This document shows positions 1 to 64,000 of a DNA stretch of 64,000 bases, in pieces; within the stretch, counting starts at the first letter, position 1; the number at the start of each line of letters is the position of its first letter. The stretch comes from Prorocentrum cordatum. Lineage: Eukaryota; Sar; Dinophyceae; Prorocentrales; Prorocentraceae. Location of the stretch: contig CAUYUJ010008602.1 in NCBI GenBank assembly GCA_963575745.1, forward strand, positions 132,366 to 196,365, given 5' to 3'. The notes beneath the pieces are model-generated. The model saw only the letters and a list, made by a program, of their open reading frames with translations, searched no databases and was not told where the DNA came from. Both the position numbers and the translations under genes were made by a program.

Positions 1-95
1 GAGACACGTAGCAGCGACCAGATCTCAGGGCTCTCCTCGTCCGTCCTCCCTCCCTCCCTCCCTCCCCCACTCGTCTCCCCCCGTGCGCTGCCCAG

Positions 96-178
96 CAAGT
101 GGCTGCACGTGAAGGACGTCGGCTTCCTGCCCGTCGAGCTCGACGGCTTCCGCGTGCTCGAGAAGCAGGAGGCTGCGG
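96..178 (+). CDS. probable single exon of an unidentified host gene
   Basis: A pyrimidine-rich tract ends in CCCAG at 91-95. It is followed by 27 clean codons in one frame (97-177) that read as ordinary protein (KWLHVKDVGFLPVELDG, then RVLEKQEAA) with G or C at nearly every third position. A GT follows at 179-180. That is the picture of a short internal exon with a canonical acceptor and donor. No family is recognised from 27 residues and no neighbouring exon was found; the next 8 kb is repeat and retrotransposon, so the rest of the gene lies to the left or has been separated by the insertion. Confidence 0.45.
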
Positions 179-370
179 GTCAGCGGGTAACACTCAGGGG
201 GGATAGTCTCAGCGGGGAGCGCATCGACCCCCGATCGCCCCTATCACCGCCGGCGAGGGCCCGATAGCCCAAACCCGCCCAGCAGCATGCGGTTTCGCTC
301 TCGGTGGCCCATCGCCGATCGATACGAAAGGTATCGACGATTCCAAGTCGATGTAGCATGGTTCCCTCCT
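179..370. repeat. dispersed repeat family F, copy 1
   Basis: About 190 bp rich in ATCGCC/GGCGAT words. It matches 11595-11775 and 63775-63950 in order: a CGATCGCCCC-type block, a GGCCCGATAGCCC-type block, a CGCCCAG...CGTGCGG-type block, then CCCATCGCCGAT and GATTCCAGGTCGAT. It starts at the donor of the exon at 96-178, so here it may form the start of an intron. Positions 371-541 hold no gene I can see. Confidence 0.6.
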
Positions 371-541
371 GAGCTGCCCCCCCTCTATCGTTGCCCCTTC
401 CGCGCGGGCGGGACGAGGAGGAAGGGCGGGGACCTGACGCTTTGCGATCGTCCGGCAGCATGTCGAAGAAGATCGGGCAGTGCCAAGGAGGGTCACCACA
501 GGGGGGGTCCGCAGCTCCTCCTGCAACACTCGTCAAACATA

Positions 542-1086
542 GTGACTTTTAGTGCCAAGTAAAAGAAATGATAACTGTTACATGTGTTGGGCGGCGTTGG
601 GCCGTACAGGATTGTAGTGCACGATGTCGTGAAGCAAGGGTGTCCGAGATGGCTTCCGCAACAGTTGTTGTCGTGAAGCAAGGGTGTCCGAGATGGGAAC
701 CGTTTTCCGGTCTCCTGTGGCTTGCTGACTTTCTGGGGACCCCATGCGGCCTCCTGAGGTCACCAGCGGGAGGTTCCCACAGCTTGCGTCGGTGACCTTC
801 TGGGGCCCCCAAGCGACCTCCTGAGGTCACCGGCCTGGGGTTCCCACTGCTTGCGTCGGTGACCTTCTGGGGCCCCTTTGCGGCCTCCTGAGGTCACCGG
901 CCGGGGGTTCCCACTGCTTGCGTCGGTGACCTTCTGGGGCCCCCTTGCGGCCTCCTGAGGTCACCGGCCGGGGGTTCCCTCTGCTGTTGCATCGCATTGT
1001 GTTGCATAGCATCTTTGCTGCCACTGTGCTCATGCTGTTCCGTGGCCTTTGGCTCAGTGGCCAAACTGGTGCTCATTCTTATTGAC
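542..1086 (+). repeat. A1 split direct repeat of the DIRS-like element
   Basis: 545 bp repeated at 7785-8329 with a constant offset of 7243 bp and no difference seen. Inside lie about four tandem ~67-bp sub-repeats (roughly 730-980), each with GGTGACC ... GGTCACC facing each other around TTCTGGGGCCCC, so each could fold as a hairpin. It probably carries the 5' untranslated region and promoter; 1087-1175 then leads to the gag start. Confidence 0.9.
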
Positions 1087-1175
1087 TCTGTGATTTCTCA
1101 ATCTCGTGCGCGCACCCCGCGCGCGGCTGCAGCGCGGGCGCCGCGCTGCTTTGGGCCCGCAGGCGGGGCCGGGCC

Positions 1176-2705
1176 ATGGTTGACCCGTCCGCCAGCGAGC
1201 TCCGGGGGTTGAACAACCTCCAGGACATCCAGAACTGGGTCGGTCTCCAGCCCACTGTGTGGGCGGCTTTGCAGTCCGAGCTCGGGGAGGTTGCGCAGAT
1301 CCGCGAGGTCGTCCTCATTCCTCCTCATGCTTGGATCGCCGGCGTGGCGGCCGCCCGGGTGCAGGATGCCACCCCTGAAGGCGGGGACCCCCCACCGCCC
1401 CGTCCTCTCCGTGGCGTCGAGTTGGGGCATGCGCGGGGGTTTCGTCGCGTCTGCCGGCTGCGCCTCGGACTACCTGCCGACGAAGAAGGCGAGGGCTCCC
1501 CTTCTGGGGGCGGCGGCGGAGTGGCGGCGCCGGGGAACCCTCTTGGGCCCCCGGAGGTCGTCAATGCGAGCTCCATCAGGAAGGTCAAGATGTCGACCAT
1601 CTTCGACCAGGCGGACGACTCCGAGATCGCCCCCTGGTCGGCCCAACGGACGCGAACGGTCATGGCGGCCTTCAAGGCGGCCAACGACGACGAGGACCCC
1701 GAGCCAGACGAGGACGTCACTGGGGACCAGCTGGCGGCCTTGGAGCATCGCATCCAGACGGGCGCGTGCCCCTGCCCCGACTTCGGGGTGTGGCGGCCGT
1801 ACGGCCAGCGGTTCGCGCGCACCCTCAAGCTGGTCGTGCATCACATCACGCCGGCCGGCGACTACAGGCCTTACGAGGTGCCAGGGCCGCCGACGTTCGC
1901 GGAGTGGCTGCCTGCGTTCCGAGTTTTCTCGGTCGGCATGCGTGCGCTCGGGGCCGCCACGACCACGAGGCTCCAGCTGTACCAGAACAAGATCTCCAAG
2001 TTCAACAACACCTACGGCGAGGTCTGTTGGTGGTTGGTCGCGCTGGCGGATCAGCGGATGCGATCCGAGCGCATGGAGCGCATCAGGAGGCGCGCCGAGG
2101 AAGAGTACGCGGCTGCGCAGGTTTCGGGGGCGCCGCACGCCTTCGACCCGAAGATGCCGTGGGACTACTGCTTCAAGGCCGCCGCTGCCGACTCCGATTT
2201 CTGGGATGAGGAGCTGGGGCGCAAGGCGACGCTCTGGGTCACCCACCTCAGGACCAGGCAGCAGCTCACCGACGACGGCACTGGGCATCCCGGCCCTGGC
2301 GGAGGCCCCAGCGGAGGCCCAGGCGGAGGCTCGGGAGGAGGTGGAGGCGGCGGCACAGGCGGCAACGGCGGCGGCAAGCGCGGTGCGAAGCGCGCCTGGG
2401 GGAGCCAGGACCGCGCAGCCTCGGACTCCAGCCAGTTTGGAGGCAGCGGCCGCGGTCGCAGCGGAGGACGCGGCGGGGGCCGTGGCGCCGCGGGCGGCGG
2501 CAAAGGCAACGCGAAGCATCCGGACGGCAGGTGGCGTGGGGACGAGAGAGGCAAGCCGCTTTGCTGGGCGTGGAACCACAACGCCAATGGGTGCAGCGAG
2601 GTGTGCGCCAACGGCAGGGTGCACGCCTGCGAGTGGTGCAGGTCCCCAAAGCACAGATCCATCGAGTGCCGCCAGAAGCCTGACGGGTGGTCGCCGCCCC
2701 GTTGA
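1176..2705 (+). CDS. gag-like ORF of the DIRS-like element
   Basis: 509 codons from ATG 1176, the first ORF after repeat A1. The N-terminal two thirds look globular. A glycine tract (about residues 370-395) and a basic RG/GR-rich stretch (about 420-450) suggest RNA binding. The last 50 residues are Cys/His-rich: CWAWNHNANGC, then C, then HACEWC, and HRSIEC. This is a zinc-knuckle-like end, as expected for a nucleocapsid protein that packages the element RNA. It precedes the RT ORF by 69 bp. The capsid fold cannot be verified by eye; assignment rests on position, the Gly/Arg tract and the terminal Cys/His cluster. Confidence 0.7.
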   Translation: MVDPSASELRGLNNLQDIQNWVGLQPTVWAALQSELGEVAQIREVVLIPPHAWIAGVAAARVQDATPEGGDPPPPRPLRGVELGHARGFRRVCRLRLGLPADEEGEGSPSGGGGGVAAPGNPLGPPEVVNASSIRKVKMSTIFDQADDSEIAPWSAQRTRTVMAAFKAANDDEDPEPDEDVTGDQLAALEHRIQTGACPCPDFGVWRPYGQRFARTLKLVVHHITPAGDYRPYEVPGPPTFAEWLPAFRVFSVGMRALGAATTTRLQLYQNKISKFNNTYGEVCWWLVALADQRMRSERMERIRRRAEEEYAAAQVSGAPHAFDPKMPWDYCFKAAAADSDFWDEELGRKATLWVTHLRTRQQLTDDGTGHPGPGGGPSGGPGGGSGGGGGGGTGGNGGGKRGAKRAWGSQDRAASDSSQFGGSGRGRSGGRGGGRGAAGGGKGNAKHPDGRWRGDERGKPLCWAWNHNANGCSEVCANGRVHACEWCRSPKHRSIECRQKPDGWSPPR

Positions 2706-2774
2706 CTATCTCCCCAGGCAGGCGAGCGCGGCCGTCCAGAGTCGAGCGAACGGCCAGCGGACCCGCTGGGGAAG

Positions 2775-5732
2775 ATGCGGAAGACAGAACTGCTCGACGA
2801 GGGCGGCGGCGCGTCGGTGCGTCAGTTGGGCACCCGCCTTCGGCAGATTTTCGGCTGCGCGGGCGATGCCTCGGCGCCCGCCGATGCAGGCGCCGCCCCG
2901 GGATCATCCGGCGCCGCGGAGTCGGTGCAACGCCCCCCCACACACTGGAGGCAAGGAGGAGGCACCAGGAGCAGGAGCCGCTTGCAGGAGAAAGCGAGGA
3001 GCGGCAGGCGTCGCTCTCCCTCCCTGGAGAGCCGCCGGAGGAGGAAGCGCGGCGGAAGAGGGAACGGCTCCCCGCCGAGCCGTGGGCGTCCTGTCCTTGC
3101 TGACGCCTCCGCGGGCGAGGCTTCCCGGGTCAGGGATCGGACAAAGACGCAGCGATGCTTCCGCCCTCGGTCCGATCAGGGAGCGCGCGGCAGGGGCGGC
3201 AGGCAACGCTCCGCCTCACCAGAGGGCGCACCCGGCCAGGGTCACCGAGAGCACAGGCACGGCCCGCTGCCGCACCGGGGGCGTTCGGTTCTTGCCGGCG
3301 CCTCTGGAGGCAGCCCTCCCCGAGTGGAGAAGCATGCGGACCAGTCGCGGGGCACCCGCCCTCGAGCCCGCTCGCGCTCAGCTGCCGGTCGGGCCGCGCG
3401 GATCGGCGACCTCCGCGCGAAGCACGACCGCTTGCAGGAGGTCATCCGCCAGCGGAAGGACCGGTTGCGCCTGGCCGGGGTGCGCCAGGAGGCCGAGGCG
3501 TCTGGGCGGGGTCGAGCCGCGCAAGACGCAGGCGGACGATCACCCCCAAAGGCACCAGCGGGCACGTCGCTTGCCAACCCAACGGCTGGCTCCCGGGCGG
3601 CGCGGCGGGCAGAAGAGAACGAGGCGTGCATCGGCGGGCTCCGGGCGCCGTGGAAGGCCGTCAAGAAGCTCCCGATGCTCGCGGAGACCGGTCGGAAGAT
3701 CGGGGCCTTCCTCGACGAGTTCTTGGACCAGCATCCCGATTTCCTCGACCTCCCCGACGGCGGCGAGCGCGCTCAGGAGCTGGTCCGGGATCCGCGCCTT
3801 CGCGCGGCGCGGGAGGACTTGCGTCGCGCCCTCGGCGCGAAGGAGGCCAAGGCGCATAAGCGGACGCCCTGGAAGCGGGACATCGTCGAGGCGCACGTGG
3901 CTGCCTCGCAGGACCCGGAGGTGCACCTTGGAGATTGGCTTCGGGACGGCGCCCCCATCGGCGTGGCCAGACCGGTGCCGAGCTGCGGGATCTTTCCCCA
4001 ACTCGGCCCGGCCGCGAAGGAGCGCACGCAGGCGCATGAGGTGCTATCGTTGCTGGAGGCGCACGGCAACTACAAGAGCTGCGAGGAGGCCAGGGTGCAC
4101 GCGGAGCCCGAGATCGAGAGGATCATCAAGGAGGGTTTCGCGGTCAGGTTCAAGTCCTGGAAGCAGGTCGTCGGCACTTACGGCCCGGTTGCGGCGTCCA
4201 GGCTCGCTTGCATCGTCAAGGACCGGAAGGACGGCACGAAGAAGGCCAGGATCATCATCGACCTCCGCAGATCGGGCGTCAACAGGTGCGTGCAGGTCGA
4301 CGAGAGGATTGTGCTTCCGCGCCCGAAGGACATCCTCAGCAATGCCATGCACCTTCTGCGCCACGCCGCGGAGGACGAGGAGGTCGAGGCGATGGCGTTG
4401 GATTTCAAGGACGCCTTTCACACGCTGCCAGTCCATGCAGACGAGCTCCCGTATGGCGTGGCGAAGGTCTTCGACGGCGAGTACGTGGTGTTTCGTACGG
4501 TGGTCTTCGGCGGCGAGGCGAGCCCGCTGCTCTGGGGCCGCGCGGCGGCGTACGTCATGCGCGGTGCGCAGTCGATCTTCGAGCCGGAGCATCTCCTGGG
4601 CGAGTGCTACGTCGACGACCCCCTGGTGCTCGCCGTCGGCACGGCCGAGACGCGGAGGCGGCGGTTCGCCAAGTTCCTCCTCTGGCCCATCCTTCTGGGA
4701 CTGCGGCTTTCTTGGGCCAAGGTCTCGCGGGGGAGGCGGGTCGAGTGGTGCGGCGTGGAATACCGCCTCGTCTCGCGGTACGTCGTGCAGGCGGTGCTGG
4801 CGCAGGCTTTCGCGCAGGAGTTCAAGGCGGAGATCGAGCAAGCGACGAGGCGGCCGCTCATTACGCGGTCGGAGCTGCGGCGCATCGCGGGGAGGGCGTC
4901 GTGGGCGACAGGTCTGGTGCCGACGATGCGCTCTTTCATCGACAGCCTGTGGGCCACGCTGGCCGACCTCAATGCCGCGTCCAAGGGGGATTCGGGGATC
5001 CCCTGGATCGGCAGGGACCCCCAGCCAGCTGCGCAGACCTCGCGCATCATTGTCGCGTTGGCGTGGTTGCATGCCTTCCTCGAGGGCGTTGTCACGGGTG
5101 GTGATCCTGGTCGGACGGTCGACGTCAGGGAGTGGTTCCGGCAGCCGTCCATCGAGATCGTCTGCGATGCTTCCCCGTGGGGCCTGGGGGCGGTCCTATG
5201 GGTCGACGGGGCCGCTCGCGCTTACCTTTTCGACGAGGTCGGCCCGGCGGACGTCGAGGAGCTGGGGGTCGAGAAGGGTTCGTGCAAGGCCCAGGCGGTC
5301 CTGGAAGCGCTGGCCATTGCGGTCGCGGCGCGGACTTGGCTTCCCAGGTGGGCGCAGCACCGGACTGGCGTTCGAGTCAAGAGCGACTCCATGGCGGCGC
5401 TCGGGGCCCTTGGTAAGATGGCCAGTCCAACGCCCGCCATCAACAAGATCGCCAGGGAGATCGCCCTCGACGTGGCGCAGAGTCGGTACGGCATCGACGT
5501 GCTGGAGCACGTGCCGGGCGAGCTCAACGACGTCGCGGACGCACTGTCGAGGGCCTTCGAGCCGGGCGGGCGCTTCGCGCTCCCCGAGGTCTTGCGGCAG
5601 GCTGGGTGCACGCGGACTCCCGTGGCCGCGCGCGACGGGTCGTGGTGGCGCTCCATGGCCCTCACGCGGACGGTGCTGGACAAGGCTGCTGGCGGGCGAC
5701 GGTGCCGCGACGAGCCACGCTCGGCGCCTTGA
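2775..5732 (+). CDS. reverse transcriptase - RNase H of the DIRS-like element
   Basis: 985 codons from ATG 2775. The first ~330 residues are basic and low-complexity. The RT palm follows: RIIIDLRRSGVN, motif A ALDFKDAF (D543), motif B-like GGEASPLLWGRAA, and motif C CYVDDPLVL (D614-D615). RNase H comes next with EIVCDASPWGLGAV (D798), E844 in AVLEALAIAV, VKSDSMAAL (D871) and NDVADALSRAF (D922), giving the DEDD set. The RT-RNase H order with no integrase or protease is typical of DIRS/PAT elements. The protein would copy the element RNA into DNA and remove the RNA strand. The stop at 5732 lies about 400 bp before the first ATG of the recombinase frame, so the recombinase may be reached by frameshift or by independent initiation. 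Confidence 0.93.
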   Translation: MRKTELLDEGGGASVRQLGTRLRQIFGCAGDASAPADAGAAPGSSGAAESVQRPPTHWRQGGGTRSRSRLQEKARSGRRRSPSLESRRRRKRGGRGNGSPPSRGRPVLADASAGEASRVRDRTKTQRCFRPRSDQGARGRGGRQRSASPEGAPGQGHREHRHGPLPHRGRSVLAGASGGSPPRVEKHADQSRGTRPRARSRSAAGRAARIGDLRAKHDRLQEVIRQRKDRLRLAGVRQEAEASGRGRAAQDAGGRSPPKAPAGTSLANPTAGSRAARRAEENEACIGGLRAPWKAVKKLPMLAETGRKIGAFLDEFLDQHPDFLDLPDGGERAQELVRDPRLRAAREDLRRALGAKEAKAHKRTPWKRDIVEAHVAASQDPEVHLGDWLRDGAPIGVARPVPSCGIFPQLGPAAKERTQAHEVLSLLEAHGNYKSCEEARVHAEPEIERIIKEGFAVRFKSWKQVVGTYGPVAASRLACIVKDRKDGTKKARIIIDLRRSGVNRCVQVDERIVLPRPKDILSNAMHLLRHAAEDEEVEAMALDFKDAFHTLPVHADELPYGVAKVFDGEYVVFRTVVFGGEASPLLWGRAAAYVMRGAQSIFEPEHLLGECYVDDPLVLAVGTAETRRRRFAKFLLWPILLGLRLSWAKVSRGRRVEWCGVEYRLVSRYVVQAVLAQAFAQEFKAEIEQATRRPLITRSELRRIAGRASWATGLVPTMRSFIDSLWATLADLNAASKGDSGIPWIGRDPQPAAQTSRIIVALAWLHAFLEGVVTGGDPGRTVDVREWFRQPSIEIVCDASPWGLGAVLWVDGAARAYLFDEVGPADVEELGVEKGSCKAQAVLEALAIAVAARTWLPRWAQHRTGVRVKSDSMAALGALGKMASPTPAINKIAREIALDVAQSRYGIDVLEHVPGELNDVADALSRAFEPGGRFALPEVLRQAGCTRTPVAARDGSWWRSMALTRTVLDKAAGGRRCRDEPRSAP

Positions 5733-6132
5733 GCGGAGGCGCGCCGGAGGTCCCGCCAGGCGAGCTATCGGAGATGCCTCCCCGCCTGGGCGCGACAAGG
5801 GCGCAGGCTCGTTGGAGCGGGGCCTCCCGCGAGTGATCCGCGTCGTCAACGCTCCCGCCGACGCGCTGCACGAGGGGCCGAGGCGGGTCGACGGCGCGCA
5901 GGGGCGCCGCGGCCGCGAGGAGGAGGAGAGGAGTAGCGGCGGGGTACCGGATGCTCTCTTGGGCCCGGGACCCGCGCCAGCCAGGCGAAGGTGGGATGAG
6001 ACGGCGGCAGCGGCGCCAGCCAAGCGTGCCTGCTTGGCAGGGGCGCTGCAGGTCATCGGATGTCCGCAGCGCTCCGCTGCCGCCGCCGCAGAGTTCAGGG
6101 AAGCCACCCTGGCGGTGACGACGAGGCCCGTG

Positions 6133-7539
6133 ATGGACAGCTACACGAAGGCCCTCGTCTCGCTGGCCAGGGCGGGCGGCTTCGATTTGCTGCCGTTTAC
6201 GCCAGAGAAGGCTTACAGGATCGGCGGCGCGCTGCGTGCGGCCGGGTACAGGTCCACAGCGTGCTATCTGGAGAGGTATAAGCAGATGCACGTCGAGGAG
6301 GACTACGATTGGTCGGTCAGGCTGCACGGTGTGATGAGAGGGTGCCGACGTGCGTCGATCAGGGGCCTCGGGCCGCCGACGCACGCGGCGGTCTTCACCC
6401 TGGAGTCGTGGCTGGTGGCTGCCCATGTGAAGCGAGCGCACGCCCAGGGCGGTCCGACCGAGCCCGGTCGCTTCATCACTGTGGGCACTTGGTGGATGCT
6501 GCGGGAGATCGAGGTGGCCCTCCTCGCAATCGAGCGCGTCCGCTTCCTGGAGGAGACGGACTCAGTTGCCGTGGACCTGGGCGTCGCGAGGAAGGATATC
6601 CAGGGCTGCGGATGCACCCGGGTGCACTCGTGCATCTGCCAGTGCAGGCCGGAGTGGCAAGCCATCTGCCCAGTGTGCGTCGTCCGAGCCCAGCTCCAGA
6701 AGCGACGGGCTGACCAGGCGGAGCCTTGCGACCCATTGTTCGCGGACGCCGCCGGCTACGCGGTCGTCAAGAGGGCCGCGGTCGCGACCATGCGCGCGCT
6801 GCTTGTGCCAGAGGGCGCTGGACAGGTGAACGGCCACTCCTTGCGGCGCATGGGCGCGCAGCTGCTCGCCGCGGCAGGCGTCGAGCAGTGGCTGGTCGAG
6901 TGGTTCGGCCGATGGGGCTCCGACGCCGTCAAGCGCTACGTCGAGGACGCGCGGTCGCGGGCCCCGCAGGCACGGTCTCTGGCGCTTCGGGCGGCCCGAA
7001 GCGATGCCAACGTGGAGCCGGGGCCTGCGACGATGGCCGCGGCCGGGGCGCGCGATGCCCCGCTGGCGCGCGAAGGGGAGGAGGAGCGCCAGGGCGGCGC
7101 AGCTGGCCCGATCGGCCTCGAGGAGTTGGTCGGGCGCCTCGTGGAGGAGAGGATGCGGGAGAGGGAGGAGAGGTTACGCCTCGTCTCCTACGCTCTCGGC
7201 AAGACACATGTCGCGAGGGCCCGCGCGTGCGAGTCGAGAGTGCCCCGCGAGCGGAGCTCGCTGTGCGGCTGGCATTTCGGAGGTCTCCCACAGTCGGCCC
7301 TCACCTTCCACGAGGGGCGCGCTGACTTGCATGACGCCTGCAGGAAGTGCGTCCGGCTCGCGGCCTCGCGTGGCTGGCCGGTGGACTGCGCTGCAGCCGG
7401 CGCCGGCGGCGAGCGTGGCGAAGGCAGCTCGTCCTCGCAGTCATCCGATTCCGGTTCTGGGTCGGACAGGCCGCCGTCGGACGATGCCGAGGCGGGTCGA
7501 GGCGAGACCGAGGACGAGGCTCCCGGTGCTCGTGCTTGA
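6133..7539 (+). CDS. tyrosine recombinase (integrase) of the DIRS-like element
   Basis: 468 residues if started at ATG 6133. The same frame is open far upstream through gag and RT, but that part has shadow-frame composition. Features of the tyrosine-recombinase fold: an N-terminal SAM-like region, Arg I at R124 (WWMLREIE), a K/beta-hairpin region with a Cys-rich insert (CGCTRVHSCICQC, CPVC), box II H235xxR238 (GHSLRRMGAQ), a GRWGS word and the nucleophile Y269 (KRYVEDA). The C-terminal extension has a second Cys/His group (SLCGWHFG ... CRKC) and an acidic Ser-rich tail. It should integrate a circular cDNA by strand exchange, which explains the absent target duplication. True start uncertain: ATG 6133 is the first Met after the RT stop. 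Confidence 0.88.
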   Translation: MDSYTKALVSLARAGGFDLLPFTPEKAYRIGGALRAAGYRSTACYLERYKQMHVEEDYDWSVRLHGVMRGCRRASIRGLGPPTHAAVFTLESWLVAAHVKRAHAQGGPTEPGRFITVGTWWMLREIEVALLAIERVRFLEETDSVAVDLGVARKDIQGCGCTRVHSCICQCRPEWQAICPVCVVRAQLQKRRADQAEPCDPLFADAAGYAVVKRAAVATMRALLVPEGAGQVNGHSLRRMGAQLLAAAGVEQWLVEWFGRWGSDAVKRYVEDARSRAPQARSLALRAARSDANVEPGPATMAAAGARDAPLAREGEEERQGGAAGPIGLEELVGRLVEERMREREERLRLVSYALGKTHVARARACESRVPRERSSLCGWHFGGLPQSALTFHEGRADLHDACRKCVRLAASRGWPVDCAAAGAGGERGEGSSSSQSSDSGSGSDRPPSDDAEAGRGETEDEAPGARA

Positions 7540-7642
7540 CGTCTCGCCGTCCTGGCTCTCTTGGGCAGGGCGGGGGACAGTGTGCTTCATTTTGGGGCCG
7601 AGTTTTGGAACGTACGCTGGGTCGGGTCGCGGCCAGGGCGGG

Positions 7643-7784
7643 CGTGCCAGTCGCGAGCGACGCCGGCGCCCCGATCCAGGCGCACTGAGGAAAAGAGGAG
7701 CTTCGAGCTTCGACCTCTCTCACCCCACCCTCCGTCCTCTGTCTTCGGCGGGCGGGGGGGGTATCACATGTGCAACAAGTTATC
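7643..7784 (+). repeat. B1 split direct repeat
   Basis: 142 bp matching 8501-8642 with constant offset 858 and no visible difference. It is joined directly to A2 at 7784/7785, the fused B1-A2 block of PAT/Ngaro elements. 7540-7642 between the recombinase stop and B1 is a short 3' non-coding segment. Confidence 0.88.
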
Positions 7785-8329
7785 GTGACTTTTAGTGCCA
7801 AGTAAAAGAAATGATAACTGTTACATGTGTTGGGCGGCGTTGGGCCGTACAGGATTGTAGTGCACGATGTCGTGAAGCAAGGGTGTCCGAGATGGCTTCC
7901 GCAACAGTTGTTGTCGTGAAGCAAGGGTGTCCGAGATGGGAACCGTTTTCCGGTCTCCTGTGGCTTGCTGACTTTCTGGGGACCCCATGCGGCCTCCTGA
8001 GGTCACCAGCGGGAGGTTCCCACAGCTTGCGTCGGTGACCTTCTGGGGCCCCCAAGCGACCTCCTGAGGTCACCGGCCTGGGGTTCCCACTGCTTGCGTC
8101 GGTGACCTTCTGGGGCCCCTTTGCGGCCTCCTGAGGTCACCGGCCGGGGGTTCCCACTGCTTGCGTCGGTGACCTTCTGGGGCCCCCTTGCGGCCTCCTG
8201 AGGTCACCGGCCGGGGGTTCCCTCTGCTGTTGCATCGCATTGTGTTGCATAGCATCTTTGCTGCCACTGTGCTCATGCTGTTCCGTGGCCTTTGGCTCAG
8301 TGGCCAAACTGGTGCTCATTCTTATTGAC
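7785..8329 (+). repeat. A2 split direct repeat
   Basis: Second copy of the 545-bp A repeat (first at 542-1086). The 171 bp between A2 and B2 (8330-8500) occurs only once in the element. Confidence 0.9.
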
Positions 8330-8500
8330 CCCACCCTCCCAGGCCCTTCGAATGCGTGGACGACCCCCACCTCTCCAGGTGTGGCCTTTTGGCCCACGTG
8401 GAGGCGCTCAGGCGTGCAGCACGGCGCGGTAACGCCGAGAGGGGTGAGTTGTGTGATGTTGTGAGGGGTGCGTTCACTTCCGAGGGGGCGGGCGTGCGGA

Positions 8501-8642
8501 CGTGCCAGTCGCGAGCGACGCCGGCGCCCCGATCCAGGCGCACTGAGGAAAAGAGGAGCTTCGAGCTTCGACCTCTCTCACCCCACCCTCCGTCCTCTGT
8601 CTTCGGCGGGCGGGGGGGGTATCACATGTGCAACAAGTTATC
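8501..8642 (+). repeat. B2 split direct repeat, right end of the element
   Basis: Second copy of B (first at 7643-7784). It ends in AAGTTATC at 8642, where flanking DNA begins with CATTGAG. Confidence 0.88.
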
Positions 8643-8954
8643 CATTGAGAAAATTTGTTTTCGGTACTTGCGTGGTCGGCGCTACTTTAATGCTGGCATG
8701 AGGTTCGGCCCAGACGCAGGGGTGTCCGAAATCCGGCAGTACCCTCACAGCACTGAAGAGCGCGTTTTCGAACAAGTGCCCGAACCATCGAGCGCCTCGA
8801 TTTTGAACAGCGTGTCAGTTTTCTGTCGAGTCTTGCAGCTTCGAAGCTCGAGGAGGTCTTTCCACGTTTGGGGTCCTCTTGGAAAGGTGAGGGAAGGAGG
8901 TTTTACCTCAAGGAACAAAGTGGACCCCCCAGTGGTGACCCCCCGTGGCACTGC

Positions 8955-9133
8955 CCCAGAAGAAGGAGAGGAGGAGGAGGAGGAAGAGGAGGAGGAGGAG
9001 GAGGAGGAGGAGGAGGAAGCGGAGGAGGAGGAGGAAAAGGAGGAGGAGGAGGAGGAGAAAGAGGAGGAGGAGGAGGAGGGGAGGAGGAGGAGGAGGAAGA
9101 GGAGGAGGAGGAGGGGGAGGAGGGGGAGGACTC
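8955..9133. repeat. (GAG)n microsatellite
   Basis: About 180 bp of imperfect GAG/GGA polypurine. Long ORFs here on both strands are artefacts of period 3. Flanking 8643-8954 has no recognisable gene. Confidence 0.95.
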
Positions 9134-9139
9134 CAAGAC

Positions 9140-10240
9140 GAATCTTTCCTTTAGGGGTGGAAGGTCCCCAGGTGACTGGGCTTTGAAGCGCAGCCATTAA
9201 CAAATGGGTTCCGAACCATGGCGCGCATCGTTCGGCGCCCACCCGTGGGCCTCAAGCCTGACCATGGGGATACATCTCCAATGGCGGACGGTGGAGAATG
9301 GCAAGGTGCCAGTGACGAGCGCTCGAGATGTGGAAACAGATGGCAGGGGCGCGGCCGCAGGTTTAGAGGGGAGACAAGATGACTGAGGATGGCCGGAGGG
9401 AAACACAGAGATGGAGGACGAGCCAAGCCAGGACAGGAGGATAGAGGAGTGCAGCTAGGAATCTGGCAAAGAGCACAGAAAAGGGGGGGAAGCGCGTAGC
9501 TGGATTCAGGAAGGTCCGGCGGAGAGGGACGATGGCATCACCCAGCGCGACGCCATCCCCGACAGCCTGAGTAGCGCGGCGGACTCCCAACGATGATGTT
9601 CACGTGATTAGCTGCTGCCGTGAGCTTTGCATTCATGGCAGTGGTGTGCGCTGATGGGGCCGAGCGCACGCAAAAAGCGTCGTAAACACACACTGCGAAA
9701 CGCCACACAGTGAGGCGCGAAGATTTCTGGCAAAAGCGGCATATTTCTTCACACCCCGTCTTCGCCAGGAAACCGTGCAATTCATTGGTCCGAAGCACTC
9801 TTTGTGTTGCGCGCCCAGCATCTCAATATCATTGCTCTGTGCTGCCCTGCGTGCTCACGCCTTCAATCGAAACATGCTTGATGGACCTACCAGGGAAAGG
9901 GGGGAAATTCTGTCCAAAACAGCCTTTTGCTACAGCATTTCCCCCTCGGGCGTTCCGAAGGGGATTCGCGCGCCTCGGACGGCCCTTCTCCCGAAGCCAG
10001 CGCAGAACAGTTGCAACATGGACCGGCAACGGGGATCCGGGGGACGGGGAGGAGGAGGAGGAAGAGGCGGCCTGGACGTTTGCGAGTGCCCGCGTGGCCC
10101 ACCGGAGCGCCCCTGACCGGGAAGCCCACGCTTCAAAGGTCGGTCTGACTCCCGGGTGGCTGCCGCACGAGACGCGGCGCCCTGGCGCGAAAGCCAGATG
10201 TCACGTAATCCAGAAACCCTTGTAATGAGGACACGAGGTC
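9140..10240. other. no gene recognised
   Basis: Unique-looking sequence with only short ORFs. No motif, repeat partner or splice-bounded exon was seen. It could be decayed transposon, since a LINE endonuclease remnant on the minus strand lies just to the right. Confidence 0.4.
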
Positions 10241-10243
10241 GTT

Positions 10244-10302
10244 TCAAAGCAGTCCCCCGGGACTGCTTTGCGCTTCAAAGCAGTCCCCCGGGACTGCTTC
10301 GA
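10244..10302. repeat. tandem pair of perfect palindromes
   Basis: Two copies of AAAGCAGTCCC-CC-GGGACTGCTT separated by a few bases. Each is a near-perfect 11-bp-arm palindrome with a 2-base centre. They could form cruciforms or bind a dimeric protein; function unknown. Confidence 0.7.
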
Positions 10303-10473
10303 ACGCTGCCCTCACGAGGCGACATGGGGGGCAGAGGGACCGTGCCAATGCGTGCGCGCAGCCAGTATAGAGTACGTTTAGCAACCGCTGCCTCGCGGAG
10401 CGAGGTGAGGGCGGAGCGGAGCTGGGAAAACAGCAAGTGCCCTGCCGACCGGAAGTGTGCCCAACCCTCTGGC

Positions 10474-11180
10474 TCAGGCTCGGGGCCGACTGGAGCGGTG
10501 GCTGGGATGCGCGGGGGGGCGCCTAAGCTGGGAGAGGAGGACTTCGCGCCCCAGGTCTGCCGAGAGCGTGACAGGCCTGTGCCCCGCCAGCGCTGCAGTC
10601 TTGAGTTCCTGATCCACCCGGACCCTTGAGACCAGCGGGACCAGTCCGCGAGAGACCAGGGAGAAGTCAATCGTAGAGCGGGTTTTCCTGGTGAGCTGCG
10701 TGCAGTGGGGCGGGGCCACAGCGCCGAAGCCACGACGCTCGCAAAAATCTGTGCTGGAGAGGAGAGAGGGACACACATTGAAACCGGCGCCTACGATCAT
10801 ACCCATGGCACTGTGGTGTTGGATGATGCCGAGGTGGCTAAGCAAAGCACGGTTCTCAGCACTGAGTCGGACCACCGGGTGGAGGTAGAGCGAGACAAAG
10901 ATCGCAAGCGAAAAGCGAGCGAGCCGCGAGACGTCGGGGGAGTGAGAGACCGTAGAGGGGAGTGGTGAGAGACCAACATCTTCCGCCTTGGCGGACCAGG
11001 ATCGCAACGCCGCCTTCGGGGCGATCGGCCTCAGAGCGGCTAGCAGGGGAAAAAACGGAGTACCACCCGAGACGCTTGCACGTCTCAGAAGCAAGCTTCG
11101 GACCGTGAGCGTCAACCAACAGGGCCTCCTGGAGATTCAGGACCCGGCAAGAATCAAGGCGCCCAAATTCTAAGAGCGGG
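10474..11180 (-). pseudogene. decayed LINE apurinic-like endonuclease (EEP) domain
   Basis: Reading the minus strand from about 11180, the order of LINE endonuclease motifs is visible. First comes LQEALLVDAHGPKLASE, then EGGVAILVRQGG (the GGVA block). After a change of frame come MIVGAGFNV (for GDFN), STIDFSLVSRGL and HRPVTLSAD (for SDHxP). The frame changes between the first and second half, and the Asp of GDFN is Ala, so the piece is not functional. The family resembles the endonuclease of the complete LINE at 13344-19668 but is clearly diverged. No RT follows, so only a fragment remains. Confidence 0.75.
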
Positions 11181-11504
11181 ATGCGGAGGTTTGGAGTACC
11201 ATGGAAAGCAACATCTGGTACTCGCCAGGCCGGCCCGGCTGTTGGCCAGCGTCACCCCGGCGACCAGCGCCCATCAGCTTCCGCCGTGGCGTCCGTGTTT
11301 CCATCCAATTCGTCCCCGGGCTGGGTGCCCTTGTCGGCTCCGGTCGCGATGTTTTACAATGTTGCGATGTTTGACGCGACGTTGGATCTCAGGGGAGGAG
11401 GAGAGGTGAGGGTGGATGGGGTTTTTGCGCTAGGCCATTTCAGTCAGCACGGCCCTGGGGGGAGGGCGGAGGAGGGGGACGGAAGGAGCGGGGAGGAAGG
11501 AGGG

Positions 11505-11560
11505 GGATGAGGAGGAGGAGGAGGAGGAGGAGGAGGAGGAGGAGGAGGAGGAGGGAGATG
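11505..11560. repeat. (GAG)n microsatellite
   Basis: Short polypurine triplet run. 11181-11504 upstream has no recognised gene. Confidence 0.9.
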
Positions 11561-11594
11561 ATGAGGAGGATAAGGCGAAGGGATGAGTGTCGGC

Positions 11595-11775
11595 GGCAAC
11601 GATAGGGGCGATGGGCACGGTTGGACAAATCGACCCCCCAATCGTCCATTTATCGCCGATAGGGGCCCGATGGCCCCAACCTACCCAGGAGCGTGCGGAT
11701 TGACTCTCGGGGGCTTATCGCCGATTTATCGGCGATGTATCGCCGATTCCAGGTCGATATATCACCCCCTATGCC
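11595..11775. repeat. dispersed repeat family F, copy 2
   Basis: Same block order as 179-370 and 63775-63950, including TATCGCCGATAGGGGCCCGAT and GTATCGCCGATTCCAGGTCG. 11776-12240 beyond it has no recognised gene. Confidence 0.7.
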
Positions 11776-12239
11776 AGTCCCACTACCGTCGACCATCATG
11801 AGTGAGGAGGGCGGGATGGAGCCGCGGGCAGGGAGGACGGGGAGAAGGGTGAGGCTGTCAGACCGCGGCGGCCGTGTTAGGCCTTGTTATTGTCTCGACT
11901 GTTTGCGGATGCAGCGGACGTGGTGGGCTTGGACGGCACGCAGCATGCTTGGAGCTCACGTTTTCGCTTGCGGGGTGGGGTGGTGTACTGGATTGCCGGT
12001 CGCTAAAACGCCTCCAGTGTTGGCAGCGGGGAAGGCCTTGGTTGCGCTCAGTCAGAGCGGTGTCTCTGTCAGTGCCGTGAAGTTTTTGCCACCCGTGCCG
12101 TCCAGGCCCACAGGCGAGACGTTGAAATGAGGAGCAGCTCGGATTCGGAAGGGGCTCGCTGTTGCTTGGGTCCTTCTGCGATCATTCCTCTAGCGTTCCT
12201 CGTGCATACTGGCGCCTCTGGGGCCAGGGTAGGCCAGAC

Positions 12240-12870
12240 CTATGCTGGAATACCTGGGCGCCGACTTGGAGCAGTATCGGAACCTCATGCGAGGACGATT
12301 GTTGTTCGTTACGTCATTTACAAAGGATCGTGGCCTCGGGGACGCGACTCAGGCGTACGTTGCGGGGGATCATCGCCTCGCAGATGCGAATCTGGCGAAA
12401 TTGATGTGGACTGTGGTTTCGGGGGCGCGAACCTGGCGCCATCTGTAAAGGGATCGTCGCCTCTCGGGGACACGAACATGTTGTAAATTACTAAGGATCG
12501 TGGCCTTGGGGGCACAAACGGGGCGTAATTTACAAGGGGATTGTTGACTCGGGGACGCGAAGTTGGTGCGATGTTTGAGAAATCGTCGGCCCTGAACGTG
12601 CACACACTGCAATGTTTGAAGATGTTGTAGCCTTGGGGGCGCGAACCTGGGATAAGTTATGAGGGCTCGTGGCCTGGGGGGGCGCGGCTGCGGGGCAACT
12701 TGCAGGGCGAGTGGCCTCAGAGGCGCGACTCCTTGTGGAAGGTGCAGGGGGCCGTGGCCTCGGGGGCACGACACGTGATGTAATTTGCTGGGGCCCGCGG
12801 CCTCGGGGGCGCGAGCCCAGTGGAATCCACAGAAGGCGATTGCTTCGGGAACGCGCATCTGCTGTGCTTT
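12240..12870. repeat. degenerate minisatellite, unit about 45-65 bp
   Basis: Repeated core GGATCGTGGCCTCGGGGRCGCGAA with AT-rich spacers, about 11-12 diverged units with variable spacing. ORFs through it are by-products. 12871-13327 shows no gene apart from an 18-G run near 13229. Confidence 0.75.
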
Positions 12871-13327
12871 CACATGTCTCGGGGCCCCTGGGGGAGTTCT
12901 GGGAGCTCCTTGGGTGTGGCTGGGGCAGTGCTCCTCCCCACCCGCCCACCCTCCGCCCCCACCCTCTTTCGCGCGGACAGGAAATTTTGAGCAGAAGCAG
13001 GAATTGGAAACAGAACATCGGGAACTGGAAGTTTGTACCAGATGCAGGAAGCTTTAGCCGCGACGCCTGGTGGCCTCAAGGGAGCCAGCAGATCTGGCGT
13101 TCCTCATGGTAGTAGTTTGACTGCACCCCCATGCTGCCCCAAGAGGTGCCTTGAGCGATGCGCGACCTGGCTGGGCCCACACTGCGGCCGGATCACGCTA
13201 GTGTTGTACCGCGCGGGCAGTTCTCGTACGCGGGGGGGGGGGGGGGGGGCCCGCCCGGGCGCAGATGGGAGGCGGGCGGGCGGGAGAAGGTTTGTCTCAA
13301 TCTTCCTGCCCCCTCCTCCCCCTCCTC

Positions 13328-13343
13328 GTCCTGTTCTTTCCTC
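13328..13343 (+). repeat. left target-site duplication of the LINE
   Basis: 16 bp, GTCCTGTTCTTTCCTC, repeated exactly at 19669-19684. The bases outside differ (C at 13327, T at 19668), and the spliced leader begins at the very next base. Confidence 0.85.
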
Positions 13344-13365
13344 TCCGTAGCCATTTTGGCTCAAG
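13344..13365 (+). other. dinoflagellate spliced leader (relict in DNA)
   Basis: Exact match over 22 nt to the conserved leader that is trans-spliced to dinoflagellate nuclear mRNAs: T at the variable first position, then CCGTAGCCATTTTGGC and TCAAG. It is not followed by a GT donor (next bases ATGATT), so this is not an SL RNA gene. It is a leader copied back into DNA. An ATG follows immediately at 13366, but that frame is a shadow of ORF1. Confidence 0.95.
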
Positions 13366-13517
13366 ATGATTGGTTCCCCTGGGGACCGCACGGATACCGC
13401 TAGTCCGCGGCCAGACCACCGCTCGCCTTCACCGTGGGAGTTGGGCGCCCACACCCAGTCCTTTCCAGATCGCGCTGCCACGGCCCACCGTGTGTGCTGC
13501 TGCCTGGCGTCGTGGAG

Positions 13518-14621
13518 ATGCCACCGCCGCATTACCGTTCGGAGCAGGCGCTTCCTTGGTACTGCAAGAGCTGCTGCGGGCCTTCGGGGAGACCGTGGTG
13601 GAATCATGCAGAGGCGCGGCAGTGTGCGAAGTGCAAGCTGGGCAAGGGACTGGTCTTCCACAGCGTGCGCCAGCCCTCGGCCCCCTCCCAGCGGAAGAAG
13701 GGCAATCAGGGCGGCAGCGGCAACGGCTACTGGGACGACTCCGTCAAGGTGGCCAAGCTCAAGTCCGAGCTCGCCGAGGCCCGCAAGCGGCTTGCCGCTG
13801 TGCAGAGGCCGCCGCCTGGCGGGGAGGACGTGCAGATGGAGCCGGCCGCGGACGGTGACGGCCCCGAGTCCGTCGCCAAGGACAGGCTACGCGAGGTCGG
13901 CGATCTCATCGGCAAGCTCAAGGGCATCTCCGAGCCGTCGGTCGTGGCCACGCGCGACAAGCTGCTGGCAGAGCAGGCCGAGCTGCGTGCTAAGGTGGCG
14001 GAGTCCCGACCGCTCGGACAGCGCTTGCGCGAGATGGGAGCTCAGTTCACCAGGCTGCAGAAGCTGCGCGACGACCAGCAGACCAAGCTCGATGGGCTGC
14101 AGGCGCAGATGCGCGACCTGCAGGAGAAGGAACGGCTCACCCGGGACAAGCTGGCGGCCCTCGACGCTAGCATGGAGGAGCTGGACCAGGAGCGCAAGAG
14201 GCTTCAAGGGCAGGTTCCGACGCCTGGCGACAAGGCGTCGCTCGACGAGCCGATCAAGGGGGTTGGTGCCACGCTCGAGGGCCTCGGGATCTTGCTCCAG
14301 AGCCTGGGCGCCGATCACCAGCTGTCGGGCAGCCTCGCGGCGAGCTTCCAGGAGCTGCAGAGGTTGCAGGAGGAGGAGGCGGCAAAGTTGGCTGCCCAGA
14401 GGGCGCAGGCTGATGCTGGGGCCGAGGCTGGTCCCAACGTCGAGCAGGCCGAGCGGCAGGACGACGCGGCAGCGCCTCGCACACCCCAGCCATCTGCCTT
14501 CTCCGACGACCCTGAGTTCATGGAGGAAGTCGTTGCGGCTGGGGGCGAGAAGCACAGGCTGGAGGAGATCTTCATGCGTTGGGGTGCCAAGGTCAAGAAG
14601 CCCAGGCTTACCCCTGCCTAG
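13518..14621 (+). CDS. LINE ORF1 protein: zinc finger plus coiled coil
   Basis: 367 residues from ATG 13518; the frame is also open from an earlier ATG at 13434, but 13518 gives the cleaner N-terminus. Near the start is a RanBP2-like zinc-ribbon pattern (WYCKSC ... WWNHAEARQCAKC). A basic QRKKGNQGG stretch follows. Then come about 150 residues of heptad-rich coiled coil (VKVAKLKSELAEARKRLAA; LDGLQAQMRDLQEKERL; MEELDQERKRLQGQ) and an acidic/Ala-rich tail. This is the expected design of a LINE RNA-binding, self-associating ORF1p acting as chaperone in the ribonucleoprotein. The stop TAG (14619-14621) is two bases before the ATG of ORF2, which suggests termination-reinitiation. Confidence 0.8.
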   Translation: MPPPHYRSEQALPWYCKSCCGPSGRPWWNHAEARQCAKCKLGKGLVFHSVRQPSAPSQRKKGNQGGSGNGYWDDSVKVAKLKSELAEARKRLAAVQRPPPGGEDVQMEPAADGDGPESVAKDRLREVGDLIGKLKGISEPSVVATRDKLLAEQAELRAKVAESRPLGQRLREMGAQFTRLQKLRDDQQTKLDGLQAQMRDLQEKERLTRDKLAALDASMEELDQERKRLQGQVPTPGDKASLDEPIKGVGATLEGLGILLQSLGADHQLSGSLAASFQELQRLQEEEAAKLAAQRAQADAGAEAGPNVEQAERQDDAAAPRTPQPSAFSDDPEFMEEVVAAGGEKHRLEEIFMRWGAKVKKPRLTPA

Positions 14622-14622
14622 C

Positions 14623-17600
14623 ATGGCTCCACGGCGATGTTTTGCGTGTCTTGTGTGGTTCGTCCTCCTATGTCGCACCATGGCTTCGGTTTCAAGTATC
14701 ACCACCGTGAACGTGTCCTCGGGCGGCCCGCTCGTCGATTTCCTGCCCACGTGCTCGAGTTTATGCATCGCGGTGCAGGAACATCATGCCAAGGCCGAGG
14801 GCGATGCATTGGCGAAGTTGCAGAATAAAGTAAGAGCTGCTGGGTACCATGGTATATGGGAGCCCGCCCTACCTGGGCAGGGAGTTGGCAGCAGAGGCGG
14901 GGTTGCGGTGCTGGCCCCGCTGCGGGTGGTCATCACCAAACCCCCAGGCCTGGACAGTCACGTGCTGCAGGAAGGCAGGATGATGGCGGCCCATGTCCAC
15001 GCTGGGGTGAAGGGCGGCTTCGTCATGCTGTCGTGCTATTTCATTGTGGACGTCAAGCTGTCGCCCGAGAACCTGGCCATGCTGTACAAGCTGTACCAGT
15101 ATGTCAGGTCGCTGGAGGCCATGGGCGTACCTTGGATCGTAGGAGGCGATTTCAACATGGAGGTAGGCGAGCTCGGCCCGTTGTCCTGGCTCCAGTCGGC
15201 CAATGGCGTGGTGCTGGCGCCGAGAGAGCCGACTTGTCTTCAGAGCCTTCCTGGCCGCACCATTGACATGTTCATGGTTTCTTGCCGTTTACTGCCTCGC
15301 GTTCGGCAACCAGTGGTCGTCGACGCGGAGACGTGGCCGCATCTACCAGTGACCATGGAGCTCTCCGCCACGGCTTTTGACGCGAAGGTCAGGAGGCTTG
15401 TCGAGCCACGCGGCTTTCGGAGGCCGCCTGCGGCGGGGTGCGCGAGGTTCCCCCCCGACTGGGACCCGATTTTGGCGATCATCCAGAGCGCGTCGGACAG
15501 CGAGGGCATCACCAGGGCCTGGGACGTCGTGCTCAGCGGCATCGAGTTCGAGCTGCGGGGCCGCTACGACATCGTGAAGGACGTGGCGGGGTACTCCACG
15601 GTGCCAGGCCCCCCGACCTTCGAGCTGGCGAGTTTTCACCCTGTCGTGAAAGGTGCCTGGAGCAGGAGGTCGGCGGACACCCAGGCCTGGGCGCAGGCTG
15701 CGCGCTGGGCTCGTCACCTCAGGAGGGTTCGAGTGGCCTTGCAGAGCTTCGTGCTCCAGCTTCGTCCGCAGCAGGTCTTCGAGCTCGGCAGCGTCGGCGA
15801 GGCGCACGTCGATGGAGTGCCTGGCCTGGGCGATGGTGCACCCCCTGCTGCGGAGGTCGTCGGAGTGGCTGGTCTCTCCTCCGATGGTGGTCGGCCTCGG
15901 TCGAGAGCTCAGCGACACCAGCCCCCGCGACGTGCAGGCGAGGACCTATCGTGGGACGCCGTGCACTCCAAGGCGGCGCGCCACCTGCTGGAGTGCGAGA
16001 ATTTCTTCCAGAGAATCTGGCGGAGGAAGGGAGTCTGGCCGCACCTGGACGCCGAGGCCGTCGGCTTCTTCTCGCGTGGCATACTTGCCTTAGCGCAGGC
16101 AGACTTCGAGCAGCAGGTCGACCGCATCCTGAGTATCTCCTCCGATGCTGAGGCCAAGCATGAGAAGGCCGTGATGCAGAGCTGGAGGCAGTGGGCGCAG
16201 GCTGCTTTTGTGGCTGGAGCCAAGGGAGCTCACCGATTCATGAAGCCCAAGGCTCTCCAGGAGATCGTGGACGGAGGCAATGGGCTACAACATGGGTACG
16301 TACTGGCTGATCGTAAGCTTGAATATTGGGAAAGCTTCTGGGCGCGGCATGGCGGTGAGCTGGCTCGCCGACCTGTTGATGCTGACACTTGGGAGCAGCT
16401 GCCTAGGCTTGAGGCGGCCGACGTACTCAAGGCAATCCGTTGTTTCTCTTGGCAGACAGGCGTCGGGCAGATCAACATCGCGCCCAGGGCCATGGAGCAC
16501 CTCTCCCACGGGGCGCTGACGGCCATGGCGCGCCTCTTCGAGCGGTGCGAGCACCTCCTGCTGTGGCCAGACGGCAGATTCCTCTCGAAGCTCGTGAGAC
16601 TCCCCAAGCCAGGGGGTGGGGAGCGCCTGATTGTGCTGATGAACACGCTGGTCAGGATCTGGGGACGGGCGAGGCGGCCTGTCTCGGCAGCGTGGGAGAA
16701 GGCCCATGCGCTCCCAGAGGTCTGGGGCCACACTGGAGGCAAGTCGTCGAGTGATGCGGCCTTTGATTTGGCTCTCACCAAGGAGATGGCGACCCTGTGC
16801 GATGACGACGCCATCATTGTGCTGCTGGACATGCTCAAATGCTACGAGCTGGTCAGGCATGATGCCATTTTGTTGGAGTGCAGGGCCAATGGATATCCTA
16901 TGCGAATGGCGTTCATGCTTGTGCAGATGTACCAGCAGCTGCGTTCGGTGTACTCGTATTCTTCGTATTCAGTGGCGCGCAGGGCGTATCAGGGCATCCT
17001 GGCAGGCTGCACCCACGCCACTACGCTTCTCATGGTGTTGTTGACTCGCAGCATTCGCCAGACGATGTCGGTCGCTCCTCAGGTTCAGCCCAAGGACTTG
17101 GTGGACGACGTCGCGCTGTGCTGGGTCGGCAACGACCCGAGCGGGGTGCGAGAAATGGCCATTGCCACTCGTGCGTTCTGCAGGGCTGTCCGGCCCCTCG
17201 GGCTGGTGCTGCAGATGGATAAGTCTGGGCACCTAACGACGTCCAGGCGCACCAGCTACCACTTTCAGAAGTACGCTAGGCTGCTGAAGATCGCTGGCAA
17301 GAGGCACATGCGGTATCTTGGCCACGACCTAGCTGGGTCGTCGGCCACAAGGGCCGTGCAGAAGGGACGCCTGAAGGCCATGCACGGCAAGAAGGCCAGC
17401 GTTCGAGCATTGCAGAAGGGAGCAGGACGACAGCGGGCGGCTCGGCTCTGGGCCACGGGTGTGCTGCCATCCGTGGGGCACGGAGCCACGGTCAGCGGCA
17501 TCAGCGACACGGAGCTGCAGCAGATGAGGACCATGGCTGGCGTCTTCTGTGGCTACAAGGGGTCGGGCTCCCTGACGCTGTACCTGGCCGCGCAGCAGTG

Positions 17601-19464
17601 GAACTTCGACCCCATATTCCACGCTACCTTCAGCATCGTGGGGCAGTACGCGGCGTGGGTGTGGGATGGGCGTGTGACGCTCTCCCGACTGCAGCGGGCC
17701 TGGATGGGCTTGCGTGACTCCTGGGAAGCCCGCCACACTCACGTCACGTGGGCCAGTGCGCAGGGCCCGCTGTCGGCTTTGTGGTTGTCCCTCAGGAGAG
17801 TCAACTGGAACATGGCAAGTTCTACAATCTTGGTTGACGATGAGGGCCTGCATATCAGTTTGCTGCAGTATTGTCCCAGTGAGGTGCTGTTTTTCCTGCG
17901 TCGCAGCCTCGACCGTTGGCAGAGCCATCGTATCCTCGACCAGCTGCCTGAGGCGCCCCCAGCCGATGGTGACGGCAGGCGGCAGCAGCATGTGTGGCTT
18001 CGTGCGCTTCGACTGGGACACGCTTCCTTGGCGCCTGGCCACAGAGGGGCTCTGGCCAAGCTGCAGTCCAACGGGTTCTGGTCGCCGCAGCGCCGCATGC
18101 AGGCTGGCTACGGCGGCGACGGTTCGTGCGAGTTCTGCGGGGAGGCCTGCTGCGACCTCGAGCATGAGATCTTCGGCTGCAAGGTATTGCATCAGCAGCA
18201 GGAGGACGAGGAGACGGAGCCGTACCCCGAGGAGGTGGCCAAGAGGAGGAAGGACATCCTGGAGGCAGCCCCGTGGCGCGACGGGGGCCAGGTGCAGGAT
18301 TTCTCGGCCATCGACGTGCTCTACGCGATGCCCCTGAGGCCTGTTTTCAGGCCGCTGCCTGCCCGTGCTCAGGCTGAGCGCGAGTGGGGGGCGATCGACA
18401 TGCCGCGGCCGTCGAAGTTGTACGGGGACGGGTCCTGTCTTGAAAGTGATTTCCCTGAGGAACGGCGCTGTGGCTGGGCCGTCGTGGCATTGACCCGAGA
18501 CCTGTGGCCATACAAAGCTTTGTTCGGGAGCCTGGGGGGCCCTATCCAGACGGTGCCCAGGGCCGAGCGCGTTGCTGGTCTCAAGGCCCTGCAGAGGGCC
18601 CAGAGGCCAGCCACGTACGTGACTGATCATTTACAGCTGCAGGTCGAGGGAATGGCCTGGGAGGGTCGTCATGCTTCTGCCAGAGCGCCTCACGCGTCCA
18701 TCTGGCGGAGCATCCACGAGCTGTATAGAGGCGACCCTGTCAGGCCCGTGTTTGTTTGGACGAAGGCCCATCGGACCGTCATCGAGGGGTTTGATGCCTG
18801 CCTGGCTTCCCAGGAGCCCCTGGAGCATTTTTTCGGTAATATGTGGGCTGATGTTTTCGCCCGCGTGGCTGCGGCAGATTTCCTTGGTTCCACCTCCGTG
18901 GTCAAGGCTCACAAATTTTCTCTGCTTCGGGCCCAGGACACGATGCGTTGTCTGGCCTGGGCTGCCGAGCGTGTGGCCCGCCTCTCCACCCCGATACTCC
19001 GTGCGCCTCCGAAGGCTGTCTTTCGGCCCCGCCGTCCGCGGCGGCCGACCGATCACGACTTTGTGGTCTACGCTGGGGGAGCGATTCGCTGTCGTGCTTG
19101 CTGGAGGCTTGCAGCGACGGCTTCGTCGTTGAAGTCTCTGGCCTCCCGTGCTTGCGACCCCCAGGAGGTCGGGCCAGGACACCAGGTCCAGGCTTTGGAT
19201 CGAGTTTTGATCTGTGTAAAGTGCGGGGCGCACGCTGTGCGCCCCAATCGACTGTCGGTCGGCCTGTCTCGAGCGTGCAAGAGGGCTGGGACGGGGTCGG
19301 CGGGAGCTGGGAGTGGGGGGGACGGAGCCATCGCGTCGATGCTCGAGCAGGCTCGAAGGGGCCTGCATCCCAAGACGGGCGAGCCCCTCGAGCCGCTCGT
19401 CTTCTCGGAGCTCGGGGAGCCTGCGATGCCGCAGCAGGCGCCCGAGCCCGAGGCACCTGCATAG
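14623..19464 (+). CDS. LINE ORF2: endonuclease - reverse transcriptase - RNase H
   Basis: 1613 residues from ATG 14623. Endonuclease (EEP fold): QEHH (52-55), RGGVAVLAP, GGDFNME (D176), IDMFMVS and PHLPVTM. RT: KLVRLPKPGGGERLIVLMN, motif A LDMLKCYEL (D736), motif B YQGILAGCTHAT, motif C LVDDVALCW (D828-D829). A CCHC-type cluster follows the RT (CEFCGEACCDLEHEIFGC). RNase H: YGDGSCLES (D1269), RAERVAG (E1315), VTDHLQL (D1335), NMWADVFA (D1410). C-terminal CRAC and CVKCGAHAVRPN form another zinc site. All catalytic residues seen are intact. The enzyme should nick the target, prime from it and copy the element RNA. RNase H with an EEP endonuclease points to an I/RTE-like dinoflagellate clade; exact clade not determinable here. 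Confidence 0.93.
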   Translation: MAPRRCFACLVWFVLLCRTMASVSSITTVNVSSGGPLVDFLPTCSSLCIAVQEHHAKAEGDALAKLQNKVRAAGYHGIWEPALPGQGVGSRGGVAVLAPLRVVITKPPGLDSHVLQEGRMMAAHVHAGVKGGFVMLSCYFIVDVKLSPENLAMLYKLYQYVRSLEAMGVPWIVGGDFNMEVGELGPLSWLQSANGVVLAPREPTCLQSLPGRTIDMFMVSCRLLPRVRQPVVVDAETWPHLPVTMELSATAFDAKVRRLVEPRGFRRPPAAGCARFPPDWDPILAIIQSASDSEGITRAWDVVLSGIEFELRGRYDIVKDVAGYSTVPGPPTFELASFHPVVKGAWSRRSADTQAWAQAARWARHLRRVRVALQSFVLQLRPQQVFELGSVGEAHVDGVPGLGDGAPPAAEVVGVAGLSSDGGRPRSRAQRHQPPRRAGEDLSWDAVHSKAARHLLECENFFQRIWRRKGVWPHLDAEAVGFFSRGILALAQADFEQQVDRILSISSDAEAKHEKAVMQSWRQWAQAAFVAGAKGAHRFMKPKALQEIVDGGNGLQHGYVLADRKLEYWESFWARHGGELARRPVDADTWEQLPRLEAADVLKAIRCFSWQTGVGQINIAPRAMEHLSHGALTAMARLFERCEHLLLWPDGRFLSKLVRLPKPGGGERLIVLMNTLVRIWGRARRPVSAAWEKAHALPEVWGHTGGKSSSDAAFDLALTKEMATLCDDDAIIVLLDMLKCYELVRHDAILLECRANGYPMRMAFMLVQMYQQLRSVYSYSSYSVARRAYQGILAGCTHATTLLMVLLTRSIRQTMSVAPQVQPKDLVDDVALCWVGNDPSGVREMAIATRAFCRAVRPLGLVLQMDKSGHLTTSRRTSYHFQKYARLLKIAGKRHMRYLGHDLAGSSATRAVQKGRLKAMHGKKASVRALQKGAGRQRAARLWATGVLPSVGHGATVSGISDTELQQMRTMAGVFCGYKGSGSLTLYLAAQQWNFDPIFHATFSIVGQYAAWVWDGRVTLSRLQRAWMGLRDSWEARHTHVTWASAQGPLSALWLSLRRVNWNMASSTILVDDEGLHISLLQYCPSEVLFFLRRSLDRWQSHRILDQLPEAPPADGDGRRQQHVWLRALRLGHASLAPGHRGALAKLQSNGFWSPQRRMQAGYGGDGSCEFCGEACCDLEHEIFGCKVLHQQQEDEETEPYPEEVAKRRKDILEAAPWRDGGQVQDFSAIDVLYAMPLRPVFRPLPARAQAEREWGAIDMPRPSKLYGDGSCLESDFPEERRCGWAVVALTRDLWPYKALFGSLGGPIQTVPRAERVAGLKALQRAQRPATYVTDHLQLQVEGMAWEGRHASARAPHASIWRSIHELYRGDPVRPVFVWTKAHRTVIEGFDACLASQEPLEHFFGNMWADVFARVAAADFLGSTSVVKAHKFSLLRAQDTMRCLAWAAERVARLSTPILRAPPKAVFRPRRPRRPTDHDFVVYAGGAIRCRACWRLAATASSLKSLASRACDPQEVGPGHQVQALDRVLICVKCGAHAVRPNRLSVGLSRACKRAGTGSAGAGSGGDGAIASMLEQARRGLHPKTGEPLEPLVFSELGEPAMPQQAPEPEAPA

Positions 19465-19668
19465 TGGGCGGGAGTACAGGCGTGGGGGGCGCGGTGCGAG
19501 TGGGGACTGCCCGGCGCTGCGCCGTTAGTGACCCTCGCACCGTTGCTCCCCGGCCCCGCGCACGGCGCGGAGAGTGCCCCTTGTTGGATGAGGGTCTCTC
19601 TCTCGTCCCTTTCCCTTTTTCGAGGCGTGTTCGTGATTCACCTGCACGCTCTCGGCACTGTCCTCACT

Positions 19669-19684
19669 GTCCTGTTCTTTCCTC
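19669..19684 (+). repeat. right target-site duplication of the LINE
   Basis: Exact 16-bp copy of 13328-13343. 19685-19943 to its right is CT-rich then unremarkable; 19790-19900 contains CTCAGGATGAAAAGC and CCTGGGAAAGG, words of repeat family C. Confidence 0.85.
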
Positions 19685-19943
19685 CTCGTCGTCGTCGTCC
19701 TCCTCATCCTCCTCCTCTCGCCATGGGGGGCACGGGTCCTGAGGGACACGGGTCCTGAGGTTTTGTTCGCCGGTGTCAGGCTCCTCGGGCCCTCGACGGA
19801 CCCCAGGTTTGTCAGAATAAAGGCTCAGGATGAAAAGCTCGTCCTGGGAAAGGCCTCAGGGTCTAGGACCCGCTTCCCCCCCCATTCTAATCCTCGGGTG
19901 GACTCCGTTGGCTTCGTCTTCGTCGGCGGCGTGCCCTTATGTT

Positions 19944-20126
19944 GACTACACGTAAGAGTGACCTTTCGCTGGAGTGACCTTTGGTGCGAGCCACTGGGGT
20001 CCCCCGATCGCCGGATGCGGTGCGATAGTTGCGTCCTGCGCGCTTGTGTTCGGTTTCCCCGCGGCCCCCCAAAAAGCTGCGCACCAAAGGTCACTCTTGC
20101 CCAAGGTCACTCTTGCGTGTAGCCAG
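19944..20126 (+). mobile_element. introner-like family 2 element, copy 1
   Basis: About 180 bp with inverted ends: GACTACACGTAAGAGTGACC on the left faces GGTCACTCTTGCGTGTAGCC on the right, and an inner pair GTGACCTTTGGTGCG / CGCACCAAAGGTCAC. The ends contain a strong donor (GTAAGAG, 19952) and acceptor (GTAG, ends 20122). No coding sequence flanks it here. Confidence 0.75.
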
Positions 20127-20132
20127 TTATGG

Positions 20133-20329
20133 TTGCGGAGGACGATCATTGGAGAGGAAGCATGTTGCCAAGTAATTCCCAGGTGTCTGAAACATGTTTC
20201 AAACATGCTTTAAACATGTGAAGCACATGTTGACAGCATGTCCATAACATGTTTCCTACAGTTCAAACACATTTTAAACGATTCAATGATGGGACTGTGA
20301 GGGTGTCCAGTGTCGTGGCATCCACAAGA
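20133..20329 (+). mobile_element. small MITE-like element (family M), copy 1
   Basis: 197 bp, flanked by TTATGG at 20127-20132 and 20330-20335. It starts TTGCGGAGGACGATC and ends GTGGCATCCACAAGA; the interior has repeated ACATGTTT/AAACATG words. Matches 57333-57525 and 57722-57929. It abuts a family 2 element directly. Confidence 0.8.
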
Positions 20330-20454
20330 TTATGGGCCCTTGCGCCCTTCCTCCGTGGCAGGGGCCTCGGAGCGCTGGAGTCGGAAACGGACCATCCGCG
20401 CCCCTCTGCTTCTGAAGGGGGGGGGGTCGCGCCGCCCCGTGCGCAGGCCGTTTG

Positions 20455-20525
20455 GCGAGGAGGAGCTGAGGAGCCAGGAGGTGAAGGAGGAGCCGGAGGA
20501 GGAGGAGGAGGAGGAGGAGGAGGAC
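20455..20525. repeat. (GGA)n microsatellite
   Basis: Imperfect GAG/GGA run, with a G-rich stretch just upstream. Confidence 0.85.
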
Positions 20526-20569
20526 CAGTGTAAACCCAAGAGCCATCAACGATGCTGGAATACTCGGAG

Positions 20570-20735
20570 GTGGATCGACCTCCTACTATGACACGTCGAT
20601 TAAGGAATTGGCTATTTTCTGTTCGCGAAAGGGCGTCGCGGCCGTCATTTCTGCGGATCCAGGTCCGTCGAGTTCGGTCCCAGGCCGTTTTCACTGAAGG
20701 GAGGTTTACTATAGGGAGGTTTGCCCATCGCCGAA
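20570..20735. repeat. inverted-repeat family E, copy 1
   Basis: Diverged copy of 50063-50223: shared GACACGTCGATTA, GGCGTCGCGGCCGTCATTTC, GTCCAGGTCCGTCG-like and GGCCGTTTT words, with GACCTCCTA near the left end and TAGGGAGGTTT near the right. Confidence 0.7.
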
Positions 20736-20989
20736 ATACACCCTCCCTCCAAGCTCCCTCTTCATAGGCCCCTACAACGGTTCATTTCAGTTGAGGAATC
20801 TGCCTCGTTGGAAGACAACCGTCGGAAGACCCAGAAGCATGCCAAAACATAGTTCTCGGGATTCCAAGGCCACAGATCAACCTGACTTCTGCGTCTTGAC
20901 GATCCTGGATCGTACCAGAACGCCGTTCTTGGGAGTTCAATCGCGCGAAGCAACTTAACCGTTGCACCCGCAAAATCCGGAATCCTTCC

Positions 20990-21370
20990 GAAACGCCAGT
21001 TCTACGCTGATCGAGGGAATCCGTGAAGCTCGCGCAAATGTTATATAAGAAATGTGTGCGGCGCTAAGGCAAGAGCCACATGTTGAAAAGGAACCGCCCT
21101 CAATCCGCGAAGCTCTTGCAATGCTTTAGAATGTCTTAGAATGCTTTAGAACGAATGTGCGCTGCGCTAAGGCGAGAGCCACATGTTGAAAACGGGTGAT
21201 CCTCAATCCGCGAAGTTCTTCCAAACTTTTAAAACGAGTGTGCGCGGCGCTAAGGCGAGAGCATTCTGAAGACGGGTGATCTTCAATCCGTGAAGCCCTT
21301 GCAATGTCTAGAACGAATGTGCGCGGCGCCCAGGCGAGAGCCACATTCTGAAAACCACCCGCCCTCCATC
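20990..21370. repeat. tandem repeat, unit about 80-100 bp
   Basis: Four to five diverged units with core GTGCGCGGCGCTAAGGCGAG, then AGCCACATGTTGAAAA and TCCGCGAAG. AT-richer than the flanks. 20736-20990 holds no gene. Confidence 0.75.
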
Positions 21371-21502
21371 TGTGAAATTGTTTCCAACTTCTTGCTTCAG
21401 AGTCATAGGTGGTGAGGAAGCATCAAGCGAAACGCCCGGCCCGCCCTAAAAATTGGCCTCGGGGTGCGAAAGGGAGAAGGTATTCGTAAGGAAAAGGAAT
21501 AG

Positions 21503-21815
21503 AAGAGGAGGAGGAGGAGGAGGAGGAGGAGGAGGAGGAGGAGGAGGACGACGAGAGAGAGAGAGAGAGAGAGAGACACACACACACACAGACGGCACGC
21601 CCTTCAGGTTCCCTCGGAGGGTGCTGCACACCAGCCAGAGCAGACCGGGGGCCATGCTGGAGAGTGCCACAGGCGGAGGAGGAGGAGGAGGAGCAGGAGG
21701 AGGAGGAGGGGGAGGAAATGGGGAAGGAGGAGGAGGAGTAGGAGCAGGAGGAGGAGGAGGAGGAGGCGGAGCAGGAGGAGGAGGAGGAGGAGGAGGAGGA
21801 GGAGGACGGTCAGGA
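21503..21815. repeat. GAG, GA and CA microsatellite cluster
   Basis: (GAG)n at 21503-21550, (GA)n then (CA)n at 21553-21590, and an impure GGA tract at 21675-21815. Glycine- or proline-rich ORFs here are artefacts. Confidence 0.9.
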
Positions 21816-22289
21816 GCGAGCCGCGCTGGCCGTGAGCCAACATGCCATGTGGGCACTGGCCGCAGCTCCGGCCGGCTTGAGATCGCGTTGGGGACGCCGT
21901 GGTCGGCCTTCCGGGGGGGTCCGCGCCAGGAAGGGCCAGAGCCGGGGCCCTGTCGGGGCCCAAAGCCTTCGCGTTCCCGGTTCCTGCTTTTACGAACAGG
22001 CGTCGACGTCGAAGGCTTCAGCCCTCTGCATACCCAAGACACGTAACGTCTCGACCAAAAGCAGGACGAAGTTGTTGTTTCTATTCTCAGCCTCTGGGGG
22101 CTTGTGTTGGGCCCCGGGGAAGTCGACAAGAGTACGAGGGGTGAGAAACCGGCCCTGGGGAAATGGCGGGGTGTCAGGGGGCCGCGGATGGAAACTATGA
22201 GGACACTGCTCGTCTGGATATGTTCTTGAGTGCGACTGAGCAGTGGGCGGCAGTATGGCCCAGCAGAGGCCCGCGATGAGCGATACGTC

Positions 22290-22560
22290 AGCCTGGGGTG
22301 CAGCAACTCCTAGATGGGGTCGGAGTAACTGGGGTCGAAGTAGCTGGGGTCGGAGGGTCACGCCGCATCGCCGATGCATCGCCGATGCGGCTCGATGCGC
22401 AGCCCGATTTGTTTCACGTCGACGTCGACGATGCACCGCCGGAGCATCGCAGGTGCATCGCCGATGCTTCGCCGATGTATCGCCGATGCATCCACGATGT
22501 ATCGGTGAGGCAGCGCGATCCTCCAACCCCATCTACTCCGACCCCATCTAGGAGGCCTCT
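22290..22560. mobile_element. inverted-repeat family D (MITE-like), copy 1
   Basis: Ends are mirror images: CTCCTAGATGGGGTCGGAGT on the left, and ACTCCGACCCCATCTAGGAG on the right. The inside is made of GCATCGCCGATGCATCG words. Four more copies: 24870, 48108, 50701 and 55610. Confidence 0.8.
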
Positions 22561-22644
22561 AACAGCGGGTTGTTGTGATCATCGTCCCGGGCTTGAGCGT
22601 GTGTCTCTGGTCGAGACGAAAGAACATGAGCAAAGTCAGTGGCA

Positions 22645-23085
22645 CTGGGCGGGAGGAGGAGGAGGAGGAGGATGAGGAGGAAGAGGGAATGAAGAGAACA
22701 ACGGAGGTGGAGCAGGAGGAGTTTTGCTCCTCCACGGGAGGAGGAGGAGGAGGAGGGAGGAGGAGGAGGAGGAGAGAGGAGGAGGAGGAGGAGGAGGAGG
22801 AGGAGGAGGAGGAGGAGGAGGAGGAGGAGGAGGAGGAGGAGGAGGAGGAGGAGGAGGAGGAGGAGGAGGAGGAGGAGGAGGAGGAGGAGGAGGAGGAGGA
22901 GGAGGAGGAGGAGGAGGAGGAGGGAGGAGGAGGAGGAGGAGGAGGAGGGGGAGAGGAGGAGGAGGAGGAGGAGGAGGAGGAGGAGGAGGAGGAGGAGAGG
23001 AGGAGGAGGAGGAGGAGGAGGAGGAGGAGGAGGAGGAGGAGGAGGAGGAGGAGGAGGAGGAGGAGGAGGAGGAGGAGGAGGAGCA
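22645..23085. repeat. very long (GGA)n polypurine tract
   Basis: About 440 bp almost purely GGA/GAG on the plus strand, one of the two longest simple repeats in the window (the other is the TCG tract at 36085). Poly-Glu, poly-Gly and poly-Leu/Ser/Pro frames are period-3 artefacts. Such tracts can form triplex DNA. Confidence 0.97.
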
Positions 23086-23340
23086 ACGAAAGCGGCTCCT
23101 TTCCAAACCCGCTGAAGGCCGAAAGCGCCCATACCCATCCAGTCTTGAGCTGAAGGAGTAACAGCAGACTCAGTGAAAAGGAGGAGGAGGAGGCCGACTC
23201 AGCAGGAGGCAGAGGAGATGGATCCGCAGAGAGGCCGCAGCTGCAGGGGGGGAGGAAGGCGAGAACGCGCAGGAAGGATAGGAGGACAGCGAAGAGGAGG
23301 TGGAGGAGGATAATCAGGATGACGGGGAAGGGAGGAGCAT

Positions 23341-23526
23341 CGACTACTCGTAAGAGTGACCTTTCGTCAAAGTGACCTTTGGTGCGGGCCCAGTGGCGTC
23401 CCCTGATCACTGAACACGAAGCGGTAGCAGCGGCTTGCGAGCCCGGGTTTGATCCCCTCGCGACCCTCAAACAGTTGTGCACCAAAGGTTACCCTCACCC
23501 AGGGTCACTCTTGCGTGCAGCCGAGG
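23341..23526 (+). mobile_element. introner-like family 2 element, copy 2
   Basis: CGACTACTCGTAAGAGTGAC at the left and GGGTCACTCTTGCGTGCAGC at the right, with the inner pair GTGACCTTTGGTGCG / TGCACCAAAGGTTAC. Donor-like GTAAGAG (23350) and acceptor-like GCAG (ends 23520). Confidence 0.75.
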
Positions 23527-23639
23527 GGGAGGAGGCGGAAGAGGAGGAAAGAAAGGAGGCGGAGCTGGAGCAGGAGGAGGAACAGCAGCAGCCTCAGGAG
23601 GGGAGGAGCCCCCGCTGCTGCTTTCCCCCCTATCCGCCT

Positions 23640-23905
23640 CCTCCTCCTCCTCCTCCTCATTATCATCATCAACATCATCATCAGCAGCAGCATCATCACA
23701 GCCATCACCACCATCAGCATCACCACCACCATCATCATCAACAACAACATCCACAACATAATCATCATCTTCCTCATCATCCTCATCATCGTCGTCATCA
23801 TCAGCAGCATCATCCTAATCATCATCACCATCATCAGCATCATCACCATCATCATCTGCAATATCATCCTCATCATCGTCAGCAGCAGCAGCAGCAGCAT
23901 CGTCA
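23640..23905. repeat. (CAT/CAG)n microsatellite
   Basis: Mixed CAT, CAC, CAG and TCC triplets, reading poly-His or poly-Ile in shadow frames. 23906-24865 beyond has no recognised gene, though it is GC-rich with several open frames. Confidence 0.9.
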
Positions 23906-24869
23906 TCCGCGGTATCCCCCCCATTGGGGGGGTGGGGGGGGGCAAGCGGTCTCGGCTCCTTCCCGCCGGGCCGTCTTCTGAGCTCCCCGGGGGGCCTGAG
24001 AAGGGCTTCTCTGGGATGAAGCAGAGGAGCCCAAGCACAGGATTGAAAATCTCAATCCGCCACAGGCCTGGGGTCCTGCCGCTGTTGCTGCCCCATCCCT
24101 CACAATGCGTTCCTCTCCTCGTCTCCTCCTCCTGCCGCCAGGAGCAGCAGCAGGGGCAAAGCTCTTCCTCCTGCGGCAGCTCCTCCGGTTCCGTCTGCTC
24201 CCGCGCGGGGTCCAGGTGTGCTGGCGGGAGCAGCTGCGGGGTGAGTGAATACGCCTCGCCCGATGGTGGCGCTGCGCGCCGCGTGTGCAGTCCGTCAGCC
24301 GCGCGTGGGAAGACGCATTTGCCCGCGCGGCTGTCGAGAAGAGGTTCGCGATGGCCCGTGCGGAGGTCGCAGGGGGGGGGGCACTGCGCTGATGCTCGAG
24401 CTGTGCGACGGCGTGATGCTGCTGGATGCCGAGTGGCCCTGCGTGAGCCCAGAATGGAGGGCTCCGTCCCGGGTATGACGCGTGCGGTCCGTGCTGCTCT
24501 GCAGTTGCGACGAGCAGATCGCGGCATATCTTGGTGGCATTGCTTCGAAAAGGGCGTCCAAGGCCCTTGCATCCTTATCGCGCATCTTTATGATACGGGC
24601 CAACTGTAGCCTGGGAGTTCTTTCCGGCGCCGGTCAAGCAGCGCCGCAGCGACTCCTGTGAGGTCGCAGCGCGTTCTGGCAAGCGTTTTCTTATTCTTTC
24701 CCAGCACGTTTGCCGCAAGCCCTCTCCGCAGCTCCTTCGAAGCGCTTCGGGGCTCCTGCGAAGCTCCTTTCACAAGCTTGCAAGCTCCCCAAACCATACA
24801 TGCTTTCAAGCGTCCTTTCAAGCGTCTCCCACTGGCCTTCACGCGCTTCAGACTGCGCTGCTGTCCGGG

Positions 24870-25073
24870 CTTTGGATGCCACAGGTGCGGTCGGAGGATC
24901 GCGCCGCATCGCCGACGCATCGGCGACGAAATTCGATGCGGAGCTCGACTTTTTCCACGCCAGCGTCGCCGATGCATCGCCGACGTGGCGATGCATCGCC
25001 GATGCATCGGTGAAGCATCGTCGATGCGGCGCGACCCTCCGCCCCACCTGCGCTGAGCCCATCTCGGAGGCCT
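24870..25073. mobile_element. inverted-repeat family D, copy 2
   Basis: Core GGTCGGAGGATCGCGCCGCA ... TGCGGCGCGACCCTCCG with GCATCGCCGATGCATCG inside; the outer arms have decayed compared with 50701-50899. Confidence 0.75.
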
Positions 25074-25179
25074 CCAGCCCAGGGGTGGGAAGCCGGCCCC
25101 CAGACCTCTCCTGCCGTGCGTTCCGGCCATAGTCTCGTGGCGGGCCCAGCCGCGGCGAGGAGGGGCAACCCCGAGGCCC

Positions 25180-25222
25180 GCGGGAGAGAGAGAGAGAGAG
25201 AGGAAGAGAGAGAGAGAGAGAG
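25180..25222. repeat. (GA)n microsatellite
   Basis: About 40 bp of GA. 25223-25790 beyond it has no recognised gene; it includes AACGTTCT-like words near 25590-25660. Confidence 0.85.
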
Positions 25223-25794
25223 ACGTCCACACAATCTCGAAGGAGCTCGAGGTTCGAGGCCCTCGGGGCCCGAGCCCTCCGGGCCCTCCCCCCCTGCTGC
25301 CTGGGGGCCCAGCTCGGCTGCAGCGAGAGGCGGCAGCCCGGCCAGCGGCCCCTCCGCGCGGTGCCGCCGGTGAGAGGCGCCGTGCGGCGACGCGAAGCCG
25401 GGCGACGCCTGCTACCAGACAGTGCCGGCCCCGCCCCTCTCCGCGCGGCGGGGGCTCCAGCAGTGGCGAGGCGTCCTGGCTCCCCTATGGGCCTGCCAAA
25501 CATTGTTCTAAGCACCTTTTGCGGTTCCCACGAGATGTCCTTGGAACATATCTGGCTGAGACCGTTTTGCTTTGACGCACTGGGGTAATGTTCTAAAAGC
25601 ATTGCTGTTGTTTTTAGAACGGCGTTGTTCTTAGAACGTTCTTGGGCTTTCGAATAACATCTCGTGGCAGGACTGTAGGAATGCCGGGACGGCCGGTCCC
25701 TGCTCAAAGGGGGGGGGGGGCGGGCCGTCGGGGGTCGCCAGAGGACACCACGCGCAGGCCCAAACCCCTTTCGAGTCATGGCAAAATCAGGCCC

Positions 25795-25893
25795 TCTTCT
25801 CTCCTCCTCCTCCTCCTCCTCCTCCTCTTCCTCCTTCTCTTCCTCCTCCTCCTCCTCCTCCTCCTCCTCCTCCTCCTCCTCCTCCTCCTCCTC
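25795..25893. repeat. (TCC)n microsatellite
   Basis: Polypyrimidine triplet run placed directly before a family C repeat. Confidence 0.95.
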
Positions 25894-25899
25894 TCCACT

Positions 25900-26065
25900 C
25901 GCCACTCAGCGGGAGGTTCTTCGCCACTCCCGGCCTCTGGGGGCCTTCAGCGGCCCCCGGGGGCCGTCAGAGAGCGACGCAGGATCGAGAACCGGCCCCA
26001 GGGAACAGGTCGAGGCCTCTGGCGGTCGATGTTGCGAAAGAATCCTGACGTCGGGGGCCTGGGGA
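25900..26065 (+). repeat. dispersed repeat family C, copy
   Basis: Order of words: CGGCCTCTGGGGGCC, GGGGGCCGTCA, GACGCAGGATCGA, GGGAACAGGTCGAGGCC, GGCGGTCGATGTTG, CCTGACGTCGGGGGC. Same order at 49215, 49785, 56165, 61290 and 61640. 26066-26590 to the right has no gene seen. Confidence 0.75.
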
Positions 26066-26589
26066 GGGGGGTGGGGGGAGTGGGGAGGGCTTGTTAGAAG
26101 CTGAGGTGTCTGCCCTTTTCTAGTCTTGGCGGGGCCTTCTCGTCGCTACGGCCAGGTCCGTCTCGGAGTTTTCGTCAGGGCGCACCCCAGGACGGGTCTG
26201 CAGCCCGGAATCCCGAACCCTTCCACGACGGGAGGATTTTGGGCTGCTTTCGGCCTCTGGGTCTCAGAGGGGGTTCGAGACCTTCGGGGCCCACGTGGCA
26301 TGTAAAGAGACAAAGTAAAACGCAAGTCGGAGGTTTGAGGTTGCATCTTGAGCGTCTTGGACCGATTTGTCGGCGAACTGGGACCCTATTGACTGTCTTC
26401 GGAGCATATTGGGGCCCTCTTGGCCCGTCTTAGGGCCCTCTTGGGCCCGAAAAGGCGCGCGACAAACCGCCTGGACCCGCAGGGTTACGCGCCAAGCCCA
26501 GGAAGATTTGTGAATTTGGGGTCCGGACCCTTTTGGGAACCTTTAGAATCGAGGACTGAGGCTCAGGGGATTTGGCATAGGACCTGAGG

Positions 26590-27400
26590 ACACTCCCACT
26601 CCGTGCCCAACGTCACGGTGGCGGATCTATTACATAATGCGTCCAGATTTGTGGGAGAGCATATATTGCACCAGAAACATAACACAGCATATGGTAGCAA
26701 CAAACTAAACAACCATAACCTTCACACACATGCACTGTATTGCAATAACATGGATTGGGAGTTCGAGCGTGCAGCAGAACATAACTGGAATGCAACATCA
26801 GAAACAGAGTTCAAAGCCCACTTGCATGATGGTCAATGCGAGTGCAACTATGATAGCGACATCCGAGTACCACATAATAGTATATCTAAAATGAAACCAG
26901 ATGTAATCGATCCGACTACAAAGGAGCAGGACATAACTGAGCAAGGCAGATGCTATTCTGTACCATGACGTACTACTGTGGAGTCGTAAAGTGTAGAAGT
27001 GGGTTGAACGGAACACTACATAGCAGGGCAGAGTGTAGTATAACACAGTAGAAGAGAACATAGCAGAGCATAACGCAATATATTTTGTTCAGATAGTCCA
27101 GAGACGAACGTAGTTGACCGTCGTAGAAAAGACAATATCAGCGACCGAGTAAGTGCGTCCTGTCATGACGCGTCGTGTGCGTCTAGGTCTGGCCGGCCAC
27201 AGGAACAAAAGGCGTAGCAACGACGATACGACGACGTATCAAACGTGACACTGGTCACGACGCAACGCCAGCACGTTCAGAGCATAACATCATAGAGCAT
27301 ACCATAATCGAAGTGTGACTCGAGAAAAGGGCAGCGACCGATTAACGACGCCCCTTCACACGCAACATGCGAGCCACAGTAACAGCGCTGGAGTCGGGAA
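26590..27400. other. A-rich, low-GC island without convincing genes
   Basis: Composition drops sharply in GC compared with the rest. It contains many drifting ATAACACAGCATA-like words. A 121-codon frame at 26603-26968 is open, but the repeated words, odd composition and lack of any motif argue against it being a gene. Confidence 0.5.
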
Positions 27401-27409
27401 CAAGCGCCG

Positions 27410-28800
27410 AAGGTTTATGTGGGGATCGCTCGAAGACAAGTATTTGCGTTGGCGTTACCGAAGGTTTTTTTTGTACCTGGGCGCATCTCAATAGAATCAC
27501 CTTGCGGCCGCTTCACAAGAAGGGTTTCTTGTAATTGGCCTTGCAACATGTTCTGTTGATGACAGCCTTGCCAGAAGATTCCTTTTGCTGTGGCTGACCG
27601 ACCGGATCTGTGGTTTGCAGCGTTACACGAGGTTCCGTTCTGTGATGGTCCTACAAAAACATTGATATGTTTCTTCACAAGTGGATGTGTTTTGTTTGGG
27701 GAGTGTTCCATAAAGGTTTTTGTGGGCGCATCACAAAACACGTGTTTGAATAATCTTTCCTGTGGCGGGGTGCCGAAACGTTGTTGTGGCGGCCTTACCT
27801 ACGGACTCCTTTTTGTTGCGGCCTTCCTCAAAGGTTCGTTTTGAGATGGCGTTGCAACATCAATATTTTCGTGGCGGCTTTGCAAACGAAATCTTTTGGA
27901 GACGCCCTTACAACATGTTTGTTTTGTGGGGGGGGAGGTTTTGCACAAAGGATGTTTCGTGGAGGGCGCACACAATCATTGGTTGTGGTTTTACAAGTGA
28001 ATCCCTGCTGCCGCTAGTTTGAGAGTATTTCTTGTGGCGGCCTAGCAGATGTCGGGTGCCCTTGCGGGAAGCACGGACAACATTGAAGAAACCAATGAAG
28101 ACCATGAGAGCACACCGAAAGCGCAACAACATTAAAACAACACATGAAAGCACATCGGAATCCATGGCACGCAAGCGGTAACACATGAACTCGCATACGT
28201 TGCGTTGGCGTTCTTATGTTACCGTTGTGGTTTCATTGTGGTTCGTGTTTCTCACTTGTTCCAACTGAGTTGCCCAGGAGGCTGCCGAACATGGGATGCC
28301 TTTGTTTCCTGTGGCGGCCTTGCGACAGGATTCCTTGTGCAGCAGCCGTGCAAAAAAAAGGATTCCATTTTGTGGCGGCGTTACAAGCGAAATCGTCGTG
28401 TGGCGGCCTTGCAAAATGGCATTCTTGAAACACGGCCTCCGTACAAAGGGATTCTATGTGTGGCGAGGTTTCCCTATGTGGTGGCCGAGCGAATTCCGAC
28501 AGCCCCCGCGGAAAACAATGAACGGCAACGACAAAACGAATCACCAATCAAACACCCGTTTGAAGTACAACGAATAGGATTGCAAGCAAGCGAGCACACA
28601 TGAAAGCACAAGACATTTAGTGTTTGCGTTTAGGGTTTTAGTGTTTTAGTTGTGTTCCTTTGTTTCACGGCGGCTGCCCAAATTGGGTTGGTAGCCTTGA
28701 AACGGGATTTCTGCTGTGGCGGCCGAGTAGATTCGGTGTGCAGCGGCCTTGCAGAAGGAGTCCTTTTGTGGAGGCGTGGCGGCGCGCGCAGGTGGCCCGT
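27410..28800. repeat. degenerate minisatellite, GTGGCGGCCTTGCAA core
   Basis: Roughly 20 or more diverged units spaced about 50-70 bp with core TTKTGGCGGCCTTRCAAARG and TTC-rich spacers. Confidence 0.75.
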
Positions 28801-28864
28801 ATGATATCATTATCCGAATCAGTGTTTGCACTTAGGGTGTTTAGTGTTTTTCTGAGGAGCCGGG

Positions 28865-29226
28865 GCTGCGTGGCGGTCTGGCGGCTATGCTGTCGCCGTC
28901 GCCGCCCTGTCGCCGCCCCGTCGCCGCCTCGACGCCGCCCGTTTTGGGGCTGTGTGGCGGTCTGGCGGCTATCTTGTCGCCGTCGCCGCCCTGTCACCGC
29001 CTCGTCGCCGCCTCGTCGCCACCCGTTTTGGGGCTGTGTGGTGGTCTGGCGGCTATCTTGTCGCCGTCGCCGCCCCGTCGCCCCCTCGTCGCCGCCCGTC
29101 GTCTGGGCCTGTGTGGCGGTCTGGCGGCTATGTTGTCGCCGTCGCCGCCCCGTCGCCGCCATGTCGCCGCCGGCCGTCTGCGCCTGGGTGGCGGTCTGGC
29201 GGCTATGTCGTCGCCACTGCCGCCTC
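28865..29226. repeat. tandem repeat, unit 75-84 bp, five copies
   Basis: TGTGGCGGTCTGGCGGCTAT starts units near 28865, 28951, 29036, 29111 and 29187, each followed by TTGTCGCCGTCGCCGCC and variable CGCCGCCTCGT runs. Confidence 0.85.
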
Positions 29227-29449
29227 GCAACCTGTATTGCACATTGCACCGTCTAGATTCCACAATATCGGTTCTCGTTTCTAAACGGAAAATAGGCTCT
29301 ACCCCCCTCTTTCGTTGTAATGCTGCTCCAAGGCAAAGGGGTCCCCCTGGTAATTTTCTGGAGAAGTTCAAGTTTCGTTTAAGTTCAAAAAAAGTTATGG
29401 GAAAGTTCCGGGTTTTCATTTTCATGTTTCACTTATTTGTTTTATTAAA

Positions 29450-29745
29450 AAAATAGAATAGTAACGAATTCATTTAAATTCATATGAAACAAGCAATTAT
29501 ACTTGTATGTAGTATTGCATGTTGTTGCTTATTGTATCATCTTAACTTGTATTTGGTATTAGAAAACAATTGAATATTCTTTGTTTTTTGAATGGAATAA
29601 TGACGAACTCATATAAGTTCATATGGCACAGCCGATCATACATGTATTTATTATTGTATTTGTTTTGCTTGCCGTACCATGTTGAATTGTTTTGATATTA
29701 GAAAACCATTGAATATTCTTTGTTTTTGAATGGAATGGTAACGAA
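29450..29745. repeat. AT-rich tandem repeat, unit about 140 bp
   Basis: AATGGAATAATGACGAAC-like starts, TTCATATGAA/TTCATATGGC, and GAATATTCTTTGTTTTTGAA recur near 29450, 29585 and 29725. Confidence 0.7.
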
Positions 29746-29749
29746 ATCA

Positions 29750-30070
29750 CGCCTATGCCAATGCCAACGCCTATGCCTATGCCAATTTCGTCGCCCCTCC
29801 AATTGGGACATTCGTCATGCCCTATGCCAACGCCTATGCCTATGCCAATGCCGTCGCCCCTCCAATTGGGACATTCTGCGACACTGACGCCCCCGAGACG
29901 ACAAAGACGCTACAGGGGCAATTTCTGCGACAGTAGAGCCCCTGATACGACGAGGGCGCTACAGAGACAGATCTCGCGACACTGCAGCCCCCGAGCAACA
30001 AGGGCGCTACAGTGACAAAGTTTGTAGCGCTACAGCTCCTGATCCGACGAGGGCGCTGGAGAGGCAGATT
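29750..30070. repeat. two short tandem repeats
   Basis: 29750-29880: two ~67-bp units of CCTATGCCAATGCC and CCTCCAATTGGGACATTC; a third lies at 32000-32060. 29880-30070: three ~60-bp units with GACGAGGGCGCTACAG. Confidence 0.75.
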
Positions 30071-30074
30071 TTGT

Positions 30075-30265
30075 GACACGGCATTGCTTACCTCGCCCAT
30101 TTCGGCACGCCCTTCGCGCATTTCGTGGCCTCATCGGGAGCTCCACCCAAGGCCCCGGCGGCCGCGTTCGCATAGGTGACCACGCCCATTTCGCCACACC
30201 CCTCACCCGTTCCGTGGCCCCATATGGGCCTCCACCCAAGGCCCCAGTGGGCGTGCCGCGCCGTG
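30075..30265 (-). repeat. 90-bp satellite family, small array
   Basis: About two units containing CGCCCATTTCGGCACRCCC, TTCGTGGCC and GGGAGCTCCACCCAAGGCCCC. Opposite orientation to 42125-43770, same as 52760-54425. Confidence 0.8.
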
Positions 30266-30399
30266 CAGCGCGCCACCCTATACTTCGAGATTTCTTGCAG
30301 ATACGAGGCGGATTCAGCGAAAACGTCTAGCTTGTCTTCTCGCACCTCGAAGACGCTTCCCGTCATCCGCCAACGCCCGTCCCAGTTGCAGCCTGGAGC

Positions 30400-30485
30400 C
30401 CCAATATATATACATATATATCTATATGTATATATATATACATATGTGTATGTATGCATGTATGTATGTATATATATATATAGAT
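30400..30485. repeat. (TA)n-rich microsatellite
   Basis: Alternating TA/TATG sequence. Similar short tracts are at 34368-34398, 35455-35482, 39340-39395 and 39945-39965. Confidence 0.9.
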
Positions 30486-30549
30486 GTATAGAGGTTAGGT
30501 TTTTCCTTAAGAAAAACGGTCCACGCTCCTCGTTCCTCGCAGGCTCTTC

Positions 30550-30800
30550 CCGTCGACCCTAGTCCCGAGGCCCGAGGCCCATCGACCCTAGACTCGATGC
30601 CCGAGACCCCAAACCTTTGGACTGAGATTCGAGGCCCCAGGCCCTCAGACCCTGGACTCGAGACCTTCTAGACCTTAGACCCGATGCCCTAGACCGTAGG
30701 CCGTATACCCTAGACCCCAGGCCATAGGACCCTAGGCCCTAGACCCGAGGCGGTAAACCCTAGGGACCCTAGACCCTCGACCTCAGACCTCAGACATTGG
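30550..30800. repeat. degenerate CCCTAGACC-type repeat
   Basis: Drifting units of CCCTAGACCC / CCCGAGGCC with a period of about 9-12 bp. 31440-32000 carries the opposite-strand version (GGGTCTAGGG, GGGCCCAGGG). Confidence 0.6.
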
Positions 30801-30949
30801 AGCGTACACTGAAATTTCCGGAAGGCGCCCTGCGAGGCGCCGCCAGGGACCTTGGCGCCCAGGGGCGCCCCGGGCAATGGGAGCGCCCCGCGAGAACCCC
30901 CCCGGGTACGGCGAATCTGCTGTAGTTGTTTTTTGGACATTCCCGGAAG

Positions 30950-31262
30950 CGGCATTTTTTTTTTTGTTTGTTTTTTTGGATGTGTTTTGAATTTGTTTTG
31001 AACTTTCTTGGGAACTCCGTTGTTTCTTTTATTCTTGTGTTTTTCTTTTTTGAACGTTTTAACTTTTTCTTGAACTGTTTTTCGAACTTGTGGACTTTTT
31101 TTTTATTTTTTTTTTTTAGTTTGATTTTTTTTGATGCTGAATTTGTTTTTGTTTTTTTTGTGGACTTTTTGAACTTTTTCTCAACTTTCATTTTTTAATG
31201 TCTTTTTTTATATAACTTTTTGAACTTTTTTTGAACTTTTTTGACCTTTTTGGGGACTTCAT
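30950..31262. repeat. T-rich TTTTTGAAC repeat
   Basis: Polypyrimidine-poor, T-rich stretch with TTTTTGAACTT repeated about every 10-20 bp. A shorter version is at 32680-32740. Confidence 0.7.
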
Positions 31263-31439
31263 TTGGAACAGCGGTGGTAAACTTTACTGGTCCCCGGGGG
31301 GTCTCCGGAATTCGCCGCCGAATGTCAAAGCCCCGCCGGCGCGGGCCCTTTCGCGTTTGCCTTTTTGGGGGGCGGGGTCCCGCTGGGGAGTGTGATTCCC
31401 GCGGCGTACGGCAGGGCCCCGGCCCTGTGCCGCGCACCT

Positions 31440-32000
31440 GACATTGGGGCGTGGACTTCGGGCATAGGACATAGGGTCTGGGGCGCGGCGCCTAGGGCCC
31501 AGGGGCCAGGGCGGCCAGGGGTCTCAGGTTTGGCTGGGGCCCCAGGACCCCAGGCCTACTACCTCTGGCGCAAGGCATCGATGCCACAGGCCCAGGGGCC
31601 CAGGGTCTAGGGTCTGGGGGCTGAGGCGCGGCGTCCAGGGTTCAGCGGCTTGGGGCCTTGGGTGTGGTTTGGGCTTCAGGGACTTGGCCCTCTGCCTCGG
31701 GCTTCAGGCGTCGCGGCTCAGGTTTACGCCGTCGGGCTTGCGCCCGAGGGCCTCGGCGCTAGGCTTTGAGTAGGGCCCAGGGTCTACGGTGTAGGGTTTC
31801 GGGCAGAGGGCTTAGAAATGCAGCGCTTTATACATGGGGCAAAGAGGTCAAGGGCTTAGGGCTTTTGGCTTGAAGCGCAAGGCCCGCGACGCAGGTCCTC
31901 GGGCCGAGGGTCGGAGGTCTGGGGCCAATGGGCTCGGGGCCTCAGGCCTGTGGCTTAGGCTGAGGATTTAGCGGTCTGGGCCCTAGGGCTCAGACCCAGG
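31440..32000. repeat. degenerate GGGTCTAGGG/GGGCCCAGGG repeat
   Basis: Drifting G-rich units, roughly the complement of 30550-30800. 32060-32340 is G-rich filler, and 32340-32780 shows no gene. Confidence 0.6.
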
Positions 32001-32779
32001 CTATGCCTATGTCTATGCCAATGCCGTCGCCCTTCCAATTGGGACATTCGTCATCGGCTGCGCCCCCGCCCACGGGGGGGAGGGGGGCGAGGGGGGGGGG
32101 GGAGGGCGAAAAAGAGCGCGAGCGCTGCGGAGGCGAGGGGGGCGCAGTAGATGAGGCCCGAGCGGAGTAGGACGTCGAGCAGGTCCGGGTGGGTCGGAGG
32201 CGGTGGCGAGGGCGAAGCGGGGGAGGGGGGCCGTGGGGGCGGGCATGAGGCCGATGGCTCCCGGGGGGGATTGGGCGCCGAGGAGGGGCGGGGGGGACCA
32301 TCGGAACGATGGCGGGGGAGGTCCAGGGGTAAGAGGAGGGTCATGAGGACCTCCATGCAAATTATTGGCGCGATCTTGTGGCTGTCGCGCGTTACGTGGC
32401 CACGGGGCGTGCGATTTCGCGCGTTGCCCACGTGGTTCGAGCGAGCTCTGCTTCGCATTGCTGTTCGCGCCCTGTGGCGCGAGGTTTTTTTTGGTAAGCT
32501 GTGTTCGCTGTCGTCATTCGGGCGGGCTGCCGAGGCGAGCGCGAGTTTTTCGCCATATCGGTAAGTTTGCACATCGCAGCGCAAGCGTGAACCCTGGGTG
32601 CGCGTGACAGGTGTCCCGGGGAATGGGCGCCGCGAGGGCGCATCGGTGAGGGGGTCAGAATCGGCGCCGTTGGTTTTGAACTTTTCTGGAACTTGTTTTG
32701 AACTCTTCGGCAAACTTGATTTAAACTTTGGACAAAATCAGCAAAAGGCCCATTTTGCCTGAGTTCCAGCATTACAACT

Positions 32780-34020
32780 CTTTCGCATTGTAATGTACAT
32801 ATGGTTTTGCCCCAACGTCCATCACCCTAAATCTGAAGTCGCACCGTCCCAGCCCAACCGGCACCCCCCCCCCCCCCCCCCCCCCCCCGCATCTCCTGTA
32901 ACATATACTATGCGCGCGCACTCGTTCATCAAAAATCATACATTGTCAACTGTTCCTTGCAACAGATGGGAAGAAGTGCGCACGCGCGCGTCGTCGCGCA
33001 CGCATGCCGAAATCCTTCAAACACTTTTGGTTCTGTAAGGGTTTCAAATTCGAGTGTCCGAGAAGCATGTAGAATCACATGGTTCGCAACGTGGGTCTTC
33101 AAACAACAAATTGCGCGTTCTTGCGGTTTTCTTAAGAAAGCCACAGGTTGGTCTAAAAGTCAATAACATATCACCAACTGGGCATCGCGCGCGCATGTCG
33201 AAATCGTTCGGGCGTCCTTGCGCGCATGCCGTCTTGATAGCATTGTGCAACAAATGTGACGAAGCGCGCGCGTTGTCGCGCGTGCATGCCAGAATCCGTC
33301 AAAGGACCGTCGGTTTCGTAACACGTTCAAAACCGAATATCCAGAACACAAATAAAAAAAACATTTGGTTTCGCAACATCAGTTTTCCCCCCCCCCCAAA
33401 AAAAAAACGTGCATTCGCGCTCTTGCGAGCCCTCAAAGGAAACCATAGGTTGTTCAACTTGTTCAGGGAATTCTGCCACGCGGGTCTTTGGCGCCGCATG
33501 CCGACATCATTCGCGCGCCTTTGCGCGCGTGCTGGTGGGGGGCACGATCTACGTCAAAGAATACCACGCGGGCCACTCTCGCGCGTCGGCCGCGCGCGCA
33601 TGTCGAACTCTTTCCACAAACTCCATCACCGACGCGAAGATGCCGTCATCGTCGTCGGCGCGATCAGCATCGGCACCCGCACTGGCCTCGCCGTCGTCGT
33701 TGTCAGCATGGTCACCAGCATCGCTACTATCATGGTCGTGTCTACCGTTGTCGACGTTGCCATGATACCGCGCCCGGCCAAGTCGCCGACTCGCACTGAA
33801 GTGCCCGCTGGGAATGCGCCGATCGATCAGCGCCACCGCGGCCGCGCCGGTCGCGCCACACTATCGGTTCGGCTTGGCCGCAGAAATGGACCAGCCATCG
33901 TCAAGCACTCATCGCAATCGTCACCGCATGGGTTTCGCAAACCAAGTTGCGAGTTGGTGGGTAGGATGATTGCGCGATCAGTGGGGGTGGTCAAGCGCGG
34001 CGCAAGGTAGTCAATTCTCC
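32780..34020. repeat. large tandem unit 1 of 4
   Basis: Order within a unit: a C-run (32863-32888), two ~270-bp sub-repeats each built on a CGCGCGCGTCGTCGCGCGC-type palindrome followed by GCATGCCGAAATC, then an acid-coding block (33600-33800) and an end with AAGTTGCGAGTTGGTGGGTA. On the minus strand the acid block reads DDDDGIFASVMEFVERVR and AADAREWPAWY. Confidence 0.8.
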
Positions 34021-34029
34021 GCCCTAACA

Positions 34030-34362
34030 AAGAGATCGGTTCTACCACCCACCCACCCCCCGGGTTGAATATTCATTTTTTCGCATTGCCATTTGCATGC
34101 GAATCTGCCTCATCGCCCATCCGCAATATGAACTTACACCACCCCAGGGGCGGCTGGCATCGCCGCCCCCTTCCATCCCGCCAAAAAAATCAGACGCGCG
34201 CGCGCTCGTTTGTCAAAGACCATCTGCTTGCAAGAATTCTCTTGCAAATAATAATAAGAATAATAACGAAATGCACGCGCGCGCGTCGTCGCGCGCGCGG
34301 GCCGAAATCTGCCAAGCAAGCCTTTGGCGTCGGAGGGATTTCAAAATCAAGTGTCAAAAACA

Positions 34363-34400
<38 letters not shown>

Positions 34401-35370
34401 GTGTCGCAACGCGGGTTTGCAAACCAAAAAACGCGCGCGCTCTTGCGAATACTTGAGGAACCCATTGGTTTTTCTACAAGTTTATAAAGTGCTACCAGAC
34501 GGGCTTTGCGCGCGCATGACGAAGTCGTTCGAACGCCTTTGCGCGAACGCCGTTGCGAGAATCCCTAGCCGCAAAGGGGCGAAGCGCGCGCGCGCGTCGG
34601 CGCGCGCGCACGCCGAAATCCTTCAACAACCATTTGTTGCGGAAGGAATCCAAAATCAAATATCCAAACTTCTTTTTAAACATACACATGGTTTCGCATC
34701 GCGGATGTTCAACAAAACAAGGGGGAACAAAAAAAAACGTGCGCGCGGTTTTGCGAATTCTACAGAGAACCGGTAAGGTTTCCACATGTTCATAAAATGC
34801 AACCAAACGGGCTTCGCGCGCGCGTGTGCCGAAATCGTTCGAAATGCCTTTCCGCGTTTGCTGGGGTGGCACGATCCGTTTCAAATAGTACCATGTGAGC
34901 CACTCTCGCGCGTCGGCCGCGCGCGAATTTCGAATTCCTTCCAAAACCTGAATCACCGACGCGAAGACGCCGTCATCGTCGTCGGCGTGATCAGCATCGG
35001 CGCCGTCACTGGCTGCCCCGTCGTCGCTGTCAGCATCGTCGCCAGCATCGCTACTACCATCATCGTGTCTACCGTCGTCGACGTTGCCATGATACCGCGC
35101 CCGCCCAAGTCGCCGACTCGCACTGAAGTCCCCGGCTGGATGAGCTGAGCGGTCAGCGCCACCGCGGCCGCGTCGGTCGCGCCAGAGTAGTTGGCTGCCG
35201 CGCGCGCGAGCATGAGCGGGTTGTCGCGGCCACCGGGGTTCACCAGTCAACGCCCAGCAGTCATCGGAATCGCTCCCGCGGTTTTTCTTTTGTAAACCAA
35301 GTTGCAGGTGGGTTGGCGGGATGATTGCGCGAGCAGTGGGGTTGGCAACTTCAAGTTGTTCAAGCGAATT
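34030..35370. repeat. large tandem unit 2 of 4
   Basis: Same order as unit 1: C-run 34048-34063, palindromic sub-repeats near 34275 and 34580, acid block 34930-35140, tail GTTGCAGGTGGGTTGGCGGG. A single minus-strand frame (34492-35379, 295 codons) stays open through almost the whole unit. Confidence 0.8.
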
Positions 35371-35379
35371 GCGCCACAC
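34492..35379 (-). CDS. open frame spanning tandem unit 2, unidentified
   Basis: 295 codons on the minus strand. The middle is acidic (about residues 95-150, Asp/Gly/Ser/Ala) and followed by DDDDGVFASVIQVLEGIR and AADAREWLTWYY; the C-terminal part has basic RARRRARALRP. The acidic block plus [FL]ASV[MI] and RAAD[AT]R[EK]W words are kept in units 1, 2 and 4 with mostly conservative changes, which hints at past coding constraint. Against a live gene: unit 4 has an in-frame TGA, unit 3 replaces the acid block by a huge Asp-coding triplet tract, and no domain is recognised. It may be an exon relic amplified with the repeat. Confidence 0.3.
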   Translation of the reverse strand: MWRNSLEQLEVANPTARAIIPPTHLQLGLQKKNRGSDSDDCWALTGEPRWPRQPAHARARGSQLLWRDRRGRGGADRSAHPAGDFSASRRLGRARYHGNVDDGRHDDGSSDAGDDADSDDGAASDGADADHADDDDGVFASVIQVLEGIRNSRAADAREWLTWYYLKRIVPPQQTRKGISNDFGTRAREARLVAFYEHVETLPVLCRIRKTARTFFFVPPCFVEHPRCETMCMFKKKFGYLILDSFRNKWLLKDFGVRARRRARALRPFAARDSRNGVRAKAFERLRHARAKPVW

Positions 35380-35448
35380 AGATTCTCATTTCTAAAAATA
35401 GACTCTGCCCCCCCCCCCGGACTGAACGCTTCCCCTTGGGATAGTACA

Positions 35449-35481
<33 letters not shown>

Positions 35482-35557
35482 TCTGCACACTCGTCCATTC
35501 GAAATATGAAATCAGATCATCCCAGCCAAACCGGTATCCCCCCCTGAGGTTCCTTTG

Positions 35558-35591
<34 letters not shown>

Positions 35592-37100
35592 ACTGCGGTG
35601 ACATTTGTTGTTCTAACATAGCACTTGTTCGCGAATCCCTTGCAAAAAAACAGGACGAAGTGCGCACGCGCGCGTCGTCGCGCGCGCATGCCGAAATCAT
35701 TCAAAAACCTTCGGTGCCGGAGGGATTTCGCAATCGAGCTTCAAAAAAATATATACAAAAACATAAGGTATCGCACCACTGATGTGCTAAAACAGCTTCC
35801 GCGCGAGCTCTTGCGAAATCTGAAGAAAACCATGGGTTTCTCAAGATTTTCACAAAATGCTACCAAACGGGCGTCGCGGCGCGCATGTCGAACGCCCTTG
35901 CGCGTGCGCCGTCGCAAAATTCCTTTGCAAAACAAAGGACGAAGTGCAGACGCGCGCGTCGTCGCGCGCGTACGCCGAAATCTCTCAAAACCCATCGGTT
36001 TCGGAAGGATTTCGAAATCGCGCGTCCAAAAAAACAACAAAAACCCAAGGTCTCGCAACACGGATTTTCAACAAAAGCGTGCGCGCGCGTTTTTGCGTCG
36101 TCGTCGTCGTCGTCGTCGCCGTCCTCCCTCCTCCCGCGTCGTCGTCGTCGTCGCCTGCGTCGTCCTCTGTCTTTCCTCGTGTTCGTCGTCGTCGTCCTCT
36201 TTGGCGTCGTGGTCGTTTCCGTCGTCGTTGTCACCGTGGTCGTCCTTCTTCCTCCTCCCTCGTCGTCGTCGTCGTCCGTCGTCGGCGTCTTGTCGTCATC
36301 CCTCCTATTTCGTCGCCGTCGTCGTCGTCGTCGTCCTCGTCTTTGTCGTCGTCGTCGTCTTCCCTCCTCCCTCGTCGTTGTCGTCGTCGGCGTCGCCGTC
36401 CTTCCTCCTTCTTCGTTGTTCGCGTCGTCGCCGTCCTCCCTCCTCCCTCGTCGTTGTCGTCGTTGTCGCCGTCGTCGTCCTCCCTCCTTCCTCGTTGTCT
36501 TCGTTGGCGACGTCGTCGTCGTCTTCGTCGTCGGCGTCGGCGTCGTCGTCTTCGTCGACATCGGCGTCGTCGTCGTCGCCGCCGTCGTCGTCGTCGGCGT
36601 CGTCGTCGTCGGCGTCGTTGACGTCGTCGTCGTCGTCGGTGCGTCGTCTTCGTCGTCGGCGTCGGCGTCGGCGTCGTTGTCGTCTTCGTCGTCGTCGACG
36701 TCGGCGTCGTCGTCGTCGCCGCCGTCGTCGTCGTCGGCGTCGTCGTCGTCGTCGGCGTCGTTGACGTCGTCGTCGTCGTCGGTGTCGTCGTTATCGTCGT
36801 CGTCGGCGTCGTCATCGTCGTCGTCGTTGTCATCGTCGTCGTCGGCGTCTGTGTCGTCGTCGTCGTCGGCGTCGTCGTCGTCGTCGTTGTCGGCGTCGTC
36901 GAAGTCGTTGGAGACGTCGTCGGTGTCGTCGTAGTCGTTGTCGTCATCGTCGTTGTCGCTGTCGTCGTCGGCGTCGCTGTTGTTGCCAAGTGCCATGTGG
37001 TACCCACCGTCACGGTCTTAAGAGATTTTGCAAACCAAGTTGCGGGTGGGTGGGTGGGATGTTTGCGCCAGCAGTGGAGCGGACAACTCATCGCGAACAG
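35380..37100. repeat. large tandem unit 3 of 4, with TCG expansion
   Basis: C-run 35407-35418, a 33-A run near 35557-35590, palindromic sub-repeats near 35655 and 35940, then about 890 bp of (TCG/GTC)n (36085-36970) where other units have the acid block, then the GTTGCGGGTGGGTGGGTGGG tail at 37035. Confidence 0.8.
36085..36975. repeat. (TCG)n expansion, 0.9 kb
   Basis: Almost pure TCG/GTC triplets with CTC interruptions in the first half. On the minus strand it encodes poly-Asp with Ala/Asn/Thr. It lies at the position of the Asp-rich block of the sister units, so it probably grew from it. Confidence 0.95.
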
Positions 37101-37109
37101 AAATGAATT

Positions 37110-38400
37110 TCACCACATAGGTTGTTACACAAAGATTCTCCTTTCTAAAGGGATATTGGAATCTCCCCCTCCCCGAAATCAACCGCCCCCCATTTTGTAT
37201 TGCAATTTACTTACGTTTATGGCTTAAATTCCACCCTAGCTATGAATTCAGACCATCCAAGCCAGGCCGTCAGCGGCCCCGCCTCATCCTTTGTACAAAA
37301 TGTTATGCGCGCGCATTCGTTCATCAAAAAGTACGAGTTTCAAATATCATTTGCAACAAACGGGACGAGTTGCACACGCGCTGGACGTCGCGCGCGCATG
37401 CCGAAAGTGTTCACATGCCGAAAGAAATCGAGTGCCCCGAAAACATATACAACAATCAGGGCTTCCCAACAAGAACTTTCAAGCAAAATTTGCGCTGACG
37501 CTCTTGCGAATTCTTAAGAAACCATTGGTGTCTCAACATGTTCATGCCAAGCTACCAAATGGGCCTCTCGCGCGCGCGTGCCGATATCGTTCGAAAGCCC
37601 TTGCGTGCGTGCTGTCGCAAGAACCCCTTGCACCAAATGGGACGGCGTGAATGCGCGCGCGTCGTCGCGCGCGCATGCCGGAAGCTGTCAAACACTCAGG
37701 TTTCGTAAGGATTTCAATATCGAGTGCCCCGAATACATAAAACAAAACACACGGTGTTGCAACATCTTTTCTTTTTTATAAAAATCGCGCCCTTGCGAAA
37801 TCTCAAGAAAACCGTCTGTGTTTCACAATTTTCGGGAAATTCTGCCAAACGGGCCTTTCGCGCCGCATGTCGGCATCATTCGAACGCCTTTACGCGCGTG
37901 CTGGGGGGCACGATCAGTGTCAAATGATACCATGCGGGCCACTTTCGCGTGTCGGCCGCGCGCGCATGTCGAACTTTTTCCAAAACCTTCATCACCGACG
38001 CGAGGACGCCGTCATCGTCGCCAGCGTGATCAGCATCGGTGCCGTAATTGGCCGCGCCGTTGCCGTTGTCATCATCGCCACCAGCGTCGTTATTCTCGTC
38101 ATCGTGTCTATTGTTATCGACGTTGTCATGATACCGCGCCCGCCCAAGTCACCGACTCGCACTGACATGTCCGTTGGGCAATGCCCAGAGGTCAGCGCCA
38201 CCGCGGCCGCGTCGATCGCGCCAAGCTAGTTGGCTGTTGCGCGCGCGAGCATGCGCGGGCTAGCGCGGCCGCAGAGATGCACCAGCCAACACCAAGCATT
38301 CATCGCAATCGCCGCCGCATGTTTTTTGCAAAACAAGTTGCGGGTGGGTGGGTGGGATGGTTGCGTTAGCAGTGGAGTCGGCAATTGCGAGTTCCGCAGG
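37110..38400. repeat. large tandem unit 4 of 4
   Basis: C-rich start 37165-37193, sub-repeats near 37370 and 37640, acid block 37930-38160 (minus strand DDDGVLASVMKVLEKVR, AADTRKWPAWYH) with an in-frame TGA where unit 1 has CGA, tail GGGTGGGTGGGTGGGATGG. Confidence 0.8.
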
Positions 38401-38540
38401 TGAATTGCACAACATATATTGCACCACATATATTGCACAACGTACACCCCCCACATGAATTGCATTACGTAGAGCGCATCATATCTTTTACGCCACGTAG
38501 GTTGCACAACATATGTTGCACAACGCCGATGGCATATCGA
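38400..38540. repeat. short ACATATRTTGCAC repeat
   Basis: TTGCACAACATATATTGCAC and close variants recur about every 20-30 bp. 38541-38965 shows no gene. Confidence 0.6.
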
Positions 38541-38974
38541 GTAATTGAAAAGCACGTGTTGAATCCATGTTCAGAATCACTGTGTCGGGCGAGATTGCAA
38601 CAATCATGCGTTTTGCGGTTGAGCGCAAACAAAAATGTTGCCCTCTCGTCGGTGAAAGCCAACATCGTTTTTGGAACCAGTTTCTTGTTGAAACACTGGC
38701 ATAACCAATGTGTGTTTGGATGTTTTCGCCGTGCGCGCGCGTGTGAACCGAAACATGTTGTTGCAACCGCATGTGCGCACGGGATTTTTCTTCCTGGGTG
38801 AAAAGGGGTGGGTCGATACCAGTCTTCTTGGGATGATATGACAAGGTATGAAAAATTGATCAGGAAGCGTCGAGTGCAATTCGCAATGGGAACGGAAGGG
38901 TACGGTTCAGTCCAGGCTATATGGACGGCGATTGAATTCATTTTTCTTTGACAAGCAGCCTGCGTGCTGCAAGC

Positions 38975-39275
38975 TATCGGGGCGCCCACGAGGCGCCCAC
39001 GGGCGGGCATCCCGCGAAATCTTTGCACACCCGTGCAGCACGGGGCGCCCACGAGGTGCTCATGGGCGGGCACATGGCGAAACCCAGGCAGACGTCCCCC
39101 AGCGCCACGGGCGGGCACCAGCCCAAACCCCGACATGGCCCCACCGCGGGGCGCCCAGAGAAGCGCCCACGGGCGGGCACCAGCCGAAACCCCGGCAGAC
39201 ATCCCAAGCGCAGAGCGCCCACGGAGCGCCCACGGGCGCCCACCAACTGGGCACCAGCCGAATCCTGGGCATATC
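38975..39275. repeat. tandem repeat, unit about 75 bp, four copies
   Basis: CGCCCACGGGCGGGCACCAG with CCGAAACCCSGGCAGAC recurs four times; a diverged partner lies at 39480-39650. Confidence 0.8.
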
Positions 39276-39739
39276 CATCCAGCTCCTTACGTAAGACAAG
39301 CAAGAACCCTGAATTGCAAAGTGTTCATGTATGTAGGTATGTGTATATATTTATATGTAAACATATATACACATATCTATATATATATATATACACATAC
39401 ATAGCGTTGGATGTAAGTATGCACGTGTACACACGTTCGCACATTTTGAATCGAAAGCGGTTTCAGAACCAGGTCGGCAGTTCAGACATGCCGCCAAACA
39501 TTGTGTTAATCCACTGCGGGGGCAAACCTTTCTGGACCCACCAAGCGCGGCAACGTGGCGAGACCCCGCAGGACCCACTCATCGCAGGAGGCGGCCACGG
39601 GCGGCAGCTTGGTAAATCCTCGCCTGACCCATCCAATTCCTTGGCGACATCAGCAAAAGAAAACCCAAGTGCAAGCCCTCTTTGGGGAACAACGCTTTGA
39701 TGATTGCCCGAACCTGGCACTGGGCCGTTCTGGCGTGCG

Positions 39740-39840
39740 GCCCGAGGTGCACTGGGCGCGCACCGTCGGACTCCCCGGCCACCCGGACTGGTACCCGGGC
39801 CTCACCGTCGACTCCAGCGTCCGCGAGTTCCAGGACGCTC
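39740..39840 (+). CDS. probable lone exon of an unidentified gene
   Basis: One frame reads VHWARTVGLPGHPDWYPGLT and VDSSVREFQ with strong G/C third positions, standing out from repeats on both sides. The pattern W-A-x-T-x-G...HP-x-WYPGL-T resembles a short motif I associate with dinoflagellate proteins of unknown function, recalled rather than checked. Possible acceptor CCCGAG at 39741-39746; donor not resolved. No companion exon was found. Confidence 0.4.
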
Positions 39841-39992
39841 CCTTCGGGTGGCACCAGCGGGAGATCGATCCTCTCTATTGTGGTTTCCTCCTCCTCCTCC
39901 TCCTCCTCCTACGACGACCGTGACCAGGGGGCCCAAACAGGTGTTTTATATATATATATATACATACGAAAAAAGAAACAAGAGGTAGGCAG

Positions 39993-41400
39993 ATGATCGA
40001 CAACATTATTGAGGTTGATGCCAACTTGATGATTTCGCACTCGATAGGTGACTGTAGAAGTGCAGGTTCGGCTCTGTCCGACCTCAAGGCTGCCTTCCCC
40101 AGTATTAGCCATTGTTATATAATGGAAAGTATCGGTGCATCTGGGATTCCTGAGAGTATTATTCATCGTATCATGGTCCTGTATGGAAATAGTATGTTGG
40201 TGGTGCATTTCAAACATTGACCTCTTTCCTATCCAGTTCTGTCGTGGCCTTAAGCAACGGTGTCCTCCTAGCGGTCTGCTGTTCAGCCTCTGCTTCGACC
40301 CTGCAGTTCGAAGACTGCAGGAGGTTTCGCTTCGAGCTGCCGTTGCATTTAACGTTATGTGTTTTTTAACGAGCGACCTGTCCACGACGGCCGCGGATCT
40401 TGTCAGTGCGCTCCCGCGCATCTGTAAGTTTCTGGTGCCGAGTGGGGGCGGTACAGGACTGCTTCTGGATCTTCGGGAAGTGCCAGCTCGGGCTCCCTGA
40501 TGCGCACACGTGTACCCGTGCAGTAAGTCGTTTGTTCTGGGGCGGGTATGAAGGTAAGGCGGTTCGAGATTTCCGCATGTGGGTGGTCTATTGGCGCTGG
40601 GGTTGGGATCGACGCGGCCAAAACATCGTGAGCCCCTGTGTGGGGCCAAATTGAAAAAGGGGTGCCTGAGGATCAAAGCGATGGGGGCAGGTCTCTCGAG
40701 TAGTATTGTTGCATACGAGATCTATGGGCTCCCTATGATGTCCCCTGTAGCCCAAATGCACCAGCCTCCAAAGCATGCCCGAGGCGTGGCAAAAGATGGC
40801 CTCCACCTCCTCACCTGTTCTCCGAGCCGTCGGTTCCCACCCATGTCCTTCATCAACCTCAACTTTCTGGGGCACCAGGTGGAGGCCAGAAGATTGGATA
40901 TCTTCGGCCGTGTGTGTATGATCAGGGCCGTCACGAGGAGCTCGTGCTACCTATTTTATTCGAGGCTCGTGGATCAATGTGCTGAACCGTATGAGTGCTG
41001 CATTACCTGGGGGTCTGATATAATGTCACAACAGTTCATATTCATGCATATGAAAAACGCACATGAACAGATTTATCATATACATCCACAACCTGATGCT
41101 GTTGCGGCTAATGGTTGCATAGCTGCCCTGTCGAGTATGCTGATCGAGCATTCGTGAGACGACATACCCTCGGTGCCCACCTTCCTGGTTGTGTTGCCTC
41201 AGTCTGTCATAAGAGTTTCGCCAACGCGTGGAATTCGACCAGACGGCACCGATGCGGAGCTGTGGGGTGCAGCTATGGGTGCCAAGCGATGGGAGGCGAT
41301 GGGACATTCCACTATATGACTTGCCCGATTGCTGTTGGCGGTTTGCGAAACAGCTACCGTCTTCTTCCATAAGAGCACGGCCAAGACCCCTACGCGTCTT
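39993..41400 (+). pseudogene. decayed LINE reverse transcriptase
   Basis: A broken plus-strand RT. Motif A region SALSDLKAAFPSISH (about 40065-40110), then a frame change, motif B GLKQRCPPSGLLFSL (about 40240), and a motif C region whose YADD is destroyed. After another shift comes a thumb-like region IVAYEIYGLPMM, PPKHARGVAKDGL, FLGHQVEARRLDIF and RAVTRSSCYLF (40700-40970). Finally a Cys/His knuckle region GCQAMGGDGTFHYMTC (about 41275-41335). It belongs to a LINE group different from 14623-19464. Confidence 0.8.
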
Positions 41401-41689
41401 TTCTCCCCCCCACCTCCTCCCCCATAATCTCGAAGCCTTTCTTTCCGCCTGCCTGGCCATTGGCTGTCTGCACTCTACGTTTCAGTCCCTTCGCTCATCG
41501 GGCTCCCCCCCCTCCCCCATCCGATCCGTGGGCCTCTTTCGTGCACGTGTCAGAGCCCAGGCCCGCCGATCGAAGGTAGCGGCAGGTCTGGCCAGAGCGG
41601 GGCCAGTGCCGGGCGGCCCAGCAGCGACTCGCGCGCGTGCTCGCTCTATCGGCAGCGGTGGACTGGGACCTCTTTCTCCCCCCCCCCCC

Positions 41690-41875
41690 CGAACGCGGGT
41701 CGCTCCTCCTCCTCCTCCTCCTCCTTTTCCTTCTCCTCCTCATGAGTACGTTCACTCCTCCTCCTCCTCCTCCCTCCCTCCTTCCCTCCCTCCTTCCCTC
41801 CCTCCCTCTGCACCCACGCCCTGCGGGGGGTTCTCTTCCTTCTCCGCCGTGCTTCTCCTCCTTTTCTCTTGTCCA
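41690..41875. repeat. (TCC)n/(CCCT)n polypyrimidine tract
   Basis: Impure CTC, TCCC and CCTT runs. 41400-42120 outside it has no recognised gene. Confidence 0.9.
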
Positions 41876-42124
41876 TTTTCTCTTCAACCCCACTGTGGCC
41901 GGTGCTTTTTTATTTCTGGCCTGGGCCAGGGTTGTAACCGGCCGATCTTGCAATATTTACCGTGTCGGAGCAGGGGCAGAACCTAGTGGGCGTTCACTGC
42001 GATGGAAGGGTTCTGGTCGAGCTTCCGACGAGAATGATATCGTCGCGGGTCCATGCAGCGCAAGAGCAAAACAATTATCCTGGCAAAGGACCCAACCGTG
42101 TGCACCTGTGCAAACTGCCGTCAT

Positions 42125-43770
42125 ATGAGCTGCCTTCGGTGGAGCCGCGTATGGGGCCACGAAACGTGCGAGGGGCGCGCCGAAATTTGTGGCACGGGAC
42201 GCGTTCGGATGCAGCCACTGGGGCCTTCGGCGGATCTCCTCATGGGGCCGCGAAGCGTGCGAGGTGTGTGCTGACATGGGCGCGAGACGCACGTGGACGC
42301 AGCCATTGGGGTCTTCGGTGGGGCTCCCTATGGGGTCATGAACCGTGCGAGGGGTGTGCTGACATGGGCGCGGGACACATGTGGACGCAGCCATTGGGAT
42401 TTTCGGTGAGGCTCCCCATGGGGCCACGAACCGCGTGAGGGGTGTGCCGACGTGGGCGCGGGACGCATGTGGGCGCAGCCACTGGGGCCTTCGGTGGAAT
42501 ATTCCTTTGGGGCCACGAAGTTTGTGAGGGCTGTGCCGAAATGGGTGGCGCGGACGCGTGTGGACGCAGCCATTGGAGCCGTCGGTGGAGCTCCCTAGTT
42601 ATGGGGCTTCGAAACGTGTGACGGGTATGCCGAAATCGGCGCGGGACGACGCTTCCATTGGGGCCTTCGGTTGAGCTCCTTGTGGGGCCACGAAACGTGT
42701 GAGGGGTGTGCTGACATGGGTGCCGCAGACGCATGTGGGCACCGCCATTGGGGCCTTCGTTTGAGCTTCCCATGGGACCACGAGGCGTGTGAGGGGTGTG
42801 CAGAATTTTTTGTCGCGGACGCATGTGGGCACCGCCATTGGGGCTTTCGGTGGAGCTTCCTATGGGGCCACGAAGCTTGTGAGGGGTGTGCCGAAATGGG
42901 TGGCGCGGGCGCATGTGAGCACCGCCATTGGGGCTTTCAGTGGAACTACCTATGGGCACGGATCGTGTGAGGGGTGCGCCGACATGGGTAGCGCAAACGC
43001 ATGTGGGCACCGCCATTGGGGGCTTTCGGTGGAGCTACTTATGGGGCCACGAAGCGTGTGAGGGGTGCGCCGACATGGGTAGCGCAAACGCATGTGGGCA
43101 CCGCCATTGGGGCCTTCGGTGGAGCTACCTATGGGGCCACGACGCGTGTGAGGGGTGTGCCGGCATGGGTGGCGCGGACGCACGTGGGCAGTGCCATTGG
43201 GGCTTTGGGTGGAGCTCCGAACGGGGCCACGAAACATGTTAAGAGTGTGCCGACATGGGTGGCGCAGACGCATGTGGGCACCGCCACGAGGGCTTTCGGT
43301 GGAGCTCCCTTTGGCGCCACGAAGCCTGTGAGGGGTGAGCCGAAGTGGGCGTCGCGGACGCATGTCTTCCCTGCCATCGGGGTCTTCAGTGAGCTCTTTA
43401 TGGGGCCACGAAGCGTGTGAGTGTTGTGCCGACATGGGTGGCGCGGACGTGTGTGAGCATCGCCATTCGGGCCTTCGGTGTAGCTCCCCTTTATGGGGCA
43501 ACGAGAACGCGCGAGCGCATGTGGGCGCCGCCATTGGGGCCTTCGGTAGAGCTCATCATGGGGCCACGAGATCTGTGAGGGGTGCGCCGACATGGGTGGC
43601 GCGGGCGCATGCAGTGGGCACCGCCATTGGGGCCTTCGGTGGAGCTCCTCATGGGGCCACGAACCGTGTGAGGGGTGTGCTGACATGGGTGGCGCTGACG
43701 CAGCCACGAAGTTTGTGAAGGGTGTGCCGACACGGGTGGCGCGGCGCGGACGCACGTGGGCACCGCGGGA
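42125..43770 (+). repeat. 90-bp satellite array
   Basis: About 17-18 units of 90-91 bp (unit starts measured at 42965, 43056, 43146). Core: GTGTGAGGGGTGTGCCGACA, TGGGTGGCGCGGACGCATGT, GGGCACCGCCATTGGGGC, CTTCGGTGGAGCTCC, TATGGGGCCACGAAG. Because 90 is divisible by 3, frames stay open across many units on both strands and give 30-residue repeat proteins such as THVGTPLTRFVAP; no sign that these are used. Confidence 0.92.
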
Positions 43771-43980
43771 CGAGGGGGAGGAGGAAGGAGCGAACGCGGG
43801 GCGCTGTCTCTTGAAACCGAAGACCGAACACCACAGGATAGTCGCAGGCCGATGCTGCGCGAAGGCCGCCCCCAACGGTGCGTGTCGAGGTGCGGGTTGA
43901 GGGGCACGTTGAGTTGTGGAGGCATCCCATACGGTCGGACCGAGGCATAAGATCGAGGTCGGCTCGGGGAGGGTACCCTA

Positions 43981-44877
43981 ATGTTTTTCGTGCGTGTTGG
44001 GCATTATTGTGCAACCTTGGGAATGGTTCCTCGAGTGCTCTTCAGTTTGGCCGGCGGAGGATCCCATGTTCTTGAAGGAGTCGCTTCTGTCCTAAATCCG
44101 ACCGTACCGTTGCCCTTGCGGATGCTCGAGCGTGCGATCATGGCGCGCGCCCGCCTGCTGGCGCTGCCTGCGGACCACCCCGGCGCCCGCATGCTCTCCT
44201 TGGCGCGCTCCCTTTCGTGCACCGCCTGGGCGAGCGTCGTAGCGTGCCGCATGGCGGAGCAGACTCCGCCAATCCTGGACATTGACGTTCACCCCGCTTT
44301 CCGCCACCCGCTGCGCAACGCCCGCTGCTCGCTGGAGCTGCGCCGATTTGTACTGTGCAACTTTAAACTCCAAGTGGTCCGCCCGGCCCTGAGGGCGCGT
44401 GACTTGGCGGCGTTCCAGCGCGCCGCGTGCGCCCGCCTGCCCGCGCTCGGTGTGTCCTATGCCGTTCTTGTCCCTGAACCCCACCAGCTACCCGTGGGCA
44501 TGCTCGGTCTGGACTTTAGACCGCATACGTGGCGCGAGTTCCGCATGTGGGCCGTGGCACGCACGTCCGGGGCATGGCCCCTTCCTGTGCTTGGCGTGCC
44601 GTGCCTCCCTGTCACCTTGGCCCGCTGTGCTGCGTGCGGCGCCTTGCACGTGGATATAGCCCATACGCTCTGCGGGTGCCCCGAGCAGACTGTGCGGCGC
44701 GCGGAGTTGGAGACCCGCGCCCTGCTCCCGCCGCTGTCGCAGGCGGGCGTGTACCTGTACCAGCTCTTCCGCGACGGGCCGCCGCCCGAGCAGAGATGGC
44801 ACCACGTACTCTTCGTGGCGCGCGCCCTGCACGATTCGATCGGCCCGGACGCGTTCTGCCACAGGGAAGCCGCGTGA
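43981..44877 (+). pseudogene. C-terminal part of a LINE ORF2
   Basis: 298 open codons. The useful similarity begins about 44100 (LRMLERAIMARARLLALPAD) and runs through HPAFRHPLRNARCSLELRRF to a CCHC-type knuckle CAACGALHVDIAHTLCGC and the end region YLYQLFRDGPPPEQRWHH. This looks like the region after the RT in dinoflagellate LINEs. RT and endonuclease are absent, replaced by the 90-bp satellite. It could be the distal part of the element whose RT decays at 39993-41400. 44880-45353 to the right has no gene. Confidence 0.6.
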
Positions 44878-45353
44878 CGTACGGACGGGCCTCGGTCTGC
44901 GTGCCCGAGGGGCCCGGTGCAGCCGCCCAGCACCGCGCGTCTGGGGCAGCAGCCGCTCCATCCCCCTTGCCTGGCCACCCTATCGTGCCTCCCGCCCCCC
45001 CCTCCCCCTCCGCTGCTTCGCGTATCTTCCCTGCCGTTGCCCGTCCCCGAGCCGTCTGCGGCCGGGGGGGGGGCAGGGGCGCCGCCTCGTTCTTTTCCAA
45101 GGTGCGCACTAGGGAGGGGTAGCGCGGGCCACGGGGCCAGTGCGCCGTTGCCTGCTGCGGCTCCTGGGCTGACCCACGACGGAGGTGAAAGACCCTACCC
45201 GAGACGGGGCCAGCCCCGTGGCCCTTGCCCTGGGATCGCAGGGGCGGCTGCGACCTGAGCGGGCCGCGCGCGGGGGGGCGCTGGGGCGGCGCGCGACCGC
45301 GCGCGGCGCTCCGGACCCCGCCACTGCGGTATGAAATGAAACGAAATGAAAAT

Positions 45354-46832
45354 TCACTTGTGTGGGCCTCCTGGGAGGTCTTCGTCGCCACGGCCGCATT
45401 CGCATCGAAATTTTGGCCAGGACGCATCCTTAGGAACTCGACGAGCGTCGAGTGGCGGAATCACAGGGATCGACCTGGCTGGGAGGGGCCGCTGGGTGGA
45501 AGGGTCGATTCTTCTCTTGAGCAGCAAAGCATTCTTCGTGCCTGAGGTCGGGTGCTCCAGGCACCGCGTGCGGAGCGACAGAATCTGCCTCCGAGCAGAC
45601 CCTCCACAGGCAGAACACCATGTCACCCCGTCCTCCCACCCCCCGGCCCACCACAGACGATCAGTATGATGGGCCTGAGCGAGCCGAGGAGGCACGCCAG
45701 GGCAAAGGGAGCGACAAAGCCTAGCACGCGTGGCGCAATTGCGCCCACAATGAAGGCATCCCCAGCGGCCAGCTCTGAACTTCACCTGATGGCCCCTCGG
45801 GTCCGAAACGAATTCAAGCGGATCGAAGACGCGCCGGAGCCGGGGACGTTCGACGTCAGGGAATCCAGCGGCCGCTAGGTGGGATAGCACGCGGCCCGTA
45901 TAGTAGGCTACGAACCTCGCTGCCCACCATAGGAGAGGCCTCTGCTCTACGACTTTGGGGCTCGTGGGGTGCCCTTGAGCCCCGCGCTTGGCAAAGGTGT
46001 CGGCTAATTTGTTAGCCCTGAAATGTCGCCACACAACGCCCTGAGCCTGAGCCTCCCGCCAAGACGTGTGAAACGGAACCCAGACCAACTGGATGTTCTC
46101 ACGGCCGATGTCTTGGATCTTATCCCAGACACGGACCCAAGTCTCTGAATACGGGCGCGTCACTCTACAGCCGACCTCCGGGCCCGCAGCAACGCCATCC
46201 GCGACCGCCTTGCAGTCGGTGACAATGACAAGATCCCCGACGGAATGCTGCAAGCACATGTACATCACCCAAATTTCCGCAAGACCTATTTCCTGCAGGG
46301 CGGTAGGGAGAGTGCCGAACACCGCTCCTCTCGATTCACCGTGGTTGTCAACGGCAGCGCATGCCCACCCTGCACGGCTGGCGTGCGCAAATTCGGGATC
46401 AAAGCACGAGCCGTCGATGCCGACGAGACCTGAGAAGGCGCCTCCCTCCAGGGGCCCATCATTGCGGATCACACCGAGCTGCGATGGTGGCGGTTGCAGC
46501 CTCAGCAGCGACTCGGCGAGGCACCTGTACAACAAAGGATCATTGATCTGGCATCGACTCCCCTCGCAAGTGGCATCGTCAAGATCGAGCCCGTCTCGGA
46601 TCGATTTTGAAAAAGCACAGCAAAAGAGGCGATGGCCAGTGGTCCCTGGAGCATCCTGGCAAACAAGGCAGAGGGGCGAGGTGACCGAACGAGCCTCGAA
46701 CAACCTCTGCTGCGTCCAGAGACCCCTGGCGGCGTGAGTGGCCAACAACTGAGCCCCAGCCTTATGCCCTTCTCGGCGGAGCTGGGCCTGAGCCTTTCGG
46801 ATTGGATCCAAGAGCGGGGCACCTCCTAGCAT
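45354..46832 (-). pseudogene. 5'-truncated LINE: zinc knuckle, RNase H and C-terminal zinc fingers
   Basis: 492 open codons on the minus strand. In order: CLVCQDAPGTTGHRLFCC (55-72), RNase H with LVGIDGSC (D140), GLAEIWVMYM (E186), VIVTDCKAV (D206) and NKLADTFAKR (D278). Then CLHCGRNCATRARLC and WCSACGGSARRQIL zinc sites and the end LLLKRRIDPSTQRPL, which parallels the end of the complete LINE ORF2 (MLEQARRGLHPKTGEPL). Homologous sequence continues upstream to about 47040 in frame but is cut by a TGA just before the first Met. RT and endonuclease are missing, so this is a 5'-truncated copy; the RNase H catalytic set is still complete. Confidence 0.85.
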
Positions 46833-47497
46833 CTCTCACCCCTGAGAACCAGAGAGGCTGTTCAAAAGCGCTAGCTCTGTGCCGAGATCGACAAGCTTGC
46901 GAAGAGTGCTGGGATGGACCTCAGACAAATCCACAACCACCCCACTCCCCGTCAGCCACCGGTCGAAACGTTCAGCGGTCCATCCCAGCCTGGCGACGGC
47001 GCCCAGGACGGCCGAGCAGGGCCCGCGGGTTCGAAAATTAAAAACTGTCTGTGCGGTGATTTCCTCAGCCGCTGAAGAAGCTGCTGCGTTCAGGGTGCTC
47101 CAGGCTTCCCCTCAGGTGCACCTCGCGCGTGGGTTTTCAGGGCTGGGTTTCTTGCGAGGGTTTCTTGTGGCCGCGCCCGCACTGTACAGCAAGCACGGCA
47201 AATAAGAGATCAGCTTGCCAGCACGTGCCACGTGCCCCAAGGATGCATTATCCCCCGATGGCCTCAATCAAGGACCCACAGGAGTCGTGGGGCGCATCGG
47301 GGCCCTCAAATGTTGACGAAACATGTGCCCCAGGATTCCTCACAGCAACGCTTCTTATCTTTGTGCGCCTGCTGTGCCCTCCCAGCGCTTTCCTTTCCTT
47401 CCCATCCCTGACCGTCTTGCTTGCCCCCCCGATTTCTCCTCCCGCTCCTCCCCGCCCCTCATGCAGCTGGCGGCCACCATCCTCGCTCTTTGGCGCC

Positions 47498-47740
<243 letters not shown>

Positions 47741-48107
47741 CGGGAGGGGAGGGGAGGGCGGGAGGGAGGGAAGGATAAGCAGGAGAAGTAGGAGCAGAAG
47801 GAGGAGGAGAAGGAGGAGGAGGAGGAGGAGGAGGGAGGAGGAGGAGGAGGAGGAGGGAGGAGGGGAGGCATGAGGGGGAGCAGAGGGCGGCGGCGGCGGC
47901 GACGGAGGAGCAGCCCGGCTGCCGTGGGCGCCCGCTTCTCGCTCGCCCCCCCTGGCCCCTCTCCGAGGAGGTCCTGCACCAGAACGGCAAGTGCCCGATG
48001 CCGTGCCCCTGAGGGGCCGCCGCTGGCCTCCCCGCTCTCGCGCCGCTTCCCCGGGTCGAGACCCTCTGGGAATCGGCGGGCTTGGAAGATGTATCGGCCT
48101 GGGCTCT

Positions 48108-48312
48108 AGGCCTGCTGGATGGGGTCGGAGTGGACGGGGTCGAAGGAACGTGCCGCATCGGCGATGCATCGGCGGTGCGGCTCGATGTGGGGCCCAATTT
48201 TCTGCACGCCGAGGTCGCCGATGCATCGCCGAAGCCGCCAGTCCATCGCCGATGTATCGGCGATGCGGCGAGATCCGCCGACCCCATCTGCGCGGACCCC
48301 ATCCAGGAGGTT
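48108..48312. mobile_element. inverted-repeat family D, copy 3
   Basis: GGCCTGCTGGATGGGGTCGG on the left, CGGACCCCATCCAGGAGG on the right, with GGCGATGCATCGG words inside. Confidence 0.8.
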
Positions 48313-48419
48313 CTTCATCGGGCGCCGCTGCCGTCTCAGAGCGTTCCGGAACGCTTCGAGAGCTTTCCGTTCGGAGCTCAAGAGGGTCGATGCAAAAGTG
48401 GGTCAGCCAGGGCGCCAGA

Positions 48420-48545
48420 TCTTGCAGGATCCTGCAGGGCCAGGGATGCATTGACCTGGGCTTGGGCGCAGGATCCTGCAGGATCTTGCCGGATCCTGCA
48501 AGGCCTCACTGACCCGGGTTTGCATTGACCCGGGTCTGAGTCAGA
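48420..48545. repeat. clustered GCAGGATCCTGCA palindromes
   Basis: GCAGGATCCTGCAGG occurs twice and GCCGGATCCTGCAAGG once within 90 bp, between paired TGACC(C)GGG words. Confidence 0.7.
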
Positions 48546-48644
48546 AGATCCCCGATCCGTAACGTCCTGGAGCGGATTCATCTCGATTCGAGGCTTGCCT
48601 GAGGTGGAGGGTTTCTCCGAAGGGCTTAGGCGACCCTTCCTCCT

Positions 48645-48870
48645 CCCTCCTCCTCCTCCTCCTCCTCCTCCTCCTCCTCCTCCTCCTACTCCTCCTCCCT
48701 CCTCCTCCTCTTCCTCCTCCTCCTCCTCCTCCTCTCTCCTCCTCCTCCTCCCCCCCCCTCCTCCACTTCCTTCTTCTCCTCCTCCTCCTCCTCCTCCTCC
48801 TCCTCCTCCTCCTCCTCCTCCTCCTCCTCCTCCTCCTCCTCCTCCTCCTCCTCCTCCTCCTCCTCCTCCT
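48645..48870. repeat. (TCC)n microsatellite
   Basis: About 225 bp of TCC with minor interruptions. 48871-49210 to the right has no recognised gene. Confidence 0.95.
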
Positions 48871-49214
48871 CGGGCCGCCTACGGCCCCGGGGGAAACCGT
48901 GCAGCCTGCATGGGGCCACCCGCCGCGACCTCGGCCCCTCCGAGGGCCCGGAGCGCTCGCCGAGGGCCCCCCTCGTCGCCTGGCAGCGCTCGGACGTATG
49001 CATTTCTCCTTCGGGGAGGACCATCGAGGAGCATCCTTGATCACTTGGCGAAAAAAACACGCACGAAACCGAAAGAAACACAGGAAATGGACGTCCGAGC
49101 GATGTCCGCCGGGGCCGCGGCCAGCGCCCGCCCCGAGCGCCAGACCCAGAGCTCCTCGAGTCGGCGACCCCCCTCCCCAGGGACGACGCGCGCGCTCCGA
49201 GAAGCCAGACCCCC

Positions 49215-49395
49215 TCGCGTCGTGAACAAAATCACGGCGAGAGGTTTTTCTCTACTTTCGGCCTCTGGGGGCCCTTACCGGGCCTCGGGGCCTTCGAAAA
49301 ACGACTCAGGATGAAAAACCGGTCCCAGGGAATAGGTTCAGACCTTCGGCGGTCGACGTTGTAAAAAAATCACGACGTCGGGGGTCTGGGAATCT
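49215..49395 (+). repeat. dispersed repeat family C, copy
   Basis: TTTCGGCCTCTGGGGGCCC, GGGCCTCGGGGCC, GACTCAGGATGAAAAACCGG, GGCGGTCGACGTTGTAAAAA and ATCACGACGTCGGGGGTCTG in order. The best-preserved copy. Confidence 0.8.
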
Positions 49396-49784
49396 CATTC
49401 CCCAATCAGTGTTTGCATCGAAGGTGTCCCAGCGGAAATGGATAGATTTGGCGAAGGTGTCCCGTCGATGTTGGTGGCCGGCCGGGTTCCCGGGTTCCTG
49501 GGTTCCTGGGTTCCCAGGTTCTGGTGGTTGGTTCTTGGCCGATTTCGGTGGGTTCCGGGTTCCCGGATTCCCGGTCGATCTCCTTGTCGATCAAACCATC
49601 CATTGATTGGGGTATTTTCTCTGGTGTGATAATGTAATGCGTCGTGGCGGGCTCTTTCTGGCCACACCGCCCGGGAAACGGCATGATACAAGATGGGTAT
49701 GCTAGAGGTTCGGGTCAGACGCGCGCAACCCTGAAGGACAGATAGTATTAGTATGTCTATGTGCGTCCCATCGAGTCTTGGGGG

Positions 49785-49972
49785 AAAAATGAACGAAACG
49801 CAATCACGACGGGGGGGGGGGATTTGGGCCGTTTTCAGCTTGCGGGGGCCCTTACTGGGCCTCGGGGCCGGTAAAAGACGGCTGGGAAGGAAAAGCCGAT
49901 CCTGGGGAAGTGGCCCAGGCCTCTGGGGGTCGACGTTGTGGACGAAGTCGTCACGTCGGGGGTCTGCGTGGA
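49785..49972 (+). repeat. dispersed repeat family C, copy
   Basis: TGCGGGGGCCCTTACTGGGC, GGGCCGGTAAAAGACG, GATCCTGGGGAAGTGG, GTCGACGTTGTGGACG and GTCACGTCGGGGGTCTG. Between the two copies, 49480-49560 is a run of GGGTTCCYGG words. Confidence 0.8.
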
Positions 49973-50062
49973 GGAGGGAAAGGTGCCGGATGCCGCCCAG
50001 CCCCACCCCGCCCCCGTTAGCTTTCGGCTGGCAGTGAAACTCGTCCTTTCCTCCTCGTCGGG

Positions 50063-50223
50063 GGTGGACAGACCTCCTACCCTGACACGTCGATTAGCGA
50101 ATTGGCCGTCTTCGGTTCGCGAGAGGGCGTCGCGGCCGTCATTTCTGCGGGTCCAGGTCCGTCGGTTTCGGTCCTAGGCCGTTTTAACTAAAGGGCGGTT
50201 TACGAAAGGGAGGTCTGTCCACC
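50063..50223. mobile_element. inverted-repeat family E (MITE-like), copy 2
   Basis: Perfect 15-bp terminal inverted repeats, GGTGGACAGACCTCC and GGAGGTCTGTCCACC, around a 130-bp centre shared with 20570-20735. No clear target duplication. 50224-50690 to the right is GC-rich without a recognised gene. Confidence 0.85.
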
Positions 50224-50700
50224 GCCGACCTCGTCCTCCCCCTCGTCCTCCCCCTCGCCCTGCCCCTCGTCCTCCCACGCAGCGGAAATCTCCTGCTCGG
50301 GGCCCCGCCGCCCGCTGCGCGGCCCCCCCTGCGGCCCCGCCCCTGCGCCGGGCCGGTCGCGGCCCCAGCCCGCCGCCGCCCGCCGCTGCCGCTCGCCGCC
50401 GCGAGGGTAAGGGAAGAAGCTCGAGAACAAACAGCGAGGGTGGCACAAGAAGCAAAACAAGAGAGCGAGGGCACAAGGCACCCGAGGGCATGAAGTAGCA
50501 GCACCTCGTGTTTCTTGTTGCGCCCTCGGTTTTTGTTTGTTTGTATGCCCTCGGGCTGCTTGTCATACCCTGCCTGTCGCCGCCGCTGCTGCCGGCCGCC
50601 GCCGCCGCCGTCTGCCGCCGACGTCTCTGGAGGGATCCCGGCGTCGCAGGTCTTCAGAGCGGGCGATGTCGCCCACTTTCGGGCCCTGGGGCCCTCATTC

Positions 50701-50899
50701 TAGGCCTCCTAGATATGGGGTCGGAGTAGATGGGGTCGGAGGATCGCGCCGCATCGCCGATACATCAGCGATGCATCAGCGATGCGGCTCGATGTGGGGC
50801 CAAATTTTCTCCACGCCGACGTCGCCGATGCATCGCCGACTTCGCCGATGCTGCGAGATCTTCCGACACCATCTACTCGGACCCCATCTAGGAGGCCTC
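50701..50899. mobile_element. inverted-repeat family D, copy 4 (best preserved)
   Basis: Arms AGGCCTCCTAGATATGGGGT/CGGAGTAGATGGGGTCGG mirrored by CATCTACTCGGACCCCATCT/AGGAGGCCT. Between them are GCATCGCCGAT, CAGCGATGC and GATGTGGGGCCAAATTTTC. 50900-51330 to the right has no recognised gene. Confidence 0.85.
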
Positions 50900-51333
50900 T
50901 ACTCACGGATCGATCTGGCTCGTCAACATGCGGCAGACGATGCGGTCGAGCCAAACCGTGTTTTGGCGACCGTTTTCGTTCTCGCTTCGTTTCGCAGCCA
51001 GGGCGGGCCCAGGACAGAAGGAAGGAAGACCGAAGACAGAGCGGAAGCGAGGAAAGCACTGTCAAGCTCGAGGCCTATGCAGCAGGGCTCCGGGGCTCTG
51101 GTCGTGGTGCTTCGTGTTTCGCCACGAGTGGTTCCGCAGCGTCGGATCTTGGGGTCCGTCGCCGCCGCCGCCGGGCTTTGCCGGCGTGGCCGTCGCCGTT
51201 CGCTCGGGCCGAGCGGCGGCACCGTTTTTCGCCGCCGCCGCCGTCCTCGGGGCGCATCGGGGCCCCCGTGCCGCCCAGCCTGTTGCCCGTCGTCCCCCAC
51301 CCGCCGCCGTCGCTGGCGAGCAAGCCTTAAGGC

Positions 51334-51482
51334 GGGCATGCCCCTCTGCAGGAAAAATGTTCCTGACTTGTGAGAAATGGTCTGGTGACGATTTTTCGTG
51401 CTCCTTTGACTATGTTCGATCATTGCTTGACTGAGTGTCCTAGTTCTTCCGACATCCGCGGGTAGGAGGACATGCCCGACCT
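51334..51482. mobile_element. inverted-repeat family H, copy 1
   Basis: GCGGGCATGCCCCTCTGCAGG on the left, TAGGAGGACATGCCCGACC on the right, and GAAATGGTCTGGTGACGATT inside; matches 59079-59231. Confidence 0.75.
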
Positions 51483-51719
51483 AAATCAGGCCCCACGGTC
51501 TGAGGGCCTGTTTAGGGCCTCGAGGCGCGAGTCTTGATTCCACCCCGCCCGAGAGGCCGGAGTGAAGGGGGGGCGCGCTGGGATCGAAGAGGTCCACCCC
51601 GCCAGGACGTCTCGGGGGGCATGCTGCTGGCTCCGTTCTGGGGCCTCTGGGGGCCTCTTCGAGCCTCTGAAGACCTCTGAGGTCACCCGGTCAAAATCTT
51701 GGGGCCTGGGATCGGCGTC

Positions 51720-51910
51720 ACAGTCGCCGCCGCCGTCGCCGTCGCCAGCATCGCCGCCATAGTCTTCGCAGCCGCCGCCACCGCCGCCAGTCGCCGCTGA
51801 CGCTCGCGACCCTCGATCGAGGTCCGAGGACCCAGGTTTCGGAATGCTTGCTGGCCTGGTATCGCAGTCGTCGTCGCCGCCGTCGTCGTCGTCGTTGCCA
51901 CCGCCGTCCG
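51720..51910. repeat. (CGC/CGT)n triplet cluster
   Basis: Impure GCCGTCGCC and GTCGTCGCC triplets. Confidence 0.85.
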
Positions 51911-51999
51911 TCGCCTTCCGAGGTTCAAGGATCGATCTTTGGTCTTCTGTTGGCGTAGCCCGAACTCGTTTTTCGCGATATCAGCTGACTTCTTGACTG

Positions 52000-52620
52000 A
52001 CTGAACTGGTCGCACTCGTTAGCAGGCCGTTTGATTTTCGGTTGCCGAGTCGGCAACTTATGCCGCGCAAGCAATACTAAGCCGTTTTCTTCATGGTTGG
52101 CAGCAGGGCGCGCAACCCATCGAGCAAACAATAGCAGGCCGCTTATATTCGGCAGAGAGCACAACCCATGGCGCAATCAATAGCGGGACGTCTCATTTAC
52201 CAAAGTCGGTCGTTCAACCCATGGCGCAGCCAATAGCAGGCCGTTGTGTGTTCGGCACGCGAGTGCACAGCATATGGCGAAACCAGCAGCAGGTCGTTGG
52301 CCTTCGGCAAAGTGCGCAAGCTCCGGCGCAAACAATACCAGGCCGTCTTATTTTCGGCAGCCGAGTGCCCAACCCATGGCGCAACCAACAGCAGGCCATT
52401 GTTTTTCAGCAAACAAGTGCGCTGTACATCGCGCACGTGAGACCGTCCCGTCTTTTTTTTTCGGCTGCCGAGTGCGCAATATATAGCGCAGCCAGTAGCA
52501 GGCTGTTTTACGTCTTATCGGCGTCCGAGTGCGCAACCCATGGCGCAACACATAGCAAGCCAATATCACGTTCGGTTGCGGACTGCATGGCGAAACCAAC
52601 AGCAAGCCGTGTTGTTCCCA
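52000..52620 (-). repeat. minisatellite, unit about 52 bp, first part
   Basis: CCCATGGCGCAACCAATAGC, AGGCCGTTTT and TTCGGCAGCCGAGTGCGCAA recur at 50-57 bp spacing (TTCGGC at 52251, 52303, 52353, 52460). It resumes at 54470-54700 after the 90-bp array. Confidence 0.85.
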
Positions 52621-52759
52621 ACCAGCCTGTAGTGTTGGGCCAAAAGTGTCGGGTCTTCGTTTTGAAGAGACAGCGCCCCGCGTCTCTCCCACCTCCTCCT
52701 CCCGCTCCTCCTCCTCCCTCCGCCGATCCCTGCCTCTGCCCTCAGCACCAGTCAACCAC

Positions 52760-53175
52760 GGCCGCACACCCCTCACAACTTTCGTGGCTCCATAGGGAGC
52801 TCCGCCGAAGGCCCTAGCGGCTGCGCTCGCATGCGCCCGCAGCACGCATTACGGCACACCCCTCACATGTTTCGTGGCCGCATATAGAGAGCTCCACCGA
52901 AGGCCCGAGTGGCTTCGCTCGCATGCGCCCGCCCCGCCCATTTCGGCACACTCCTCGCACGTGCCAGGGCCCCGTAGGGAGCTCCGCCGCAGGCCTCAGT
53001 GGCTGCGCTCGCATGCGCCCGCGACGCCCATTTCGGCACACCCCTCCCACGGTTCGAGGCCCCACAGGGAGCTCCACCGGAGACCCCAGTGGCTGCGCTC
53101 GCATGCGCCCGCCGCGCCCATGCCGGCACACTCCTCATACGCTTCGTGGCCCCATAGGGAGCACCACCTAGGCCC
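52760..53175 (-). repeat. 90-bp satellite array, opposite orientation, part 1
   Basis: About 4-5 units: TCGCATGCGCCCGCCGCGCC, CATTTCGGCACACCCCTC, GCACGTTTCGTGGCCCCATA, GGGAGCTCCACCGAAGGCCC. It is the reverse complement of the family at 42125-43770. Confidence 0.9.
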
Positions 53176-53294
53176 AATTTTTCTGCTGCATGTTTCAAGC
53201 CTGATCGATATGTGATGGCCTCGGGGCCCGAAGCCGAGCGAAAGAACTGCGCTGTGACCAAACATGCGACGCCATGGTCTCAGGGTCCCTCTCC

Positions 53295-53367
53295 CCTTCC
53301 TCCTCCTCCTCCTCCTCCTCCTCCTCCTCCTCCTTCTTCTTCTCCTCCTCCTCCTTCTTCTCCTCCT
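53295..53367. repeat. (TCC)n microsatellite
   Basis: Short polypyrimidine run between two blocks of the satellite. Confidence 0.9.
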
Positions 53368-53589
53368 CCTTCCCAGACATGCAGCTCGAAGACCCATAGG
53401 CCCCGATGAGGTCCGTGACCAGATCCTCGCGCTTCAGCGCAACAAAGCCATGCCCGCCCAGGAGCCCGCAGCCCCCATTTTGGGGGTGGCGCAGCCCCCT
53501 TCGCTTCAAAGATCGCGCCCGCATCAGCGCCTCCGGTGAGGCGGTCGAGGCCGCGATCGAGAGCCTTCGCGCTGACCTTGTGAGCGGGG

Positions 53590-54425
53590 CGATTATAGGG
53601 CACTCCACCGCAGGCCGCAGTGGCTGCGCTCGCATGCGCCAGCCGATAGGACGATTCACCGAAGGCTCCAGAGGCTGCGCTCGCGTGCGCCCGCCACGCC
53701 CATTTCGGGCCACCCCTCGCACGCTTCGCGGCCGCATCGGGAGCTCCACCGAAGGCCCCAGTGGCTGCGCTCGCATGCGCCCGCCGCGCCCATGTCGGCA
53801 CACCCCTCGCACGTTTCGTGGCCCCACAAGGAGCACCGCCGATGGCCTTAGTGGCTGCGCATGCATGCCCCGCCTACATTTCGGCACACCCCTCGCACGT
53901 TCCGTGGCCCCACAAGAAGCACCACCGAAGGTCCCAGTGGTTGCGCTCGCATGCGCCCGCCGCATCCAGTTCGGCACTCCCCTCGCACATTTCGTGGCCC
54001 CATCGTGAGCTCCACCGAAGGCCCCAGTGGAGGTGTTCGCATGCGCCCGCCCCGCCCATTTTGGCACACCCCTCGCACGTTTCGTGGCCCAATCGGGAAT
54101 GGTGGCTGCGTTTGCATGCGTCCGCCCCCATCGTTTTCGGCGCACCATTCATATTTCTTCGTTGCCTCATAGGGAACGCCACTGAAGGCTCCAGTGGCGG
54201 TGTTCGCACGCGTCCGCCCCGCCCATTTCGGTACACCCTTACACGCGTCGCGGCCCCATAGGGCGCTCCCTCGAAGGCCCCAGTGTCGGTGTTCGCATGC
54301 GTCCGCCACACCTTTGTGGCCCCATAGGGGAACTCCACCGAAGATCCCAGTGGCTGCGTCGGCATGCGCTCACCGCACCCACTTCGGTACATTCCTCACA
54401 CACTTCGTGGCCTCATAAGAAGTTC
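53590..54425 (-). repeat. 90-bp satellite array, opposite orientation, part 2
   Basis: About nine units of the same 90-bp sequence. 53370-53590 between the parts is unrelated GC-rich sequence. Confidence 0.9.
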
Positions 54426-54469
54426 CACCGATCACAGCATTCACTATTGCGTTACTCACAGCTGCATAT

Positions 54470-54700
54470 GGTTGGGTCCTTCGCCAGGCTCAGTTTCGCC
54501 AGCCGAGTACGCAACCCACGGCACAACCAATGGTAGGCCTAGCATTGGCAGCCGAGTGCGCACCGTTTGGTGCAGCCAACGGCAGGCCGTTCCTGTTGTC
54601 GGCATCCGACCACGCAGTGTGTGGCGCAGCAGACACACCAGGCCGTTTGATGTTCGGCAGCCGAGTGCGCAGGCCGTGGCGCACACCATGGATGGCGCCA
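54470..54700 (-). repeat. minisatellite, unit about 52 bp, second part
   Basis: Same core as 52000-52620 (CAGCCGAGTGCGCA, GGCGCAGC, CAGGCCGTT). The 90-bp array seems to lie inside this minisatellite. 54835-55020 carries CGT/CGC triplets; 55020-55200 has no gene. Confidence 0.75.
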
Positions 54701-55411
54701 CGCACGGCGCAGCCCATGGGTGGCGCCATGCCCTGGCACTCTGCACAGGGCCGCGCCCGCATTGTGCCCGCCGTGCGGGCGGGCGGCGGGCCCGAAGCGG
54801 GGAGCTGCCCGGTTGTCTGGAAGACCTCCAGACAACCGTCGTCGTCGTCGTCGCCGCTGCTGCCGTCGCCGCGTGAATCGTCGTCGCTGGCGTAACCGCC
54901 GCCGTAACGCCGCCGTAACGCCGCCGCCGCCGTCGCCGTGGGAGTCGCCGCCGTCGTCGTGCATCGGGGTCGCCGTTGCACCCGTCACCGTCGTCGTCCC
55001 GTTCGTTGTCGTCGCTAACGCCATCTGCCCGCCTTTCCCCTTCATTGATGTCGCTTGCTCCACTATGCCGTCGTGGACATCCCCTTTCGCAGGAGTGTAG
55101 GTCATGATTGGCCTGCCACGTCTGGAAACACTGTCCGGGGCGTCGGTGTTGTAGGTGTATAGATGTCGAGCTGAGGGGCCCCGCCCCCCCTCCCTCCCCC
55201 CCTCGAGTTTCGACGTCGCGATGTTGTGAATACGGGGCCCCTGGCAGCCCCGACCTGTTTTCTTCCCCAGGGCCGGTGTCTCCTCCCGAGCCGTTTGCTC
55301 TTGGTCCGGGGCCCCCTGCGAGGGCCTCCAGCCTCCGAGGGCAGCGAGAGACCTCCGTGCCGAGGTCTGTCAATGCGCTGGATCCCTGGGCCCCCGCACC
55401 CCCTCTCCCGC

Positions 55412-55611
55412 ATAGGGGAACAAAAAGTGGCATAAACAGAAAAACTCGGAGGTCCGCGCGGATTTCTCGGATCGGCGCTGGGGCCCCCTGGCGGCGCCTC
55501 CGGCGCCGCCGCTGGCGCGCTCCGCGCGCCAGGGAGGGGGTCCAGCGCCGATCCGAGAAATCCGCGCGGACCTCCGAGTCTTTATGTTTATGTCACTTTT
55601 TGTTCCCCTAT
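55412..55611. mobile_element. family 1 hairpin introner, copy a
   Basis: 200 bp forming an almost complete hairpin. ATAGGGGAACAAAAAGTG on the left matches CACTTTTTGTTCCCCTAT on the right. CTCGGAGGTCCGCGCGGATT matches ATCCGCGCGGACCTCCGAG, and CTCGGATCGGCGCTGG matches CCAGCGCCGATCCGAG, around GGCGCCTCCGGCGCC. Lies 870 bp before the first MATE exon found, possibly within an upstream intron. Confidence 0.85.
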
Positions 55612-55612
55612 C

Positions 55613-55830
55613 CCAGAGGGGGTCCGAGCAGATGGGGTCGGGTGATCGAGCCGTGCCGTCGATGCTTCGGCGGTGCGGCTCGGCGTGGAGCCCCGACGTT
55701 CCCCACGCTGGCGTCGCCGAGGCATCGCCGATGCATATGCCGAAGCATCGCCGATGCATCGGCGATGTGTCGCCGACGCATGCGAGGCGGCATCCCCCGC
55801 CATGCTCCGCGAGCCCATCTGGGCCCCTCC
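55613..55830. mobile_element. inverted-repeat family D, copy 5
   Basis: GGGGTCCGAGCAGATGGGGT at the left, GCGAGCCCATCTGGGCCCC at the right, GCATCGCCGATGCAT words inside. Followed at once by (TCC)n at 55826-55925. Confidence 0.75.
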
Positions 55831-55925
55831 TCTTCCTCCTCCTCCTCCTCCTCCTCCTCCTCCTCCTCCTCCTCCTCCTCCTCCTCCTCCTCCTCCTCCT
55901 CCTCCTCCTCCTCCTCCTCCCCCTC
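55826..55925. repeat. (TCC)n microsatellite
   Basis: 100 bp of TCC. Confidence 0.95.
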
Positions 55926-56164
55926 CAGGCCTCTGCTCTGGCGCAGCCCCCTTTTTTTCCCCCCATACCCCCAGGAGAGGGGCGCCGCCCGCGCGACCGC
56001 ATTCTGCAGGCCGGGGGCGCGCGCCGGGGGGGCCTCATGGGCGCCCCGGGGGGCGGGGCTGGGCCCGGGGGCTCCTGGAGGAGCGACGTTCGCAGAATCC
56101 TGCGCCTCGGCTGCCGGAGGAGGAACAGGTATACCCATATACCCAGAGCTCCAGGCACTGAAAG

Positions 56165-56335
56165 CAAGAAGCGAGGCGGAGGTTTTTCGCGGTGTTCGGC
56201 GTCTGGAGGCCCTCGCCGGGCCCCGGGAGTAAAAGGAATTGCTCAGGATGAAAGAGCGGCCCTGGGGAAAGGGTCGGGGCTTTCGGGGACCCCGTATAGA
56301 AAAAATCACGACGTCGGATCTCTGGGTACCGCTAC
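56165..56335 (+). repeat. dispersed repeat family C, copy
   Basis: GTTCGGCGTCTGGAGGCCCT, TTGCTCAGGATGAAAGAGCG, CCTGGGGAAAGGGTCGGGGC and ATCACGACGTCGGATCTCTG. Next to it (56360-56435) is CTGGATTCGCCTCGAAATTC, shared with 45380-45425. Confidence 0.75.
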
Positions 56336-56484
56336 CTTTCGCCCCTTTTCCCCTTCTTGGGCCTCCTGGGTGGCCCTCGTTGCCACCGCTGGATTCGCCT
56401 CGAAATTCTGGTCAGAGCGCACCGCAGGAGAGGTCCAGGGAGTAGCAGCATCGGTGCCTGCTGGTTCCCCTAGGTTGGCCCCAG

Positions 56485-59434
56485 TCTGTCAACCTGATCA
56501 TCACCTTCCTGCCGGGCCTGGGCATGCTGTTTTTTCTCGGCGCCGACCCGGACCACACGGCGGCCGCGGGCATGGGCTTCATGTTCACCAACGTGGCCGG
56601 CTTCTCCCTGATCGTGGGCTCTGGAGCCGGCGCCCAGCCGCTGATCAGCCAGGCCTTCGGGGCGGGCAGTCTGCGGCGGTGCGGCGACCTTCTCCAGCGG
56701 CAGCTCGCGATGCACGCGGCCCTGTGCGGCTGCATCGCCCTCGTCTGGCTCAGCACGGAGCGGATCCTGCTGGCGCTGAAGCAGCCGCCGGGCATCGCGC
56801 AGCTCGCGGGGCAGTTTGTGCAGTGGCGCGTGGCCGCGCTGCCGGCCCTCGCAGTCAGGGAGGATTTGTCCAACTACCTGGTGGCCCAGCGGGTGACGAT
56901 GTTCCCGATGCTGTTGAGCGTCGCGGCTGGGGTCCTCAACATGGCGGCGTTTGCCGCGCTGATACCGCGCATGGGCTTCGTGGGAGCGCCGCTGGCGTAC
57001 ACCGTGGCCAACGTGGCCCAGGCCGTGGTGCTGTGGCTGTTCGCCCGCTGCGCTCTGGCGGACGGGGACACGTGGCCGCAGTGGTCGGTGCGGGAAGCGC
57101 TGTCGGGCTGGGGCGAGATGCTGGCTCTCGCCCTGCCGGGGGGCGTCCTCATGTTGTGCGAGTGGTGGGGTTGCCTCGGGGGTCCCCAAACGGTGCGGTG
57201 ACTGCAACGAGCGGTTGCTCCGTGGGGATGCGTGGTGGCCGCACGCTTCTGGGACGTGGGCCGTGCTCCGAGGACGTCTCGGGCGACTGGGGATTCCGAG
57301 GTCCCGGAGCGATACGGTGACGGACCGTACGGTTGTGGAGGACGATCAATGGAGAGGAAGCATGTTGCCAAATAATTCCCAGATGTCTAAAACATTTGGT
57401 ACACATGTCTTAAACATGCAAAACAACATGGTTGAAACATGTTTAGAACAGTTGTCCGACACTTTAAACACAGTGTACATTCAAGGATAGGGCTGTCAGG
57501 GTGTCCACTGTCGTGGCATCCACAACCGTGCGGTGCGGTCCTGGGGGAGTCCGGGGTCAGCGCACGGTCCGCCACCGCTTTCCGCTCCGATGCCCCCCGA
57601 AGGCTGGGAGACGAACCTCTTCTTCGCGGGACTCCTGTGCGACCCGCGGGGCAACGGGGGCGGCGAGCACGGCTGCCTGGCTATAAAAAAGAGTCGAGCT
57701 TCGCCCGGGTGACCTGTGGCGTCGTGGAGGACGATCACTGGAGAGGAAGCATGTTGCCAAATAATTTCCAGATGTCTAAGCATGTGTGAAGCATGTTCAA
57801 AACATGTTTTAATGTTGTAAGCATGTAAACAAACATGCTGAAAGCAGGTTCATAACATGTTCCTACATTTTTAACACATCCTAAGTTCAATGATAGGACT
57901 AGGGTGTCCATGGCCGTGGCATCCACAAGTCTAGCTTCACCCGGGAGGCCTGTAGCGCGCCGCTTTCAGGGACGGCGCGGGGCCCAAGGTCCAAAAGCGC
58001 GCAGACCGCTCCCATCGCACCGCACGCAGCGATCGGCACTCGCCGCGCACAAAGAGGGCCACGCCTTTCCGCCAGGGTCACTCTTTGCGTGCAGCCGAGG
58101 CTGCACGCAGCTCGACGCGTTCCCCGTGCTGGCGAACACCATTCGAAGAATCAAAAACGGCATAAACATAAATTTTCGGCGCTCCGCGCGGATTGTTTGG
58201 ATCTGCGCTGGGCCCCCTGGCGGCGCCTGCGGCGCCACCCTTGGCGCGCTCTGCGCGCCAGGAAGGGGGCCCAGCTCAGATCCAAGAAATCCGTGCGGAG
58301 CGCCGAACATCTGTGCTCATGCCCTCCCTTGTTTCTCTGACCATGGTCCTGGGCTTCATGCCCGCGTTCGGTCTGAACGTGACCGCGGGGGCGCTGATCG
58401 GGAACGCCCTGGGCGCCAACGACCCCGCCACCGCCAGGCGCCTGAGCCGCTGCGCCCTGTGCCTCTCGGCGGCAATCTCGGGCTCCCTCGCGGCAGCCCT
58501 CGTCGCCGTGCGGGAGAGCTGGGGCGAGCTCTTCAGCGACGACGCGGAGATCGCGGCCCTCACGGCGAGGGCCATGCCCACCATGCGGAGAAGAGAAGCG
58601 GCATACGCAGAAGGTTTCGGAGGTCGGCGCGGGTCTCTTGGATCGGCGCTGGACACCCCTCCCGGGCGCGCAGAGCGCGCCAGGGGCGGCGCCGGAGGCG
58701 CCGCCATGGGGGCCAACGCCCATCCGAGAAATCCGTGCGGACCTCCGAAAGTTTCTGTTTCTGCATGCTTATCCCTTCTTCTGACCATTGCCGCCTACAT
58801 CTTCCTCGACAGCCTCGGGCCGGGGGCGCTGGTCTCGATCCTCCGCGCCATGAGCGTCGTGAGGCTGCCCGCCGCAATCAATTTCGTAGCATTCTACGTG
58901 ATCGGCATCCCCTTCGGGCTCGTGCTCGCCTTCGGGCTGCCCGGCCAGGGCTGGGGCATCATAGGGCTCTGGTCTGGGCTGGTGCTCGGCATGCTCGTGA
59001 TGGTGTGCAGCCTGCTGCTCTACCTCTGGCTCGGCGTGGACCTCAGAGGAGGGAAAGATACCGATACCACTACCCTTAAGTCGGGCATGTCCACCTACAG
59101 GAGGAATATTCAAGAGTGGAAAGAATGGTCTGGTGACGATTTGCCGTACTCGTCTGACTATGTTTGAGTATTTGTTTGACTACATTTTATGTGTCTTGCA
59201 AAATCCGCCTGTGGGAGGACATGCCCGACCTAACAATACCCTTCCCTCGTCGCGACGGCTGGATTCTTGTCGAGATTCTGGGCAGGATGCTCGGAGAGCT
59301 CCCGTGGAGCAGCGGCATCCGCGGCTCTGTACTGGCTCCCCAGGGCTGGGCCGAGGTCGCGGAGGCCGCGCACGCCCAGGCGGGGGGCAAGGCCGGGGAG
59401 GAGGGCGCTGACCTTGAGGCGCCAGGGCTGAGTC
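56485..59434 (+). CDS. MATE-family multidrug/toxin extrusion transporter, interrupted by introner introns
   Basis: Exons deduced by frame and family pattern: A 56485-57169, B 57603-57671, C 58100-58142, D 58345-58584, E 58789 to about 59041-59053; phases agree at all four junctions. Together about 430 residues, normal for MATE proteins, lacking only a short N-terminus. Visible: first helix LIITFLPGLGMLFFLG, then PLISQAFGAG (the family's cation-site region), about ten more hydrophobic segments. Exon A/B joins to CEWWGWETNLFFAG (family pattern EWW-x-[FW]E...AG), C/D to LANTMVLGFMPAFGL and ALIGNALGAND (second bundle counterpart), D/E to MPTIAAYIFLDSL. The protein should export organic cations or toxins in exchange for H+ or Na+ across the plasma or a vacuolar membrane. 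A C-terminal tail exon probably begins after CTCCCCAG at 59343 (GWAEVAEAAHAQ, to 59430); the E/tail splice is unresolved. The N-terminal exon was not found. Confidence 0.85.
57170..57602 (+). other. MATE intron 1 (GT-AG) with nested MITE
   Basis: 433 bp, begins GTTGCC, ends CCGAAG. Its outer parts are inverted (GTTGCCTCGGGGG against CCCCCCGAAGGCTG), so the intron itself looks like an inverted-repeat element. A family M element (57333-57525) has inserted inside, with CCGTACGG/CCGTGCGG at its borders. Confidence 0.8.
57333..57525 (+). mobile_element. MITE-like family M, copy 2, inside MATE intron 1
   Basis: Starts TTGTGGAGGACGATC, ends GTGGCATCCACAA; about 8-bp duplicated borders CCGTACGG (57325-57332) and CCGTGCGG (57526-57533). 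Confidence 0.85.
57672..58099 (+). other. MATE intron 2 (GC-AG), a family 2 introner carrying a MITE
   Basis: 428 bp. GGCTGC is present at both ends (57671-57676, 58099-58104), and one placement gives a GC donor and AG acceptor with the frame kept (EHGC then TQLDAF). The right end, AGGGTCACTCTTTGCGTGCAG, is that of family 2; the left end is diverged. A family M element sits inside (57722-57929). Confidence 0.75.
57722..57929 (+). mobile_element. MITE-like family M, copy 3, inside MATE intron 2
   Basis: Starts TCGTGGAGGACGATC, ends GTGGCATCCACAAG. It is bordered by similar sequences AGCTTCGCCCGGGTGACCTG (left) and AGCTTCACCCGGGAGGCCTG (right), longer than the duplications of the other copies. 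Confidence 0.8.
58143..58344 (+). mobile_element. MATE intron 3 = family 1 hairpin introner, copy b
   Basis: 202 bp flanked by ACCAT at 58138-58142 and 58340-58344. Long hairpin: TCGGCGCTCCGCGCGGATT against ATCCGTGCGGAGCGCCGA, and CTGGGCCCCCTGGCG against TTGGCGC...GGGGGCCCAG. Excising it with one ACCAT keeps the frame (ANTMVLGF). No shift within the duplication gives GT-AG, GC-AG or GA-AG ends, so splicing must be non-canonical. Confidence 0.85.
58585..58788 (+). mobile_element. MATE intron 4 = family 1 hairpin introner, copy c
   Basis: 204 bp flanked by ACCAT at 58580-58584 and 58784-58788, the same duplication as intron 3. Arms CGGAGGTCGGCGCGGGT and ATCCGTGCGGACCTCCG; outer ends GAGAAGAGAAG and CTTCTTCTG. 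Excision gives MPTIAAYIF in frame. Borders again non-canonical. Confidence 0.85.
59079..59231. mobile_element. inverted-repeat family H, copy 2
   Basis: GTCGGGCATGTCCACCTACA on the left, TGTGGGAGGACATGCCCGAC on the right; GGTCTGGTGACGATTTG inside. It lies between MATE exon E and the tail exon, so it is probably another element-derived intron part. Confidence 0.8.
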
Positions 59435-59618
59435 GGCCACACGTAAGAGTGACCCTTCGCCGGAGTGACCTTTGCTGCGGGCTCATCGGGCTCCCCCCAT
59501 CGCCGAGCGCGATGCGATATAAGCGGCCCGTGCCCTTGGGTTTGGCTCCCTCGCGCCCCCAAAAGCTGCGCACCAAAGGTCACTCTCGCCCAGGGTCACT
59601 CTTACGTCTAGCCGACTG
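59431..59618 (+). mobile_element. introner-like family 2 element, copy 4 (intron in C-terminal tail)
   Basis: Inverted ends AGTCGGCCACACGTAAGAGT and CTTACGTCTAGCCGACT, flanked by CTG on both sides (59428-59430, 59616-59618). Two readings: GT-AG intron 59443-59611, or removal with the CTG duplicate, which joins GADLEAPG to LESQKETLQ and looks more natural. Confidence 0.75.
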
Positions 59619-59637
59619 GAGTCGCAGAAGGAAACGC

Positions 59638-59808
59638 TACAGGAGCACAAATTGTCGAAGCTCCGCGCGGGTTCCTCGGATCGGCGCCGGGCTCCCCTGG
59701 GCGGCACCTCCATCGCCGCCCCTGGCGCGCTCCGCGCGGCAGAGAGGGGGGGGGTCCAGCGCGCGGACCCAAGAGACCTGCGCGGACCTCCAACAATCTA
59801 TGTGACGC
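59638..59808. mobile_element. family 1 hairpin introner, copy d
   Basis: AGCTCCGCGCGGGTTCCTCG and CGGATCGGCGCCGGG against GCGCGGACCCAAGAG and CTGCGCGGACCTCC. Flanked by ACGC (59634-59637, 59805-59808). Coding-like text follows at 59836-59930 (EAGTAADLTASLASEAE) and 59996-60177 (ending in a stop), possibly last exons of the same or another gene, but I cannot join them. Confidence 0.7.
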
Positions 59809-60205
59809 CGCGCTGCTTGTTCGGAGCGCGCCCACAGTGGACGAGGCTGGCACCGCGGCAGACCTCACTGCAAGCTTGGCGTCCGAGGCGGAGTCTGGCC
59901 CTGGTGGCCAAGGTGCCCTCCCCAAAACGGAAGGCCGCGCGCGTCAGAACAAACGGCGCGGCGACATGCTTCTTTTCGTGTGTGTGGTTCCTCTATGGAG
60001 GAGCGCGCCGGCAGCGGCGGCCCCGCGGCCAAGGCCAACCTCGAGAGCAAGTGCGGGCCCGCCGCGCTGGCGCCCACGCCGCGCACCAAGGCGCACGTGC
60101 GGCGCCAACGCGGCGCCACCGGCAAGCGGCCTTCGTACAGGCTGTCGTGCGTTGCGCAGGGGGTGGGGCGGCGGTAAACGAGGGGGTGAAGAAAGGTGCA
60201 CGTCT

Positions 60206-60418
60206 CACGAGAAAAAAAACAAGAACGGGCATAGGCATAAGCTGTTGGAGCTCCGCGCGGAGTTTTTGTGTCGGCGCTGAACCTCCCTCCCTGGCGCGCG
60301 GAGCGCGCCAGGGGCGGCGCAAGAGGCGCCGCCAGGGTGGGCCAGCGCCAATCCAAAAAGTCCGCTCCGAGCTGCAACAGTTTATGTTTATACCGGTTTT
60401 TGTTCGTCTACTCTCGTG
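60206..60418. mobile_element. family 1 hairpin introner, copy e
   Basis: CACGAGAAAAAAAACAAGAACGG faces CCGGTTTTTGTTCG...CTCTCGTG; TTGGAGCTCCGCGCGGA faces TCCGCTCCGAGCTGCAA; centre CTGGCGCGCGGAGCGCGCCAG is itself palindromic. Confidence 0.8.
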
Positions 60419-60734
60419 CACCGTAGGGGCCCTAAAGAGGCCCTCCAGGGCCCAAAATGAGCGCGAAAGGTGCAGGTGTCTTCGCCCCCCATTCCCCAGA
60501 CCACCGACGTCATATTTTGTTGTTCATAACGTCAATCCTCAAAGGTCTCGGCCCATTCTCTGGGGCCGGGTTTTCGTCCTGAGTCGTTGACTGTCAGTCC
60601 CGAGGCACTTGTCAGGGCCCCGAGAGGCCGAAAATACAGAAAAGCCTTCCGTCGTGATTTTCGCATGACTCGAGGGGGTCTGGGCTATCGCCCCCCTGGG
60701 GCTGGTGGTCGAGCCAGGAGGGGGCCCGCTGGGG

Positions 60735-61230
60735 TGTCGCCGTTGTCGTCGTCGTCGCCGCCGTCGTCGCTGCCGCCGTCGGCGTCGCCGCTGTCGTCGG
60801 CGTGGGCGTCGTCGACGGCGCCATCGCTGCCGACGTCGTCGTCGTCGCTGCCGCCGTCGTCGCTGCCGCCGTCCTCGCCGCTGCCGTCGTCGACGTCGTC
60901 GTCGACGTCGTCGTCGTCGTCGTCGTCGTGGTCGCCGCCGTCGTCGGCGTCGGCGTCGTCGACGTCGTCGTCGTTGCCGTCGCCGTCGCCGTCCTTGCCC
61001 AAAGGCTGGTGGTCGAGCCGGGAGGGGGCGCGGCCGTCGGGGCGGGGTCGCCTTCGGGCGAGGGGCCGCTGCCCGGGGCCGTCTTCGCCGCGCAGGGCGC
61101 CTGAGCGCCTGCGCGGGGCCAGGCCCGTCGGCGTCGCCGTCGTCGTCGTCGCCGTCGTCGTTGTCGTCGTCGTCGTCATCGGTGCCGTCGTCGTCGGTGT
61201 CGCCGTCGGGGTCCGCGTCGTCGGCGGCTA
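60735..61230. repeat. (GTC/GCC)n triplet tract
   Basis: About 500 bp of impure GTCGTC, GCCGTC and GGCGTC triplets with a GC-rich interruption at 61005-61125. 60420-60735 before it holds fragments of family C. Confidence 0.9.
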
Positions 61231-61289
61231 CAGAGGGTGTGGTGAATTACGTCGGGGTGTGGCTTGTGGTCTGCGTCGTTTCGAGCCCT

Positions 61290-61460
61290 CCTCGGGCCAT
61301 GCGGGAGGTGTTTTGCCATCTCCGGCCTCTGGGGAGCTTCGCCGGGCCTCGGGACCGTCAAAGAACGATGCAGGATGGAAGGCGGGTCCATATCCACTGG
61401 TCGAGGCCTTGAGGGCTCGACGCTGTTTAAAAAGATGGCGTCGGGGGTCTGGGTTGGGGC
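61290..61460 (+). repeat. dispersed repeat family C, copy
   Basis: CATCTCCGGCCTCTGGGGAG, GCCTCGGGACCGTCAAAGAA, GATGCAGGATGGAAGGCGGG, TTTAAAAAGATGGCGTCGGG. Confidence 0.75.
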
Positions 61461-61639
61461 TTGGGGGGCACCACGCTGCCCTCGTCGAGCCTCCTCGGGG
61501 CCGCGGCGGAGAACTCTGTCGAGGTCCTCGCCCGCCCCGCGGGGTGCGCGTTGCAGACCACACCCTTTGCAAAAATCACACCCTGCGGAGTCGCCGACCG
61601 AGCTGGTCTCCGTCTGGTCCTTGCCCCTCCCCTGTGATC

Positions 61640-61860
61640 CCAGACTCCCCCGAGTCATGGAAAACAAAACACGACGTGCGGTTCTTCGCTATGTTCGGCC
61701 TCTGTGGACCCCTACCAGGCCCCAGGGCCGTCAAAAATATATTAGGAATAACAACTGGTCCCGGGAAAGGGGTCAGGACCTTTGAACATGAAAAACAAAT
61801 AACAAAACATAAACTTAAAAGAAAAACAAAACATACCGCGGGGGGTCTGGCCCCCCCTCC
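61640..61860 (+). repeat. dispersed repeat family C, copy
   Basis: ATGTTCGGCCTCTGTGGACC, AGGGCCGTCAAAAATATATT, CTGGTCCCGGGAAAGGGGTC, with an A-rich insertion of AACAAAACATAAA words before GGGGGTCTGG. Confidence 0.75.
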
Positions 61861-61919
61861 CCCCTCATCCGACACCCTCGCCCCTGTCCCGTACTCCATA
61901 TTCGGGAAACTAACAGTCA

Positions 61920-62075
61920 CACAAACACGAAACGCATTCGGAGGTCCGCGCGGGTTTCTAGGATCGGCGCTGGAGCTTCTTGGCGGCGCCGCCCCTGGCG
62001 CGCCAGAGGCGGGGGTCCAATGTCGATGCAAGAACTCAGTGCGGACTTCCGAAAGTTTTCGTTCATGATCTTTGT
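61920..62075. mobile_element. family 1 hairpin introner, copy f
   Basis: ATTCGGAGGTCCGCGCGGGT and GGATCGGCGCTGGAG on the left, CAGTGCGGACTTCCGAAAG on the right; the centre is shortened relative to copies b and c. Confidence 0.75.
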
Positions 62076-62205
62076 TGTCTCTCGACCCTCCCCCCAACCG
62101 CATGCTTCCTCCCCGGGCGTCGCGCACGGGCATCGCGACGGCTGCCCCAGGCCTCCTGGGCATCCGGAGGCAGGCCGCCCACGCGGCAGACGCCCGGGAC
62201 GAGGG

Positions 62206-62285
62206 GCCGATCTCGGGGAAGGGGTTGAGGGGTCACCCCTCCTAAGAAGCAGGGGTGACCTCTCAACCCCTTCCCCGAGATCGGC
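62206..62285. repeat. long near-perfect hairpin
   Basis: Arms of about 36 bp: GCCGATCTCGGGGAAGGGGT TGAG faces CTCAACCCC TTCCCCGAGATCGGC, and GGGTCACCCCT faces AGGGGTGACC, with an 8-base loop. A second inverted pair CCCGGGCGTC/GACGCCCGGG (about 62115 and 62188) lies just upstream. Confidence 0.85.
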
Positions 62286-62289
62286 AAAC

Positions 62290-63020
62290 CAAAACGCAAA
62301 ACCAAGCACCAAAAGAAACAGCCCTGAAGACCCCAGCAGAAACCTAACGTTTTGTTATAGCGTCTTCAGCCTGTCACGAGCCCGAAGTAGAACACGCTAG
62401 AAACAACGCCCAGGGCGCTGTTAAGGCGAACCACGGAGAGGTCCGGGGGGCCACCTCGCGAACAGGTCGTGACAGGCCTCGGGAAAAAGCAGCGAACACT
62501 CATGCCACATTCATCTGGCAACGCCTCCCCCTCCCCCCGATGTTCAAGGTTGGCGGTGGGTCTGCTGAGTTGCACCTCGATCGCGGTCTCCCCCGCGCGT
62601 GCCAACTCTGAGTTTGGGTGGCAGGGGGGGTGTTTACTAATTGTCTCCCTGTACCGGACGTCGGGTGTCCAGGCTTAAGTAGGGCCTGTCCCTCTACAAG
62701 AGGAGCATTCAAAAATAATCAAAAAATAGTCAGGGGACGATTTGTTTTACTATTTTCACCCCTGAAGGGGGCCCCCTCATCTGCTATCCCACCTTCCTAT
62801 CCCCCACCTACCCCTTGTCCGCCTCCTTCCTCCTGCGGTCGGGCCTTGCTTGGCCGTCGCCGCTTGCGAACGCGAACGGCGCACGGCCTCCGAGTTGACC
62901 ACAAGGGGGCTCCGTCAAGACGGAGTTGCCGACCCCCCTTGCGCGGCCGGCTTGATGCGTTCTGGGGGCCTCCTGCAAAGCTGGCCCCCTGGACCAAGCC
63001 AAGGAGTATTTGGCCGTTGG
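62290..63020. other. no gene recognised
   Basis: Mixed sequence. 62680-62760 (CTCTACAAGAGGAGCATTC, GGGGACGATTTG) is a diverged piece of family H. Nothing else is supported. Confidence 0.4.
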
Positions 63021-63024
63021 GGTA

Positions 63025-63265
63025 GAGTAGGTAGGTAGGTAGGTAGAGTAGGCAGGTAGGTAGATTTGGTAGAGTAGGTCGAGTAGGTAGGTAGAGTAGG
63101 TAGGTAGAGTAGGTCGAGTAGGCAGAGTAGGCAGAGTAGGTAGGTAGGTAGGTAGGTCGGTAGGTAGGTAGGTCAGTAGGTAGGTAGGTCGGTCGGTCGG
63201 TCGGTAGGTAGGGAGGTAGGTAGGTAGAGTAGGAGTATCTGGCCGTTGGGGCAGAGTAGGTAGGT
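63025..63265. repeat. (GTAG)n microsatellite
   Basis: GTAGGTAGGTAG with GAG and GTCG interruptions, about 240 bp. Confidence 0.95.
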
Positions 63266-63409
63266 AGGCCTCCCTGGGGAGGGGGGGCGCCCTCCCTGGG
63301 TGCGCCCCGCCGGGCCCGCGAAGAGCGGCAGCCCGCGGCTTTTTCGGTGCTGCGCCGGCCTCGCCGAGCCCGGCTCACGCCCAGAAAGGGTCTCCTCTTC
63401 GAGGGATTC

Positions 63410-63553
63410 CCTCCTCCTTCTCCTCCTCCTCCTCCTCCTCCTCCTCCTCCTCCTCCTCCTCCTCCTCTCCTCCTCCTCCTCCCCCCTCCTCCCCTCCTCC
63501 TCCCTCTCCTCCTCCCCCTCCTCCTCCCCCTCCCCCTCCCCCTCCCCCTCCTG
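63410..63553. repeat. (TCC)n microsatellite
   Basis: TCC run passing into (TCCCCC)n. Confidence 0.95.
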
Positions 63554-63774
63554 ATTCTGCTTCGAGGAGTCGAGGAACTGATGTCCCTTCCAGGGGCAAC
63601 GATTAGGGGGAACGAGGTTTGCGGACGTGTGCGTCGGTTTTTGGAGGCTTTCCCGGGATGTGCTCCAGCAGCTGTGCCTCGCCGAGGGCGTTTCCGGGAC
63701 GTCTAGGATCGTCCCGGAAGGCCGTCGGAGAGCCGAGTTGTGTTTTGAAAACTAAGGGGCAACCATCGGGCGGG

Positions 63775-63950
63775 GGGTAGACATAGGGGGGATTCATCGA
63801 CCTCCAATCGCCCACTGATCGCCGATAAGGATCCGATAACCCCACCCCGCCCAGGAACGTGCGGATCTGCCATCGGAGACCCATCGCCGATCTATCGGCG
63901 ATGTGTCGCCGATTCCAGGCCGATGTTCCCCCCCCTGTGCCAGTCCTCCC
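63775..63950. repeat. dispersed repeat family F, copy 3
   Basis: ATCGCCGATAAGGATCCGAT, CGCCCAGGAACGTGCGGAT, CCCATCGCCGATCTATCGGC and GTCGCCGATTCCAGGCCGAT in the order seen at 179 and 11595. 63556-63774 has no recognised gene. Confidence 0.75.
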
Positions 63951-64000
63951 CCCATCGTTGCCCCTCATTTCTCCTCGGCGGGAGTACGGTGGGGGCGTTC

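Follow-up and report, generated by a model that had tools for sequence, protein, structure and literature searches.

Hairpin transposon copies as probable introns of a MATE gene in Prorocentrum cordatum

Two inserts in a MATE gene of Prorocentrum cordatum are in all probability copies of a MITE-like hairpin transposon that inserted in exons and now behave as introns; splicing is predicted from the genomic DNA. It is very probable that the hairpin elements are introners and that the borders of some are non-canonical. By frame and homology, related sequences occupy intron positions of unrelated genes, namely MATE introns 4 and 5 and two insertions in an aconitase copy.

The window is the whole stretch analysed, 64,000 nt of contig CAUYUJ010008602.1. 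The MATE gene model has five introns, and the hairpin inserts are introns 4 and 5. Features of the window, in window positions:

56037..56109, strand +, MATE exon 1, from ATG to GC donor; start taken from public model P0003
56110..56473, strand +, MATE intron 1; GC-AG possible
56474..57169, strand +, MATE exon 2
57170..57602, strand +, MATE intron 2; GT-AG possible
57603..57671, strand +, MATE exon 3; begins GWETNLFFAGLLCD
57672..58099, strand +, MATE intron 3; GC-AG possible within GGCTGC direct repeat
58100..58142, strand +, MATE exon 4; terminates in the retained ACCAT
58138..58142, strand +, left ACCAT (target duplication) of intron 4
58143..58339, strand +, hairpin element of intron 4, TCGAAGAAT...TCTCTG, MITE-like family copy; profile match 58143-58336
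58340..58344, strand +, right ACCAT of intron 4
58345..58584, strand +, MATE exon 5
58580..58584, strand +, left ACCAT of intron 5
58585..58783, strand +, hairpin element of intron 5, GCGGAG...CTTCTG, same family as intron 4, centre order opposite to intron 4; profile match 58589-58781
58784..58788, strand +, right ACCAT of intron 5
58789..59167, strand +, MATE exon 6; runs to first in-frame stop, 3' end putative
55413..55610, strand (.), family copy upstream of the MATE gene
59623..59804, strand (.), family copy downstream of the MATE gene
60214..60410, strand (.), family copy downstream of the MATE gene
61904..62082, strand (.), family copy downstream of the MATE gene

The ACCAT copies are spaced, start to start, by 202 (intron 4) and 204 (intron 5). 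The intron 4 insert folds at -136.9 kcal/mol (z -14.6) and the intron 5 insert at -134.1 kcal/mol (z -10.2), with 0/200 shuffles as stable in either case. Similarity between the two is mostly inverse-oriented (109 nt, 83% complementary). An Rfam scan of 54000-64000 (E up to 0.1) gives nine matches, all to microRNA models under the cut-off and none on the inserts; no Rfam covariance model for group I or II self-splicing introns matches them. When one ACCAT is kept per insert, the joined MATE frame is restored, and 0/21 homologs show a gap at a distance of up to 6 residues from either junction, that of intron 4 or that of intron 5 (22 of 36 listed protein matches aligned, 21 counted after removal of P0003). 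Names from mmetsp or eukprot, which are transcript collections, are borne by 7 of the 22 aligned homologs. The preliminary description had reported two related inverted-repeat inserts, each flanked by ACCAT and each restoring the frame when excised with one copy; coordinates, folds and homologs agree. Its intron numbers, 3 and 4, become 4 and 5 in the present model.

The public protein P0003 ('unnamed protein product [Prorocentrum cordatum]') shows 100% identity across 59% of the joined MATE protein and terminates within intron 3. Among the matches listed, none is identical to the joined MATE protein. The next MATE paralog is at 36% identity, too distant for an empty-site comparison or a dN/dS estimate. 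Introns 2 and 3 have a 59-nt repeat in common (95% identical). Intron 3 was considered as non-canonical and dropped; GC-AG fits inside its repeat.

The family consensus is ~197 nt long and MITE-like, with termini TCGAAG... and ...CTTCTA/G. Terminal inverted repeats and a 5-bp target duplication of variable sequence are both present. A profile built from 25 copies, the MATE inserts among them, matches six places when run over the entire window with E up to 0.01, and every one of them falls within 55.4-62.1 kb; the at least four further copies described earlier within 7 kb are thus recovered, six in total with the MATE pair. First-look candidates in the genome number 3,713, 3,879 and 4,829 for three family queries, 40 of each being scored. 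The average distance of 69 aligned copies from the consensus is 12.5%. A perfect 5-bp duplication is found in 22 of the 69 copies with recognisable ends (shuffled mean 1.4, maximum 5 in 200), and in a smaller set of 35 copies 96/175 duplication positions agree vs 45.5 +/- 6.0. The 22 perfect duplications comprise 21 different sequences as read, and only the two MATE copies among them carry ACCAT, so it is not a fixed site; ACCAT as a fixed insertion target is rejected, and the earlier suggestion that the family inserts at ACCAT-like sites is not supported.

The element lies inside coding sequence at 3/69 distinct loci fetched by element, one of the three only likely. No clear coding-sequence insertion is present among 30 loci of the second query. 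At a helicase locus (L008) a family copy in coding sequence is likely. L079 and L047 were rejected as exon insertions; they sit just upstream of AG|G sites and are probably intronic. L065 has coding-like sequence on one flank only. Free flipping of the element centre relative to the ends was considered and is mostly wrong, centre order tracking end type in most copies; intron 5 and L041:1083-1280 break this pattern. Inspected by eye on the sense strand, MATE introns 4 and 5, aconitase insertion B and the helicase copy all run from TCGAAG-like to CTTCY-like; a single-polarity rule for exon copies was not adopted, four cases being too few.

The aconitase copy on C19778 has 911 stop-free codons after removal of two family elements. 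These are its only two introns; the others are missing. The copy is retrogene-like, apparently an mRNA that returned to the genome and whose later intron gains all come from the hairpin family. A putative spliced-leader relict, AGCCAGTTTGGCTCAAG, lies 75 nt upstream of the ATG. The insertion junctions are gapped in 0/17 homologs (17 picked from at least 120 matches). Insertion into formerly uninterrupted coding sequence is seen at both sites, A being uninterrupted in paralog C13664 and B in paralog C18295. C18295 carries a separate intron ~3 codons before insertion A, so the two lie near each other; C13664 has none there. One duplication has decayed (CGATC / CCATT), and the frame nonetheless closes. 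The duplication of insertion B, AAGGA (AAGGC at the site in C18295), happens to spell GA...AG borders, so insertion B could splice as GA-AG. Over 321 codons dN/dS is 0.072 (39 synonymous vs 10 nonsynonymous changes), which shows purifying selection as an average since the copies diverged and not since element insertion. No identical protein is present among the matches listed (two lists, at least 120 each); the best listed reach 97% in residues 500-760 and 86% in residues 1-440.

It is unlikely that the MATE locus is dying, with transposons in its exons and nothing removing them. The failure to find a transcript of the MATE protein among the matches listed and the end of P0003 in intron 3 are in line with decay, but the 445 joined codons tested contain zero stops (an open frame being weak evidence: at 2, 5, 8 and 10% neutral change, simulated frames stay free of stops in 56%, 23%, 11% and 6% of runs, respectively). 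Nor are exons past the inserts clearly less conserved (mean identity to the 21 homologs: exon 2 58%, exon 5 48%, exon 6 61%), and the hairpin family also occurs in the aconitase copy with its low dN/dS. Ordinary splicing of the MATE inserts at GT/GC/GA-AG, with some residues altered, is given a still smaller probability. Dinoflagellates accept GC and GA donors (excerpt of PMC10666404), and a GT/GC/GA-AG solution giving the conserved peptide is present for MATE introns 1-3 and aconitase insertion B, those of intron 3 and insertion B falling inside their repeats. MATE introns 4 and 5 and aconitase insertion A, 3 of the 4 insertions analysed exactly, have no such pair that gives the conserved peptide; within 60-80 nt of the ends of the MATE inserts, all printed stop-free, frame-keeping pairs add hairpin-derived residues or lose conserved ones. 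Least credible is retention of intron 5, translated as a 68-residue insertion, with intron 4 alone spliced. Translation is conceivable because intron 5 is 204 nt long and open in frame throughout, but 0/21 homologs counted have an insertion there.

The reading preferred is removal of both inserts as introns. Predicted spliced joins (MATE 56000-59300; C19778:212800-216000) are:

GCGAACACCAT/GGTCCTGGGC
ATGCCCACCAT/TGCCGCCTAC
CGCTTCCCGATC/GGCATCTCC

Excision through the duplication rather than through GT-AG, as the preliminary description had it, is supported insofar as homolog-supported junctions coincide with the duplications and neither MATE insert has a GT/GC/GA-AG solution. As a mechanism it is a proposal: a perfect repeat seems unnecessary, because the aconitase frame closes despite its decayed duplication, and GA-AG is available at another family copy.

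It is tentatively proposed, at a little under even confidence, that Prorocentrum can excise hairpin transposons from mRNA regardless of border sequence, guided by hairpin and duplication and not by GT/GC/GA-AG. For the MATE inserts the likely route is that the transcript folds into a near-complete hairpin and so brings the duplication copies next to each other; cutting and joining within or at the duplications would leave one copy. Either a spliceosome that tolerates relaxed borders or a different machinery may carry this out. Where a duplication spells usable borders, as AAGGA does, ordinary splicing would suffice. If excision is border-independent, an exon insertion would instantly be an intron and nearly harmless, and the aconitase copy, with its uninterrupted paralog sites, would be an intron gain caught in a known direction.

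P. cordatum, presumably the same species as P. minimum, is a bloom-forming alga with published RNA data. The family ties earlier identical-base intron ends in dinoflagellates to a specific mobile family with measurable target duplications. The genome annotation pipeline for the species allowed GT, GC or GA donors (excerpt of PMC10666404). The MATE model cut in intron 3 and the aconitase copy with no identical protein among the matches listed suggest that such pipelines may miss or cut genes holding hairpin introns.

Introners borrowing splice sites from the target duplication are reportedly described by Roy et al. 2023. The papers cited below are represented by excerpts. Introners in which insertion with TIR and TSD creates the intron can take splice sites from the TSD (Gozashti et al. 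2022, PMC9860276); their borders, in the excerpt, are GT, GC or GA with AG, whereas in 3/4 of the present insertions none of these pairs is supplied by the duplication. An alkaline phosphatase intron of P. minimum, established from genomic DNA vs cDNA, has a TC donor and an AC acceptor (PMC4548154). It is non-GT/GC/GA-AG as here, but is described with an (AT)n stretch and so may not belong to the hairpin family. PF13449 was rejected as a route to this gene; the match on C19327 looks like a phytase/acid-phosphatase gene. Nonconventional introns of euglenids, another eukaryote group, have variable borders and RNA structure joining the ends, their removal machinery being given as unknown (PMC6221363, PMC4770533). 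Non-canonical borders and end-pairing structure are shared, a likeness of working only. Introners of Amoebophrya A25/A120 have inverted repeats of 8-20 nt, direct repeats of 3-5 nt over the boundaries, non-canonical borders and RNA-seq support (Farhat et al. 2021, PMC7789003). Common to both systems are repeated introns, end-pairing inverted repeats and non-autonomous DNA-transposon-like spread. No family-specific inverted repeat was found there, according to the excerpt, whereas here a ~197-nt hairpin of nearly the whole element has recurring termini; the present duplication is 5 bp, the host is a photosynthetic core dinoflagellate and the introns are predicted from genomic DNA. Introns of Amphidinium carterae without GT-AG, for which the excerpt names no transposon family, carry 4-6 identical bases at both ends by genomic vs cDNA comparison (Bachvaroff and Place 2008, PMC2488372), the same border pattern as here.

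The MATE transporter gene (window 56037-59167, forward strand) has six exons and five introns in the present model. Introns 4 and 5 (introns 3 and 4 of the preliminary description) each contain a hairpin element bounded by ACCAT copies, as claimed there; the ACCAT spacings of 202 and 204 bp agree with it, and removal of each insert with one ACCAT restores the MATE frame, as stated there. All border pairs giving the homolog-supported peptide were enumerated, as follows.

MATE intron 1, 56110-56473, forward strand: GC-AG among the choices.
MATE intron 2, 57170-57602, forward strand: GT-AG among the choices.
MATE intron 3, 57672-58099, forward strand: GC-AG among the choices, within a GGCTGC repeat.
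MATE intron 4, element at 58143-58339, forward strand: AC-TG, CC-GA, CA-AC, AT-CC, TT-CA, TC-AT.
MATE intron 5, element at 58585-58783, forward strand: CA-CT, AC-TG, CC-GA, CA-AC, AT-CC, TG-CA, GC-AT.

In a wider scan of stop-free, frame-keeping GT/GC/GA-AG pairs, every protein either contains hairpin-derived residues or loses conserved ones. Homologs were aligned (22 of the 36 listed; 21 counted after P0003, a public P. cordatum protein, was dropped). No gap falls within six residues of either the intron 4 or the intron 5 junction in any of the 21. All 21 have a gap near the intron 3 junction, a count that is uninformative because the loop ahead of it differs in length between homologs. P0003 is 100% identical to the joined MATE protein over 59% of the latter. 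Its C-terminus, ...GEHGCLAIKKSRASPG, is located within intron 3, so the public model lacks the hairpin-flanked exons. P0003 stops short of the hairpin introns, in an intron for which GC-AG is possible, so the hairpins are not proven to have caused the truncation.

MATE introns 2 and 3 share a 59-nt stretch, 95% identical (57332-57390, 57721-57779). By translation, a similar stretch seems to adjoin a family element at another genome locus (L007); a second dispersed repeat in these introns is thus suggested. Another inverted-repeat element, with arms around GTAAGAGTGACCCT, lies at 59431-59617; its arm resembles, by eye, the 3'-terminal part of intron 3 (about 58075-58110). Long simple-repeat arrays (CCT, CGTCGT-like, GTAG-like) surround the gene at 55830-55920, 60714-61260 and 63040-63270. 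A hairpin at 62206-62285 has 38-nt arms, 95% complementary, and a 4-nt loop; against several microRNA models it scores below the cut-off.

The hairpin elements form a MITE-like family. A profile that draws on 25 copies, among them the two MATE inserts, matches six copies in the window, all between 55.4 and 62.1 kb. Searches of the P. cordatum genome (4.13 Gb, contig of the window included) with three different copies gave 3,713, 3,879 and 4,829 first-look candidates; 40 were scored in each, so the copy number is a lower bound only. Flanks of the fetched loci contain 12 further copies, partial ones included, in 137 kb, a biased sample. The consensus, TCGAAGAAG...CTTCTTCTA, is about 197 nt (69 oriented copies, five flanking bases on either side). 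Mean divergence from it is 12.5% (range 5.9-25.9, 69 copies). The intron 4 element diverges by 18% and the intron 5 element by 26%, the highest of all copies; the ACCAT pairs are intact in both despite this. In the intron 5 element and one other copy (L041:1083-1280) the centre is in reverse order with forward-like ends, unlike most other copies compared, in which centre order and end type stay linked.

Ends are recognisable in 69 of 72 distinct copies. A perfect 5-bp duplication adjoins the ends in 22, versus a mean of 1.4 (maximum 5 in 200) when ends are paired between different copies. In a separate count of 35 copies, with the intron 4 end misplaced, 96 of 175 positions match, versus 45.5 +/- 6.0. 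Among the 22 perfect duplications, ACCAT occurs in the two MATE copies only.

Element search fetched 70 loci (40 and 30), 69 distinct after one common locus; five near-duplicate pairs were seen by eye. Coding context was screened by flank openness and codon-position GC in 150-nt flanks; top rows alone were read, so that others may be missed. An element lies inside coding sequence at 3 of the 69 loci. Two are MATE and an aconitase copy (contig C19778); the third, an SF1 helicase (contig C11051), is a probable case. About 6% is expected at random, from 85,849 gene models x 2,798 coding bases (PMC10666404) in 4.13 Gb. There is no sign of depletion from coding sequence at this small number. The helicase copy is flanked by AACCA/GACCA. 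Its host flanks, joined with a later exon, match Pfam AAA_12, with the exact junction not established; a solved-structure search with the helicase gave no match. By eye, the copies L047:491-686 and L079:1500-1688 precede AG|G sites by a few tens of bases, in a MATE paralog and in an acyl-CoA dehydrogenase-like gene respectively; a role in the 3' splice region is possible.

In the C19778 aconitase the first exon runs to residue 534, the second encodes 60 residues and the third is the last. The joined protein (911 residues) has no stops. Its best match among those listed, P0037, shows 97% identity over the stretch searched and differs at 96 aligned positions overall; its source, a 2,807-base contig, would fit a relative's transcript. 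None of 17 homologs, picked from 120 listed, has a gap at either junction. The gene is divided into many small exons at two paralog loci, C18295 with 10 matches and C13664 with 16. The insertion A site is uninterrupted in C13664, CTTCCCGATCGGCATC; C19778 has CTTCCCGATC, element, CCATTGGCATC, the left duplication copy intact and the right with two changes. C18295 has its own intron about three codons before this point. The insertion B site is uninterrupted in C18295, ATCAAGGCGGGGGACC; C19778 has ATCAAGGA, element, AAGGAGGGGGACC, the two gene copies differing at the fifth base. Border enumeration gives no GT/GC/GA-AG option for A; for B, GA-AG is possible. With exon edges trimmed by eye, dN/dS is 0.072 against C18295 (321 codons, 6 of 10 pieces; 39 synonymous, 10 nonsynonymous changes) and 0.046 against C13664 (55 codons, 2 of 16 pieces).

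Located 75 nt upstream of the start codon is AGCCAGTTTGGCTCAAG, with 16 of 17 letters of the dinoflagellate spliced leader. This relict and the missing introns fit a returned mRNA (retrogene) that would have gained two introns since. At 13345-19464 of the window, a perfect dinoflagellate spliced-leader-like sequence, CCGTAGCCATTTTGGCTCAAG, immediately precedes an open frame of 2032 residues. By eye the frame reads as a non-LTR retrotransposon, with endonuclease-like and reverse-transcriptase-like stretches. An element like this might give rise to returned mRNAs.

Folding of each RNA by itself predicts a hairpin for both intron 4 and intron 5. The ACCAT copies are placed at its base and left single-stranded, apart from the first A of the intron 4 right copy. 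With more flank, some copies are predicted to pair with neighbouring sequence. Pairing of nearly the whole element would bring the two duplications together at the base, and excising the element together with one of them would regain the old exon. Judged from insertion A, a perfect repeat does not seem to be required. The duplications vary in sequence, so ordinary border signals appear only by chance (e.g. AAGGA). On the forward strand the family's usual 3' end is CTTCTTCTA/G, preceded by a T-rich stretch; this is similar to a polypyrimidine tract, and the spliceosome may therefore still be involved. Removal could be by a relaxed spliceosome or by some other machinery.

For Amphidinium carterae, a 2008 report based on genomic and cDNA sequence described introns that lack GT-AG and share the same 4-6 bases at either end (PMC2488372). 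In Amoebophrya, introners carry both inverted and direct repeats, and their borders are non-canonical (PMC7789003). Comparison with cDNA gives a TC/AC intron in one P. minimum gene (PMC4548154). P. cordatum introns are reported as enriched in introner elements; gene-model tools were altered to accept GC and GA donors, and the donor table there gives GT, GC and GA only (PMC10666404). A partial literature search found no report of the family as non-canonical introns in Prorocentrum. Since similar introns are known, the kind of intron is not new, and what is added is the family, the retrogene-like aconitase case and the empty sites.
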